From Pseudomonas oryzae (GTDB lineage: Bacteria; Pseudomonadota; Gammaproteobacteria; Pseudomonadales; Pseudomonadaceae): a stretch of DNA of 64,000 bases. Shown here in pieces: positions 1 to 64,000 of the stretch. The position numbers and the translations under genes are program-made. The DNA is taken from positions 1 through 64,000 of the forward strand of contig NZ_LT629751.1 in assembly GCF_900104805.1 (NCBI RefSeq), given 5' to 3'. The number at the start of each line of letters is the position of its first letter. Position 1 is the first letter of the stretch. The notes under the pieces were generated by a model that was given only the letters and a program-made list of their open reading frames with translations, was not told the origin of the DNA and searched no databases.

Positions 1-657
1 GGCATCGGCGGCGGCGTCCTGCTGCTGGCGATCATGGCCGGCATCGTGCCGGCGGCGGCGCTGATTCCGGTGCACGGCCTGGTGCAGCTGGGCTCCAACG
101 GCAACCGCGCCTGGATGACCCGCCAGCACATCGACTGGCAACTGCTCAGACGCTTCGCCCTCGGCGCGCTGGGCGGGGCGCTGCTCGCCTCGCTGATCGT
201 CGTCCAGCTGCCGCTGCAGTGGATCCAGTTCAGCGTCGCCGCGTTCATCCTCTATCTGGTCTGGGGGCCCAAGCCGGGCCGGCACAGCCTCGGTCGCGCC
301 GGCCAGCTGCTCGCCGGCGGCCTCACCACCCTGGTGTCGATGTTCGTCGGCGCCACCGGCCCGCTGGTGGCCGGCTTCATCCATCGCCACGACATGGACA
401 AGCTGACCACCACCGCGACCTTCGCCGGCTGCATGAGCGTCCAGCACCTGCTGAAGATGAGCGTGTTCTCGGTGGTCGGCTTCGCCTTCTGGGACTGGCT
501 GCCGCTGGTGGCGCTGATGGTCCTCGCCGGCGCGGTCGGCAGCTGGTTCGGCCTCAAACTGCTCGACCGCATGCCGGCGGAGCAGTTCAAGCGGCTGTTC
601 CGCTGGATAGTGACGCTGCTGGCGTTGCGCCTGCTGTGGCAGGCCGGCGGCTTCTGA
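1..657 (+). CDS. TauE/SafE-family membrane permease, 5' end outside the window
   Basis: The frame is open from the left edge of the window and ends at TGA 655-657, so about 218 C-terminal residues are visible. Family members are usually near 250 residues, so roughly 30-40 are missing; the ATG at 34 is internal. The visible part has several hydrophobic helices and glycine-rich turns such as GLVQLGSNGNRAW and FVGATGPLVAGF, typical of TauE/SafE (DUF81) proteins. These are inner-membrane carriers linked in characterised members to export of sulfite, sulfoacetate or related organosulfur anions. The substrate here cannot be told from sequence. A sulfite dehydrogenase lies 7 kb away, but nothing shows the two are linked. 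Confidence 0.85.
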   Translation, partial: GIGGGVLLLAIMAGIVPAAALIPVHGLVQLGSNGNRAWMTRQHIDWQLLRRFALGALGGALLASLIVVQLPLQWIQFSVAAFILYLVWGPKPGRHSLGRAGQLLAGGLTTLVSMFVGATGPLVAGFIHRHDMDKLTTTATFAGCMSVQHLLKMSVFSVVGFAFWDWLPLVALMVLAGAVGSWFGLKLLDRMPAEQFKRLFRWIVTLLALRLLWQAGGF

Positions 658-744
658 GCGCGCTCCAGCGCGGCGGGGCGCCGGCACTCGCCGTGGAGCG
701 GCCGGCTATGCTGGAAGGGCATGCACAGCCAGTGGAGACGCGCC

Positions 745-984
745 ATGCCCGAACCCCATATCGCCCAACGCAGCCCCTACGCGGTCGAGGTCGAGGCCGG
801 CAAGGAGTACTGGTGGTGCCGCTGCGGCCTGAGCCGGAGCCAGCCGTTCTGCGACGGCTCGCATAAGGTCGGCCCGTTCCGCCCGCTGCGCTACCTCGCC
901 CAGCGCAGCGAGACCCTGTACTTCTGCGGCTGCAAGCACAGCGCCGCGCCGCCGCTGTGCGACGGCAGCCACAAGCTGGTGTAG
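745..984 (+). CDS. Small protein with two CDGSH iron-sulfur motifs
   Basis: A 79-residue protein with two CDGSH iron-sulfur motifs. Motif 1 has C25, C27, C36 and H40; motif 2 has C61, C63, C72 and H76, both ending in the exact string CDGSH. Each motif is expected to hold one [2Fe-2S] cluster by 3Cys-1His ligation, as in mitoNEET-type proteins, so the protein should be a small soluble redox or cluster-transfer protein. The precise role is unknown. I prefer ATG 745 over ATG 721 because GGAGA at 734-738 sits at proper spacing before it; the extra eight residues from 721 look non-conserved. It stands alone between the permease and the SDR gene. Confidence 0.9.
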   Translation: MPEPHIAQRSPYAVEVEAGKEYWWCRCGLSRSQPFCDGSHKVGPFRPLRYLAQRSETLYFCGCKHSAAPPLCDGSHKLV

Positions 985-1016
985 GCTGGGGGCACCGGAC
1001 ACGCCAGGAGGCCCGT

Positions 1017-1856
1017 ATGCGTCGCGTCATTCGCAAGGTGTTCGTCAACAAGGTGTTCGACCGCAAGGTGGTGCTGATCACCGGAGCCTGCGCCGGCATC
1101 GGCCGGGCGCTGTCGGTGCGCTTCGCCCAGGCCGGTGCGCGCCTGGTGCTGTTCGATCTCGACCAGGCGGCGCTGGACAGCCTGGCCCAGCACCTGGCCG
1201 ACCATCACAACGCCCAGGTGCTGCCGCTGCGCTGCGACGTGGCCGACGCCCAGGCGGTGCGCGCCGCGGTGGCGCTGGCGGTGGAGCACTTCGGCGGCAT
1301 CGACGTGCTGGTCAACAACGCCGGCATCACCCATCGCAGCGCCTTCGTCGACACCGACCAGGCGGTGTTCGAGCGGGTCATGGCGGTCAACTACTTCGGC
1401 GCGCTGCACTGCACCCAGGCGGCGCTGCCGAGCATCCTCGCCCGCCGTGGGCAGATCATCGTGCTCAGCTCGCTGTCCGGCTTCGCGCCGATGCTCTACC
1501 GCAGCGCCTACAACGCCAGCAAGCACGCCCTGCACGGCCTGTTCGAGAGCCTGCGCCTGGAACTCAGGGACAGCGGCGTCAACGTCATGCTGGTGTGCCC
1601 GGGCTTCACCGCCACCGACATCCGCAAGCACGCCCTGGTCGGCGACGGCTCGGTGACGGCGCAGCCGATCCCCTTCGTCGGCAAGGTCAGCTCGGCGCAG
1701 GATACCGCCGAGGCGATCTTCCAGGGCGCCGTGCGCCGCAAGCGCCTGCTGATCCACTCCAACGTCAACTGGCTGGCGCGCTTGATGGCGCGCCTGACCC
1801 CGCGCCTGTTCGAGCGCCTGCTGGTGCCGCGGCTGTCCGGGCTGAAGCCCTCGTAG
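1017..1856 (+). CDS. Short-chain dehydrogenase/reductase (SDR), classical type
   Basis: A 279-residue NAD(P)-dependent oxidoreductase. The cofactor motif TGxxxGIG is at residues 22-29, NNAG at 100-103, and the catalytic triad is S152, Y165 and K169 (YNASK). The aspartate in LFDLD after the second strand suggests NAD(H) preference, which is an inference. The substrate is unknown. The N-terminus is basic and the last 40 residues are amphipathic and arginine-rich (NWLARLMARLTPRLFERLL), which could give peripheral membrane attachment. Start chosen at ATG 1017 because CAGGAGG lies at 1005-1011. The frame upstream of this ATG stays open into the neighbouring gene but has no separate initiation signal. 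Confidence 0.9.
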   Translation: MRRVIRKVFVNKVFDRKVVLITGACAGIGRALSVRFAQAGARLVLFDLDQAALDSLAQHLADHHNAQVLPLRCDVADAQAVRAAVALAVEHFGGIDVLVNNAGITHRSAFVDTDQAVFERVMAVNYFGALHCTQAALPSILARRGQIIVLSSLSGFAPMLYRSAYNASKHALHGLFESLRLELRDSGVNVMLVCPGFTATDIRKHALVGDGSVTAQPIPFVGKVSSAQDTAEAIFQGAVRRKRLLIHSNVNWLARLMARLTPRLFERLLVPRLSGLKPS

Positions 1857-1962
1857 GGACGCATGCATTCGCCTGACCGGGCCGCGTTGGCGAATGAATT
1901 CGCCCCTGCAGGCGGCGGGTTGGCCGGATAATGGTCGAGCCGCCCCGCCTCAAGGAGTTCCG

Positions 1963-2439
1963 TTGAAGAAGATCGCCCTGTTCGCCGATGTGCAGAACCT
2001 CTACTACACCGTTCGCCAGGCGCATGGTTGCCACTTCAACTATGCCGCGCTGTGGGCCGAGGTGGCGGCGCGCGGGCAGATCGTCGAGGCCCACGCCTAC
2101 GCCATCGAACGCGGCGACCCGCGCCAGCAGCAGTTCCAGCAGACCCTGCGCAGGCTCGGCTTCACCGTGAAGCTCAAGCCGTACATCCAGCGCAGCGACG
2201 GCAGCGCCAAGGGCGACTGGGACGTCGGCATCACCATCGACGTGCTCGACGCCGCGGCGCGGGTCGACGAGGTGGTGCTGGCCTCCGGCGACGGCGACTT
2301 CGACCTGCTGCTCGAGCGCGTGCGCCGCGGTGGCGCCGAGGCCACCGTGTACGGCGTGCCGGGGCTCACCGCGCAGTCGCTGATGCGTGCAGCCGACCGC
2401 TACGTGCCGATCGAGGGCGACCTGCTGCTGCGCGGCTGA
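1963..2439 (+). CDS. NYN-domain protein (LabA/DUF88 family), putative nuclease fold
   Basis: A 158-residue protein with a PIN-like NYN fold. Acidic residues expected to bind metal are present: D9 (FADVQNLYY), D85/D87 (KGDWDVGI), D93 and D110/D112 (SGDGDFD). Family members are predicted or shown to be RNA-processing nucleases; the substrate of this one is unknown. I chose the TTG at 1963 because AAGGAG at 1953-1958 is correctly spaced and the protein then begins MKKIALF like its relatives. The in-frame ATG at 1894 has no ribosome-binding site. The gene lies just upstream of a DEAD-box helicase on the same strand, 68 bp apart, so an RNA-related role fits the context but is not proved. Confidence 0.88.
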   Translation: MKKIALFADVQNLYYTVRQAHGCHFNYAALWAEVAARGQIVEAHAYAIERGDPRQQQFQQTLRRLGFTVKLKPYIQRSDGSAKGDWDVGITIDVLDAAARVDEVVLASGDGDFDLLLERVRRGGAEATVYGVPGLTAQSLMRAADRYVPIEGDLLLRG

Positions 2440-2507
2440 TCGGCGCCGTGCCGGCTGGCGATTGCGGGTAAACTGTCGCCCTCGTTTTTCTGCCGGTTGC
2501 CCCTGCC

Positions 2508-3851
2508 ATGACCTTCGCCTCCCTCGGCCTGATCGATCCGCTGCTGCGCACGCTCGACGCCCTCGACTATAAAACGCCCACCCCGGTGCAGAGCCAGGCG
2601 ATCCCCGCCGTGCTCAAGGGCCGCGACCTGATGGCGGCGGCGCAGACCGGCACCGGCAAGACCGCCGGCTTCGCCCTGCCGCTGCTGCAGCGCCTGAGCC
2701 AGGTCGGCGTAGTGGCGCCCAACTGCGTGCGTGCGCTGATCCTGGTGCCGACCCGCGAGCTGGCCGAGCAGGTCCACGAGAGCTTCCGCGTCTACGGCCA
2801 GCACCTGCCGCTGCGCACCCTGGCCGCCTACGGCGGGGTCAGCATCAACCCGCAGATGATGCGCCTGCGCAAGGGCGTCGACGTGCTGGTAGCCACCCCC
2901 GGCCGCCTGCTCGACCTGTTCCGCCAGAATGCGGTGCGCTTCGAGCAGGTAGAGTTCCTGGTGCTCGACGAGGCCGACCGCATGCTCGACCTCGGTTTCG
3001 CCCGCGAGCTCAACGAGCTGTTCGCCATGCTGCCGCGGCGCCGGCAGACCCTGCTGTTCTCGGCGACCTTCTCCGAGACCATCCGCGAGCTGGCCCGCGT
3101 GCTGCTGCGCGACCCGCTGTCGATCGAGGTCAGCCCGCGCAACACCGCGGCGCAGAGCGTCAAGCAGTGGCTGATCCCGGTGGACAAGAAGCGCAAGTCC
3201 GAGCTGTTCCTGCACCTGCTCAAGGCGCGGCGCTGGGGCCAGGTGCTGGTGTTCGTCAAGACCCGCAAAGGCGTCGACGAGCTGGTCGGCGAGCTGCAGC
3301 GCCTGGGCGTTTCCGCCGACGCGATCCACGGCGACAAGCCGCAGCCGGCGCGCCTGCGCGCGCTGGAGCGCTTCAAGGCCGGCGAGGTGCAGGTGCTGGT
3401 GGCCACCGACGTGGCGGCGCGCGGCCTGGACATCGACGACCTGCCGCTGGTGGTCAACTTCGACCTGCCGATCGTCGCCGAGGACTACGTGCACCGCATC
3501 GGCCGTACCGGCCGCGCCGGCGCGACGGGCGAGGCGCTGTCGCTGGTGTGCGCCGACGAGGTGCAGCTGCTCGCCGCCATCGAGCTGCTGATCCGCCAGG
3601 TGCTGCCGCGTCGCGACGAGCCGGACTTCGTCCCCGACCACCGCGTGCCGCAGACCACCATCGACGGCCAGGTGCTGAAGAAGCCGAAGAAACCCAAGGC
3701 GCCCAAGGTCGAATTCGGCAAGCCGGGCAAGGCCGCCAAGCCGCTGGGCAACTGGATCGACAGCAGCGCGCCCAAGGTCAAGTCGGTGCGCAAGATGCCG
3801 AGCCTGAGCGGCGGCGCCAAGCGTCCGGCCGGCCCGGCCAAGAAGAAGTGA
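2508..3851 (+). CDS. rhlE: DEAD-box ATP-dependent RNA helicase, RhlE-like
   Basis: A 447-residue helicase with every core motif: Walker A AQTGTGKT at 45-52, PTRELAEQ at 81-88, [12 protein letters not shown] at 154-157, SAT at 185-187, ARGLDID and HRIGRTGR at 329-336. The Q motif lies near residues 23-30 (TPTPVQSQ). Residues 390 to the end are lysine- and proline-rich, a basic tail typical of RhlE that binds structured RNA. Expected role is unwinding short RNA duplexes during ribosome maturation or RNA decay. Pseudomonads carry several RhlE paralogues, so the exact name is a family assignment. It ends 3 bp from the stop of the convergent zinc-ribbon gene. Confidence 0.93.
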
Positions 3852-3854
3852 CGC

Positions 3855-4901
3855 CTACGCCTGCGGCTGGCTGGCGCCGGCGCCGCAGGCGAAGCAGAAG
3901 CGGGCGAAGGCGCTCTTGCGCGTCTGGCACTGCGTGCAGTGGTCGAACAGGCTGAGCCCGCAGTGCGGGCAGAAGTCGATCTGCGGGTTGTCCAGCTCGA
4001 CCGGCCGCTCGCAGCCGGGGCAGACCTTCTTCGCCAGGCGCAGCAGCGAGGTGTCGTAGCTGATCTGCTGGCGTCGCTCCGCGTCGGGCCTGGCCTCGGC
4101 CTCCAGCTGGCGCTGGCGGTAGCGGTTGAAGGAGATGATCGCCTGGCGGCCGACCAGCACGGTGATCACCACGCCGACGATGTTGCGCACGTAGCCGCCG
4201 TAGCTCGGCAGGTAGGGCACCAGTTCGACGAAGAACACGAACAGGGCGAAGTAGATGTAGCCCCACACGAAGGGCCACCAGGTGCTCTGGCGCTGGCGGG
4301 CGAACAGCCAGCCGGCGATCAGCAGCAGCGGCAGGGTGAGCGCCAGGCGGGTCAGGAACACCTTGAGCTCCTGCGCGCTCTGTTCGCTGCTCATCTGCTC
4401 AAAGGCGGCGCTGCGCAGCTCGTCGAGCTGACGCTGGGCACGCTGCTGCGCCTGCCGGGCGTCGAGCAGGCGCTGCTGCTCGGCCTCCACCGCGGCGCGC
4501 GACTGGCGCTCGGCCAGCTGCAGGTGTTCGAGCGCCTCGGTGCGCTGCAGCAGCTCGGCGTCGCGCTCGGCCTGCTGGGTGACCTGGCGGCTGGCCAGCC
4601 AGGCGCTCAGGCTGTCGCGCGCGGTCTGGCTGTTCTGCTCGGCGGCTTCCAGCTTGAGGCGGCTCTGCTCCACCGCGTCCTCGGCCTCCTCGGCCAGATT
4701 GCGCTGCTGCTTGATCTCCTGCTCGATGCGCTGGCTCGCGGCGGCGTCGATGAAGTCCTCGACCGCATAGCGCTGCTCGACCAGCGGCAGGTTCCTCACC
4801 AGCGCGCCGCCGAGGTTGATCAGGAAGCCGGCGAACACCACCGCCACCGCCCACAGGGCGAGGCGGAAGAACTTCTCGGAGCGGCGCTGGGCCTTGTTCA
4901 T
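3855..4901 (-). CDS. Membrane protein with coiled coil and C-terminal zinc ribbons, function unknown
   Basis: A 348-residue protein. Order of parts: membrane helix about 12-34; long Glu/Gln/Arg-rich coiled coil about 50-170; three membrane helices about 183-200, 208-230 and 238-256; then a cytoplasmic tail with double zinc-ribbon pairs CPGC (294-297), CPHC (311-314), CTQC (322-325) and CFAC (336-339). The coiled coil between helix 1 and helix 2 should be periplasmic if the N-terminus is cytoplasmic. Similar genes in pseudomonads are annotated only as zinc-ribbon proteins. ATG 4901 has GGAAGG upstream. No catalytic motif is visible, so I assign no function. Confidence 0.8.
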   Translation of the reverse strand: MNKAQRRSEKFFRLALWAVAVVFAGFLINLGGALVRNLPLVEQRYAVEDFIDAAASQRIEQEIKQQRNLAEEAEDAVEQSRLKLEAAEQNSQTARDSLSAWLASRQVTQQAERDAELLQRTEALEHLQLAERQSRAAVEAEQQRLLDARQAQQRAQRQLDELRSAAFEQMSSEQSAQELKVFLTRLALTLPLLLIAGWLFARQRQSTWWPFVWGYIYFALFVFFVELVPYLPSYGGYVRNIVGVVITVLVGRQAIISFNRYRQRQLEAEARPDAERRQQISYDTSLLRLAKKVCPGCERPVELDNPQIDFCPHCGLSLFDHCTQCQTRKSAFARFCFACGAGASQPQA

Positions 4902-4974
4902 GATGCGGATCCTTCCGGGCTGGACTGGCTGAGATCATAGCTCAGCGCCGTTGGGGAGATGGTGGCGTTCTGGC

Positions 4975-4995
4975 GTAGGGTGCGCTGTGCGCACC
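4975..4995. repeat. REP-like palindrome, GTAGGGTGCGC family, single unit
   Basis: Starts GTAGGGTGCGC and continues TGTGCGCACC. GGTGCGCA and TGCGCACC are the self-complementary part. The same family occurs at 6291-6342, 57209-57228 and the right edge of the window, always between genes. It lies upstream of the transaminase gene. Confidence 0.75.
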
Positions 4996-5138
4996 AATCA
5001 GGGGGCGGCAGGCCAGGCTGGGCTTCTGCTGCTGTGACGTAGGGGGCGACTGTCCCGAAATTGCCGCCGCGCGCGGCTGTCCCGCGCCGGCGGATCGGCT
5101 ATCCTCGCCGCTTGCGCTCCATGCTTCCAGGAACTGCG

Positions 5139-6287
5139 ATGATCGTCAGCAAGCTGCCCAACGTCGGCACCACCATCTTCACCACCATGTCCCAGCTCGC
5201 CGCGCAGAGCGGCGCCATCAACCTGTCGCAGGGTTTCCCCGACTTCGACGGCCCGCAGGCGCTGCGCGAGGCGGTCGGCCGCCACGTGATGGCCGGGCAC
5301 AACCAGTACGCGCCGATGACCGGCCTGCCGGCGCTGCGCGAGCAGGTCGCGGCGAAGATCGCCCGCAGCTACGGCCGCACGGTGGACATGGACGCCGAGG
5401 TGACCATCACTCCCGGCGCCACCGAGGCGATCTTCTGCGCGGTGCAGGCGCTGGTGCGCCCGGGCGACGAGGTGATCGTCTTCGATCCCTGCTACGACAG
5501 CTACGAGCCCTCGGTGGAGCTGGCCGGCGGGCGCTGCGTGCACGTGCCGCTGGCCCTGCCGGATTTCGCCATCGACTGGGACCAGCTCAGCGATGCGATC
5601 AGCCCGCGCACCCGCCTGATCATCATCAACAGCCCGCACAACCCCAGCGGCGCGCTGATTTCCCGTGCCGAGCTGGATCTGCTGGCGGCGCTGATCCGCG
5701 ACCGCGACATCTACCTGATCAGCGACGAGGTCTACGAGCACCTGGTGTTCGACGGCGTGCAGCATGCCAGCGTGCTGGCCCACGAGGAGCTGTACCAGCG
5801 CGCCTGTGTGGTCAGCTCGTTCGGCAAGACCTACCACGTCACCGGCTGGAAGACCGGCTACGTGGTGGCACCGCCGGCGCTGTCCGCCGAGCTGCGCAAG
5901 GTCCACCAGTTCGTCACCTTCTGCGGCATCACCCCGCTGCAGTGGGCGCTGGCCGACTACATGAGCGCCCATCCCGAGCACGTCGACGAGCTGCCGGCCT
6001 TCTACCAGGCCAAGCGCGACCTGTTCTGCGACCTGCTCAAGGGCTCGCGCTTCGCCTTCAAGCGCACCCCCGGCACCTACTTCCAGCTGGCCGACTACTC
6101 GGCGATCCGCGACGACCTGAACGACGTCGAGATGTCGCTGTGGCTGACCCGCGAGCATGGCGTGGCGACCATCCCGGTGTCGGTGTTCTACCAGGATGCG
6201 CCCAAGGACCTGCGCCTGGTGCGCTTCTGCTTCGCCAAGCGCGAGGAGACCCTGCGCCAGGCCGCCGACAAGCTGTGCCGGGTATGA
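5139..6287 (+). CDS. ybdL: PLP-dependent methionine/glutamine-type aminotransferase (YbdL/KAT III family)
   Basis: A 382-residue fold-type I aminotransferase. Visible motifs are GFPDFDGP near 32-39, YAPMTGLPALR, NPSG near 168-171, SDEVYE with D196, and SSFGKTYHVTGWK with the PLP lysine K230. The position that is usually arginine in TGWR is lysine here. YbdL prefers methionine and other hydrophobic amino acids, and related enzymes use glutamine as amino donor. Start is ATG 5139 with CAGGAA upstream; earlier in-frame codons lack a site. The next gene, after a palindromic repeat, is an omega-amidase, which suggests that the pair handles glutamine transamination or methionine salvage. Confidence 0.87.
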   Translation: MIVSKLPNVGTTIFTTMSQLAAQSGAINLSQGFPDFDGPQALREAVGRHVMAGHNQYAPMTGLPALREQVAAKIARSYGRTVDMDAEVTITPGATEAIFCAVQALVRPGDEVIVFDPCYDSYEPSVELAGGRCVHVPLALPDFAIDWDQLSDAISPRTRLIIINSPHNPSGALISRAELDLLAALIRDRDIYLISDEVYEHLVFDGVQHASVLAHEELYQRACVVSSFGKTYHVTGWKTGYVVAPPALSAELRKVHQFVTFCGITPLQWALADYMSAHPEHVDELPAFYQAKRDLFCDLLKGSRFAFKRTPGTYFQLADYSAIRDDLNDVEMSLWLTREHGVATIPVSVFYQDAPKDLRLVRFCFAKREETLRQAADKLCRV

Positions 6288-6290
6288 CCG

Positions 6291-6342
6291 GTAGGGTGCG
6301 CCGTGCGCACCACGGGCCAATGGTGCGCATGGCGCACCCTAC
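6291..6342. repeat. REP-like inverted pair, GTAGGGTGCGC family
   Basis: A forward unit at 6291-6311 begins GTAGGGTGCGCC and an inverted unit at 6322-6342 ends GGCGCACCCTAC. Together they form a long imperfect palindrome between the transaminase and omega-amidase genes. In RNA it would fold as a hairpin and could act as a transcript boundary or partial terminator between the two genes. Confidence 0.8.
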
Positions 6343-6387
6343 GGCTGGCGCGACATGCGCCATGATCTGGATTTGCGGAGACTTCCC

Positions 6388-7182
6388 ATGCGTGATCTGA
6401 CAACCCTGCCCGACCTCAAGCTGGCCCTGGTGCAGACCGCCCCGGTCTGGCAGGACCCGGCCGCCAACCATGCCCACTTCGCCCGCCTGCTCGACCAGGC
6501 CGAGGGCGCCGACCTGGTGATCCTGCCGGAGATGTTCAGCACCGGCTTCTCGATGGACGCCGCGGCGCTGGCCGAGGCCGAGGACGGCCCGAGCCGCGCC
6601 TGGCTGCTGGCGCAGGCCGCGCGGCTGAATGCCGTGGTGGTCGGCAGCGTGATCACCCGCGCCGCCGACGGCAGCTACCGCAACCGCCTGTACTGGGCGC
6701 GCCCGGACGGCAGCTGCGCGCACTACGACAAGCGTCACCTGTTCCGCATGGCCGGCGAGCACGAGCACTACGCGCCCGGCGAGCAGCGCGTGTTGCTGGA
6801 AGTGAAGGGCTGGCAGGTGCGCCCGCTGGTCTGCTACGACCTGCGCTTCCCGGTGTGGAGCCGCGACCCGCACGACACCGACCTGCTGCTGTACATCGCC
6901 AGTTGGCCGGCGGCGCGGCGCAACCCGTGGAACCGCCTGCTGCCGGCGCGCGGCATCGAGAACCTGTGCTACGTGGCGGCGGTCAACCGCATCGGCGCCG
7001 ACGGCAACGGCTATCCGCACGCCGGCGACAGCCAGGTGCTCGACTTCATGGGCGACAGCCTGCTGGACGCCGGCGACGCCGAGGGGGTGTTCCACGTCAC
7101 CCTGTCCGCCGTCGCGCTGGCCAAGTTCCGCACGCGCTTCCCGGCGTACCGCGATGCCGACGAGTTCGAGCTGAAGCTCTGA
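6388..7182 (+). CDS. yafV: Omega-amidase, nitrilase superfamily (YafV/Nit2-like)
   Basis: A 264-residue carbon-nitrogen hydrolase. The catalytic triad is E48 (LPEMF), K115 (YDKRHLFRM) and C149 (PLVCYDLRFP). The HLFRM string and the overall length match the YafV/Nit2 branch. These enzymes hydrolyse alpha-ketoglutaramate, the keto acid formed when glutamine donates its amino group, and so pull glutamine-dependent transamination forward. This fits the aminotransferase immediately upstream. ATG 6388 is preferred to ATG 6355 because GGAG lies at 6377-6380. It ends 4 bp from the stop of the convergent cytochrome gene. Confidence 0.9.
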   Translation: MRDLTTLPDLKLALVQTAPVWQDPAANHAHFARLLDQAEGADLVILPEMFSTGFSMDAAALAEAEDGPSRAWLLAQAARLNAVVVGSVITRAADGSYRNRLYWARPDGSCAHYDKRHLFRMAGEHEHYAPGEQRVLLEVKGWQVRPLVCYDLRFPVWSRDPHDTDLLLYIASWPAARRNPWNRLLPARGIENLCYVAAVNRIGADGNGYPHAGDSQVLDFMGDSLLDAGDAEGVFHVTLSAVALAKFRTRFPAYRDADEFELKL

Positions 7183-7186
7183 GCCC

Positions 7187-7507
7187 TCACTGCCCCGCCA
7201 CGCTCGACACGTAGTGGGCCACGGCGCGGATCTGCTCGTCGCTGAGGCTTGCGGCGAACGGCGGCATCACGCCCAGGCCGTTGCGCACCGCCGCCGCCAC
7301 CCGCGCGGCGTCGGGCCTGAGCTGGTCGAGGTCGGGGCCGACCGCGCCGCTGGCACCGGCCTCGCGCAGCGTATGGCACAGGCTGCAGGACGGCTGCGCC
7401 TGTTCGAGGAACACCTGGCGGCCCTGGGCGAGCAGGGCTTCGTCGGCCAGGGCGGGCGCGGCGAGCAACAGGCTCAGGGCCGCGCCGGTCAGCGCTTGGC
7501 GATCCAT
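7187..7507 (-). CDS. Periplasmic monohaem cytochrome c, likely electron acceptor of the sulfite dehydrogenase
   Basis: A 106-residue class I cytochrome c. A Sec signal peptide spans about 1-21 (cleavage after ALA), the haem site is CSLCH at 41-45, and the sixth ligand is probably M81 in GVMPPF. It lies 43 bp downstream of the molybdopterin sulfite-oxidase-like gene on the same strand. In SorAB systems the small cytochrome SorB takes electrons from the molybdenum subunit SorA, so the role is inferred from context. ATG 7507 has GGAG upstream. The protein could instead be a general c5-type carrier. Confidence 0.87.
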   Translation of the reverse strand: MDRQALTGAALSLLLAAPALADEALLAQGRQVFLEQAQPSCSLCHTLREAGASGAVGPDLDQLRPDAARVAAAVRNGLGVMPPFAASLSDEQIRAVAHYVSSVAGQ

Positions 7508-7550
7508 GGGCCGGGTCTCCGGGCTGCAGAAAGGGGACGGCGTCCGCCGA

Positions 7551-8741
7551 TCAGACCACGCTGAGCCTCACCGCGTGGTCTTCCCAGCCGTTGTGGGCGA
7601 AGCCATTGTCGTTGTCCAGGCGCTCGCGCGGCTGCACGTTGCCGGCGACGTCGGTGGCGCGGCTGGCCAGGCTGTAGCTGCCGGGCGCCAGCTCCGCGGT
7701 CAGCACGAACGGCCGCCAGGCGTAGGGGCCGAGATCCGGGCCGACGAAGGGCGCCGGGCGCCAGCTCTGCCCGCCGTCGAGCGACACCTCGACGCTCTTC
7801 ACCGCCCGCGCGCCGCCGAAGGCCACGCCCTGGACCACCACCCGGCCGGCCCTGGCCTGCTCCAGCGGCTGGCTGATCCACGACTTGACGTTCATCTCCC
7901 ACATCGACGGCTGGTCCGGTGCGCCCTGCACCCCGACCGGGCGCAGGCGGTAGCCCTTGCTCTGGATGTTGGCCTGGGTCTCCGCGGCGGTGAAGGCCAG
8001 CTGCCTGACGTACTTGATGTTGTTGACCCCGTAGTAGCCGGGGATCACCAGGCGCAGCGGGCCGCCGTGGGCCAGGGCGATCGGTTCGCCGTTCAGCTCC
8101 CAGGCCAGCAGCGCCTGCTCCAGGGCGCGCAGCGGCACCGAGCGTTCGACCACCACGGTGGCCGCATCCACCCCGGGGGGCAGGGTCTCGCCGCCGGTGC
8201 CGGTGATGAAGGCCATGCCGTCCTCGACGCCACCCAGTACCTCGACCACCGTCTTCAGCGGCACCCCGCTCCAGAACACGCAGCCGGCCGCGCCGACCGT
8301 CCAGGGCGTGCCGCTCGGCTTGTGCGGGAAGAAGCCGCGGCCGTTGCCCGAGCACTGCAGCACGCTGGCCACGGTTGTCACGCCGAGGCTCTTCAGCTCG
8401 GCCACGGTCAGGCTGCGCGGCTGTCTGACGCCGGCGAAGTCGACGCTCCAGGCGTCGGGGCTAACGACGATGGCGGCATCCGGTGCCGGCAGGTTGTTGC
8501 GCACGAACAGCCGGTCGCTGGCGGTGACCACGCTGCTGCCGATGCTGTCGCGGCGGGTTTCCAGGGTGTTGGCGCTGTGCACGATCAGCGTGTCGGCGCG
8601 CTTCCACTTGGCGTAGTCCGGCAGGGGCAGGATTTCCTGGGCCTGCACCCGCCACGGCAGGCCGCACAGGCTGACGGCGGCGATGGCGGTGGCCGTGCCC
8701 GCCAGCAACTGGCGGCGGCGCAGATCGATGGGTTCCGGCAT
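7551..8741 (-). CDS. Sulfite dehydrogenase, molybdopterin subunit (SorA/sulfite oxidase family)
   Basis: A 396-residue protein with a Tat-like N-terminus (RRRQLLAG at 8-15, then a hydrophobic stretch) and the sulfite-oxidase fold. C130 in LQCSGNGR is the expected molybdenum-ligating cysteine; CVFWSGVPLK follows, and the C-terminal part resembles the Ig-like dimerisation domain (EVSLDGGQSWRPA). It should oxidise sulfite to sulfate in the periplasm and pass electrons to the cytochrome encoded next to it. Start ATG 8741 has GGGAGAGG just upstream. A sulfite substrate is the family default and has not been shown here. Confidence 0.88.
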   Translation of the reverse strand: MPEPIDLRRRQLLAGTATAIAAVSLCGLPWRVQAQEILPLPDYAKWKRADTLIVHSANTLETRRDSIGSSVVTASDRLFVRNNLPAPDAAIVVSPDAWSVDFAGVRQPRSLTVAELKSLGVTTVASVLQCSGNGRGFFPHKPSGTPWTVGAAGCVFWSGVPLKTVVEVLGGVEDGMAFITGTGGETLPPGVDAATVVVERSVPLRALEQALLAWELNGEPIALAHGGPLRLVIPGYYGVNNIKYVRQLAFTAAETQANIQSKGYRLRPVGVQGAPDQPSMWEMNVKSWISQPLEQARAGRVVVQGVAFGGARAVKSVEVSLDGGQSWRPAPFVGPDLGPYAWRPFVLTAELAPGSYSLASRATDVAGNVQPRERLDNDNGFAHNGWEDHAVRLSVV

Positions 8742-8896
8742 GGCGGCCTCTCCCGGGAAGGGCTGCCGGCGCAGGGCAGCGGCAAAGGATGGCGGATGAC
8801 GCGGCGCCTGGCGGCAGCGTCAGTCCGGGCGAGATTCCGGCGCTCTCGGCCGGAGCGGACGGGGTACTAACGGGTTTAGCAGGGGGACTCCCCCTG

Positions 8897-9091
8897 TCAA
8901 GGCGTCCGGTCGTGGCGCTCCTCGTGTACCACATAGGCCTGCTTGTGCCCGCGCGCCTCGTAGAGGTGCATGGCGGCTTCGGCGTCTTCGCGGCGGGCGA
9001 AGCGGCGCATCGCCACCTCGTTGCCGTTGTCGTCGATGCGATAGAGCAGCCAGCGGCCCTGCGCCGCGCCGGCGTCGGTCGAACGGTCCAC
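8897..9091 (-). CDS. Small conserved-looking protein, 64 residues, unknown function
   Basis: Begins with GTG 9091, preceded by a strong GGGAGG eight bases upstream, and ends at 8897. The protein is charged and soluble, with RRFARREDAEAAMHLYEARG in the middle and a tyrosine- and histidine-rich C-terminus. This looks like a short beta-alpha-beta unit of the kind seen in proteins predicted from a residue ladder. I do not recognise a family. It sits between the sulfite dehydrogenase start and the divergent flavin-reductase gene. The ribosome-binding site and a strongly biased coding frame support it being real. Confidence 0.6.
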   Translation of the reverse strand: MDRSTDAGAAQGRWLLYRIDDNGNEVAMRRFARREDAEAAMHLYEARGHKQAYVVHEERHDRTP

Positions 9092-9155
9092 GCGCCATGC
9101 CTCCCGCCGGGCTATGGTTGATCGGGTCAGCCGCTTCCCCGCGCGGAGTTCCCCG

Positions 9156-9689
9156 ATGAAAGAGTTCCTGCCCCTGGCCGAAGTCTACGCCATCCTCGAA
9201 CCCGGCCCGGTGGTACTGCTCGGCACCGCGCAGGATGGGCGCGCCAACCTGATGCCGATGTCCTGGCACTGCATGCTGGAATTCGAGCCGCCGCTGGTCG
9301 GTTGCGTGGTCAGCGCGGCCAATCACTCCTTCGCCGCGCTGCAGGCGACCGGCGAGTGCGTGCTCAACGTGCCGAGCCTCGAGCTGCTCGATCAGCTGGT
9401 GGCCTGCGGCAACAGCCATGGCGATCAGCTCGACAAGTTCGCCCGGTTCGGCCTCAGCGCCGTGCCTTCGGCGCAGGTCACCGTGCCGCGCGTCGAGGAG
9501 TGCTGGGCCAACCTCGAGTGCCGGGTGCTCGATCGCCAGTTGGTCGGCAGCTACAACTTCTTCATCCTCGAGGTGCTACAGGCCTGGCATGACCCGACGG
9601 TGAAGGCGCCGCGCACCCTGCATCATCGCGGCTACGGCAAGTTCATGGTCGCCGGCGAGGAAGTGCAGAGCGGCTCGAAGATGCGCTAG
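9156..9689 (+). CDS. Flavin reductase-like FMN-binding protein
   Basis: A 177-residue protein of the flavin-reductase-like split-barrel family. Supporting stretches are PGPVVLLGTAQDGRANLMPMSW, PPLVGCVVS and TGECVLNVPS, which match the FMN-binding strands of DIM6/NTAB-type proteins. Expected activity is NAD(P)H-linked flavin reduction or direct reduction of a small substrate. ATG 9156 follows GCGGAG; the in-frame ATG 9114 has no site. The stop codon overlaps that of the convergent gene in the palindrome CTAG (9686-9689). Confidence 0.83.
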   Translation: MKEFLPLAEVYAILEPGPVVLLGTAQDGRANLMPMSWHCMLEFEPPLVGCVVSAANHSFAALQATGECVLNVPSLELLDQLVACGNSHGDQLDKFARFGLSAVPSAQVTVPRVEECWANLECRVLDRQLVGSYNFFILEVLQAWHDPTVKAPRTLHHRGYGKFMVAGEEVQSGSKMR

Positions 9690-10048
9690 CGCAGCCGGCG
9701 CCGCCACACCCAGGCGTACACCGCGAGGTTGACCAGCAGGACGAAGGCCGCCAGCACGTACTGCACCGGCAGGGTCAGCCAGTCCGGGTAGAGCAGCGGC
9801 AGCAGGTAGTGCTCGACGAAGCCCTCGCTGTAGCCGGCCTCGCCGGCGCGCAGGCGCAGCTGCTGCTCCCAGCCGGTGAGCGGGCAGCCGTGGCCGGTCA
9901 GCTCGACGAAGATCGCCCAGGCCGCCGCCGGCGGATGCAGCAGCAGGAAGCCGCGCCGCCATGCCACCAGCAGGCCGCCGAACAGGGCGAACAGCACGAA
10001 GCCCAGGTGCAGGACGAGGAGGGCGTCGGCGGCCAGGCCCCAGTGCAT
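9686..10048 (-). CDS. DUF2784 family small membrane protein
   Basis: A 120-residue protein with three predicted membrane helices (about 8-27, 37-50 and 92-113). The signature ELTGHGCPLTGWEQQLR followed by YSEGFVEHYLLP and YPDW is typical of DUF2784. Function is unknown. It starts at ATG 10048, two bases after the stop of the upstream cupin gene, so the two are almost certainly co-transcribed and translationally coupled. Its stop overlaps the convergent flavin-reductase stop. Confidence 0.83.
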   Translation of the reverse strand: MHWGLAADALLVLHLGFVLFALFGGLLVAWRRGFLLLHPPAAAWAIFVELTGHGCPLTGWEQQLRLRAGEAGYSEGFVEHYLLPLLYPDWLTLPVQYVLAAFVLLVNLAVYAWVWRRRLR

Positions 10049-10050
10049 GC

Positions 10051-10410
10051 CTAGTGGGCCCGCGCGTAGTCGAGCATGCCCTGGAAGTCGACCACCACCG
10101 CCGGCTCGTCGCCAACCACCCAGGCGTCGTGGCCGGCGGGCAGCAGCGACACGTCGCCCGGCCGGCAGTCGAACTCGCTGCCGTCGTCCATCAGGATGTG
10201 CAGCACGCCGGAGACGTGGTACTGGAAGTGCGGCGCCGTGCAGCTGCGGGTCTTGGCGATGGGTTGCACCGAGGTCGCCCAGCGCCAGCCGGGCTCGAAG
10301 ATGGCGCGGCCGAGCGTGGCGCCGCCGATGGTGATCAGCTCGAGCCGGCCGAGGGGAAATTCCCGAACCTCGTCCGGGGTGTCGAAATGCTTGAGTGCCG
10401 CCCTGTCCAT
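10051..10410 (-). CDS. Cupin-domain protein
   Basis: A 119-residue single-domain cupin. The first cupin motif is represented by PHFQYHVSGVLHILMDDGSE and the second by RPGDVSLLPAGHDAWVVGDE. Histidines in these stretches are candidate metal ligands. Small cupins bind ligands or catalyse simple reactions on small molecules; the substrate is not predictable. ATG 10410 has GGGAGGTGG upstream. It is the first gene of a pair with the DUF2784 membrane gene. Confidence 0.83.
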   Translation of the reverse strand: MDRAALKHFDTPDEVREFPLGRLELITIGGATLGRAIFEPGWRWATSVQPIAKTRSCTAPHFQYHVSGVLHILMDDGSEFDCRPGDVSLLPAGHDAWVVGDEPAVVVDFQGMLDYARAH

Positions 10411-10521
10411 GATCCACCTCCCGCGTGCCGGTGTCCTGGAGCCGGCCGCCTGCGGCGGCCGGGCCGATACCTGAAGACTAGGCCAGCCGCCCGCCGGCTG
10501 CGGCGCGTCGGACGCGCGGCG

Positions 10522-11700
10522 TCAGCGCAGGCCCAGGCGCTCGCGCGCCGGGCGCAGGCGCGGCAGCGGCCAGGCGGCGGCGACGCTGGCCAGCAGCAGG
10601 GCGACGCCCAGCAGCGGCAGGTTGGCCAGACCGAACTGGGCGCCCAGCCACAGGCCGCCGAACCAGGCGCCGCAGGCGTTGCCGAGGTTGAAGGCGGCGT
10701 GGCTCAGGGTGGCGGCCAGACCGGCCGAGTCGCCGGCCTGCTCGACCAGCAACAGCTGCAGTGGCGAGGACAGCGCGAAGCTGGCCATGCCCCAGAGCAG
10801 CAGCAGGGTCATGGCTGCCGGCGTGGTGTCGATGAGCGCGAACAGGCCGAGCAGGGCCAGCGCGCTTGCGCCCAGCGCCAGCGGCACCGCGTGGCGCAGG
10901 CCGCGGTCGGCCAGGCGGCCGCCGAGCAGGTTGCCGAGGGTCAGGCCGACGCCGAACACCAAGAGGCCGGTGTTGCTGAGGCTGGCCGACAGGCCGCCGG
11001 CCTCGCGCAGCAGCGGGCTGATGTAGGTGAACACGCTGAACAGCGCCACCGAGGACAGGCAGCAGATGCCCAGCGCGTGCAGCACCGGGCGGCGCAGCAC
11101 GCCGCTCCAGGCGCCGCCGCCGTGACTGGGCGCACCCAGGCCGCGCGGCAGCCACGCCCACTGGGCGAGCAGGGTGAGCAGGCCGCAGCCGGCCACGGCG
11201 AAGAAGGTCATCCGCCAGCCGCTGGCCTGGCCGAACCAGGCGCCCAGCGGCACGCCGAGCACGTTGGCGATGGTCAGGCCGCTGAGCACCAGGGCCATCG
11301 CCGAGGCGCGCCGCTGCGGTGGCGCGAGTTCGGCGGCGAGCAGGGTGGCGCAGCCGAAGAAGCCGGCATGGCTGATCGCGGTGAACAGCCGGGCGGCGAT
11401 CAGCCAGGCGTAGTCCGGCGCCAGGGCGCAGGCGAGGGTGCCGAGGGTGTAGGCGCCCATCAGCCACAGCAGCGCCTGCTTGCGCGGCAGGCGCCCCAGT
11501 AGCGGGCCGAGCAGCGGCGCGCCGACCACCACGCCCATGGCATAGGCGCTGACCAGCAGGCCGGCGTCGGCCAGGCTGACGCCGAGGTCGCGGGCCATCT
11601 CGGGCAACAGGCCCATGATGATGTATTCGCTGCTGCCGACCACGAAGCCGCCGAGGGCGAGGGCCAGCAAAGGAAGGGAAAGCAGGGTCTGGGCGGGCAT
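10522..11700 (-). CDS. MFS transporter, DHA1-like drug/sugar efflux type
   Basis: A 392-residue protein with about twelve membrane helices and a central loop. The N-terminal GSSEYIIMGLLPEMA motif and the first intracellular loop GPLLGRLPRKQALL are characteristic of the AraJ/Bcr-like DHA1 exporters (proton-coupled efflux of small compounds). It lies in the inner membrane; the substrate cannot be assigned. Start ATG 11700 is the first methionine at the start of helix 1. No regulator gene is adjacent. Confidence 0.88.
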   Translation of the reverse strand: MPAQTLLSLPLLALALGGFVVGSSEYIIMGLLPEMARDLGVSLADAGLLVSAYAMGVVVGAPLLGPLLGRLPRKQALLWLMGAYTLGTLACALAPDYAWLIAARLFTAISHAGFFGCATLLAAELAPPQRRASAMALVLSGLTIANVLGVPLGAWFGQASGWRMTFFAVAGCGLLTLLAQWAWLPRGLGAPSHGGGAWSGVLRRPVLHALGICCLSSVALFSVFTYISPLLREAGGLSASLSNTGLLVFGVGLTLGNLLGGRLADRGLRHAVPLALGASALALLGLFALIDTTPAAMTLLLLWGMASFALSSPLQLLLVEQAGDSAGLAATLSHAAFNLGNACGAWFGGLWLGAQFGLANLPLLGVALLLASVAAAWPLPRLRPARERLGLR

Positions 11701-11939
11701 GCGGCGGTGGACTCTCTGGGAGCAGCGCCGGACCTACGGCCGACGCGGGAGGCGCATTCTAGTGGTCCGCGTGGCGAGTTGGTTAACTCCGTGGGTTCAG
11801 GACCGGGCGCCGCGAGCAGTCATGGCCGGCCAGGCGAGGCGTGGTGTGGCAACGCGGCAAGCGGGCATCGGCGGCCTGCTCCAACCGGGCAGGCCACTCG
11901 CGCACCGCTCAGGCCGGTTGTGCGGCGGTCGGCGGCCCT
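11701..11939. other. Intergenic stretch without a supported gene
   Basis: About 240 bp between the start of the MFS gene and the stop of the TAXI gene. It contains frames without ribosome-binding sites and a slightly AT-richer spot around 11755-11795, a plausible site for the MFS promoter. I see no hairpin or RNA that I can support. Confidence 0.4.
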
Positions 11940-13292
11940 TCACTCCCCGGCTTGGGCGTCCCCGTCGGGCTGCGTCGGGCGCCGTTGCAGGGCCTGCAGG
12001 CGTTCGATCACGTAGCGCAGGTGCAGGTGCAGCTGGTACAGCTCGCTGGAGTAGGACAGCGGCACCTCGACCTTGGCCAGCCGCTCCTCCAGCTGTTCCA
12101 GGCGGGCGATCTCCTCGTCCAGGCGCGCCGGCAGGGTGCCGGCGTCGAGCTGGCGGTCGATCTCGCGCAGGTGCTTGTACCAGCGGTAGATGCGCGCGCG
12201 GATGCGCCAGCGGTACACCGGACCGACCGCCTTGAACAGCGGGATCAGCACCACCAGCAGCGGTATCAGCAGGATGATGTAGCGGTCGGCCAGCGAGGCG
12301 ATGCGGAACGGCAGGTAGCGCTGCAGCAGCGGCAGGCCGTTGCCGTGGAAGTAGGCGGCCTCCTGCAGCAGCGGCAGGGTTTCGGGCTCGGCGCTGGGGA
12401 AGGCGCCGGGCGGATCGAGCAGGTTGCCGTCAGCCAGCACCTTGCGCGCGGCGGCGAGGATCAGCGGGGTGAGCGCCGGGTGGAAGCTGTCGTTGACCAC
12501 CAGTGTGGCGGCCGGGGCGAGGGTGACGATGTCGCGCTGCGGGCTGTCGCTGGCCAGGTCGAGCAGGCCCTGGCCGACGCTGATGGCGTGCACGAACGGC
12601 AGGCGCGCCTGGTAGGCCGCGGCGCGGCGGAAGTCGACCAGGCGCAGCTCGGGCGCGGCGGCCAGGCGGCGGATCAGCGGATCTTCCGCCGGGCCGATGA
12701 CGAAGGCGGCATCCAGCTCGCCGGCCAGCAGGGCATCGGCGGCCTGGCTGCCGCTGCGCCACTGCCAGCTGGCCGGGTACTGCTCGGCGGCGATGCCGTT
12801 GGCGGCGAGCACCGCGCCGCTGACCATGGCGGTGCCGCTGTTCGCCGCGCCGAGGGCGACGCGCAGCGGCAGCAGGTCGTGCATGCGGCGGATCTTCAGC
12901 TGGCGCCGCTGGAACAGCCACAGCGGCTCCTGGTAGACCGCGCCGAGGGCGTGCAGGCGCTGGCGTTCGCCGTCGCTCAGCTGCCGCTCCAGACCGCTCT
13001 GGGTCAGGCCGAGCTGCACCTCCGCAGCCTCGTCGAGCAGCAGGCGCAGGTTGTCGCGCGCGCCGTGGCTGGGCACCAGGGTCAGCTCGAAGCCCTCTTT
13101 GGCCAGTTCGTCGCGCAGCCGCGCGGCGAAGCGCGCATAGCCGCCACCCTCGGCGCCGGTGGCCATGCGCGCATGCATCGGCGGCGGCGGGGCGACGAAG
13201 TAGAACAGCGCGCCGACCAGCGCGGCGAGGACCGGCACCAGCCACAGGTTGGCGCGCAGGATGATCGACAGGTCTTGCAGCAGACGACGCAT
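11940..13292 (-). CDS. Membrane-anchored TAXI-family solute-binding protein
   Basis: A 450-residue protein. An N-terminal membrane helix (about 13-34) is followed by a TAXI-type binding domain about 40-320 (TGAEGGGYARFA at its start, LVPSHGARDNLRLL, QLGLTQSG), a second membrane helix at about 335-352, and a charged, coiled-coil-like cytoplasmic tail. TAXI proteins normally deliver substrate to a TRAP permease, but no permease gene is adjacent. The double anchor means it is not a free periplasmic shuttle. Such stand-alone forms occur in pseudomonads; the ligand is unknown. Confidence 0.86.
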   Translation of the reverse strand: MRRLLQDLSIILRANLWLVPVLAALVGALFYFVAPPPPMHARMATGAEGGGYARFAARLRDELAKEGFELTLVPSHGARDNLRLLLDEAAEVQLGLTQSGLERQLSDGERQRLHALGAVYQEPLWLFQRRQLKIRRMHDLLPLRVALGAANSGTAMVSGAVLAANGIAAEQYPASWQWRSGSQAADALLAGELDAAFVIGPAEDPLIRRLAAAPELRLVDFRRAAAYQARLPFVHAISVGQGLLDLASDSPQRDIVTLAPAATLVVNDSFHPALTPLILAAARKVLADGNLLDPPGAFPSAEPETLPLLQEAAYFHGNGLPLLQRYLPFRIASLADRYIILLIPLLVVLIPLFKAVGPVYRWRIRARIYRWYKHLREIDRQLDAGTLPARLDEEIARLEQLEERLAKVEVPLSYSSELYQLHLHLRYVIERLQALQRRPTQPDGDAQAGE

Positions 13293-13346
13293 GGCGTGTT
13301 CCGGTGATGGTCTGCCTGAAGGATAACCGTCCGCCCGCCGGAGCGC

Positions 13347-14612
13347 TCAGAGCGGCGGCCGGGCCTCCGCGACGGGCAGCCGCAGACGGCCGCCGGACAG
13401 CGCCAGCACCGCCAGCAGGCCCAGGGCATAGAGCGCATCCTGGCCGAGCATGACCAGCACCGCAGCACAGAGCAGGCTGCTGACGACGGCGATCCAGCGC
13501 CAGGCGCCGCGCAGCAGCACCACGCCGGCGGCCATGCTGAGCAGGTAGACCAGCACGAAGTTGCCGTTGGCGTAGCGGATCAGCTCGTCCACCGACAGCT
13601 GCAGTCCGGCGGCGAGCAGGGCCGACAGGGCGCAGGCCAGCACCACCAGCAGCAGGGCGCGGCCGGGCACGCCGTGGCGGTTGCGCCGGGCCAGCGGCGC
13701 CGGCAGCTTGCCCTCGTCGGCCAGGCTCCAGATCAGCCGGGCGAAGCCCTGCACGTAGACGTTCATCGAGGCGAAGCAGGCCAGGTAGCCGACCACCGCC
13801 ACCAGGATGCGCGCCGGCTCGCCGAGCAGGCGCTCCAGCAGCCAGGGCAGCGAGGTGGCGTTGCGCTGCGTGTCGCCGTAGGCGTCGAAACTCAGCACCG
13901 CCACCGAGCAGGCCCAGTACACCCCGCCGGCGAGCAGCACGCCGAGCAGCAGGGCCAGCGGGAAGTCACGCTGCGGCCGGCGGAACTCCTCGCCGAGGTG
14001 GGTGAACGCCTCGATGCCGACGAAGCACCAGAACATCACTCCCAGCGCCGCCGGGATGCGCGACCAGTCCCCGGCCAGTGGCGGCAGCAGCGGCTGCGTG
14101 CTGCGCGGCAGGTCGCCGGCCCACCACACCAGTCCGACGGTGAGCAGGATGGCCACGGCGATCAGCCCCTGCACCAGGCCCGAGGCGCGCGCCGGGCGCT
14201 GGCCGAGCAGCAGCATGGCGCCCAGGGTGGCGAGCTGGATGACCAGCGCCTGGACCTCGCCGAGCGGCAGCAGCGCCTGCCAGAAACCGGTGGCGATGTG
14301 CAGCGCCGCCGGCAGGCCGACCGGCAGCACGGCGAGGAACAGCAGCGCGGTGATCCGCTCCAGGCGTGCGCCGAAGGCGCGGCCGATCAGGTGCGGCGCG
14401 CCGCCGGCGTGCGGGAAGCGGCGGCCGAGCTGGGCGAAGGTGAAGGCCACCGGCAGCACCAGGGCGATCAGCAGCAGCCAGGCCCACAGCGAGGCGGGGC
14501 CGGCGGCCGTGGCGGCCAGCGCCGGCACCACGAAGATGCCGGTGCCGAGCAGCGAGGTGCTGAGCAGACCGACGCCCTGCAGCAGGCCCAGCTCCTGGTT
14601 CAGACGGCTCAT
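13347..14612 (-). CDS. yjeH: Amino-acid exporter of the APC superfamily, YjeH-like
   Basis: A 421-residue inner-membrane protein with about twelve helices. The N-terminus MSRLNQELGLLQGVGLLSTS closely follows E. coli YjeH (418 residues), an exporter of methionine and branched-chain amino acids. The start is set at ATG 14612, with GGAG upstream; an upstream frame would add 27 basic residues not seen in the family. It is divergently transcribed from an Lrp-type regulator 137 bp away, which suggests that amino acids control it. Confidence 0.86.
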   Translation of the reverse strand: MSRLNQELGLLQGVGLLSTSLLGTGIFVVPALAATAAGPASLWAWLLLIALVLPVAFTFAQLGRRFPHAGGAPHLIGRAFGARLERITALLFLAVLPVGLPAALHIATGFWQALLPLGEVQALVIQLATLGAMLLLGQRPARASGLVQGLIAVAILLTVGLVWWAGDLPRSTQPLLPPLAGDWSRIPAALGVMFWCFVGIEAFTHLGEEFRRPQRDFPLALLLGVLLAGGVYWACSVAVLSFDAYGDTQRNATSLPWLLERLLGEPARILVAVVGYLACFASMNVYVQGFARLIWSLADEGKLPAPLARRNRHGVPGRALLLVVLACALSALLAAGLQLSVDELIRYANGNFVLVYLLSMAAGVVLLRGAWRWIAVVSSLLCAAVLVMLGQDALYALGLLAVLALSGGRLRLPVAEARPPL

Positions 14613-14748
14613 GAGGGTAGGCTCCGAAACTGTGGTCGATCGCGCCATGTTAGGCTTCCGCCCTTTGCGGCGCCGCTGGCGGAGCGACGGCATTGGCCGG
14701 CGATCCGCCGGAATCGCCCGTCACACTGCCTGTTGTCGAGATACCCGC

Positions 14749-15168
14749 ATGGACAAGTTCGATCGCCAGATCATCGCCCTGCTGCGCGAGGACGCGCGCA
14801 CCCCCATCAGTCAGATCGCCCGGGCGGTCAACCTGTCGCGCTCCGCGGTGGGCGAGCGGGTGCGCCAGCTGGAGCAGAGCGGGGTGATCCGCGGCTATCA
14901 CGCCCAGGTCAGCGATCCGGCCGGCGCCGGGGTCAAGGCGTATCTCGAGCTGTTCTACAAGGACAGCCGCTGCCAGGAGTACGTCGAGCGCCTGCGCGGC
15001 TTCGTCGAGGTGCGCCAGTGCTGCGGCATCAGCGGCGAGACCGACATGATCGTGCTGGTCGAGGCGCCGAGCATGGCGCGGCTCAGCGAGGTGCGCGCGG
15101 AGATCGAGCGCTTCCCCGGCATCCAGCGGATCAAGACCCACGTGGTGGTGCAGGAGTGGGCGATGTAG
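14749..15168 (+). CDS. Lrp/AsnC-family transcriptional regulator
   Basis: A 139-residue regulator. The N-terminal helix-turn-helix spans about 1-50 (MDKFDRQIIALLREDARTP, LSRSAVGERVRQLEQSG) and the RAM ligand-binding domain spans about 60-139. Lrp/AsnC proteins assemble as dimers or octamers and respond to amino acids. It lies divergent to the YjeH-like exporter, a classic arrangement in which the regulator controls the exporter in response to the exported amino acid. That link is inferred from position. Start ATG 14749 matches the usual family N-terminus. Confidence 0.9.
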   Translation: MDKFDRQIIALLREDARTPISQIARAVNLSRSAVGERVRQLEQSGVIRGYHAQVSDPAGAGVKAYLELFYKDSRCQEYVERLRGFVEVRQCCGISGETDMIVLVEAPSMARLSEVRAEIERFPGIQRIKTHVVVQEWAM

Positions 15169-15180
15169 CGCGGCGCGCCC

Positions 15181-15765
15181 TCAGCCCGCGGCGAGGACGA
15201 TCTGCCCGCGGCTGAGGTCGCCCAGCTGACGGCGCAGCAGCTCCAGCCGTTCGGCCGGCAGGCTGAGCAGCAGCCCGGCGCCGGTGGCGTCGAAGTCTTC
15301 CCGCTCGATGACCACCTGCCACTCGGCCAGCCGCGCGCGGATGCGCGCCAGCTCGGCGAAGGGCACGTGGCAGCGCGCCTGTACCCGCGCCACCAGCTCG
15401 ATGCGCGTCCCGCCCTGCAGGCACTTGGCCGCGCTGCCGCCGTAGGCGCGCGCCAGGCCGCCGGTGCCGAGCTGGATGCCGCCGTACCAGCGGATCACCA
15501 GCACCGCCACCCGGTCGCAGTCCTGGCCCTCGATGGCGGCGAGGATCGGCCGGCCGGCGGTGCCGCCCGGTTCTCCGTCGTCGCTGAAGCGGTACTGCGC
15601 GCCGCACTTCCACGCCCAGCAATTGTGCGAGGCGGCGCGGTCGCTGTGCGCCTCGATGAACGCCTGAGCCGCGGCCGGACTGTCCACCGGGGCGGCGAGG
15701 GCGAGGAAGCGGCTCTTGCGGATCTCCTCGCGGTACTCGCAGGGGGCTTCGAGGGTGAAGGCCAC
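15181..15765 (-). CDS. yigZ: IMPACT/YigZ family protein
   Basis: A 194-residue protein with the N-terminal UPF0029 (IMPACT) domain: KSRFLALAAPV, HNCWAWKC, FSDDGEPGGTAGRPIL and RWYGGIQLGTGGLARAY. The C-terminal part is the small DUF1949 ferredoxin-like domain. The eukaryotic relative regulates the eIF2 kinase GCN2; the bacterial role is undefined, with links to ribosomes or RNA. It begins at GTG 15765, three bases after the stop of rlmF, so the two are probably translated from one message. Confidence 0.9.
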   Translation of the reverse strand: MAFTLEAPCEYREEIRKSRFLALAAPVDSPAAAQAFIEAHSDRAASHNCWAWKCGAQYRFSDDGEPGGTAGRPILAAIEGQDCDRVAVLVIRWYGGIQLGTGGLARAYGGSAAKCLQGGTRIELVARVQARCHVPFAELARIRARLAEWQVVIEREDFDATGAGLLLSLPAERLELLRRQLGDLSRGQIVLAAG

Positions 15766-15768
15766 GGC

Positions 15769-16803
15769 TCAGCCCTGCCCGGCGTCGCGCCGGCGCTGCC
15801 AGCTGGCACGCGCCGCGGCGTCATGGAAGCTCCAGGCGACGAAGCGGCTCTGCTTCTGGCCCTGGCTCATGCTCACGGTGCGGGTCGCCACGGCGCCGCT
15901 GCCGCGCAGCGCCTGCTCGACCAGCGGCAGGTTGCCGCCCTTGGACACCAGGCAGGTGAACCACAGTACCTGGCTCGCCACCGCCCGGCTTTCCTGGATC
16001 ATCTTGCGGATGAAGGCGATCTCGCCGCCCGCGCACCACAGCTCGTTGGACTGGCCGCCGAAGTTGAGCAGCGGCAGCTTGCGCTGCGGGTCGAGCTTGC
16101 CGAGGTTCTTCCACTTGCGCCGGCTGCCGGCGCTGGCCTCGGCGGCCGAGCTGTGGAACGGCGGGTTGCACAGGGTCAGCTCGAAGCATTCGCCCGGCTG
16201 CAGCAGGCCGTGGAAGATGTGCCCGGCGTCCATCTGCTGGCGCAGCTCGATGGCGGCGGCCAGGCCGTTGGCGCGCACGATGCTGCGCGCCGAGGCCAGC
16301 GCGGTGGCGTCGATGTCCGAGCCGAGGAAGCGCCAGCCGTACTCGTGCCGGCCGAGCAGCGGATAGATGCAGTTGGCGCCGGTGCCGACGTCCAGCACGC
16401 GCACCCGCGCGCCGCGCGGGATGGCACCGTCACCGTCGGCGGCCAGCAGATCGGCCAGCGCGTGCACGTAGTCGGCGCGGCCGGGGATCGGCGGGCACAG
16501 GTAGCCGGGCGGAATGTCCCAGTGTTCGATGGCGTAGAACTGCTTGAGCAGGGCGCGGTTGAACACCTTGACCGCCTCGGGATCGGCGAAGTCGATGCTC
16601 TGTTTGCCGTAGGGGTTGAGGATGACGAAGCGCTTGAGCTCCGGGCAACCGCGGATCAGCGCGGGGAAGTCGTAGCGCCCCTGGTGGCGGTTGCGCGGGT
16701 GCAGTTCGCCCTTGCTGGCCGGTGCGCGCGGCTTGGCGGCGGGGGCGGAGGCCCTGGGGCGCGGGCGGGGCGCCTGGGCGGGACGTTTCGGCGGCTGGTT
16801 CAT
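15769..16803 (-). CDS. rlmF: 23S rRNA (adenine-1618-N6) methyltransferase RlmF
   Basis: A 344-residue SAM-dependent methyltransferase. The N-terminal 35 residues are Pro/Ala/Arg-rich and likely disordered, as in other pseudomonads. [12 protein letters not shown] marks the start of the RlmF domain, [14 protein letters not shown] is the SAM motif and LCNPPFHSS is the catalytic NPPF motif of N6-adenine methylases. The enzyme methylates A1618 in 23S rRNA. It lies upstream of yigZ on the same strand, with a 3-bp gap. Confidence 0.94.
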
Positions 16804-16870
16804 GCGATCGGGACGACGGTGGAGCGGGCGGCCATTGTCCCACAGCCGCCGCCCGCGTGCGCGCGAGGCT

Positions 16871-17167
16871 TCAGGGATAGCCCAGCACCGCCTTGATCCG
16901 CGCCAGATGGGCGCCGACCCACTGCTTGTCGATGGCGCCCCAGTCGCGGATCTCGTAGTGGCCGGCGTTGTGCCGCTCGCCGGCGTCCTGCTGGAACTGG
17001 CAGTCGATGTCCAGCTCGGCCAGCGCCGCCAGGGTGTCCTGGGCGGTGCGCCGCGGCATGCCGGTGGCCGCCATCAGCGCCGGCACGCTGGTGGCGCTGC
17101 CGCTGTCGATCAGCCAGGCCACGTACAGGCGGCGGTAGAAGCTGGTGCGAGTCTTGCTCACTTCCAT
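16871..17167 (-). CDS. Small winged helix-turn-helix protein
   Basis: A 98-residue protein. Its middle, [19 protein letters not shown], has the spacing of a DNA-recognition helix-turn-helix, and LDIDCQFQ with HYEIRDWG forms a wing-like beta region. It is probably a small DNA-binding regulator, but targets are unknown. ATG 17167 has GGAG upstream. It lies 15 bp downstream of nhaD on the same strand, which suggests co-transcription with the antiporter and a possible autoregulatory role. Confidence 0.72.
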
Positions 17168-17182
17168 GTGTCGTCTCCGGAA

Positions 17183-18538
17183 TCAGGCGAAGGCCAGCAT
17201 GCCCATGTAGGTGGCAGCGCCGGCGGTGTAGCCGAGGAAGGCCAACAGGCTGACGCGCTTGAGGTACCAGACGAAGCTGATGCGCTCCATGCCCATGGCC
17301 GCCACGCCGGCCGCCGAGCCGATGATCAGGCTGCTGCCGCCGGTGCCGGCGCAGTAGGCGAGCATCTCCCAGAAGGTACCGTCGACCACGAAGTAGCGCA
17401 GCCAGGTGGCGTCGGCGCCGGCGGCAGCGACCGCTTCGGGGCTGGTCAGCGGGTACATCTTCATCGCGCCGGCGACCAGCGGCACGTTGTCGACCACCGC
17501 CGAGAGCAGGCCGATGGCGTAGTTGATGGCGTAGACGTTGCCCAGACCCTCGCGCAGCAGGCTGGCGACCTGGGTCAGGTGGCCGGCGGTGGCCAGGCTG
17601 GACACCGCGAGCAGGATGCCGAGGAAGAACAGCACGCTGGCGGAGTCGACGCGGCGCAGCACGCCGACCACCGACAGCGGGTGCTTGTCCTCGTCGTTCT
17701 TGCCGCGGTGGATCACCTCGGTGGCCACCCAGAGCACGCCGAGGCCGAACAGGATGCCCATGTACGGCGGCAGGTGGGTGACGGTCTTGAACACCGGCAC
17801 GAACAGCAGCGAGCCGAGGCCGAGGATCAGCACCAGGTTACGTTCGAAATCGGTGGTCGGGTTGCGCCGGCCCTCGGCGGTCTCGCGCAGGCGCGGGCGC
17901 GGCGCCTCGCCCTTGAGACGGAAGCTGAGCAGCAGCAGCGGCACCAGCAGGCACACCAGACTGGGCAGGAACAGGCCGGTGATCACCCCGGTGGCGCTGA
18001 TCTGGCTGCCGATCCACAGCATGGTGGTGGTCACGTCGCCGATCGGCGACCAGGCGCCGCCGGCGTTGGCGGCGATCACCACGATGCCGACGTACAGCCA
18101 GCGCTCCGGACGGCCGCGCACCAGCTTGCGCAGCAGCGAGACCATGACGATGGTGGTGGTCAGGTTGTCCAGCACCGCGGAAAGGAAGAAGGTGATCAGG
18201 CCGACGATCCACAACAGGTGCACGCGCTTGCGGGTCTGGATGCGGTCGGTGATGACCTTGAAGCCTTCGTGGGAGTCGATCAGCTCGACGATGGTCATGG
18301 CGCCGAGCAGGAAGAACAGGATCTCGGCGATCTCGCCGAGGTGGTGGCGCAGCTCGCCGACCACGCCGTGGCCGGCCGCCTCGCCCGCGGGCAGGATGCT
18401 GTCGGCGCCCATCACCAGGGCGGTCCAGCACAGCACGGCGGTGAGGATGGCCGAGGCGGCCTTGTCGATTTTCAGCGGGTGTTCGAGGGCGATGCAGAGG
18501 TAGCCGACGACGAAGATCAGGGCCATCCAGGCGTACAT
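17183..18538 (-). CDS. nhaD: NhaD-type sodium/proton antiporter
   Basis: A 451-residue inner-membrane protein with about twelve helices of the ion-transporter superfamily. Visible conserved stretches include FFLLGAMTIVELID, LSAVLDNLTTTIVMV, NAGGAWSPIGDVTTTMLW and VDNVPLVAGAMKM, which hold the paired Asp-Asn and Asp-Val-Thr motifs of NhaD. It exchanges cytoplasmic Na+ or Li+ for protons and gives salt and alkaline tolerance. Start ATG 18538; the leader contains a small stem-loop at 18618-18633. A small HTH gene follows. Confidence 0.92.
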   Translation of the reverse strand: MYAWMALIFVVGYLCIALEHPLKIDKAASAILTAVLCWTALVMGADSILPAGEAAGHGVVGELRHHLGEIAEILFFLLGAMTIVELIDSHEGFKVITDRIQTRKRVHLLWIVGLITFFLSAVLDNLTTTIVMVSLLRKLVRGRPERWLYVGIVVIAANAGGAWSPIGDVTTTMLWIGSQISATGVITGLFLPSLVCLLVPLLLLSFRLKGEAPRPRLRETAEGRRNPTTDFERNLVLILGLGSLLFVPVFKTVTHLPPYMGILFGLGVLWVATEVIHRGKNDEDKHPLSVVGVLRRVDSASVLFFLGILLAVSSLATAGHLTQVASLLREGLGNVYAINYAIGLLSAVVDNVPLVAGAMKMYPLTSPEAVAAAGADATWLRYFVVDGTFWEMLAYCAGTGGSSLIIGSAAGVAAMGMERISFVWYLKRVSLLAFLGYTAGAATYMGMLAFA

Positions 18539-18652
18539 GGGCGAAATTCCGGTTGGTCAGTGGACGGATTGTTGTTTTGTTTTCGCAACTGGCGGCGGAG
18601 CATGCCTGATCGCGGGGGGCGCTGAAAAGCGCCGCTCTGTCGCAGCGGGCAG

Positions 18653-18689
18653 AAAAAAGGCCCGGCACCTGACGGTGGCGGGCCTTTTT
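18653..18689 (-). terminator. Intrinsic terminator of valS
   Basis: On the minus strand GGCCCGCCACC pairs with GGTGCCGGGCC around a TCA-type loop and ends in a run of T. On the plus strand AAAAAA precedes and TTTTT follows, so it could work in both directions. It lies 14 bp after the valS stop. Confidence 0.85.
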
Positions 18690-18703
18690 CCGGGAGGCGC
18701 GGT

Positions 18704-21535
18704 TTAGAGCGCGGCGATGCGCGCGCGCTGCTCGGCCAGCTTGGCCAGCGCCTGCTCGGCCTCGGCCAGCTTGGCGCGCTCCTTGTCCAGCACCTCGGCC
18801 GGGGCCTTGGCGACGAAGCCCTCGTTGGCCAGCTTGCCGCCGACACGCTTGACCTCGCCCTCCAGGCGCTGCAGCTCCTTGTCCAGGCGCGCCAGCTCGG
18901 CGTCCTTGTCGATCAGCCCGGCCATCGGCACCAGCACTTCCATCTCGCCGACCAGCGCGGTGGCGGCCAGCGGCGCTTCCTCGCCGGTGGCGAGCACGCG
19001 CACCGACTCCAGCTTGGCCAGCTTGGCCAGCAGCGGCTCGAAGGCGGCCAGGCGGCGCTGATCCTCGTCACTGGCGTTGGCCAGCACCACGTCGATGCGC
19101 TTGGCCATGGAGATCTTCATCTCGCCGCGGATCTGCCGCACGCCGAGCATCAGCTGCTTGACCCACTCGATGTCGGCCTCGGCCGCCGCGTCGATGCGCT
19201 CCTCGGCGGCCACCGGCCAGGGTTGCAGCATCAGGGTCGGGCCGCTCTTGCCGGCCAGGGCCTTGATGCGCTGCCAGATTTCCTCGGTGATGAACGGCAT
19301 GAACGGGTGGGCCAGGCGCAGGATGACCTCCAGCACGCGCACCAGGGTGCGGCGGGTGCCGCGCTGGCGTTCGACGCTGGCGGTCTCGTCCCACAGCACC
19401 GGCTTGACCAGCTCCAGGTACCAGGCGCAGTACTCGTCCCAGACGAATTCGTAGAGCGACTGCGCGGCCAGGTCGAAGCGGAACTGGTCGAGGTGACGGG
19501 TGACGTCCTGCTCGCAGCGCTGCAGGGCGGAGATGATCCAGCGGTCGACCGGCGACAGCTCGACGGGTTCGTCGCCCGCGCCGCAGTCCTTGCCGTCGGT
19601 GTTCTCCAGCACGAAGTTGGTGGCGTTCCACAGCTTGTTGCAGAAGTTGCGGTAGCCCTCGACGCGACCCATGTCGAACTTGATGTCGCGGCCGGTGGAG
19701 GCCAGCGAGCAGAAGGTGAAGCGCAGGGCGTCGGTGCCGTAGCTGGCGATGCCCTCGGGGAACTCGGCGCGGGTCTGCTTGGCGATCTTCTCGGCCAGCT
19801 TGGGCTGCATCATGCCGCTGGTGCGCTTGGCCACCAGGGTTTCCAGGTCGATGCCGTCGACGATGTCCAGCGGGTCGAGCACGTTGCCCTTGGACTTGGA
19901 CATCTTGTGGCCCTGGCCGTCGCGCACCAGGCCGTGGACGTAGACGGTCTTGAACGGGATCTGCCCGGTCAGGTGCAGGCTCATCATGATCATCCGGGCG
20001 ACCCAGAAGAAGATGATGTCGAAGCCGGTGACCAGCACGTCGGTGGGGTGGAAGGTCTTCAGGAAGTCGGTCTGCTCCGGCCAGCCGAGGGTCGAGAAGG
20101 TCCACAGGCCCGAGCTGAACCAGGTGTCCAGCACGTCCTCGTCCTGGGTCAGGGCGATGTCGCCGAGGTTGTGCTTGGCGCGCACTTCCGCCTCGTCGCG
20201 GCCGACGTAGACGTTGCCGGCCTCGTCGTACCAGGCCGGGATGCGGTGGCCCCACCACAGCTGGCGGCTGATGCACCAGTCCTGGATGTCGCGCATCCAG
20301 CTGAAGTACATGTTCTCGTACTGCTTGGGCACGAACTGGATGGAGCCGTCCTCCACCGCGGCGATGGCCTTCTCGGCCAGCGGCTTGGTGGAGACGTACC
20401 ACTGGTCGGTCAGCCACGGCTCGATGACCACGCCGGAGCGGTCGCCCTTGGGCACCTTGAGCGCGTGCTCGTCGATCTTCTCCAGCAGGCCCAGCGCGTC
20501 GAAGGCGGCGACGATCTGCTTGCGCGCCTCGAAGCGGTCGAGGCCGGCGAACTGCGCCGGCAGGGCGGCGTCGAATTCGGCGTTGACGCTGCCGTCGAGG
20601 TTGAACACCTGAGCGCTGGCGAGGATCGCGGCGTTCTTGTCGAGCACGTTGATCAGCGGCAGGTTGTGGCGCTTGCCGACCTCGTAGTCGTTGAAGTCGT
20701 GGGCCGGGGTGATCTTCACGCAGCCGGTGCCGAACTCGGGGTCGCAGTAGTCGTCGCCGACGATGGGGATGCGCCGGCCGACCAGGGGCAGCTCGACGAA
20801 CTGGCCGATCAGCGCCTTGTAGCGCTCGTCCTCGGGATGCACGGCAACCGCGGAGTCGCCGAGCATGGTTTCCGGGCGGGTGGTGGCGACGATCAGGTAG
20901 TCCTTGCCGTCGGCGGTCTTGGCGCCGTCAGCCAGCGGGTAGCGCAGGTTCCACAGGCTGCCCTTCTCGTCGTGGTTCTCCACTTCCAGATCGGAGATCG
21001 CGGTGTGCAGCTTCGGGTCCCAGTTGACCAGGCGCTTGCCGCGGTAGATCAGGCCGTCCTCGTGCAGGCGCACGAAGGCTTCCTTGACCGCCTCGGACAG
21101 GCCGTCGTCCATGGTGAAGCGCTCGCGCGACCAGTCCACCGAGGAGCCGAGGCGACGGATCTGGCGGGTGATGGTGCCGCCGGACTCTTCCTTCCACTCC
21201 CAGACCTTCTCCAGGAACTTCTCGCGGCCGAGGTCGTGGCGCGACAGGTTCTGCGCGGCCAGCTGGCGCTCCACCACCATCTGGGTGGCGATGCCGGCGT
21301 GGTCGGTGCCCGGCTGCCACAGGGTGTTGCGGCCCTGCATGCGGCGGAAGCGGATCAGCGCGTCCATGATCGCGTTGTTGAAGCCGTGGCCCATGTGCAG
21401 GCTGCCGGTGACGTTCGGCGGCGGCAGGGCGATGGTGTAGGACTCGCCGGAACCTTGCGGCGCGAAGTAGTTCTTCGCCTCCCACTCGGCGTACCAGCGG
21501 GATTCGATTTCGTGGGGTTGGTAGGTCTTGTCCAT
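18704..21535 (-). CDS. valS: Valyl-tRNA synthetase
   Basis: A 943-residue class I synthetase that charges tRNA-Val. The HIGH signature reads HMGH at 47-50 and the KMSKS loop is at 544-548 (KMSKSKGN). The CP1 editing domain lies between them ([12 protein letters not shown]), and the C-terminal coiled coil is visible as alternating Lys/Glu/Leu over the last 65 residues ([18 protein letters not shown]). Length matches gamma-proteobacterial ValS. It is followed by an intrinsic terminator. The antisense frames over it are artefacts of GC bias. Confidence 0.98.
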
Positions 21536-21712
21536 GCGCGGCGGGACCCTTGCGGCAGCTGATCGGAAAACCGCGAAGTATAACGGGGATCGGCGCGGCG
21601 GCGTAGGGCGGGCGTCGGCGGCAGGTCGGTGCAGGGGGAGGGTGGACCGGGCCCAGCCGCAGCTGGGCAGCGCTGGACAGGCTGCGCGAGTGTTTCGGGC
21701 GGCCTGATGGGC

Positions 21713-22120
21713 TCAGCGCCGGCCGGCGCGGAGGATCTTGCTCAGGTGGTCTTCCAGGCGACGGTGCAGCTCGGCCTCGATCTGCAGCATGTAGTCGTCG
21801 ATCACTTCCTGCATGATCAGCCGCGCGGCGGCCTGCAGCTCGCGCTCGATCTGCGCCATCGGCATGGCCTCGTCGCTGGCCGCAGCCGGGCGACTGACCG
21901 GCGCTGGCGCGAGCGGCGGCGCGAGGGGCGCCGGCGGCAGTTCGACCGGCTGGGGAGCGGCCTGCAGCGGCGCCTGCTCGAGCTGTTCGGCGAGCTGCGG
22001 CTCGAGGGGCAGCGGCTCCTGCAGCAACGGAATGGCCGGCTCGCCGACCGTCTCGGTCAGCAACGGCAGTTCGTCGTTGATCAGGTCGGGCCAGGCGGCG
22101 GTTTTCGGTGGCGTGTCCAT
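21713..22120 (-). CDS. Pro/Ala-rich small protein between holC and valS, function unknown
   Basis: A 135-residue protein. Residues 1-85 are Pro/Ala/Leu-rich and low complexity; the C-terminal 45 residues are charged and helical (AQIERELQAAARLIMQEV, EAELHRRLEDHLSKIL) and look conserved. It lies 15 bp downstream of holC on the same strand. It is commonly seen next to holC in pseudomonads, sometimes given the name of the chi subunit by proximity, but it does not resemble chi. A partner or assembly role is speculation. Confidence 0.7.
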   Translation of the reverse strand: MDTPPKTAAWPDLINDELPLLTETVGEPAIPLLQEPLPLEPQLAEQLEQAPLQAAPQPVELPPAPLAPPLAPAPVSRPAAASDEAMPMAQIERELQAAARLIMQEVIDDYMLQIEAELHRRLEDHLSKILRAGRR

Positions 22121-22135
22121 CGGTGGCTCGTGACG

Positions 22136-22555
22136 TTACAGGTGCAGATGCTGGGGAGCATAGCCGCGTTCGCGGTAGAAGCGGTAACTGGCGCGCAGGG
22201 CGTCGCGGGTCTGCGGGTCCTGGTTGACCACCTCGGCGATGCGCGCGAAGCGCTCGAAGAACGCCGGCACCGTGCTGGCCAGATTGATCAACAGGCCCTG
22301 CTCGCCGCCGGCGTCGGCGCCCCAGGCCAGCAGCAGCGGTGCGTCTGCACCGTCGCCGGCCAGCTGGTGGGGCACGAAGCTGGCCTGGGCGAAGCTCCAC
22401 AGCCGTTCGTCGAGCGCCTCGGCCTGCGCCTGGTCCTGGCAGTTCAGGTAGATGCGGTGTCCCTCGCGCCAGGCCTTGGCGGCAAGGCGGCAGGCGTAAG
22501 TCAGGCGCTCGCCGGGGTCGCTGCCCGGCAGGATGTAGAAGTCGATGCGCTTCAT
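22136..22555 (-). CDS. holC: DNA polymerase III chi subunit
   Basis: A 139-residue protein matching HolC: MKRIDFYILPGSDP at the N-terminus and LYNC/WSFAQASFVPHQLAG-like core motifs. Chi links the clamp loader to single-stranded DNA-binding protein at the replication fork. Start ATG 22555. It is located between pepA upstream and the small unknown gene downstream, the order usual in gamma-proteobacteria (pepA-holC-valS). Confidence 0.94.
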   Translation of the reverse strand: MKRIDFYILPGSDPGERLTYACRLAAKAWREGHRIYLNCQDQAQAEALDERLWSFAQASFVPHQLAGDGADAPLLLAWGADAGGEQGLLINLASTVPAFFERFARIAEVVNQDPQTRDALRASYRFYRERGYAPQHLHL

Positions 22556-22595
22556 CGCTCGGTGCCGGCCGGCGCGCGGGCCGGCCGGTCAGCTC

Positions 22596-24140
<1,545 letters not shown>

Positions 24141-24228
24141 TCACGGTCTCGAAGCCGCTGCAGCCAGCGCAGATGCGGCTAGTTTGAGCGTTGCGCCCCG
24201 AGCCTGACAACCCTGGAGTCGTCCCGGT

Positions 24229-25356
24229 TTGATCATCTTCCGTTATCTGTCCCGCGAAGTGCTGGTGACCCTCAGTGCGGTGAGCGCCGTGCTGCTGGTG
24301 ATCATCATGAGCGGGCGCTTCATCAAGTATCTGGCCCAGGCGGCCCAGGGTCTGCTCGATCCGGGTGTGCTGTTCATGATCATGGGCTTTCGCCTGCCCG
24401 GCTTCCTGCAGCTGATCCTGCCCTTGGGCCTGTTCCTCGGCATCCTGCTGGCTTACGGCCGCCTGTATCTCGAGTCGGAGATGAGCGTGCTGTCGGCCGC
24501 CGGCATGAGCCGCCAGCGCCTGCTCGCCTACACCCTGGCGCCGGCCGCGCTGGTGGCGGCGCTGGTGGCCTGGCTGAGCCTGTCGCTGGCTCCACTGGGA
24601 GTGACCCGCGTCGAGCAGATCCTCAACAGCCAGGACGCCCTCACCGAGTTCGACACCCTGGTGCCGGGGCGCTTCCAGGCGCTGAAGAGCGGCTCGCGGG
24701 TCACCTACAGCGAACGCCTGTCCGCCGACGGCCGCGAGCTGGGCGGGGTGTTCATCTCCGAGCTGCGCCTGTCGCGCGACGGCGACAAGCAGCGCGGCAT
24801 CAGCGTGCTGGTGGCCGAGAAGGGCCGCCAGGAGATCCGCCCCGACGGCAGCCGCTACCTGATCCTCGAGAACGGCTACCGCTACGACGGCCAGCCCGGC
24901 CAGCCCGACTACCGGGCGATCCAGTACGACCGCTACGGCGTGCTGCTGCCCAAGCCGGAGGTGGCCGGCGAGCTGAACGAGCGCGAGGGCATCCCCACCG
25001 CCGAGCTGGTCGGCAGCAAGAATCTGCGCCACCAGGCCGAGCTGCAGTGGCGGCTGTCGATCCCGCTGCTGGTGTTCGTGGTCACCGTGCTGGCCGTGCC
25101 GCTGGCGCGGGTCAATCCGCGCCAGGGCCGCTTCCTCAAGCTGCTGCCGGCGATCCTCCTGTACATGTCCTACCTGGCTCTGCTGATCGCCATGCGCGGC
25201 CAGCTGGAGAAGGGTCGCCTGCCGGTGGCGCTGGGCCTGTGGTGGGTGCACGGGCTGTTCTTCGCCATCGGCCTGCTGTTGCTGTACTGGGAGCCGCTGC
25301 GGCTGAAGTGGACGGCGCGCCGCGCCCGCAAGGAGGCCGCCCGTGGTCAGGCTTGA
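24229..25356 (+). CDS. lptF: LPS export permease LptF
   Basis: A 375-residue inner-membrane protein with six helices and a periplasmic beta-jellyroll about 130-265, matching the YjgP/YjgQ family. LptF and LptG form the transmembrane part of the LptB2FG ABC transporter that extracts lipopolysaccharide from the inner membrane and passes it to LptC. It starts at TTG 24229 with GGAG at 24215-24218, a rare start that may limit expression. It overlaps lptG by 14 bp, which should couple their translation. Confidence 0.95.
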   Translation: MIIFRYLSREVLVTLSAVSAVLLVIIMSGRFIKYLAQAAQGLLDPGVLFMIMGFRLPGFLQLILPLGLFLGILLAYGRLYLESEMSVLSAAGMSRQRLLAYTLAPAALVAALVAWLSLSLAPLGVTRVEQILNSQDALTEFDTLVPGRFQALKSGSRVTYSERLSADGRELGGVFISELRLSRDGDKQRGISVLVAEKGRQEIRPDGSRYLILENGYRYDGQPGQPDYRAIQYDRYGVLLPKPEVAGELNEREGIPTAELVGSKNLRHQAELQWRLSIPLLVFVVTVLAVPLARVNPRQGRFLKLLPAILLYMSYLALLIAMRGQLEKGRLPVALGLWWVHGLFFAIGLLLLYWEPLRLKWTARRARKEAARGQA

Positions 25357-26404
25357 TCGTTACATCGGTACCAGCGTGTTCCTCAGCATCCTCGCGGTGC
25401 TGGGGGTGATCGTCGGCCTGGCCCTGCTGTTCGCCTTCATCGACGAGCTGGGCGACCTGGGTGGCGAGTACGGCGTGCTCGAGGCCGCCCGTTACGTCCT
25501 GCTGACGATTCCGGCGCAGATTCACGAACTGCTGCCGATGGCGGCGCTGATCGGCTGTCTGATCGGTCTGGGCACCCTGGCCAGCAGCAGCGAGCTGACC
25601 ATCATGCGCGCCGCCGGCGTGTCGCTGGCGCGCATCGTCTGGGCGGTGATGAAGCCGCTGCTGGTGCTGATGCTGGTCGGCGTGCTGATCGGCGAGTACG
25701 TCGCCCCGGTCACCGAGAACCTGGCGCAGAGCGGTCGCTCGCTGGCCCAGGGCGGTGGCGAGGCGCAGAGCACCAAGCGCGGCCTGTGGCACCGCCAGGG
25801 CGAGGAGTACGTGCACATCAACTCGGTGCAGCCCAATGGCGTGCTGCTCGGCGTCACCCGCTACCGCTTCGACGGCGAGCGCCGCCTGCAGAGCGCCAGC
25901 TTCGCCCGCCGCGCGCGCTACCAGGAAGACCACTGGCAGCTGGAGAACGTGACCACCACCCTGCTGTTCGCCGACCGCAGCGAGCAGGTCCGCCAGGCCG
26001 AGGAGCGCTGGGACGTCGAGCTCAGCCCCGAGCTGCTCGGCACCGTGGTGGTCGAACCCGATGCGCTGTCGATGACCGGGTTGTGGCGCTATATCCACTA
26101 CCTTGGCGAGCAGGGCCTGAACAACAGCCAGTACTGGCTGGCGTTCTGGACCAAGGTGCTGCAGCCGCTGGTCACCGCCACCCTGGTACTGCTGGCGATC
26201 TCCTTCATCTTCGGCCCGCTGCGCTCGGTCACCCTCGGCCAGCGCATCTTCACCGGCGTGCTGGTCGGCTTCGTGTTCCGCATCGCCCAGGACCTGCTCG
26301 GCCCCTCCAGCCTGGTGTTCGGCTTCTCGCCGCTGCTGGCCGTGCTGGTGCCGGCGGGGATCTGCGCGCTGGCGGGCCTGTGGATGCTGCGCCGGGCCGG
26401 CTGA
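25343..26404 (+). CDS. lptG: LPS export permease LptG
   Basis: A 353-residue protein of the same family as LptF, with six helices around a periplasmic domain about 120-240. It pairs with LptF in LptB2FG. It begins at GTG 25343, inside the end of lptF, with AAGGAGG at 25330-25336. C-terminal helices (VTATLVLLAISFIFGPL, GVLVGFVFRIAQDLLGPS) are typical. A terminator-like hairpin lies 25 bp after its stop. Confidence 0.95.
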   Translation: MVRLDRYIGTSVFLSILAVLGVIVGLALLFAFIDELGDLGGEYGVLEAARYVLLTIPAQIHELLPMAALIGCLIGLGTLASSSELTIMRAAGVSLARIVWAVMKPLLVLMLVGVLIGEYVAPVTENLAQSGRSLAQGGGEAQSTKRGLWHRQGEEYVHINSVQPNGVLLGVTRYRFDGERRLQSASFARRARYQEDHWQLENVTTTLLFADRSEQVRQAEERWDVELSPELLGTVVVEPDALSMTGLWRYIHYLGEQGLNNSQYWLAFWTKVLQPLVTATLVLLAISFIFGPLRSVTLGQRIFTGVLVGFVFRIAQDLLGPSSLVFGFSPLLAVLVPAGICALAGLWMLRRAG

Positions 26405-26428
26405 ACCGGACACCACGCTGCACCCCCG

Positions 26429-26458
26429 GGGCCGGCCTTTGCCGGCCCTGTTCATTTC
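26429..26458 (+). terminator. Probable intrinsic terminator of lptFG
   Basis: GGGCCGGC (26429-26436) pairs with GCCGGCCC (26441-26448) around a CTTT loop, followed by TGTTCATTTCC. The U tract is interrupted, so efficiency is uncertain. It overlaps the end of the convergent lipoprotein gene. Confidence 0.6.
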
Positions 26459-27858
26459 CGCGTCTGGAAATAGCGGCCCAGCAGGTCGGGGTCGTCGAAA
26501 TGCGCCTCGCCTATGAAGGCCGTGGCGTGTCGTCCCCACTGGCGCATGGCGCCCGGCGAAACCACCCCCGCCGGCCACAGCAGCCAGCGCTCCAGACGCT
26601 GGCTGCCGGGCACCAGGCCGTGGACGTCGTAGAGGCTGCGCCGTCCGGCCGGATGGGCCAGGCTGCGCAGTTCGTCCAGTTCGGCCAGGCGATAGCGGTG
26701 GATGGGGTAGGGCGCCCGGCGTCCGTCCACCCACAGCAGCGCGTGGTCGTTGCCGCGTAGCCACAGGGTCGCCGCGCGGTTGCCGGCTTGCGCCAGGCGC
26801 CGGGCCAGGCGCTGCTCCGCGTCCGCCGGCTGGCGAAACTGCAGCGGCGAGTCGGCCGGCAGGAAGAACGCGTGCCAGCAGCCGCACGGATGGATGGCGT
26901 CGTACAGCAGGGCAGCGCCGTGCGCGTCCAGGGTCACCCGCCAGAGCATGCCGTCCAGTTCGCCGGCGTAGATGTCCAGCGGGCCGTCCGCCGGGCGCGC
27001 GCTGAACCACCACTGGTAGACCAGCTGCAGGTGCCAGCGACCCTCCAGGCGGCTCCAGCCGTGGTGGCGGTAGAGCACGGGGCGCCGGTCGAAGCCGCGC
27101 CGGCCGCGGGCGTCGATCCGCGGCGTGCCGGGACGGTCGGCGCTGCTCCGCGCGGCGATGCGCAGCTCCGGAGCATGACGGGCGAACAGGGCGTCGAGCT
27201 GTGCGGCATCGGCCCGGGGCAGGCCGAGGGCATCCGGATGCAGCGTCAGTGCCCGCTCCGCGAGCGGGGCAGGCGCCAGCCGGTAGCTGAGCCAGGCGGC
27301 GCTGTCCGCCGGCGCCCGTTGCGCCGCCGCCTCGCGCTGCCAGGCGGCGATGCGGTTGCGGTAGAACGGGCGCAGCAGCGGGTAGAGACCGAGGACGCGC
27401 GCCCACGGCCGATAGGCGCTGGGGACCCGGGCGGCGACAATGGCGCGGGCGAAGGCCGACGGATCCTGCGCCAGCCTGGCGATCTGGCGCTGGCGGCAGC
27501 TTGCCAGGCGAGCCTCATCCGGCAGGCCGCCCGGGCGGCCGGGCGGCAGGTTGCCGCGCTCGATGGCGCTGGCCGCGCGGTCGTTGTCGGCCAGGTAGTG
27601 CAGCCATAGTCGGCGTGTCGCCGGGCTGCTCGCGGCCCGGGGGCCGAGCGCGGCCAGCACGCGGTCGCTGCGCAGGCCGGGGAAGCCGGCAAGCCGGTGG
27701 AACTGGGCGTCGCGCACTGCGGCGGTGGCGCTCGCGAAACGGGCGAAGGCCTGGCTGCAGTCATCCTCGGGCGGCGCCGGAAGCGCGGCGCAGCCTGCCA
27801 GCACCGCGGCGCTCAGGATGGCCGCCGAGTAGATCGAACTGCGACTGCGGAAACCCAT
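26452..27858 (-). CDS. Uncharacterised lipoprotein, 468 residues
   Basis: Signal peptide with lipobox LAGC and lipidated C23. The mature protein is tryptophan-, arginine- and alanine-rich and soluble. Notable points are a cysteine-containing HPCGCWHAFF string, repeated aromatic stretches (VYQWWFSARP, WHLQLVY) and a C-terminal LYDVHGLVPGSQRLERWLLWPAG region. I do not recognise a family. The size and compositional bias suggest a periplasmic or outer-membrane-attached domain of several hundred residues. It is convergent with lptFG and has no operon partner. Start ATG 27858 has GAGGG upstream. Confidence 0.75.
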   Translation of the reverse strand: MGFRSRSSIYSAAILSAAVLAGCAALPAPPEDDCSQAFARFASATAAVRDAQFHRLAGFPGLRSDRVLAALGPRAASSPATRRLWLHYLADNDRAASAIERGNLPPGRPGGLPDEARLASCRQRQIARLAQDPSAFARAIVAARVPSAYRPWARVLGLYPLLRPFYRNRIAAWQREAAAQRAPADSAAWLSYRLAPAPLAERALTLHPDALGLPRADAAQLDALFARHAPELRIAARSSADRPGTPRIDARGRRGFDRRPVLYRHHGWSRLEGRWHLQLVYQWWFSARPADGPLDIYAGELDGMLWRVTLDAHGAALLYDAIHPCGCWHAFFLPADSPLQFRQPADAEQRLARRLAQAGNRAATLWLRGNDHALLWVDGRRAPYPIHRYRLAELDELRSLAHPAGRRSLYDVHGLVPGSQRLERWLLWPAGVVSPGAMRQWGRHATAFIGEAHFDDPDLLGRYFQTRK

Positions 27859-27940
27859 GCCGGGCCCTCATGGCGGGCGTCCGTGCGAGGGTTGCGTGCG
27901 GGCAAGGCCGTGCCCGCCCTTGCAGTCTAGTGGAGTGCGC

Positions 27941-28435
27941 TCAGCCCTTCTTGCGCTTGGGCAGCTGCACCACCACGCTTTCCGAGTAGCGGTCGTGCCA
28001 GGTCAGACGGTCCTTGTCCCACAGCATCCACAGGTAGCCGAGGCCGCCGGCAAGCAGGGAGATGGGGGCGATGAAGAAGCGCAGCAGCGCCTGCCACAGG
28101 TCGACGGCGCTGCCGTCGCGGTTCTGGATGCGCACGCCCCACACCTGCATGCCGAGGGTCTGGCCGTTGTGGGTCCAGAACTTGGCGAAGAAGGCGAACA
28201 GGCTGACCAGCACCAGGCTGGCGAGGATCGGGTCGTTGTCGAGCGCACCGGACTGGGACAGCGCCAGCAGCTCCTCGCCGCTGTAGATCAGGCGCAGGAT
28301 GCCCTGCTGGTAGAGCAGGCCGACCACCATGACCAGGGCCACGCAGAGCAGGAAGTCGTAGAACATCGCTGCCAGGCGGCGGATCAGGCTGGCGCGGGGA
28401 AAGTCGCCCTGCGGGCGCAGCTGGTGTCTGGACAT
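27941..28435 (-). CDS. RDD-family membrane protein
   Basis: A 164-residue protein with the RDD signature: ASLIRRLAAMFYDFLL at the N-terminus, three predicted helices (about 24-43, 72-88 and 118-138) and GQTLGMQVWGVRIQNRDG. RDD proteins are small integral membrane proteins, some linked to Na+/H+ exchange; function here is unknown. The C-terminus is basic (PKRKKG). Start ATG 28435. It lies just downstream of tRNA-Leu and its terminator. Confidence 0.86.
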   Translation of the reverse strand: MSRHQLRPQGDFPRASLIRRLAAMFYDFLLCVALVMVVGLLYQQGILRLIYSGEELLALSQSGALDNDPILASLVLVSLFAFFAKFWTHNGQTLGMQVWGVRIQNRDGSAVDLWQALLRFFIAPISLLAGGLGYLWMLWDKDRLTWHDRYSESVVVQLPKRKKG

Positions 28436-28465
28436 GGCGGGCTCGCTTGCAAAGGGTGCAGGCGT

Positions 28466-28489
28466 AAAAAAACCCGCCGGAGCGGGTTT
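28466..28489 (-). terminator. Intrinsic terminator after tRNA-Leu
   Basis: On the minus strand AACCCGC and GCGGGTT pair around a CGGA-type loop (stem 28471-28488) and are followed by a run of seven T. It is 10 bp beyond the 3' end of the tRNA. Confidence 0.85.
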
Positions 28490-28499
28490 CTCTACTATG

Positions 28500-28586
28500 T
28501 GGTGCCCCGAAAGAGACTCGAACTCTTACGCTGTTGCCAGCGGCGGATTTTGAATCCGCTGCGTCTACCGATTCCGCCATCGAGGC
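28500..28586 (-). tRNA. tRNA-Leu (anticodon CAA)
   Basis: An 87-nt tRNA read on the minus strand: acceptor stem GCCTCGA pairs with TCGGGGC, and CCA is encoded. The anticodon stem is GCGGA/TCCGC with loop TTCAAAA, giving anticodon CAA, which reads UUG. A long variable arm (CGCTG/CAGCG) confirms a leucine type II tRNA, and the T loop contains TTCGAGTC. A terminator lies just downstream. It sits between pta and the RDD gene. Confidence 0.97.
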
Positions 28587-28669
28587 AATGGCCGCGGAGT
28601 ATAGGGTTGGCGCGACGGGCGGTCAATCGACCGTTGCGCCAACCCCGGGCTCCGCCGGGTCGAGGCGGA

Positions 28670-30802
28670 TCAGGCCTCGATCAGTTCACCTTGGGCGGCG
28701 GCGGCTTTCTGCGCAGCCTGGCTGGCGGCCTGCAGGGCGGTGAGGGCGATGGTGAAGACGATGTCGTCCACCAGCGCGCCGCGCGACAGGTCGTTCACCG
28801 GCTTGGCCAGGCCCTGCAGCATCGGGCCGACGCTCAGGCAGCTGGCGTTGCGCTGCACCGCCTTGTAGGTGGTGTTGCCGGTGTTGAGGTCGGGGAACAC
28901 GAACACGGTGGCCTGCCCGGCGACCTTGCTGTTCGGCGCCTTCTGCTTGCCGACGCTGAGCACCGAGGCGGCGTCGTACTGCAGCGGACCATCGATCGGC
29001 AGCTGCGGGGCGCGCTCTTGGGCGATGCGGGTGGCCTCGGCGACCTTCTCCACCTCGGCGCCGGCACCGGAGGTACCGGTGGAGTAGCTGATCATCGCCA
29101 CGCGCGGGTTGACGCCCAGGGCCACGGCGGACTCGGCGCTCTGCAGGGCGATCTCGGCCAGTTCGGTGGCGCTGGGGTTAGGGTTGACCGCGCAGTCGCC
29201 GTAGACCAGCACCTGGTCGGGCAGCAGCATGAAGAACACCGAGGACACCAGGTTGTAGCCCGGCGCGGTCTTGATCAGCTGCAGGGCCGGGCGGATGGTG
29301 TTGGCGGTGGTGTGCACGGCGCCGGAGACCAGGCCGTCGACCTCGTCGAGGGCCAGCATCATGGTGCCGATCACCACGGTGTCCTTGAGCTGCTCGCGGG
29401 CCTGCTCGGGGGTGAGGCCCTTGGACTTGCGCAGTTCGCACATCGGTGCGACGTAACGCTCGGCGATCACCTCCGGATCGAGGATCTCCAGGCCGGCCGG
29501 CAGGTTGATGCCCTGCTCGCGGGCCACTGCCGCCACCGCTTCCGGCTTGGCCAGCAGCACGCAGCGGGCGATGCCGCGCTCCTGGCAGATGGCCGCGGCG
29601 CGCACGGTGCGCGGCTCGTCGCCTTCCGGCAGGACGATGCGCTTGTCGGCGTCCTGGGCACGCTTGACCAGCTGGTAGCGGAACGCCGCCGGCGACATGC
29701 GCAGCTCGCGCGGCAGGCTGCAGCGGGTGTGCAGGTATTCCGGATGCAGGTGCTGGGCGATGAAGTCGGTGACGCGGCTGGCGCGCTCGATGTCGTCGGC
29801 CGGGGTTTCCTTGTTCAGGCCGGACAGATTGCTGGCGGTCTCGAACGAGCCGGTGTCGACGCCGAGCACCGGCAGGCCGCCGTCCAGCGCCGCCTTGCAC
29901 AGGTCGAGGACGCGCTGGTCCGGGCCGAAGTCGCCGGTCAGCAGCAGGCCGGCCAGCTTGATGCCGTTGAGCGAGGCCAGGCAGGCGGCGAGGATGATGT
30001 CGTCGCGGTCGCCCGGGGTCACCACCAGCACGCCCGGCTGCAGCAGCTGGACCATGTTCGGCACGGTGCGTGCGCAGAGGATGATCTTGCCGACGCGGCG
30101 CTGTTCGGCTTCGCCGGCGTTCAGCACGCGGGCGCCGAGGGCTTCGGCGATGTCGCGGGTGCGCAGGGCATTGAGCTCCTCGGCGAACGGCACGGCGCCG
30201 AGCAGCTGGAAGGTTTCGCTGCCCAGCAGCGGCAGCTGCTGCTTGAGGCTGTCGACGAAGGCCGGCACGCCGTCGTCGCTCTTGACCTTGTTGAGGATGG
30301 TGCCGAGTACCTTGGGATCCTTGGCGCCGCCGAACAGCTGGGCCTGGATCTCGATGCGTTCGGCCATCTGCTTGAGGCTGTCGCTGCCCTGGGCGGCGAC
30401 CAGGATCACCTCGGCGTCCAGGCTCTTGGCCAGCTGGGCATTGATGCGCGCGGCGTAATCGGAGTCGCGGGTGGGCACCATGCCCTCGACGATCACCACG
30501 TCCTTGCCGGCGGCGGCCTGCTGGAAGCGGCTGACCACCTCCTCGAGCAGCAGGTCCAGCTCGCCGTCGGCCAGCTGGCGCTCGACCTGGGCCAGCGGCA
30601 GCGGCTCGGGGCTGTCCAGTTGCAGGGTGCGTTCGACCAGCAGGCAGGAACGCTCGCGGCCCTGGTCGGCGGGGAAGGGCTGGGCGATCGGCTTGAAGAA
30701 GCCGACCTTGAGGCCGGTGTTCTCGAGGGCGCGGATCAGGCCGAGGCTGACGGAGTTGAGTCCACCGCCGAAGCCGGTGGGGGCGAGGAACAGAGTGTGC
30801 AT
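28670..30802 (-). CDS. pta: Phosphate acetyltransferase, long form
   Basis: A 710-residue enzyme converting acetyl-CoA and phosphate to acetyl phosphate and CoA. The N-terminal P-loop-like domain begins FLAPTGFGGGLNSVSLG, a DRTGG-type region follows, and the catalytic PTA domain occupies about 385-700 (LPEGDEPRTVRAA, LVSGAVHTTANTIRP, SYSTGTSGAGAEVEKV). This is the long Pta found in enterics and pseudomonads. ATG 30802 has strong AAGGAG. It is the second gene after ackA on the minus strand, separated by a hairpin at 30870-30903. Together they allow acetate formation or use with ATP formation. Confidence 0.96.
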   Translation of the reverse strand: MHTLFLAPTGFGGGLNSVSLGLIRALENTGLKVGFFKPIAQPFPADQGRERSCLLVERTLQLDSPEPLPLAQVERQLADGELDLLLEEVVSRFQQAAAGKDVVIVEGMVPTRDSDYAARINAQLAKSLDAEVILVAAQGSDSLKQMAERIEIQAQLFGGAKDPKVLGTILNKVKSDDGVPAFVDSLKQQLPLLGSETFQLLGAVPFAEELNALRTRDIAEALGARVLNAGEAEQRRVGKIILCARTVPNMVQLLQPGVLVVTPGDRDDIILAACLASLNGIKLAGLLLTGDFGPDQRVLDLCKAALDGGLPVLGVDTGSFETASNLSGLNKETPADDIERASRVTDFIAQHLHPEYLHTRCSLPRELRMSPAAFRYQLVKRAQDADKRIVLPEGDEPRTVRAAAICQERGIARCVLLAKPEAVAAVAREQGINLPAGLEILDPEVIAERYVAPMCELRKSKGLTPEQAREQLKDTVVIGTMMLALDEVDGLVSGAVHTTANTIRPALQLIKTAPGYNLVSSVFFMLLPDQVLVYGDCAVNPNPSATELAEIALQSAESAVALGVNPRVAMISYSTGTSGAGAEVEKVAEATRIAQERAPQLPIDGPLQYDAASVLSVGKQKAPNSKVAGQATVFVFPDLNTGNTTYKAVQRNASCLSVGPMLQGLAKPVNDLSRGALVDDIVFTIALTALQAASQAAQKAAAAQGELIEA

Positions 30803-30869
30803 GGTTTCTCCTTGGGGGAGCTGGGTGCTCAGACTCTAGAAAGCGTGATTCGGGCGCAGGCCAGCAAGA

Positions 30870-30903
30870 CGAAACCCGACGCCGGGACGGCAGTCGGGTT
30901 TCG
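30870..30903 (-). terminator. Strong hairpin between ackA and pta
   Basis: CGAAACCCGAC (30870-30880) and GTCGGGTTTCG (30893-30903) form a perfect 11-bp stem with a 12-base loop. The message continues with a mixed tail, so it could be a partial terminator or a processing site. See finding. Confidence 0.6.
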
Positions 30904-30944
30904 CTGGGTGGTCACGCTCCGCTCTGCATGCGCAGTCGGCTGGC

Positions 30945-32132
30945 TCAGGCGTCGAGCAGCGCGAGGGTGTCCAGGGCGATCTGGCGCTCCTCGTTGGTCG
31001 GCACGACCATGATGCGCGGGCTGCCTTCGGCCTGGATTTCGCCGGCCACGCCGCGGGTGCAGCGGGCGTTGGCGTCGGCGTCGACCTTGAAGCCGAGCAG
31101 CTTGAGGTGGTCCAGGGTGCGCTCGCGGACCACGGCGGAGTTCTCGCCGATGCCACCGGTGAACACCAGGCCGTCGAGGCGCGGCAGGGCGCAGCCCATG
31201 GCGGCCAGCGACTTGGCCAGGCGGTAGCAGAACACCTCGAAGGCCAGCATGGCGCCCGGGTGGCCGGCCTGGCGGGCTTCGGTCAGGGTGCGCATGTCGT
31301 TGGACAGGCCGGACAGGCCCTTCAGGCCGCTCTCCTTGTTGAGCATGGCGTCGATCTTGGCCAGATCCCAGCCCAGGGTGTTGTGCAGGAAGTTGTGCAG
31401 GCTGGGGTCGACGTCGCCGCTGCGGGTGCCCATCACCAGACCTTCCAGCGGGGTCAGGCCCATGCTGGTGTCGCGGCTCTCGCCGTTGACCACGGCGCAG
31501 GTGGAGCAGCCGTTGCCCAGGTGGGCGACCAGCCAGCTGCTGTTCTCCACCGGCAGGCCGGCCAGTTCGGCGGCGCGCTTGCTGACATAGCGGTGGCTGG
31601 TGCCATGGAAGCCGTAGCGGCGGACACCGTATTCCTTGTAGAGGAGGTCCGGCACGGCGTAGCGGTAGGCGTGCTCCGGCATGCTCTGGTGGAAGGCGGT
31701 GTCGAACACGCCGACCTGCGGCAGCTGGGGGAACAGGTTCATGGCGGCATGGATGCCGCTCAGGTTCGCCGGGTTGTGCAGCGGTGCCAGCTGGATGTTG
31801 GCCTCGATGCCGGCCAGGGTGTCATCGTTGAGCAGGGTGGAGGCGAAGAACTTCTCGCCGCCATGCACCACGCGGTGACCGATGCCGTCCAGATGGCCGC
31901 CGGCGGCTTCCTCGACGCGCGGCAGGATCTGGGCGAGAGCCGCCTGGTGGTCGGCATCCGGGACGCTCACGCTTTCCTTGCCGTTGGCGTTCTCGAAGTG
32001 GATGACGGCTTCCGGGCTGCCGAGGCGCTCGGCCAGGCCCTGCAGCGGGAAGCTGCTCTGCGCCTCGTTCACCAGGGCGAACTTGATGGACGAGCTACCG
32101 CAGTTGATCACCAGAATGTTGCGGGCGGACAT
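30945..32132 (-). CDS. ackA: Acetate kinase
   Basis: A 395-residue ASKHA-fold kinase that turns acetyl phosphate and ADP into acetate and ATP, or the reverse. Visible motifs: [12 protein letters not shown] at the N-terminus, [10 protein letters not shown], and [11 protein letters not shown] with the conserved glycine-rich nucleotide site [14 protein letters not shown] 32132 is preferred with AGGAG just before; the open frame extends 51 bases upstream without a site. It precedes pta on the minus strand, a common ackA-pta order. Confidence 0.96.
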
Positions 32133-32405
32133 GAGGGCTCCTGAAATCGTGTCGCGAGGAGACCACGCACGCGCGACGGTCACCTCAAGTTAACTTTTTA
32201 TGGTTGGGGTGCCCGGCGTTCTTGTGGAACATGGACTGATCAGGGATGTCGTTATCCTGACATGTGGGGTTTATACCCGCCGTTCTTCTTTAGTCGAATC
32301 AAAACCCCCGACAAGTAGGGGATATTCCGGGCGCTCGGCGGGCCCCGTCGCGTGGCGGCTGCAGCGCATTTCCGGTAAGCTGTGCGGCCTTTCGAGAGTC
32401 CCCCG
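32133..32405. promoter_or_regulatory. Divergent regulatory region between ackA and queA
   Basis: About 270 bp of relatively AT-rich DNA between two divergent genes. It contains an inverted repeat ATGTC-N8-GACAT at 32246-32263 and the palindrome CTGATCAG at 32236-32243. These are candidate operator sites, but I cannot link them to a known regulator. A short frame at 32200-32448 has no ribosome-binding site. Confidence 0.4.
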
Positions 32406-34582
<2,177 letters not shown>

Positions 34583-34618
34583 ATTTCCCCTTAGCAGATC
34601 TCGCAACAGGAGTAGTAC

Positions 34619-34960
34619 ATGAGCTTTCTGATCTCCGCCGCCCATGCCGCCGATGCCGCCGCTCCGGCCGGTGCCCCGCCGGGAGGCGAGTACGTGCAGT
34701 TCCTCATGCTGGCCGGCTTCGTGGTCATCTTCTACCTGCTGATCTGGCGTCCGCAGGCCAAGCGCGCCAAGGAGCACAAGAACCTGATCGGCGGCCTGCA
34801 GAAGGGTGACGAGGTGGTGACCTCCGGCGGCATCGCCGGCAAGGTGGTCAAGGTCGCCGACGACTTCGTGGTGCTCGAGGTCTCCGACACCGTCGAGCTG
34901 AAGATCCAGAAGATGGCCATCGCCGCCGCCCTGCCCAAGGGCACCCTGAAGGCCATCTGA
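34619..34960 (+). CDS. yajC: Sec translocon accessory protein YajC
   Basis: A 113-residue protein with one helix about 23-42 (FLMLAGFVVIFYLLIWRPQ) and a basic and acidic cytoplasmic tail (KGDEVVTSGGIAGKV). YajC associates with SecDF and SecYEG. CAGGAG precedes the start. The gene lies between tgt and secD, the usual order. Confidence 0.95.
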   Translation: MSFLISAAHAADAAAPAGAPPGGEYVQFLMLAGFVVIFYLLIWRPQAKRAKEHKNLIGGLQKGDEVVTSGGIAGKVVKVADDFVVLEVSDTVELKIQKMAIAAALPKGTLKAI

Positions 34961-34980
34961 GTTTTCTTCCTTCCTTACTC

Positions 34981-35003
34981 ACGGGGCACGCAAGGTGCCC
35001 CGT
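34981..35003 (+). other. Hairpin between yajC and secD
   Basis: ACGGGGCAC pairs with GTGCCCCGT around GCAAG, a 9-bp stem. It has no T run, so it is more likely an intra-operon structure or processing site than a full terminator. Confidence 0.6.
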
Positions 35004-35022
35004 GTTGCAAACGGGCTGTGTC

Positions 35023-36885
35023 ATGCTCAACAAGTATCCCCTGTGGAAATATCTGCTGATCCTGGTGGTGCTCGGAGTCGGCTTCATCTATTCCGCACCC
35101 AACCTGTATCCCGACGATCCGGCTGTCCAGCTGACCGGTGCCAGCACCGCGCTGAAGGTCGGCCAGGCCGAGCTCGATCGCGCCGAGCAGGCGCTCAAGG
35201 ACGCCGGCATCGCGGTCAAGGCCGGCAGCCTCGGTGACAAGGGTGCGCTGCTGCGCCTGACCCGCCAGGAAGACCAGCTGCCGGCCAAGGACGTGGTGCG
35301 CCGCGCCCTCGGTGACGACTACGTGGTCGCGCTGAACCTGGCGCAGACCACGCCGGAATGGCTGCGCCAGCTGGGCGCCAGCCCGATGAAGCTGGGTCTC
35401 GATCTTTCCGGCGGCGTGCACTTCCTCCTCGAGGTCGACATGGACAAGGCCGTGACGGCGCGTCTGAATGTCTACGAGGGTGAGGTGAAGAGCCTGCTGC
35501 GCAAGGAGCGCGTACGCTATCGCTCGCTGCCCGTGCAGGACGGCGCCATTCAGCTCGGCTTCACCGACGAGGCCGCCCTGGACGAGGCCGAGAGCCTGAT
35601 CCGCAAGACCTACAACGAATTCGACCTGCAGCGTGGCGAGCGCAACGGCCTGCAGGTGTTGCGTCTGGCGCTGAGCCAGACCAAGCTCGCGGAAATCCGC
35701 GAGTACTCGATCAAGCAGAACCTCACCACCGTGCGCAACCGCGTCAACGAGCTGGGCGTCGCCGAGCCGCTGGTGCAGCGCCAGGGCGCCAGCCGCATCG
35801 TGGTCGAGCTGCCCGGCGTGCAGGACACCGCCGAGGCCAAGCGCATCCTCGGCAAGACCGCCAACCTGGAGTTCCGCCTGGCCGCCGACGCCGATGCCTC
35901 GCGCGCCAGCACCGAGACCTTCGAGTTCCGCGAGGAAGGGCGTCTGCCGGTGGAGCTGGAACGCAGCGTGATCATCACCGGTGACCAGGTCACCGACGCG
36001 CAGGCCAGCTTCGACGAGAACGGTCGCCCGCAGGTCAACATCCGCCTCGACGGCCGTGGTGGCGACCTGATGAACCGCGCCACCCGCAGCAACGTCGGCC
36101 GCAGCATGGCGGTGGTGTTCATCGAGCAGAAGCCGGTGACCCGCTACGTCAAGCAGACCGTCGATGGCGTGGAGAAGGAAGTCGCGGTTTCCGCGTTCAA
36201 GGAAGAGAAGAAGATCATCAGCCTGGCGACCATCCAGTCGCCGCTGGGCAACAGCTTCCGCATCACCGGTCTCGACGGTCCGGGCGAGTCCTCGGAACTG
36301 GCCCTGCTGCTGCGTGCCGGTGGTCTGGCCGCGCCGATGTACTTCGCCGAGGAGCGCACCATCGGCCCGAGCCTGGGTGCCGAGAACATCGAGCTGGGCA
36401 TCCAGGCGGCGCTGTGGGGCTTCCTGTTCGTCGCCCTGTTCATCGTCGCCATCTACCGGTTCTTCGGCATCCTGGCCACCGTTGCCCTGGGCTTCAACAT
36501 GGTGGTGCTGGTGGCGCTGATGTCGCTGCTCGGCGCCACCCTGACCCTGCCCGGTATCGCCGGCATCGTGCTGACCATGGGCATGGCGGTGGACGCCAAC
36601 GTGCTGATCTTCTCCCGTATCCGCGAGGAGATCGCCAACGGCATGTCGATCCAGCGCGCCATCCACGAAGGCTTCGACCGCGCCTTCAGCGCGATCCTCG
36701 ACGGCAACCTGACCACCCTGCTGGTCGGCGCCATCCTGTTCGCCATGGGTACCGGCCCGGTCAAGGGCTTCGCCGTGACCATGTCGCTGGGCATCATCAC
36801 CTCGATGTTCACCGCGATCGTGGTGACCCGCGGCATGGTCAACCTGATGTTCGGTGGCCGCAACATCAAGAAGTTGTGGATCTGA
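35023..36885 (+). CDS. secD: Protein translocase subunit SecD
   Basis: A 620-residue inner-membrane protein with six helices. Helix 1 at the N-terminus is followed by a long periplasmic domain (about 30-440) that ends before five clustered C-terminal helices (DANVLIFSRIREE, GTGPVKGFAVTMSLGI). SecDF uses the proton gradient to pull proteins through after SecA. ATG 35023 starts MLNKYPLWKY, as in pseudomonads. The ribosome-binding site is weak. secF begins 12 bp after its stop. Confidence 0.97.
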   Translation: MLNKYPLWKYLLILVVLGVGFIYSAPNLYPDDPAVQLTGASTALKVGQAELDRAEQALKDAGIAVKAGSLGDKGALLRLTRQEDQLPAKDVVRRALGDDYVVALNLAQTTPEWLRQLGASPMKLGLDLSGGVHFLLEVDMDKAVTARLNVYEGEVKSLLRKERVRYRSLPVQDGAIQLGFTDEAALDEAESLIRKTYNEFDLQRGERNGLQVLRLALSQTKLAEIREYSIKQNLTTVRNRVNELGVAEPLVQRQGASRIVVELPGVQDTAEAKRILGKTANLEFRLAADADASRASTETFEFREEGRLPVELERSVIITGDQVTDAQASFDENGRPQVNIRLDGRGGDLMNRATRSNVGRSMAVVFIEQKPVTRYVKQTVDGVEKEVAVSAFKEEKKIISLATIQSPLGNSFRITGLDGPGESSELALLLRAGGLAAPMYFAEERTIGPSLGAENIELGIQAALWGFLFVALFIVAIYRFFGILATVALGFNMVVLVALMSLLGATLTLPGIAGIVLTMGMAVDANVLIFSRIREEIANGMSIQRAIHEGFDRAFSAILDGNLTTLLVGAILFAMGTGPVKGFAVTMSLGIITSMFTAIVVTRGMVNLMFGGRNIKKLWI

Positions 36886-36897
36886 GGACTGCGCACG

Positions 36898-37809
36898 ATG
36901 AAACGCGTGATCAATTTCATGGGCATCCGGCACGTCGCCTTCGCGCTGACCGTGCTGCTGACCCTGGGCTCGCTGGCCAGTCTGGCGATCAAGGGGCTGA
37001 ACTTCGGCCTCGACTTTACCGGCGGTACGCTGATCGAGCTGTCCTACGAGCAGCCGGCGCAGCTCGACAAGGTGCGCGGCCAGCTGCAGCAGGCCGGCTA
37101 CGCGGAGGCGGTGGTGCAGAGCTTCGGCGCCAGCACCGACGTGCTGGTGCGCCTGCAGGGCGACGACCCGCAGCTGGGCAACCAGCTGGCCGAGGCGCTG
37201 CGCAAGGTCAGCGCCGACACGCCGTTCACCCTCAAGCGCGTCGAGTTCGTCGGTCCGCAGGTGGGTGAGGAACTGCGCGACCAGGGTGGCCTGGGCATGC
37301 TGCTGGCGCTCGGCGGCATCCTGGTCTACGTGGCCTTCCGCTTCCAGTGGAAGTTCGGCTTCGGCGCCATCGTCTCGCTGATCCACGACGTGATCGTCAC
37401 CCTCGGCGTGTTCAGCCTGTTCCAGATTCCCTTCGATCTGACCGTGCTGGCGGCGGTGCTGGCGATCATCGGCTACTCGCTGAACGACACCATCGTGGTG
37501 TTCGACCGTATCCGCGAGAACTTCCGCGTGCTGCGCAAGACCGAGCTGATCGACAACATCAACATCTCCACCACGCAGACCCTGCTGCGCACCATGGCCA
37601 CCTCGCTGTCGACCCTGCTGGCCATCGTCGCGCTGATGGTGTTCGGCGGCGAGAGCCTGTGGGGCTTCTCCCTGGCGCTGTTCATCGGCGTCTCGGCGGG
37701 CACCTACTCATCGGTGTACATCGCCAGCATCCTGCTGATCTGGCTGAAGCTGACCCGCGACGACCTGATTCCGCCGGTGGTCGAGGACGAGGTGGACGAG
37801 CGGCCGTAG
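36898..37809 (+). CDS. secF: Protein translocase subunit SecF
   Basis: A 303-residue protein with six helices and a periplasmic domain about 40-140 after the first helix. Conserved: LNFGLDFTGGTLIELSY, FQWKFGFGAIVSLIHDVIV and GYSLNDTIVVFDRIREN. It pairs with SecD. GAGGA precedes the start. A terminator follows 22 bp after the stop. Confidence 0.97.
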   Translation: MKRVINFMGIRHVAFALTVLLTLGSLASLAIKGLNFGLDFTGGTLIELSYEQPAQLDKVRGQLQQAGYAEAVVQSFGASTDVLVRLQGDDPQLGNQLAEALRKVSADTPFTLKRVEFVGPQVGEELRDQGGLGMLLALGGILVYVAFRFQWKFGFGAIVSLIHDVIVTLGVFSLFQIPFDLTVLAAVLAIIGYSLNDTIVVFDRIRENFRVLRKTELIDNINISTTQTLLRTMATSLSTLLAIVALMVFGGESLWGFSLALFIGVSAGTYSSVYIASILLIWLKLTRDDLIPPVVEDEVDERP

Positions 37810-37831
37810 TAAGGCGCCTTGTCCGGGTGAA

Positions 37832-37855
37832 GAAAGCGCCTGCGGGCGCTTTTTT
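37832..37855 (+). terminator. Intrinsic terminator of secDF
   Basis: AAAGCGCC and GGCGCTTT pair around TGCG, followed by TTTTT. It is a clear plus-strand terminator. Confidence 0.9.
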
Positions 37856-38015
37856 CATGTCCGGCGGAATGCGCGTATGAAAAAACCGGCGCGCGAGCCA
37901 GCAGCAGTCTTGTAGAGGGGCAGCGGCGTACCCCACCAAGGATGCCACCAGGCTTCCGCCTTGCCGGCCTTGCGGCTGGTCGGTGGGTTACGGCCTGCGG
38001 GGTGCGAGCAATAAA

Positions 38016-38039
38016 AAACCCGGCGCGCGGGCCGGGTTT
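38016..38039 (-). terminator. Intrinsic terminator of suhB
   Basis: AAACCCGGC and GCCGGGTTT pair around a GC-rich loop; on the minus strand a run of T follows. It lies about 20 bp downstream of the suhB stop. Confidence 0.88.
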
Positions 38040-38059
38040 CTTGTGCCGTAGTCGGCCGA

Positions 38060-38875
38060 TCAGCGCTTGAGTGCCGGCGGCAGGTGCGGCTGGATGGCGG
38101 TGAGCACCGCCTTGAAGCACTTGGTGTTGCCCGCGACCACGTGGCCCTTTTCGAGGAATTCGTGGCCGCCGGTGAAGTCGCTGACCAGGCCGCCGGCTTC
38201 CTGCACCAGCAGGGCGCCCGCAGCCATGTCCCACTCGGACAGGCCGAACTCCCAGAAGGCATCGAAGCGGCCGGCGGCGACGTAGGCCAGGTCCAGGCTG
38301 GCGGCGCCGGCGCGGCGGAGGCCGGCGGTCTGGCCAACCAGGCTGCGGAACATGCCCAAGTAGCTGTCCAGGTGGTCGAGCTGGCTGTCGCGGAACGGGA
38401 AGCCGGTGCCGAGCAGGGCGCCTTCCAGGCCCTTGCGGTTGCTGACGCGCAGGCGCTTGCCGTTGAGGGCGGCGCCGCGGCCGCGGCTGGCGGTGAACTC
38501 TTCCTGGCGGATCGGATCGAGGACCACGGCGTGCTCGACGCGGCCGCGGTACTTGCAGGCGATGCTCACGGCGAAGTGCGGCAGGCCGTGGATGAAGTTG
38601 GTGGTGCCGTCCAGCGGATCGATGACCCACAGGTAGTCGGCACCGTCGCCCTGGCCCGGCTGCAGACCGCTTTCCTCGGCGAGGATGCCGTGGTTGGGGT
38701 AGGCTTTGCGCAGCACCTGAATGATGGTCTGTTCGGCGGCGCGGTCGACCTCGGTCACGTAGTCCTTGGCATCCTTCTCGTTGACCGAGAGCACATCCAG
38801 GCGTTCGAGCGAGCGGAAGATGAGTTCGCCGGCACTGCGGGCCGCGCGCAGCGCGATATTCAGCATGGGCTGCAT
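38060..38875 (-). CDS. suhB: Inositol-1-monophosphatase SuhB
   Basis: A 271-residue Mg-dependent phosphatase. Metal-binding residues are E67/E68 (AEES), D86, D89, G90 and T91 (DPLDGTTNF), and D212 (WDMAAG). In E. coli SuhB also works in ribosomal RNA transcription antitermination; in Pseudomonas it affects virulence regulation. Start ATG 38875 gives the expected 271-residue length. It is divergent from trmJ. Confidence 0.96.
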   Translation of the reverse strand: MQPMLNIALRAARSAGELIFRSLERLDVLSVNEKDAKDYVTEVDRAAEQTIIQVLRKAYPNHGILAEESGLQPGQGDGADYLWVIDPLDGTTNFIHGLPHFAVSIACKYRGRVEHAVVLDPIRQEEFTASRGRGAALNGKRLRVSNRKGLEGALLGTGFPFRDSQLDHLDSYLGMFRSLVGQTAGLRRAGAASLDLAYVAAGRFDAFWEFGLSEWDMAAGALLVQEAGGLVSDFTGGHEFLEKGHVVAGNTKCFKAVLTAIQPHLPPALKR

Positions 38876-39007
38876 GGAAGGTTCACCTGGGCTGTTAAAG
38901 AAAGCCGGACATTCTAACAGAAAAGCGCAGGCCATGAAGGGCGCGTGGCGCCGGCGGCGGTGCTTGGGTAAGATTCGTGTCCTTTTTTCCGGGGTGGGAG
39001 AGCGAGC

Positions 39008-39781
39008 GTGCTCGACAGGATTCGCGTGGTGCTGGTCAATACCAGTCATCCGGGCAACATCGGTGGTACGGCGCGGGCCATGAAGAACATGGGCCTGTCG
39101 CGCCTGGTGCTGGTGCAGCCCGAGGAGTTCCCCAGCGGCGAAGCCAACGCACGGGCCTCGGGGGCTACCGATATCCTCGAGGCGGCCGTGGTGGTCGACA
39201 CGCTGGAGGAGGCGCTGGCCGGCTGCAGCCTGGTGCTCGGCACCAGTGCGCGCGACCGGCGCATCCCCTGGCCGCTGCTCGATCCGCGCGAGTGCGCGCA
39301 GAAGAGCCTGGAGCATGTCGAGCTGGGCGGCGAGGTGGCGCTGGTGTTCGGTCGCGAATACGCCGGGCTGACCAACGAGGAGCTGCAGCGCTGCCAGTAT
39401 CACGTGCACATCCCGGCCAATCCCGAGTTCAGCTCGCTGAACCTGGCCACCGCCGTGCAGGTGCTGGTCTACGAGGTGCGCATGGCCTGGCTGGCGCTGC
39501 AGGGGCAGCCGACCAAGGTGGAGAAGCTGGAGACCACCGCCATGCTCGATGCGGTGCCGGTCACCGCCGACGAGCTGGAGCTGTTCTATCGGCACCTGGA
39601 GGAGACCCTGGTGCAGATCGACTTCCTCGATCCGGAAAAGCCGCGTCACCTGATGGCCCGTCTGCGTCGCCTGTACGGGCGCTGCGGGATCAGCAAGCTG
39701 GAAATGAACATCCTGCGCGGTATCCTCACAGAAACCCAGAAGGCAGCCCGTGGCGAGCTGCACAAGCGGAGAGATGACTGA
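39008..39781 (+). CDS. trmJ: tRNA (cytidine/uridine-32-2'-O)-methyltransferase TrmJ
   Basis: A 257-residue SPOUT methyltransferase that methylates position 32 in the anticodon loop. Conserved: [48 protein letters not shown] and [16 protein letters not shown]. It starts at GTG 39008 with GGGAG upstream. The stop overlaps the cysE start in TGATG. Confidence 0.95.
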
Positions 39782-40590
39782 TGTTCGAGCGCATGCGAGA
39801 AGACATCCAGAGCGTATTCCATCGCGATCCGGCGGCGCGCAACACCCTCGAGGTGCTGGTCTGCTACCCGGGGCTGCACGCGGTGTGGCTGCATCGCGTG
39901 GCGCACTGGCTGTGGTGCGCCGAGTGGAAGCTGCTGGCGCGCCTGGTGTCGCACATCAGCCGCTGGCTGACTGGCATCGAGATCCATCCGGGGGCGAAGA
40001 TCGGCCGGCGCTTCTTCATCGACCACGGCATGGGTATCGTCATAGGCGAGACCGCCGAGATCGGCAATGACGTCACCCTCTACCACGGCGTGACCCTGGG
40101 CGGCACCAGCTGGAACAAGGGCAAGCGCCACCCGACCCTGGAGGACGGCGTGATCGTCGGCGCCGGGGCGAAGATCCTCGGTCCGTTCACCGTCGGCGCC
40201 GGCGCCAAGATCGGCTCCAACGCGGTGGTCACCCGCCCGGTGCCGGCCGGCGCCACCGCGGTGGGTATCCCGGGGCGGATCATCAGCAAGGGCGACGACG
40301 AGCAGGAGGCTCGGCGCAAGGCGATGGCCGAGAAGATCGGCTTCGATGCCTACGGCGTCAGCCAGGACATGCCCGATCCGGTGGCGCAGGCCATCGGCCA
40401 GCTGCTCGACCACCTGCAGGCGGTGGACGATCGCCTCGAGGGCATGTGCAAGGCGCTGACCGCATTGGGTAGCGACTACTGCGCGAAGAAGCTGCCGGAG
40501 CTGCGCAACGAGGACTTCGCCGGCGTCAAGCCGCAGGGTGGCGAGGTGGCCGGCGAAGCCGTGCCGGCGGCGCCGCGCGCTCAGGATTGA
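39781..40590 (+). CDS. cysE: Serine O-acetyltransferase
   Basis: A 269-residue enzyme that makes O-acetylserine from serine and acetyl-CoA, the committed step of cysteine synthesis. Conserved [38 protein letters not shown] and left-handed beta-helix repeats are seen at about 65-185. The last 75 residues are a longer, helical extension than the shortest CysE forms. Start ATG 39781 is coupled to trmJ by a 1-base overlap. It feeds cysteine to the ISC operon that follows. Confidence 0.95.
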
Positions 40591-40652
40591 GGTGCGCGCG
40601 CGGGGGAACTGCTATAAGATCCTCCGCGCGCTTTCGTCGCACCGCCTTTATC

Positions 40653-40675
40653 CGAGCGAAACGCTCGGTCTTTTA
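40653..40675 (+). terminator. Intrinsic terminator of cysE
   Basis: CCGAGCG and CGCTCGG pair around AAA, followed by TCTTTT. It separates trmJ-cysE from the iscR promoter. Confidence 0.85.
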
Positions 40676-40706
40676 GTTGACTGCTTTACTCGGAAAATTG
40701 CATACT
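40672..40706 (+). promoter_or_regulatory. iscR promoter with a type-1-like IscR site
   Basis: TTGACT at 40678-40683 is a good -35, with the -10 near 40701-40706 after about 17 bp. The stretch AGTTGACT-GCTTTACTCGG resembles the type 1 sequence bound by holo-IscR, which represses its own operon when clusters are plentiful. The site overlaps the promoter. Confidence 0.7.
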
Positions 40707-40740
40707 TCGTGCACTTTCCGAACCATCGCGGTACAAGCCC

Positions 40741-41241
40741 ATGCGACTGACCACCAAAGGCCGTTACGCCGTGACTGCCATGCTCGATCTCGCGCTGCAC
40801 GCGCAGAACGGGCCGGTGTCCCTCGCCGACATCTCCGAGCGGCAGGGCATTTCCCTGTCCTATCTCGAACAGCTGTTCGCCAAGCTGCGCCGTGGCAGCC
40901 TGGTCAGCAGCGTGCGCGGCCCCGGCGGCGGCTACCAGCTGTCGCGCGACATGGCCAGCATCGACGTGGCCCAGGTGATCGACGCGGTCAACGAATCGGT
41001 CGACGCCACCCGCTGCCAGGGCAACGGCGGCTGCCACGAAGGCGATGTCTGCCTGACCCACCACCTGTGGTGCGGCCTCAGCGACCGTATCCATGAATTC
41101 CTCAGCGGCATCAGCCTCGCCGACCTGGTCCAGCGCCAGGAAGTGCAGAACGTTGCCCTGCGCCAGGACCAGCGTTGCCAGCAGAATGGCAAGGCGCTGT
41201 CGCCCCAGCTTGAAAAGATCGAAGCGTCCGCCATCGATTGA
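40741..41241 (+). CDS. iscR: Iron-sulfur cluster regulator IscR
   Basis: A 166-residue Rrf2-family regulator. The winged helix spans about 1-75 ([20 protein letters not shown]); the [2Fe-2S] ligands are C92, C98, C104 and H107 at the same positions as in E. coli. With its cluster it represses the isc operon; without the cluster it activates alternative systems. It is the first gene of isc, 33 bp before iscS. Confidence 0.97.
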
Positions 41242-41274
41242 TGCCGCGAGCGCCAGCCTGACAGGAGAGACCTG

Positions 41275-42489
41275 ATGAAATTGCCGATCTACCTGGATTA
41301 TTCCGCGAGCACGCCGGCCGACCCGCGCGTGGCGCAGAAGATGTGCGAGTGCCTGACCATGGATGGCAACTTCGGCAACCCGGCCTCGCGTTCGCACGTG
41401 TTCGGCTGGAAGGCCGAGGAGGCGGTGGAGAACGCCCGCCGCCAGGTCGCCGAGCTGGTCAATGCCGACCCGCGCGAGATCGTCTGGACCTCCGGCGCCA
41501 CCGAGTCCGACAACCTGGCGATCAAGGGCGTCGCGCACTTCTACAGCGGCAAGGGCAAGCACATCGTCACCTCCAAGATCGAGCACAAGGCGGTGCTGGA
41601 CACCACCCGCCAGCTCGAGCGCGAAGGTTTCGAGGTCACCTACCTGGAGCCGGGCGAAGACGGCATCATCACTCCGGCGATGGTCGAGGCGGCGCTGCGC
41701 GAGGACACCATCCTCGTCTCGATCATGCACGTCAACAACGAGATCGGCACCGTCAACGACATCGCCGCCATCGGCGAGCTGACCCGCTCCCGCGGCATCC
41801 TGTTCCACGTCGACGCCGCGCAGTCGACCGGCAAGGTGGAGATCGACCTGGAGACCATGAAGGTCGACCTGATGTCGTTCTCCGCGCACAAGACCTACGG
41901 TCCCAAGGGCATCGGCGCTCTCTACGTGCGCCGCAAGCCGCGCGTGCGCCTCGAGGCGCAGATGCACGGCGGCGGCCACGAGCGCGGCATGCGCTCGGGC
42001 ACCCTGGCAACCCACCAGATCGTCGGCATGGGCGAGGCGTTCCGCATCGCCAAGGAAGAGATGGCCGCCGAGAACGTGCGCATCAAGGCCCTGGCCGATC
42101 GTTTCCAGGCCCACCTGGAGGGCATGGAAGAGGTCTACCTGAACGGCAGCGCCAGCGCGCGCGTGCCGCACAACCTCAACCTCAGCTTCAACTACGTCGA
42201 GGGCGAGTCGCTGATCATGGCGCTCAAGGATCTCGCCGTGTCGTCCGGCTCGGCCTGCACCTCGGCGTCCCTGGAGCCGTCCTACGTGCTGCGCGCCCTG
42301 GGCCGCAACGACGAGCTGGCGCACAGCTCGATCCGCTTCACCTTCGGCCGCTTCACCAGCGAGGAAGAGGTCGACTACGCCGCCGCCAAGGTGCGCGAGG
42401 CGGTGACCAAGCTGCGCGAGCTGTCGCCGCTGTGGGACATGTTCAAAGAAGGCGTCGACCTGTCCAAGGTCGAGTGGCAGGCGCACTGA
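41275..42489 (+). CDS. iscS: Cysteine desulfurase IscS
   Basis: A 404-residue PLP enzyme that removes sulfur from cysteine. K206 ([10 protein letters not shown]) binds PLP; C328 ([20 protein letters not shown]) carries the persulfide. It donates sulfur to IscU and to other sulfur routes such as tRNA thiolation. AGGAGA precedes the start. It is followed by iscU 28 bp later. Confidence 0.98.
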
Positions 42490-42517
42490 CGCCCAAGATT
42501 CAGCGAGGAAAACCGCC

Positions 42518-42904
42518 ATGGCATACAGTGACAAGGTCATCGACCACTACGAAAACCCGCGCAACGTCGGCAAGATGGACGCCGAAGATCCCAACGTCGG
42601 CACCGGCATGGTTGGCGCGCCGGCCTGCGGCGACGTCATGCGCCTGCAGATCAAGGTCAACGACGACGGCGTGATCGAAGACGCCAAGTTCAAGACCTAC
42701 GGCTGCGGTTCGGCGATCGCCTCCAGCTCCCTGGCCACCGAGTGGATGAAGGGCAAGACCCTGGACGAGGCCGAGTCGATCAAGAACACCGAGCTGGCCG
42801 AGGAACTGGCCCTGCCGCCGGTGAAGATCCACTGCTCGGTGCTCGCCGAGGACGCCATCAAGGCGGCCGTGCGCGACTACAAGCAGAAGAAAGGTTTGCT
42901 CTGA
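42518..42904 (+). CDS. iscU: Iron-sulfur scaffold IscU
   Basis: A 128-residue scaffold on which [2Fe-2S] clusters form. Ligands and key residues: C37, D39, C63, H105 and C106. LPPVK at 99-103 is the HscA recognition motif. GAGGAAA precedes the start. Confidence 0.98.
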
Positions 42905-42929
42905 GGAGCACGGGAACAGAGGAGGCGCT

Positions 42930-43253
42930 ATGGCCATCAGCATGACCGAAGCCGCGGCACGCCATGTGCAGCGCTCGCTGGAAGGACGGGGCAAGGGCGA
43001 GGGCATCCGCCTCGGGGTGCGTACCACCGGCTGCTCCGGCCTGGCCTACGTGCTGGAGTTCGTCGATGAACAGGCGCCCGAGGACATGGTGTTCGAGAGC
43101 TTCGGCGTCAAGGTGTTCATCGACCCGAAGAGCCTGTCCTATCTCGACGGCACCGAACTCGACTTCACCCGCGAGGGGCTGAACGAAGGCTTCAAGTTCA
43201 ACAACCCCAACGTGCGCAGCGAGTGCGGCTGCGGCGAAAGCTTCAACGTCTGA
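42930..43253 (+). CDS. iscA: Iron-sulfur assembly protein IscA
   Basis: A 107-residue A-type carrier. Cluster or iron ligands are C35, C99 and C101 (SECGCGESF). It passes clusters on toward [4Fe-4S] targets. A strong GAGGAGG precedes the start, and the stop is 8 bp before hscB. Confidence 0.97.
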
Positions 43254-43261
43254 GGCCGCCG

Positions 43262-43780
43262 GTGAGTACCTGCCATTTCGCCCTGTTCGATCTGCAGCCG
43301 GCGTTCACCATCGATCTCGACCAGCTCGCGGTGCGCTACCGCGAGCTGGCCCGGGAAACCCACCCCGACCGCTTCGCCGATGCCTCGCCGCGCGAGCAGC
43401 GCCAGGCGCTGGAGCGCGCCGCCCAGCTCAACGACGCCTACCAGACCCTGAAGAGTCCCAGTCGTCGCGCCTACTACCTGCTGGGTCTGCGTGGCGAGCA
43501 GCCGCCGCTGGAAGCGACGGTGCAGGACCCCGAATTCCTCATGCAGCAGATGATGCTGCGCGAAGAGCTCGAGGAGCTGCAGGACAGCGCCGACCTGGAC
43601 GGTGTCGCTGTCTTCAAACGCCGGCTCAAGTCGGCCCAGGCTGCGCTGGAGCAGTCCTTCACCGTCTGCTGGGACGTTCCCGCCGAGCGCGCGCAGGCCG
43701 AGCGCCTGATGCGTCGCATGCAGTTCCTCGACAAGCTGGCCCTTGAGGTGCGTGAGCTGGAAGAGCGCCTCGACGATTAA
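43262..43780 (+). CDS. hscB: Co-chaperone HscB
   Basis: A 172-residue J-domain protein that delivers IscU to HscA. The J domain has HPD at 34-36 (THPDRFAD); the C-terminal helical bundle spans about 85-172. It starts at GTG 43262, giving MSTCHF; the open frame reaches further upstream into iscA and is not used. GAGG lies upstream. A hairpin follows before hscA. Confidence 0.94.
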
Positions 43781-43783
43781 CCC

Positions 43784-43805
43784 GCGCCTCCTGCAAGGGA
43801 GGCGC
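43784..43805 (+). other. Perfect hairpin between hscB and hscA
   Basis: GCGCCTCC pairs with GGAGGCGC around TGCAAG, an 8-bp stem in the 42-bp gap. It lacks a T run. It may stabilise or cut the message and set the ratio of HscA to the upstream proteins. Confidence 0.7.
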
Positions 43806-43822
43806 CTGATAACGCGAAGACC

Positions 43823-45682
<1,860 letters not shown>

Positions 45683-45685
45683 GCC

Positions 45686-46024
45686 ATGCCGCAGATCGTC
45701 TTCCTGCCCAACGCCGAGCATTGCCCGGAAGGTGCGGTGGTCGAGGCCAAGACCGGCGAAACCATCATCGAGGCCGCGCTGCGCAACGACATCGAGATCG
45801 CGCATGCCTGCGAGATGTCCTGCGCCTGCACCACCTGTCATGTGATCGTGCGCGAGGGCTTCAACTCCCTCGAGCCGTCCGACGAATTGGAGGATGACAT
45901 GCTGGACAAGGCCTGGGGTCTGGAGCCGGAATCGCGGCTGTCCTGCCAGGCGCGCGTCGGCAACGAGGATCTGGTGGTGGAGATTCCCAAGTACACCATC
46001 AACCAGGTCAACGAAAGCCACTGA
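45686..46024 (+). CDS. fdx: [2Fe-2S] ferredoxin of the ISC system
   Basis: A 112-residue adrenodoxin-type ferredoxin. Cluster ligands are C42, C48, C51 and C87; C46 is an extra conserved cysteine as in E. coli Fdx. It supplies electrons to IscU for sulfur reduction. GAGGAA precedes the start. Confidence 0.97.
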   Translation: MPQIVFLPNAEHCPEGAVVEAKTGETIIEAALRNDIEIAHACEMSCACTTCHVIVREGFNSLEPSDELEDDMLDKAWGLEPESRLSCQARVGNEDLVVEIPKYTINQVNESH

Positions 46025-46039
46025 CGCGGGAGCTGCACC

Positions 46040-46240
46040 ATGAGCCTGAAATGGACCGATGTGCTGGAAATCGCCATCCAGCTCGCCGACAGCAAGCCGG
46101 ACGTCGATCCGCGCTACGTCAACTTCGTCGACCTGCACAGCTGGGTGATGGCTCTGCCCGAGTTCGCCGACGACCCGCAGCGCGGCGGCGAGAAGGTGCT
46201 CGAGGCCATCCAGGCCGCCTGGATCGAAGAACTCGACTGA
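46040..46240 (+). CDS. iscX: Iron-sulfur assembly adaptor IscX
   Basis: A 66-residue acidic protein (MSLKWTDVLEIAIQLAD). IscX binds IscS and tunes cluster assembly, probably in an iron-dependent way. GGGAG precedes the start. It ends the isc operon; a hairpin follows. Confidence 0.95.
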   Translation: MSLKWTDVLEIAIQLADSKPDVDPRYVNFVDLHSWVMALPEFADDPQRGGEKVLEAIQAAWIEELD

Positions 46241-46287
46241 GTCTGCGTGCGGGCCGAGTGCCCGCACGCCCCGCCCCGAGTCGTCAG

Positions 46288-46313
46288 GCACCGGCCCGCA
46301 GCGCCGGTGCTTT
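46288..46313 (+). terminator. Probable terminator after iscX
   Basis: GCACCGGC (46288-46295) pairs with GCCGGTGC (46303-46310), loop CCGCAGC, followed by only TTT. It is a plausible but weak terminator at the end of the isc operon. Confidence 0.6.
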
Positions 46314-46340
46314 GCCGACGACGACCGCCCTGTGCGGCGG

Positions 46341-46369
46341 TACGCATTTCACACGAACCCGCGTATAAT
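46341..46369 (+). promoter_or_regulatory. Likely ndk promoter
   Basis: A perfect TATAAT lies at 46364-46369; the -35 position (TACGCA at 46341-46346) is a poor match. It starts about 100 bp before ndk. Confidence 0.55.
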
Positions 46370-46469
46370 CCGCCGGTTCAATTTATCGGACCCCTTGGAC
46401 GTTGCCGCCGATCGCCGGAGGCGCCGTGCAAGGGGTTGACTTTCACCACTGCCCACCGGAGTTTTTTCC

Positions 46470-46901
46470 ATGGCCCTGCAACGCACCTTCTCCATCATCA
46501 AGCCCGACGCCGTTGCCAAGAACGTGATCGGCGAAATCACCACCCGTTTCGAGAAGGCCGGCCTGCGCGTCGTCGCTTCCAAGATGGTCCAGCTGTCCGA
46601 GCGCGAAGCTGCCGGCTTCTACGCGGAGCACAGCGAGCGTGGCTTCTTCAAGGATCTGGTTGCCTTCATGACTTCCGGTCCGGTCATCGTCCAGGTGCTG
46701 GAAGGCGAAGACGCCGTCCTGAAGAACCGCGAGCTGATGGGCGCCACCAACCCGAAGGACGCTGCTCCGGGCACCATCCGCGCCGACTTCGCCGTCTCCA
46801 TCGACGAGAACGCCGTGCACGGTTCCGACTCCGAGGCTTCCGCTGCCCGCGAGATCGCCTACTTCTTCTCCGCCACCGAGCTGTGCGCACGCATCCGCTG
46901 A
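46470..46901 (+). CDS. ndk: Nucleoside diphosphate kinase
   Basis: A 143-residue enzyme that transfers the gamma phosphate between nucleotides. The phosphorylated histidine is H117 (NAVHGSDS), and [10 protein letters not shown] is at the N-terminus. CGGAG precedes the start. Followed by rlmN. Confidence 0.98.
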
Positions 46902-46925
46902 TCACGGTTGAGCGAGGGTGAATCC

Positions 46926-48074
46926 ATGACCGAAACCACCGGCAAAGTGAACCTGCTGGGCCTGACCCAGCCGCAACTGGAACAGTTCTTCGAGTCCATC
47001 GGCGAGAAGCGCTTCCGTGCCGGCCAGGTGATGAAATGGATTCACCACTTTGGCGCCGAAGACTTCGACGCCATGACCAATCTCGGCAAGGCCCTGCGCG
47101 AAAAGCTCAAGGCCTGTGCCGAGATCCGCGGTCCCGAGATCGTCAGCCAGGACATTTCCAGCGACGGCACCCGCAAGTGGGTGGTGCGCGTGGCGTCCGG
47201 CAGCTGCGTCGAGACCGTGTACATCCCTCAGGCCGGGCGCGGCACCCTGTGCGTGTCCTCGCAGGCAGGCTGCTCGCTGGACTGCAGCTTCTGCTCCACC
47301 GGCAAGCAGGGCTTCAACAGCGACCTGACCAGCGCCGAGATCATCGGCCAGGTATGGATCGCCAACAAATCCTTCGGCACCGTGCCGGCCAAGATCGACC
47401 GCGCCATCACCAACGTGGTGATGATGGGCATGGGCGAGCCGCTGCTGAACTTCGACAACGTGGTCGCCGCCATGAACATCATGATGGACGACCTCGGCTA
47501 CGGTATCTCCAAGCGCAAGGTGACCCTGTCCACCTCGGGCGTGGCGCCGATGATCGACGAGCTGGCCAAGGTGATCGACGTGTCCCTGGCGCTGTCGCTG
47601 CACGCGCCCAACGACGAGCTGCGCAACCAGCTGGTGCCGATCAACCGCAAGTATCCGCTGGCCGTCGTGCTCGACGCCTGCAAGCGCTACATCTCCGGTC
47701 TCGGCGAGAAGCGTGTGCTCACCGTGGAGTACACCTTGCTCAAGGATGTGAACGATCAGCCTGAGCATGCTGCGCAGATGATCGCACTCCTCAAGGATTT
47801 TCCTTGCAAGATCAATCTGATTCCGTTTAATCCGTTCCCCCACTCCGGTTACGAACGGCCAAGCAACAACGCCATTCGCCGCTTCCAGGACCTGCTGCAC
47901 CACGCCGGCCACAATGTCACCGTACGCACCACCCGCGGCGACGACATCGACGCCGCCTGTGGCCAGCTGGTTGGCCAGGTGATGGACCGCACCCGCCGCA
48001 GCGAGCGCTACATCGCCGTGCGCCAGTTGGACAGCGAAGGCGAGCAGCCCCGTTCTGCCGCACCTGGAAACTGA
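46926..48074 (+). CDS. rlmN: Dual-specificity RNA methyltransferase RlmN
   Basis: A 382-residue radical-SAM enzyme that methylates A2503 of 23S rRNA and A37 of some tRNAs. The [4Fe-4S] motif is C116, C120 and C123 (CSLDCSFC); the methyl-carrier cysteine pair is C109 and C345. It depends on the ISC system for its cluster. ATG 46926 is preferred; the TTG at 46908 lacks support. pilF follows 15 bp after the stop. Confidence 0.97.
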
Positions 48075-48089
48075 CGAGGGAGTCTGTGC

Positions 48090-48854
48090 ATGTTGTTGCG
48101 AACCACCATGTTCCTGTTGCTGGGCGGTCTGCTGGGCGGCTGTGTGTCCACCGGCCCGCAGGATCCGATGAAGACCGAGGACGGGCGCAAGGCGGCACGT
48201 GACGCCTACGTGCAGCTCGGCATCGGCTACCTGCAGAAGGGCAGTCCGAGCCAGGCCAAGGTACCGCTGAAGAAGGCCCTCGAGATCAACAGCTCGGATG
48301 CCGATGCGCATGCAGCCCTCGCCCTGGTGTTCCAGGCCGAGAAGGAACCCAAGCTGGCCGACGAGCACTACCGCCAGGCGCTGTCCTCGCGACGTGACGA
48401 TGCCCGCATCCTCAACAACTACGGCAGCTTCCTCTACGAGCAGCAGCGCTATCCCGAGGCCTACGAGCGCTTCCAGCAGGCGGCGGCGGACAACCTCTAC
48501 GTCGAGCGCCCGCGGGTGTTCGAGAACCTCGGTCTGACCGCCCTGCAGATGAACCAGCGCCAGTTGGCCATGGAGCACTTCGACAAGGCCCTGCGCCTGG
48601 ATCGCAACCGTCCGCGCGCCCTGCTGGCGATGGCCCAGCTGTCCTACGAGGATCGCCAGTACGTGCCGGCGCGTGGCTACTACGAGCGTTTCCTCGCGCT
48701 CAAGGCGCCGCAGGATGCCCGCAGCCTGTTGCTCGGCGTGCGGCTGGCCAAGGTGTTCCAGGACCGCGACCGGGCGGCCAACTTCGGTATGCAGCTGCAG
48801 CGCCTGTACCCCGGCACGGCTGAATACCAGCAATATCTCGCGGAGCAGAAATGA
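48090..48854 (+). CDS. pilF: Type IV pilus pilotin PilF
   Basis: A 254-residue lipoprotein with lipobox ending in C18 (LLGGC) and several TPR repeats across the mature protein. PilF helps the secretin PilQ reach and assemble in the outer membrane. GAGGGAG precedes the start. Its stop overlaps the rodZ start in ATGA. Confidence 0.93.
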   Translation: MLLRTTMFLLLGGLLGGCVSTGPQDPMKTEDGRKAARDAYVQLGIGYLQKGSPSQAKVPLKKALEINSSDADAHAALALVFQAEKEPKLADEHYRQALSSRRDDARILNNYGSFLYEQQRYPEAYERFQQAAADNLYVERPRVFENLGLTALQMNQRQLAMEHFDKALRLDRNRPRALLAMAQLSYEDRQYVPARGYYERFLALKAPQDARSLLLGVRLAKVFQDRDRAANFGMQLQRLYPGTAEYQQYLAEQK

Positions 48855-49918
48855 GCATGTCGCACAGCGAAGCCGTCGCCGCCCAGTCGCGCGCCAATCC
48901 CGGCGAGACCCTGCGCCTGGAGCGTGAGAAGAAGGGCTGGCAGGTGGCCGAAGTCGCCGCCCAGCTCAACCTGAGCCCGCAGTCGCTGGCTCAGCTGGAG
49001 GCCGGCCAGTTCGACCGCCTGCCCGGCCACACCTTCGCGCGCGGCTACGTGCGCGCCTACGCCAAGCTGCTCGGCCTCGACCAGCCGACGCTGGTCGAGG
49101 CCTTCGACCGCTACACCGGCACCGACGCCACCGGCAGCACCGTGCAGAGCCTCGGCCGCATTCCCGAACCGCTGCGCCTGTCACGCACCGTGCTGCGTCT
49201 GGTCAGCGTCGTGCTGCTGCTCCTGCTGCTGGTACTCGGCTACTTCTGGTGGCAGGAGCGCCCGGAACGCCTGGCCGATCTCGGCGTGTTCGGCCTCAAG
49301 CACATCGAGGTGGAAAGCGCCGACGGCACCACCGAGCTGCATCCCCTCGACGAGCCGGAAGACCAGGCCGTGGCCGCCGCCTTGCAGGGCAGCGAGCCGG
49401 CACCGGTCGAGATCGCTCCGGAGGAAGCCGGCCAGCCGCCGGCTGCGGCCGCGCCTGGCGAGGCAGTGTCCGCGGACGCCGTGCCGGGCAGCGCCGCGCC
49501 GGCCACCGTCGAGGCGCCGGCCCCGAGTCTGCCGGCCGCGACCGCCGGTGCTCCCGCTGTCCCGCTGGCCGCGCCTGCGCCTGCCAGCGCCGCGCCCCAG
49601 GCCGCGCAGCCCGCCGAACCGGCTGCTGCCGCGCCGGCCACCCCGAGCGAGCCGACGCCGGCGGCACGCGAGGGCGAAGGCCTGGTGCAGGTCAGCTTCA
49701 GCGCCGACTGCTGGACCCAGGTTACCGACGCCAACGGCCGCGTGCTGGTGAGCACCGTCAAGCGCGCCGGCGAGAGCCTGCAGGTCGCCGGCAAGGCGCC
49801 GCTCGAGCTGCGTCTGGGCAATGCCCGTGGCGCCGAGGTGCGCTACAACGGCGAGGCGGTCGAGCACCGCAAGAACATGACTGCCAGCGGCACTGCCCGC
49901 ATCACTCTGGGCCAGTAA
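48851..49918 (+). CDS. rodZ: Cell-shape protein RodZ
   Basis: A 355-residue protein. N-terminal Xre-type helix-turn-helix at about 15-85 binds MreB; one membrane helix at about 114-134 ([20 protein letters not shown]); the linker about 180-275 is Ala/Pro/Glu-rich and low complexity; the C-terminal DUF4115 domain is periplasmic. It organises the rod-shape elongation complex. The start overlaps pilF by four bases. Confidence 0.93.
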
Positions 49919-49919
49919 C

Positions 49920-51029
49920 ATGCACTGCCATTCCCCGATTCAGCGCCGCAAGTCGCGGCAGATCCGCGTCGGCTCGGTACTGGTCGGCGGCGATGCGCCG
50001 ATCTCGGTGCAGAGCATGACCAACACCGACACCTGCGACGTGGCCGCCACCGTGGCGCAGATCCGCCGCCTGGAAGACGCCGGCGCCGACATCGTGCGCG
50101 TCTCGGTGCCGGACATGGACGCCGCCGAGGCCTTCGGCCGCATCAAGCAGCAGGTCAAGGTGCCGCTGGTCGCCGACATCCACTTCGACTACCGGATCGC
50201 CCTGCGCGTCGCCGAGCTGGGTGTCGACTGCCTGCGCATCAACCCGGGCAACATCGGCCGCGAGGACCGCGTGCGTGCGGTGGTCGACTGCGCCCGCGAC
50301 AAGGGCATCCCGATCCGCATCGGCGTCAATGCCGGCTCGCTGGAGAAGGACCTGCAGAAGAAGTATGGCGAGCCGACTCCCGAGGCTCTGGTCGAGTCCG
50401 CCCTGCGCCACGTCGACTACCTCGACAAGCTCGATTTCCAGGAGTTCAAGGTCAGCGTCAAGGCCTCCGACGTGTTCATGGCGGTCGGCGCCTACCGCCT
50501 GCTCGCCGGGCAGATCGAACAGCCGCTGCACCTGGGCATCACCGAGGCCGGCGGCCTGCGTTCCGGCACCGTGAAATCCGCGGTGGGCCTGGGCATGCTG
50601 CTCGCCGAGGGCATCGGCGACACCATTCGCGTGTCGCTGGCCGCCGATCCGGTCGAGGAAATCAAGGTCGGCTTCGACATCCTCAAGTCGCTGCGCCTGC
50701 GCTCGCGCGGCATCAACTTCATCGCCTGCCCGAGCTGCTCGCGGCAGAACTTCGACGTGGTGAAGACCATGAACGAGCTGGAGAGCCGCGTCGAGGACCT
50801 GCTGGTGCCGCTCGACGTGGCGGTGATCGGCTGCGTGGTCAACGGCCCGGGCGAGGCCAAGGAGGCCCACGTCGGCCTCACCGGCGGCACGCCCAACCTG
50901 GTCTACATCGACGGCAAGCCGGCGCACAAGCTGAACAACGACAATCTGGTGGACGAGCTGGAGAAGCTGATCCGTCAGAAGGCGGCGGAGAAGGCTGCGG
51001 CCGACGCCAGCCTGATCGCCCGCAGTTAA
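49920..51029 (+). CDS. ispG: 4-hydroxy-3-methylbut-2-enyl diphosphate synthase IspG
   Basis: A 369-residue [4Fe-4S] enzyme of the MEP isoprenoid pathway that makes HMBPP from MEcPP. The cluster ligands are C270, C273 and C305, with E312 (GCVVNGPGE) as the fourth ligand. One base separates it from rodZ. It needs electrons from flavodoxin or ferredoxin. Confidence 0.98.
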
Positions 51030-51038
51030 GGAATCCGC

Positions 51039-52328
<1,290 letters not shown>

Positions 52329-52356
52329 ACCTGAACAGATCTAGGGAGTGACCGCG

Positions 52357-53001
52357 GTGACCTCGCGTACCGAAGAAGAAGAACTGGCGGTGATCAGGGA
52401 GTGGTGGCAGCGCAACGGCAAGCCGCTGCTCACCGGCGGTGCACTGGCCCTGGCCGGTGTGTTCGGCTGGCAGGCCTGGCAGAACCATGAGAGCAACCAG
52501 GCCTACGGCGCCTCGGCGCTCTACCAGCAGCTGGTGGATGTCACCCTCAGCAATCCGCTCGAAGTGGATGCCGCCAAGGCCAGCGACCTGGCCGGCAAGC
52601 TGAACCAGGACTTTGCCGGCAGCCACTACGCCCAGTACGCCAGCCTGCTGCTGGCCCGCGTGGCGGTGGACAACGGCCGTCTCGACGACGCCGCCAGCGA
52701 GCTGCGCAAGGTGCTCGACAAGCCGGCTGACGCCACCCTCGGCGAGGTCGCCCGTCAGCGCCTGGCGCGGGTGCTCGCTGCCCAGGACAAGACCGAGGAG
52801 GCGCTGGCCCTGCTCGCCGGCGACGCCGCGGCAGCCTTCGTCGCCAGTCGCGAGGAGCTGCGCGGCGACCTGCTGGCCAAGCTCGGCCGCCAGGGCGAGG
52901 CGCGCAGTGCCTACGAGAAGGCGCGCGCCGCGCTGCCGGAGGATGCGGGCCTCGGGGCCCTGCAGATCAAGCTGGACGATTTGGCCGACGGGGAGGCCTG
53001 A
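52357..53001 (+). CDS. yfgM: YfgM-like membrane protein with TPR repeats
   Basis: A 214-residue protein: a short cytoplasmic N-terminus, one membrane helix about 23-41 and TPR-like repeats in the periplasm. E. coli YfgM associates with SecYEG and PpiD and works in periplasmic chaperone handover. I chose GTG 52357 because AGGGAG is correctly spaced; an in-frame GTG at 52348 overlaps that site. Its stop overlaps bamB. Confidence 0.9.
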   Translation: MTSRTEEEELAVIREWWQRNGKPLLTGGALALAGVFGWQAWQNHESNQAYGASALYQQLVDVTLSNPLEVDAAKASDLAGKLNQDFAGSHYAQYASLLLARVAVDNGRLDDAASELRKVLDKPADATLGEVARQRLARVLAAQDKTEEALALLAGDAAAAFVASREELRGDLLAKLGRQGEARSAYEKARAALPEDAGLGALQIKLDDLADGEA

Positions 53002-54143
53002 TGATGCGCTGGATTCATGCGGTAATGCTGGCCTCGGCGGTGCTCGCCACCGGTTGCAGCAGCTCCGGCAGCAAGGAGTTGCCGCCGGCCGAGCTGAGCA
53101 AGTTCACCGAGGAAGTGCAGCTCGAGAAGCAGTGGAGCCGCTCCATCGGCGAGGGCCAGGGCGAGACCTGGAACCAGCTGGAGCTGGCCGCCGAGGGCGA
53201 CACCCTGTTCGCCGCCGATGTCGAAGGTCTGGTGGTGGCGATGAACCGCGAGAGCGGTGACGTGCTGTGGAAGACCGAGCTGGACAAGCCGGTGTCCGGT
53301 GGCGTCGGTGCCGGCTACGGCCTGGTGCTGGTCGGCACCCTCAGGGGCCAGGTGATCGCCCTCGATAGCGTCAACGGCGAAGTGAAGTGGCGCGCCGCGG
53401 TCGGCAGCGAGGTGCTGTCCGCCCCGGCGAGCAACGGCGACGTGGTGGTGGTGCAGACCCAGGATGACCATCTGGTCGCCCTCGATGCCGCCAGCGGCGA
53501 ACGTCGCTGGAGCTACGAGAGCACCCCGGCGGTGCTGACCCTGCGCGGCACCGGTGCTCCGGTGGTGACCAACCGCCTGGTGGTGGCCGGCCTGTCCAGC
53601 GGCAAGGTGATCGCCCTCGACGCCCAGCGCGGCATCCCGGTATGGGAGCAGCGTGTGGCTGTGCCGCAGGGGCGTTCCGAACTGGAGCGCATGGTCGACA
53701 TCGACGGTGGCCTGCTGCTGTCCGGCGGCACCCTGTACGTGGTGACCTACCAGGGCCAGCTGGCTGCCCTCGACCTGCAGAGCGGCCGCCCGCTGTGGCA
53801 GCGTCAGGCCTCCAGCTACGTCGGCGTGGCCCTCGGCTTCGGCAACGTCTACCTTAGCCAGGCCAGCGGCAGCGTCGAAGGCATCGACGAGCGCTCGACC
53901 TCGGCGCTGTGGAGCAACGACGCCCTGGCCCGTCGCCAGCTGACCACCCCGGCGGTGTTCTCCAGCAACGTGGTGGTGGGTGACCTGGAAGGTTACCTGC
54001 ACCTGCTGAGCCAGGTGGACGGTCGTTTCGTCGGCCGCGTGCGCGTCGACAGCGACGGCCTGCGCGCCCGCCCGCTGGTGGTCGGTGAGTGGCTGTACGC
54101 CTACGGCAACAGTGGCAAGCTGGTGGCTTACACCATCCGCTGA
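53001..54143 (+). CDS. bamB: Outer-membrane assembly lipoprotein BamB
   Basis: A 380-residue lipoprotein: lipobox LATGCS with lipidated C19, then an eight-bladed beta-propeller with repeats such as VVAMNRESGDVLWKT and VIALDSVNGEVKWRA. It is part of the BAM complex that inserts outer-membrane proteins. GGGAGG precedes the start. Two hairpins follow its stop. Confidence 0.95.
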   Translation: MMRWIHAVMLASAVLATGCSSSGSKELPPAELSKFTEEVQLEKQWSRSIGEGQGETWNQLELAAEGDTLFAADVEGLVVAMNRESGDVLWKTELDKPVSGGVGAGYGLVLVGTLRGQVIALDSVNGEVKWRAAVGSEVLSAPASNGDVVVVQTQDDHLVALDAASGERRWSYESTPAVLTLRGTGAPVVTNRLVVAGLSSGKVIALDAQRGIPVWEQRVAVPQGRSELERMVDIDGGLLLSGGTLYVVTYQGQLAALDLQSGRPLWQRQASSYVGVALGFGNVYLSQASGSVEGIDERSTSALWSNDALARRQLTTPAVFSSNVVVGDLEGYLHLLSQVDGRFVGRVRVDSDGLRARPLVVGEWLYAYGNSGKLVAYTIR

Positions 54144-54145
54144 AG

Positions 54146-54165
54146 GCACCGCCGGGAGGCGGTGC
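54146..54165 (+). other. First of two hairpins after bamB
   Basis: GCACCGCC pairs with GGCGGTGC around a GGGA loop. No T run follows. It may protect the bamB mRNA end. Confidence 0.6.
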
Positions 54166-54176
54166 GTAACCTATAT

Positions 54177-54216
54177 CGGCCGCTGCACCTACACTGCAGC
54201 GGCCGTTGTGTTTTTT
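54177..54216 (+). terminator. Intrinsic terminator after bamB
   Basis: CGGCCGCTGC pairs perfectly with GCAGCGGCCG (10 bp), with a 9-base loop, followed by TTGTGTTTTTT. It separates bamB from der. Confidence 0.88.
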
Positions 54217-54236
54217 CGAATTAAGTGGAGAGCCGC

Positions 54237-55724
54237 ATGGTTCCCGTGATCGCTCTGGTAGGACGGCCGAACGTCGGCAAGTCCACCCTGTTCAACCGCC
54301 TGACCAAGACCCGCGACGCCATCGTCGCCGACTACGCCGGCCTGACCCGCGACCGCAAGTACGGCGAGGCCAAGTGGCAGGGGCGTACCTACATCGTCAT
54401 CGACACCGGGGGCATCTCCGGCGACGAGGAGGGCATCGACGCCAAGATGGCCGAGCAGTCGCTGCAGGCCATCGAGGAAGCCGACGCCGTGCTGTTCATG
54501 GTCGACTCGCGCGCCGGGATGACCGCCGCCGACCAGATGATCGCCGAGCACCTGCGCAAGAACAACAAGCGCACCTTCCTGGTCGCCAACAAGGTCGACA
54601 CCGTCGATCCGGACATCGCCCGCGCCGAGTTCAGCCCGCTGGCCATCGGCGACGCCTTCCCGGTCGCCGCCGCCCACGGTCGCGGCGTCAACGCCCTGCT
54701 GCAGGCCGCCCTGGGCGAGTTCCCCAAGGACGAGGGCGAGGAAGACGAATTCGCCGTCGAAGGTGAAGGCGAGGAGGGCGCCGCCCCGGCCGAGCCCAAG
54801 CAGCGCATCCCCGGCCCGGACGAACACTCCGGGATCAAGATCGCCATCATCGGCCGCCCCAACGTCGGCAAGTCGACCCTGGTCAACCGCATGCTCGGCG
54901 AGGAGCGGGTGATCGTCTACGATCAGGCCGGCACCACCCGCGACAGCATCTACATCCCCTTCGAGCGTGACGACGCCAAGTACACCCTGATCGACACCGC
55001 CGGCGTGCGCCGTCGCGGCAAGATCTTCGAGGCGGTGGAAAAGTTCTCGGTGGTGAAGACCCTGCAGGCGATCCAGGACGCCAACGTGGTGATCTTCGTC
55101 ATGGACGCCCGCGAAGGCGTGGTCGACCACGACCTCAACCTGCTCGGCTTCGTGCTGGAGACCGGCCGCGCACTGGTCATCGCCCTCAACAAGTGGGACG
55201 GCATGGACAGTCACGAGCGTGACCGGGTCAAGACCGAACTGGAGCGGCGCCTGCAGTTCGTCGACTTCGCCGACATCCACTTCATCTCCGCGCTGCACGG
55301 CACCGGCGTCGGCCACCTGTACAAGTCGGTGCAGGAGTCGTTCCGCTCGGCGGTGACCCGCTGGCCGACCAGCTACCTGACCCAGATCCTCGAGGATGCG
55401 GTCAGCACCCACCAGCCGCCGCTGGTCAATGGCCGCCGGATCAAGCTGCGCTATGCCCACCTCGGCGGCGCCAACCCGCCGCTGATCGTGATCCACGGCA
55501 ACCAGGTCGACGCGGTGCCGCGTGCCTACTCGCGCTATCTGGAGAACACCTACCGGCGGGTGCTCAAGCTGGTCGGCACGCCGATCCGCATCGAGTTCAA
55601 GGGCGGCGAGAACCCCTACGAGGGCAAGAAGAACACCCTCACCGTCCGCCAGGTGAACAAGAAGCGCCGGCTGATGAGCCACCACAAGAAGGCCGAGAAG
55701 AAGAAGAAGGACAAGCGCCGCTGA
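54237..55724 (+). CDS. der: Ribosome-assembly GTPase Der (EngA)
   Basis: A 495-residue protein with two GTPase domains in tandem: G1 motif GRPNVGKS at 9-16 and again at 206-213. The C-terminal KH-like domain ends in a lysine-rich tail. Der acts in 50S subunit assembly. Start ATG 54237 fits the family start [22 protein letters not shown] lies upstream. An acidic linker of about 25 residues separates the G domains. Confidence 0.97.
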
Positions 55725-55745
55725 GGCTCTGTCCCGCAGTGAAAG

Positions 55746-55779
55746 ACGCCGCCGGCCCGCAAGGGCGGCGGCGTTTTTC
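55746..55779 (+). terminator. Intrinsic terminator of der
   Basis: ACGCCGCC pairs with GGCGGCGT, with an inner GCCC/GGGC stem around GCAA, then TTTTT. Clear plus-strand terminator. Confidence 0.9.
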
Positions 55780-55797
55780 GTGGGCTGGCGCGATTTT

Positions 55798-55880
55798 GTA
55801 GGGTGGACAACTCGCGCAGCGATTGTCCACCGGCGCCCTGCCAGATCGGTGGACAAGGCTGCGCCGTTGTCCACCCTACG
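55798..55880. repeat. REP-like inverted pair, GTAGGGTGGACAA family
   Basis: A first unit begins GTAGGGTGGACAA and ends TTGTCCACC; a second unit begins GGTGGACAA and ends TTGTCCACCCTAC. The pair forms one large inverted repeat of about 83 bp, 2 bp from the stop of the next gene. It differs from the GTAGGGTGCGC family. Confidence 0.85.
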
Positions 55881-55882
55881 CT

Positions 55883-57121
55883 TCAGCGCTGCTCTTTCAG
55901 CCAGCGCAGCACGCCCAGCCCGGCGGCGCGGCCGCTGGCGAAGCAGGCGGTGAGCAGGTAGCCGCCGGTCGGCGCCTCCCAGTCGAGCATCTCGCCGGCG
56001 CAGAACACCCCCGGCACTTCATTCAGCATCAGCTGGGCGTCCAGCGCCGCGAACGGCACGCCGCCGGCGCTGCTGATCGCCTCGTCCAGCGGCCGGGTAC
56101 GGACCAGCTCCAGCGGCAGTACCTTGATCGCGCTGGCCAGCCGCTCCATGTCCTGGAAGGTGGTGGCGTCGGTCAGCTCGCGCAGCAGGCCGGCGCGCAC
56201 GCCGTCGACGCCGAGGCCGGCCAGGTGGCGGGCCATCGAGCGCGAGCCGCGCGGCTTGTTCAGCGCGGCGAGTACCTGTTCGCCGGATCGGTTGGGCAAC
56301 AGGTCGAGATGGACGACGGCGCGGCCCGCGTTGTTGATCTGTTCGCGGATCGCTGCCGACAGCGCGTAGATCAGGCTGCCTTCCACGCCCTTGTCGGTGA
56401 CCACGAACTCGCCCTGGCGCGGCGCCTGGCCATCCAGGCGGAGCGCCACCGGCTTGACCGGCGCGCCGGCGAACTTGCCGGCGAACAAGGCGCTCCAGCC
56501 GGCCACCTCGAAGCCGCAGTTGCTCGGCTGCAGCGGCGCCACCGCGACGCCGCGCTGCGCCAGCAACGGCACCCAGGCGCCGTCCGAACCCAGGCGCGCC
56601 CAGCTGCCGCCACCGAGCGCCAGCACCGTGGCATCGGCCTGCACCCGCCGCTCGCCCTCGCTCGTGGCGATGCGCAGCGCACCGGACGCGTCCCAGCCCA
56701 GCCAGCGCGCGCGGGTGTGCAGCGCAACGCCCGCCTCGCGCAGGCGCCTGAGCCAGGCGCGCAGCAGCGGCGCGGCCTTCATGTCGGTGGGGAACACCCG
56801 CCCGGAGCTGCCGACGAAGGTGTCGATGCCCAGGCCATGGATCCAGGCGCGCAGCGCGTCGGCGTCGAAGTCCTCCAGCAGGCGGCCGATCTCGGCGGCG
56901 CGTGCACCATAGCGCTGGATGAAGGCCGGCTTGGGTTCGGCATGGGTGATGTTCATGCCGCCGACCCCGGCGAGCAGGAACTTGCGGCCCAGCGAGGGCA
57001 TGGCGTCGAACAGCTCGACCTGCGCGCCACCGGCGGCGAGCACTTCGGCGGCCATCAGGCCGGCGGGGCCGCCGCCGATCACGGCGACGCGAGGGGAAAC
57101 GGTAGGCGTGGAGCTGGACAT
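55883..57121 (-). CDS. FAD-dependent BaiN/HI0933-family oxidoreductase
   Basis: A 412-residue flavoprotein. The dinucleotide motif GGGPAGLMAAEVLAA lies at about 17-31; GRKFLLAGVGGMNITH and LALGGGSWARLGSDG are typical of the HI0933 (YhiN) family; C-terminal GGYLLTACFASGRAAG binds FAD. The reaction is unknown for most members. Start ATG 57121; the open frame extends upstream without support. It ends next to a REP pair. Confidence 0.87.
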   Translation of the reverse strand: MSSSTPTVSPRVAVIGGGPAGLMAAEVLAAGGAQVELFDAMPSLGRKFLLAGVGGMNITHAEPKPAFIQRYGARAAEIGRLLEDFDADALRAWIHGLGIDTFVGSSGRVFPTDMKAAPLLRAWLRRLREAGVALHTRARWLGWDASGALRIATSEGERRVQADATVLALGGGSWARLGSDGAWVPLLAQRGVAVAPLQPSNCGFEVAGWSALFAGKFAGAPVKPVALRLDGQAPRQGEFVVTDKGVEGSLIYALSAAIREQINNAGRAVVHLDLLPNRSGEQVLAALNKPRGSRSMARHLAGLGVDGVRAGLLRELTDATTFQDMERLASAIKVLPLELVRTRPLDEAISSAGGVPFAALDAQLMLNEVPGVFCAGEMLDWEAPTGGYLLTACFASGRAAGLGVLRWLKEQR

Positions 57122-57208
57122 GGCGGACGGCGGACAGGGAAACGGGGCCGGCATTCTAGCAGCAGGCCGTCGTGCCGATGCAGCGGCGCCCAGCTCGCCT
57201 GGCCCAGC

Positions 57209-57259
57209 GGTGCGCACGGCGCACCCTCCCGTACGGGGCCTGCGCCGCGCGCACCGGCC
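57209..57259. repeat. REP-like unit of the GTAGGGTGCGC family, partly degenerate
   Basis: GGTGCGCACGGCGCACCCT is a clear unit; a second, more divergent unit follows (57231-57259). It lies between the flavoprotein and the MATE gene. Close copies are at 6291-6342 and 63988-64000. Confidence 0.7.
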
Positions 57260-57262
57260 AAC

Positions 57263-58609
57263 CTACAACACTGCGATCCAGCCGCCGCGCCGCGCGATGC
57301 GCCAGGCGCAGGCGCCGAGGATCAGGCTGCGCAGTGCCATGAAGGCGAGGAAGGCCAGCCACAGCCCGGCGTTGGCCAATTCCTGCAGCCACCAGGCCAG
57401 TGGCAGGGCGAGGGCCAGCGCCAGCAGCATGGCGTCGCGCATCTCCCGCGCCCGGGTGGCGCCGATGAACAGGCCGTCGAGCAGGTAGCTCCACACCGCC
57501 AGCAGCGGCAGGGCGGCGAGGAACGGCAGATGGGCGTGGGCGATGGCGCGCACCGCGGCGATGTCGGTCTGCAGGCCGACGAACCAGGTGCCGGCGAGCA
57601 GGAAGAAGGCAGCGAAGGCGAGGCTGGCGAGCAACGACCAGAGCCCTGCCACCCACAAGCTGCGGCGCAGCGCCAGGCGGTCGCGCGCGCCCAGGGCGTG
57701 GCCGCACAGCGCCTCGACGGCATGGGCCAGGCCATCGAGGGCGTGCGCGGTGAGCAGCAGACCGTTGAGCAGCAGGGCATTGGCCGCCACCGTGGCGTCG
57801 CCCAGGCGGGTACCCTGCACGGTCATCAGGAAGAACACGCTCTGCAGCGCCAGGGTACGCAGCAGGATGTCGCGGTTGACCGCCAGCAGCGGTCGCCAGG
57901 CGGCCCAGCGGCGCAGCGCCGGCCAGTCGGCACGGCCGGCGTATTCGCCCAGGCGGCGGCGGGCGAGCCAAAGGCCGAGCAGCGCGCCGCTCCACTCGGC
58001 GAGCACCGAGGCCCAGGCGGCGCCGGCCACGCCCCAGCCGAGGCCGAGCACGAACCACAGGTCGAGCGCGACGTTGAGCAGGTTGGCGACGAGCAGCATG
58101 GCCAGCGGCGCGCGGGCGTTCTGGCTGCCGAGCAGCCAGCCGATCAGCGCGTAGCTGGCCAGCGCGGCGGGCAGGCCGAGCAGGCGGATGTGCAGGTAGT
58201 CGCGGGCCAGGGCATCCAGTTCGGCGCCCGGCTGCATCAGGCCGAGCAGCGCCGGGAGCAGCGGCAGCGCCAGCAGGCTGCACAGCAGGGCCAACAGTCC
58301 GGCCAGCAGCAGGCCCTGGATCAGCAGGGTGCGCAGCGCGCCGCCGTCGCCGCGCCCGCTGGCCTGGGCGGCGAAGCCGGTGGTGCCCATGCGCAGGAAG
58401 CCGAAGGTCCACACCAGCAGGCTGTACAGGCTGCCGCCGACCGCGGCGGCGCCGAGCTGGTGGGCGTGCGGCAGGTGGCCGACCACCGCGCTGTCGACCA
58501 GCGCCACCAGCGGCACCGACAGGTTGGAGAGGATCATCGGCCCGGCCAGCGCCCACACCCGGCGCTGGGTGGGGGCGTGGCGCCAGGCGTCGCGCCAGCT
58601 CTCAACCAC
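57263..58609 (-). CDS. dinF: MATE-family efflux transporter, DinF-like
   Basis: A 448-residue membrane protein with about twelve helices of the DinF branch of MATE transporters. Conserved PMILSNLSVPLVALVDSAVVG and FLRMGTTGFAAQASG. DinF-type exporters use Na+ or H+ gradients to remove drugs or oxidants. Start GTG 58609 overlaps the end of the upstream ydcZ-like gene by 8 bp, so the two may be translationally coupled. No ribosome-binding site is obvious. Confidence 0.9.
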   Translation of the reverse strand: MVESWRDAWRHAPTQRRVWALAGPMILSNLSVPLVALVDSAVVGHLPHAHQLGAAAVGGSLYSLLVWTFGFLRMGTTGFAAQASGRGDGGALRTLLIQGLLLAGLLALLCSLLALPLLPALLGLMQPGAELDALARDYLHIRLLGLPAALASYALIGWLLGSQNARAPLAMLLVANLLNVALDLWFVLGLGWGVAGAAWASVLAEWSGALLGLWLARRRLGEYAGRADWPALRRWAAWRPLLAVNRDILLRTLALQSVFFLMTVQGTRLGDATVAANALLLNGLLLTAHALDGLAHAVEALCGHALGARDRLALRRSLWVAGLWSLLASLAFAAFFLLAGTWFVGLQTDIAAVRAIAHAHLPFLAALPLLAVWSYLLDGLFIGATRAREMRDAMLLALALALPLAWWLQELANAGLWLAFLAFMALRSLILGACAWRIARRGGWIAVL

Positions 58610-59054
58610 GACGGATCAGCCACACCCCGGCGACGATCAGCACCAGGCCGGCGACCTTGCCCAGGCTCAGCGACGACTGCGGAAAGCCGGCCCAGCCGAA
58701 GTGGTCGAGCACCACGGCAGCCGTCAGCTGGCCGGCGAGGATCAGCGACATGAACAGCAGGGCGCCGATGCGCGGCGCGGCGAAGGCAGCGCTGACCACG
58801 AACAGTACGCCGAGCAGGCCGCCGGTCCAGTGCCACCAGCTCAGCCCGCGAAACGGCGTCAGGCTCGTGGGCAGCTCGCGCTGGGCGAGGGTGATGAACA
58901 GCAGGGCCAGGCTGCCGACCACGAAGGAGATCAGCGAGGCGGCCAGCACGCTGTCGATGCGCTGCGCCAGCTGGGCGTTGACCCCCGCCTGCACGGGCAT
59001 CATGGCGCCGGAGAGCAGCGGCAGGGCGAGCAGCAGCCAGCTGGGGAAGGACAT
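58602..59054 (-). CDS. ydcZ: DMT-superfamily YdcZ-like membrane protein
   Basis: A 150-residue protein with five predicted helices of the DUF606 (YdcZ) family, the half-size branch of the drug/metabolite transporters. NAQLAQRIDSVLAASLISFVVG, and GLLGVLFVVSAAFAAPRIG are typical. Start ATG 59054 has GGAG; the open frame upstream is unused. Overlaps dinF by 8 bp. Confidence 0.85.
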   Translation of the reverse strand: MSFPSWLLLALPLLSGAMMPVQAGVNAQLAQRIDSVLAASLISFVVGSLALLFITLAQRELPTSLTPFRGLSWWHWTGGLLGVLFVVSAAFAAPRIGALLFMSLILAGQLTAAVVLDHFGWAGFPQSSLSLGKVAGLVLIVAGVWLIRRG

Positions 59055-59219
59055 GGGCGACTCCAGGGCGGATGGTAGGGCGCCATAGTATGCCGCAATC
59101 CGCCCTCTGCACCGCGCTGCGCAGCCTGCCTGGCGGGCGTCCGGCGCGAGCGTTGCCGGGGCGGATGCCTGGCGCACTGGAAGGCCCGGCAGGCTGGTCT
59201 ATGGTTAAGACGTTACAGG

Positions 59220-59240
59220 TCGCCCGGTCGGCCCGGGCGA
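59220..59240 (+). promoter_or_regulatory. Leader hairpin upstream of fdnG
   Basis: TCGCCCGG (59220-59227) pairs with CCGGGCGA (59233-59240) around TCGGC, followed by TCTTTCCC. It lies 28 bp before the fdnG start and 16 bp before its GAGGAG. Possible attenuator; see finding. Confidence 0.5.
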
Positions 59241-59268
59241 TCTTTCCCTGCCTGATGAGGAGCGCACG

Positions 59269-62200
59269 ATGGACATGAACCGTCGGCAATTCTTCAAGGT
59301 CTGCGGTGTCGGCCTGGGAGCCTCGAGCCTGGCGGCTCTGGGCATGGCGCCACCGCCGGCCTACGCCGAGACGATCCGCCACTTCAAGCTGGCCAGCACC
59401 CGCGAGACCCGCAACACCTGCCCGTACTGCTCGGTCGGCTGTGGCCTGATCATGTACAGCCGTGGTGATGGCGGCAAGAACGTGGTCCAGGAAATCATCC
59501 ACATCGAGGGCGACGCCGACCACCCGGTCAACCGCGGCACCCTGTGCCCGAAGGGCGCCGGCCTGCTCGACTTCGTGCACAGCCCCAACCGCCTCAGATA
59601 CCCCGAGGTGCGCGAAGCCGGCAGCAACGCGTGGAAGCGCATCGGCTGGGACGAGGCGCTGGAGCGCATCGCCCGGCTGATGAAGGATGACCGCGACGCC
59701 AACTTCGTCGAGCGGAATGCGAGCGGGCAGACGGTCAACCGCTGGCTGACCACCGGCTTCCTCGCCGCCTCGGCGTCCTCCAACGAAGCGGGCTACATCA
59801 CCCACAAGGTGGTGCGTTCGCTGGGCATGCTGGCGTTCGACAACCAGGCGCGTGTCTGACACGGCCCGACGGTGGCAGGTCTTGCCCCGACGTTTGGCCG
59901 TGGCGCCATGACCAATCACTGGTCCGACATCAAGAATGCGGACCTGGTTTTGATCATGGGCGGCAACGCCGCCGAAGCCCACCCCTGCGGCTTCAAGTGG
60001 GTGACCGAAGCGAAGGCGCACAACAAGGCGCGCCTGATCGTGGTCGACCCGCGCTTCAACCGTTCCGCCTCGGTGGCCGACCTGTACGCGCCGATCCGCA
60101 CCGGCACGGACATCGCCTTCCTCGGCGGGCTGATCAACTACCTGCTGGAGAACGACAGGATCCAGCACGAATACGTGCGCAACTACACCGACCTGGCGTT
60201 CGTGGTGAAGGAGGGCTTCGCCTTCGCGGACGGCCTGTTCAACGGCTACGACGCGGACAGGCGCGGCTACCCGGACAAGTCCGCCTGGGGCTACGAGATC
60301 GGCGCGGACGGCTACGCGATGGTCGACCCGACCCTCAGCCATCCGCGCTGCGTCTACAACCTGCTCAGGCAGCACTACAGCCGCTACACCCCGGAGCTGG
60401 TCAGCAGCATCTGCGGCACGCCGCAGGAAACCATGCTCAAGGTCTGGGAGGCCATCGCCGAAACCTCGGCGCCCGGCAAGGCGATGACCATCATGTACGC
60501 CCTCGGCTGGACCCAGCACAGCGTGGGCTCGCAGATGATCCGTACCGGTGCCATGGTGCAGTTGCTGCTCGGCAACATCGGCATGCCCGGCGGCGGCATG
60601 AACGCCCTGCGCGGCCACTCCAACATCCAGGGCCTCACCGACCTGGGCCTGCTGTCGAACCTGCTGCCCGGCTACCTGACCCTGGCCGGCGACGCCGAGC
60701 AGGACTACGCCGGCTACATCGCCAAACGCACGCAGAAACCGCTGCGCCCGGGGCAGCTGTCCTACTGGCAGAACTACGAGAAGTTCCACGTCAGCCTGAT
60801 GAAGGCCTGGTTCGGCAAGGCCGCCACGGCGGAGAACGACTGGGCCTACCACTGGCTGCCCAAGCTGGACGTGCCCGGCTACGACGTGCTCAAGGTGTTC
60901 GACATGATGTTCCAGGGGCAGATCAACGGCTACTTCTGCCAGGGCTTCAACCCGATCGCCGCCTTCCCCAACAAGGCCAAGGTCGGCGCGGCGCTGGCCA
61001 GGCTCAAGTACCTGGTGATCATGGACCCGCTGGTCACCGACACCTCGGAGTTCTGGCGCAACGCCGGCGAGTTCAACGACGTCGACACGGCGAGCATCCA
61101 GACCACGGTGTTCCGCCTGCCGACCACCTGTTTCGCCGAGGAGGACGGCTCCCTGGTCAACAGCGGACGCTGGCTGCAGTGGCACTGGAAGGCCGCCGAA
61201 CCGCCGGGCGAGGCGCGCACCGACATCGCCATCATGGCCGGGCTGTTCCACCGTCTGCGCGAGCTGTACCAGAAGGAGGGTGGCGCCTTCGCCGCGCCGA
61301 TCCTTAATCTCGACTGGTCCTACTTGCGCCCGGATGAGCCGGGGCCGGACGAACTGGCCCGCGAGTTCAGCGGCAAGGCGCTGGCCGACGTCTCGGATCC
61401 TGCCAGCGGCGCCGTGCTGGCCAGGGCCGGCGAACAGCTGGCCGGTTTCGCCCAACTGCGCGCCGACGGCACGACCGCCAGCGGCTGCTGGATCTTCAGC
61501 GGCAGCTGGACGCAGGCCGGCAACCAGATGGCGCGGCGCGACAACGCCGACCCCTACGGCATGGGCCAGACCCTCGGCTGGGCCTGGGCCTGGCCGGCCA
61601 ACCGGCGCATCCTCTACAACCGCGCCTCGGCCGATCCTTCGGGCCGGCCGTGGGATCCGGTGAAGAAGCGCCTGGTGTGGTGGAACGGCAAGAGCTGGGG
61701 TGGCACCGACGTGCCCGACTTCAAGGCCGACTCGGCACCGGAAGACGGCATGAACCCGTTCATCATGAACCCCGAAGGGGTGGCGCGCTTCTTCGCCGTC
61801 GACCGGATGGCCGAAGGGCCGTTCCCCGAGCACTACGAGCCGTTCGAGACGCCGATCGGGCGCAACCCGCTGCATGGCAACGCCCAGGCGGTGAGCAATC
61901 CGGCGGCACGGGTGTTCAAGAACGACCTGGAGCTGTTCGGCAAGGCGGAGGAATTCCCCTACGCCGCCACCACCTACCGGCTCACCGAGCACTTCCACTA
62001 CTGGACCAAGCACTGCCGGCTCGCCGCCATCACCCAGCCCGAGCAGTTCGTCGAGATCGGCGAAACGCTGGCGAAGGAGCTGGGCATCAAGGCCGGCGAC
62101 CGCGTCAGGGTGTCCTCCAACCGCGGCTACATCAAGGCGGTGGCGGTGGTGACCAAGCGCCTGCGGCCGCTGACGGTGGACGGCAAGATCGTGCACCACG

Positions 62201-62340
62201 TCGGCATCCCGATCCACTGGGGCTTCACCGGGGTGGCCAAGAACGGCTTCATCACCAACACCCTGACGCCCTTCGTCGGCGACGGCAACACGCAGACGCC
62301 GGAGTTCAAGTCGTTCCTCGTGAACGTGGAGAAGGTGTGA
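59269..62340 (+). CDS. fdnG: Formate dehydrogenase alpha subunit, selenocysteine at residue 197
   Basis: A 1023-residue Mo- or W-bis-MGD enzyme oxidising formate to CO2 on the periplasmic side. The Tat signal has RR at 5-6 (RRQFFK). The [4Fe-4S] ligands are C51, C54, C58 and C93. The frame is interrupted by TGA 59857-59859, which codes selenocysteine 197 (QARV-U-HGPTV), with H198 beside it, as in E. coli FdnG/FdoG. The frame then continues unbroken. Without readthrough the product would be a 196-residue fragment. Length agrees with the family (about 1015). GAGGAG at 59257-59262. fdnH begins 1 bp after the stop. Confidence 0.96.
59857..59902 (+). promoter_or_regulatory. Selenocysteine codon and SECIS-like element in fdnG
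   Basis: The TGA is followed by a lower stem CACGGCC (59860-59866) with GGCCGTG (59896-59902) and an upper stem GG-GGCA (59871-59877) with TGCC-CC (59883-59888). T59873 is bulged, and the loop is GGTCT (59878-59882). This is the arrangement of the E. coli SelB-binding hairpin, which has a bulged U17 and G23-U24 in the loop. Confidence 0.92.
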
Positions 62341-62341
62341 C

Positions 62342-63268
62342 ATGGCCAGCCAAGACATCATCGCCCGTTCCGCCACCACCACGCCGATGCCGCAGGTTCG
62401 CCAGGTCGGCGAGGTGGCCAAGCTGATCGATACCTCCAAGTGCATCGGCTGCAAGGCCTGCCAGGTGGCCTGCTCGGAGTGGAACGAGCTGCGCGACCAG
62501 GTCGGCGGCAACGCCGGCACCTACGACAACCCCAACGACCTCAGCGCCGACTCCTGGACGTTGATGCGTTTCACCGAGTACGAGAACCCCGGAACCGGCA
62601 ACCTCGAATGGCTGATCCGCAAGGACGGCTGCATGCATTGCGCCGACCCCGGCTGCCTCAAGGCCTGTCCAAGCCCGGGAGCGATCGTCAAGTACGCCAA
62701 CGGCATCGTCGACTTCAACCAGGACAAGTGCATCGGCTGTGGCTACTGCATCACCGGCTGCCCGTTCGACATCCCGCGCATCTCGCAGAAGGACCACAAG
62801 GCCTACAAGTGCACCTTGTGTTCCGACCGCGTGGCCGTGGGCCTGGAGCCGGCCTGCGTGAAGACCTGCCCGACCGGCGCCATCGTGTTCGGCAGCAAGG
62901 AGGACATGCAGGTGCATGCCGCCGGGCGCATCGCCGACCTCAAGGAACGCGGCTTCGACCAGGCCGGGCTGTACGACCCGGACGGCGTCGGCGGCACCCA
63001 CGTGATGTACGTGCTGCACCACGCCGATCAGCCGTCGCTGTACGCGGGACTGCCCGATCAGCCGGTGATCAGCCCGCTGGTCAGCCTGTGGAAGGGCATC
63101 GCCAAGCCGCTGGCGCTGCTGGCCATGGGCGCCACCGTGCTGGCCGGTTTCTTCCACTACGTGCGGGTCGGGCCGAACAAGGTCGACGAGGAGGAGGACC
63201 CCGGCGAGCCGACGGTACATCAGGTCGATCCGTCGGTGCACGTGGTGGATCCGAACAAGCAGCCCTGA
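62342..63268 (+). CDS. fdnH: Formate dehydrogenase iron-sulfur beta subunit
   Basis: A 308-residue protein with four [4Fe-4S] clusters. Cysteine groups: 34/37/40/44, 97/100/105/109, 130/133/136/140 and 157/160/172/176. A C-terminal membrane helix spans about 255-273, with a short acidic tail. It passes electrons from FdnG to FdnI. It starts one base after the fdnG stop. Confidence 0.96.
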
Positions 63269-63293
63269 AGCTGGGCAGCACACTCACGCATCC

Positions 63294-63335
63294 CCCTCTC
63301 CCCGCGGGGAGAGGGTCGGGGTGAGGGGGCCGGCG
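63294..63335. repeat. Intergenic palindrome of the CCCTCTCCCC family
   Basis: CCCTCTCCCCG and CGGGGAGAGGG form a perfect 22-bp palindrome, followed by TCGGGGTGAGGGGGCC. It lies between fdnH and fdnI. A known widespread repeat type has the same layout, from memory; copy number elsewhere is not known. Confidence 0.75.
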
Positions 63336-63363
63336 CCACGCCGACTTCTTCCGGGAGCCAAGC

Positions 63364-63981
63364 ATGAAACACGAGATCCAGCGCTACACCCCTTCGGAGC
63401 GGTCCAATCACTGGGCCGTGGCCATCCTGTTCGTCCTCGCCGGGCTGTCCGGGCTGGCGCTGTTCCATCCGGCACTGTTCTGGCTGTCCGGGCTGTTCGG
63501 CGGCGGGGTGTGGACGCGCATCCTGCACCCCTTCCTCGGCCTGGCGATGTTCGCGCTGTTCCTGATCATGGCGCTGCGCTTCGCCCACCATAACCGCCTG
63601 AACGCCAACGACCGCCAGTGGCTCGGCCAGATGGGCGATGTGCTCAACAACCGCGAGGACAAGCTGCCGGAAGTCGGCCGCTACAACGCCGGGCAGAAAC
63701 TGCTGTTCTGGGTGCTGGTGCTGTGCATGCTGGTGCTGCTGGCCAGCGGCATCGTCATCTGGCGGCAGTACTTCGGCCATGTGTTCGGCATCGAGCTGAT
63801 CCGCCTGGCCGCGCTGGCGCATGCCCTGGCGGCCTTCGTGCTGGTCACCAGCATCATCGTGCACGTCTACGCCGCCATCTGGGTCAAGGGTTCGGTGGGC
63901 GCCATGCTCACCGGCAAGGTCAGCCGCGCCTGGGCGCGCAAGCACCATCCGGGCTGGTTCAAGGAGATCGGCCGCAAGTAG
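63364..63981 (+). CDS. fdnI: Formate dehydrogenase cytochrome b556 gamma subunit
   Basis: A 205-residue membrane protein with four helices holding two b haems. H16, H55, H153 and H167 match the haem ligands of E. coli FdnI in spacing. It passes electrons to the quinone pool. A repeat-bearing gap of 95 bp separates it from fdnH. The first bases of a further REP-like repeat follow the stop. Confidence 0.95.
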   Translation: MKHEIQRYTPSERSNHWAVAILFVLAGLSGLALFHPALFWLSGLFGGGVWTRILHPFLGLAMFALFLIMALRFAHHNRLNANDRQWLGQMGDVLNNREDKLPEVGRYNAGQKLLFWVLVLCMLVLLASGIVIWRQYFGHVFGIELIRLAALAHALAAFVLVTSIIVHVYAAIWVKGSVGAMLTGKVSRAWARKHHPGWFKEIGRK

Positions 63982-63987
63982 GCCAGC

Positions 63988-64000
63988 GGTGCGCATGGCG
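63988..64000. repeat. REP-like unit of the GTAGGGTGCGC family, cut by the window edge
   Basis: GGTGCGCATGGCG is identical to the start of the inverted unit at 6322-6334. The remainder lies outside the window. Confidence 0.6.

Follow-up and report, generated by a model that had tools for sequence, protein, structure and literature searches.

An fdnG-like formate dehydrogenase gene with an in-frame UGA very probably decoded as selenocysteine in Pseudomonas oryzae

The formate dehydrogenase locus and its interrupted frame

Near the end of the window (the whole stretch of DNA analyzed here, which is the first 64,000 nucleotides of the Pseudomonas oryzae contig NZ_LT629751.1) lies a gene for the alpha subunit of a formate dehydrogenase, and the gene order from this point is fdnG-fdnH-fdnI-fdhE-selA-selB-selC. 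The starts of selA, selB, and the selenocysteine (Sec) tRNA gene fall ∼1–5 kb beyond the window's end. The features of the locus, together with selD, are as follows:

59257..59262, + strand: probable ribosome-binding site (GAGGAG), 6 bases before the ATG, as read from the sequence
59269..62340, + strand: fdnG-like gene, formate dehydrogenase-N/O alpha subunit, 1023 residues with Sec197 (matches to TIGR01553 and 1kqf_A)
59854..59912, + strand: SECIS hairpin (Rfam SECIS_3, RF01989), 84.7 bits (gathering score 63), model positions 1–59 of 59, spanning the TGA
59857..59859, + strand: UGA selenocysteine codon 197 (frame reading, alignment with 1kqf_A, conservation in relatives)
62342..63268, + strand: fdnH, iron-sulfur beta subunit, 308 amino acids (TIGR01582, 461.5 bits, cut-off 334.7)
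63364..63981, + strand: fdnI, cytochrome b gamma subunit, 205 amino acids (TIGR01583, 200.6 bits, cut-off 115.85)
ending at 65153: fdhE (TIGR01562, 342.6 bits, over the cut-off)
65150–66556: selA (TIGR00474, 601.0 bits, over the cut-off)
66553–68475: selB (TIGR00475, 470.4 bits, over the cut-off)
68516–68607: tRNA-Sec (selC), anticodon TCA
1991126–1992043 of the genome, apart from the fdnG block: selD (438.6 bits)

When positions 59269–62340 are translated with TGA as selenocysteine, the frame contains two TGA codons, at codon 197 and at codon 1024 (the terminal stop), and no other in-frame stop; the 827 codons originally counted after the first TGA are 826 sense codons, or 827 with the stop included. 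The original prediction placed this TGA inside a formate dehydrogenase, at the Sec site of FdnG/FdoG, and both a family model and a solved structure bear this out. The TIGR01553 model (FDH-N alpha) matches the whole frame with 1480.2 bits (cut-off 814.2), unbroken over residues 3–1022 (model positions 2–1009 of 1009), while the 196-residue stub and the 822-residue piece that follows it score 249.0 and 1197.3 bits when taken separately. Because the model matches across both halves in one stretch, the interruption by TGA is not due to chance. The best solved relative is Escherichia coli FdnG (1kqf_A; 1567.7 bits, residues 1–1022), in which an X, which we take to be selenocysteine, faces codon 197. 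The protein exceeds the curated cut-off over the whole alpha-subunit model, and the genes for its beta and gamma partners are next in line. At its N terminus, the motif NRRQFFK is presumably a twin-arginine-like leader (Tat motif).

Absence of all Sec machinery from the genome had been named as a result that would speak against Sec use, and a genome search for selA, selB, selC, and selD had been proposed; all four are present, with selA to selC in line with fdnG and selD elsewhere. Together with a UGA located where a known Sec family has its selenocysteine and a SECIS element that carries U17, G23, and U24, these genes place fdnG among predicted bacterial selenoprotein genes. The selD gene shares a 3.9-kb locus with mnmH, so this bacterium probably makes tRNA 2-selenouridine with its selenium as well. 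The genome also encodes what is probably another formate dehydrogenase alpha subunit (L117:100–3444; genome ∼1918561–1919661), which scores 930.9 bits against TIGR01591 (cut-off 666.25); its N-terminal half is NuoG-like and there is no stop within the match, and this enzyme is probably of the selenium-independent, NAD-linked type.

An internal TGA was also considered in homologs of the presumably SIMPL-like protein encoded next to selC, and this candidate was dropped. The alignments stop at query residue 252–253 with no stop inside, whereas two of three earlier matches ran to residue 255 and one to 261, so that the TGA counted in these relatives is most likely that gene's own stop.

The SECIS hairpin and conservation among relatives

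Conservation was assessed in 80 named relatives, which are the best 80 by identity of at least 592 confirmed, so that the sample favors like sequences; the closest named relative among the matches listed is Pseudomonas oryzagri (92% protein identity). The alignment of codon 197 and the SECIS element comprises the window and the 80 named loci, and is separate from the loci of the genus (four of the seven short ones of which were reversed). At the Sec position, all 80 relatives have TGA. The first codon as extracted is ATG in 45 of the 80, with starts left uncurated.

The hairpin at 59854–59912 is the only SECIS_3 match in the 4.64-Mb genome at E ≤ 0.001 (150 of 2256 first-look candidates were scored), and among 14 control genomes a match occurs in E. 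coli alone. Folded by itself, the segment 59857–59905 forms a hairpin with a minimum free energy of −25.5 kcal/mol (z −2.34 relative to shuffles), and 7 of 200 shuffles are at least as stable. Counting the U of UGA as base 1, bases 17, 23, and 24 are U, G, and U. According to PMC8659212, U17 and G23 are the SelB-binding bases, mutation of which abolishes readthrough, and U24 is with them among the non-varying sites. All three are invariant across the 80 named relatives. SECIS base 22, which lies in codon 204 (59878–59880), is divided between A (41) and G (39) among these relatives, which makes residue 204 either Ser or Gly; the flanking codons are nearly unchanging.

Synonymous diversity among the 80 named loci and the window is 0.161 in codons 198–213, compared with 0.349 elsewhere, and none of 20,000 amino-acid-matched draws is as low (draw mean 0.394), a count that is not an exact probability because the sequences compared pairwise are related to one another. 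Furthermore, when 1008 segments of sixteen codons are ranked by synonymous diversity, the lowest seven all overlap the hairpin. Selection on the protein extends over both sides of the TGA: in five pairs drawn from the 80, dN/dS is 0.10–0.28 before it and 0.23–0.40 after it, higher after than before in every pair but still well below 1. A real stop with no conserved residues downstream, which had been named as a second ground against readthrough, is at odds with these values and with a family match that reaches residue 1022.

Among the 68 loci of at least 20 kb, fdnH, fdnI, and fdhE are nearby in all 68, selA in 64, selB in 66, and a tRNA-Sec called by ARAGORN in 61; over all 80 loci, including those on cut-off contigs, the counts are 80 (fdnH), 78 (fdnI), 75 (fdhE), 68 (selA), 69 (selB), and 64 (tRNA-Sec). 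Two of the long loci have no nearby selB, and four (L057, L059, L093, and L100) have no nearby selA, with SelA present elsewhere in the genome in each of the four. ARAGORN finds no tRNA-Sec at seven of the long loci, comprising the same four along with L033, L036, and L101.

Within the genus, a SECIS_3 match over the cut-off, SelA, and SelB over the cut-off are each found in seven of eight genomes, the same seven each time, and SelD is found in all eight. The six other gene-bearing genomes were compared from longer stretches, apart from the 80-locus alignment. Their proteins are 92–99% identical, and all six have an in-frame stop at residue 197 and, by pattern match, the TGA-SECIS start; ARAGORN identifies a tRNA-Sec at five of these six loci and none at L126.

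Readings of the in-frame UGA

Four lines of evidence favor decoding of the UGA as selenocysteine, as first proposed: the family match, the SECIS element, the Sec machinery genes, and the conservation of the TGA. We regard it as almost certain that fdnG encodes the Sec-containing catalytic subunit of an FdnGHI/FdoGHI-type formate dehydrogenase, an enzyme that is membrane-bound and faces the periplasm, with UGA197 decoded as selenocysteine; none of the observations speaks directly against this. Expectations for how Sec is inserted, which metal is bound, where the enzyme lies, how electrons flow, and whether it is active come from studied homologs. On this basis, SelD would supply selenophosphate, with which SelA would make Sec-tRNA(Sec) from the serylated selC product, and SelB would deliver the charged tRNA to the ribosome while holding the SECIS hairpin that immediately follows the UGA. 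In the folded protein, Sec197 would be expected to serve as a ligand of the active-site Mo (or W), the alpha subunit may be exported by the Tat pathway, and electrons would likely pass through FdnH and then FdnI to quinone.

Among the alternatives, the one that survives best concerns the identity of the inserted residue. Near-cognate leakage at UGA is known from work in E. coli, and under selenium shortage a tRNA such as that for Trp could read the codon partly or mainly, giving some full-length protein that lacks Sec. This is improbable as an account of the locus, given that selA, selB, and selC are in line with the gene and that the bases contacted by SelB are invariant in 80 of 80 relatives.

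The remaining two alternatives treat the TGA as a genuine stop, and both were rejected on the conservation of the TGA and the selection acting after it. A pseudogene, in which a nonsense mutation or a sequencing error splits the gene, would yield the two pieces that an ORF caller using translation table 11 returns, yet the same TGA recurs in every named relative and a stop falls at the same residue in all six other genus loci, purifying dN/dS values persist downstream in the five pairs, the frame holds no further stop, and a SECIS element and sel genes accompany it; we give this reading almost no credence. The other reading, in which the TGA is a programmed stop or separates two genes and the 822-residue piece is translated from the GTG at 59872, can be set aside just as firmly: this GTG is a possible start, but it is codon 202, lies within the SECIS hairpin where it is nearly fixed (GTG in 79 and GTA in 2 of 81 sequences), and falls in a region that the family model and the solved homolog both traverse unbroken.

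The original observation is real and its reading, selenocysteine at codon 197, is supported; the case is of a textbook kind rather than novel. A predicted UGA-readthrough formate dehydrogenase of Pseudomonas putida KT2440 was already listed in 2005 (PMC1242214), and PMC5029168 names formate dehydrogenase alpha and SelD as the most widespread bacterial selenoproteins, with 822 organisms given for the former in its Table 3. Since such genes are widespread and the P. putida case is of long standing, the finding is correct but ordinary, and this fdnG is unremarkable within its family, which has the broadest distribution of any among bacterial selenoproteins.

Annotation, known counterparts, and the extent of the block

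The original prediction held that an automatic caller would break this gene into two, namely a 196-residue stub and a second gene with a false start near 59872, and this warning is only half borne out. A plain ORF caller with translation table 11 reproduces both, giving 59269–59859 (196 amino acids) and 59872–62340 (822 amino acids, GTG start). The claim did not hold for two of the three relatives' records that were opened, in which a single CDS carries fdnG across the TGA, with a length of 3066 bases in P. putida (NZ_CP142112) and 3051 bases in E. coli (NZ_CP183084); the third, Burkholderia stagnalis NZ_CP156686, has 3 features in the entire record and none at this place. Each of the five E. 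coli DNA matches listed names fdnG alone under the match. For the plasmids, eight matches are listed from 34 records, with fdnG named in one, no feature in six, and one record without annotation; because the gene table of that collection is incomplete, the blank entries are uninformative either way. The warning of two genes applies to callers that are blind to recoding, and under the plain bacterial code the sole SECIS_3 gene of this genome is missed and two spurious genes appear in its place.

The closest structural counterpart, E. coli FdnG (PDB 1kqf/1kqg), of which FdoG is a close paralog, resembles the present protein in its near-equal length (a 1015-residue chain), its leader, its Sec position, and the beta and gamma genes that follow, and its genome likewise has a SECIS_3 match. 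It differs in gene order: at the single E. coli locus inspected, fdhD precedes the gene and fdoH/fdoI come after it, whereas here the operon runs straight on into fdhE, selA, selB, and selC. The proteins titled "Formate dehydrogenase, alpha subunit, selenocysteine-containing" (PDB 6sdr, 8cm4, and others), which we take to be of the Desulfovibrio type, share a Sec alpha subunit and the same superfamily, but their scores (∼881–889 bits) are far below the 1567.7 bits of FdnG.

A copy with the same arrangement occurs in P. putida WBC-3, where fdnG (WP_143024310.1; 76.6% DNA identity) heads the order fdnG-fdxH-gamma-fdhE-selA-selB-tRNA-Sec. Unlike the P. oryzae genome, which is a single 4.64-Mb contig, this copy is carried by a 46-kb plasmid that was typed as conjugative (NZ_CP142112; L131), in which the complete block spans 34360–43657, with a Tn3-family transposase ∼1 kb away. 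The gene table of this plasmid, which is incomplete, lists no selD. The plasmid block represents a transferable selenoenzyme accompanied by the genes for its own decoding.

The one genome of the genus with no match to the enzyme (G001, 3.2 Mb) has no SECIS_3 match, no SelA, and no SelB above the cut-off, and retains selD; the enzyme protein used as a query gives zero matches in it and 11 in G000. Because the enzyme, SelA, and an above-cut-off SelB are missing there while selD is kept, and because the conjugative-typed P. putida plasmid carries the whole block, fdnGHI-fdhE-selA-selB-selC may be a self-contained cassette that is acquired and lost in one piece and depends only on a selD already present in the host, a proposal to which we assign roughly even chances. 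The genes found on either side of the block in P. oryzae are ∼100 kb apart in G001, and ∼30 and ∼25 kb apart in two genomes that have the block (G006 and G007, respectively).
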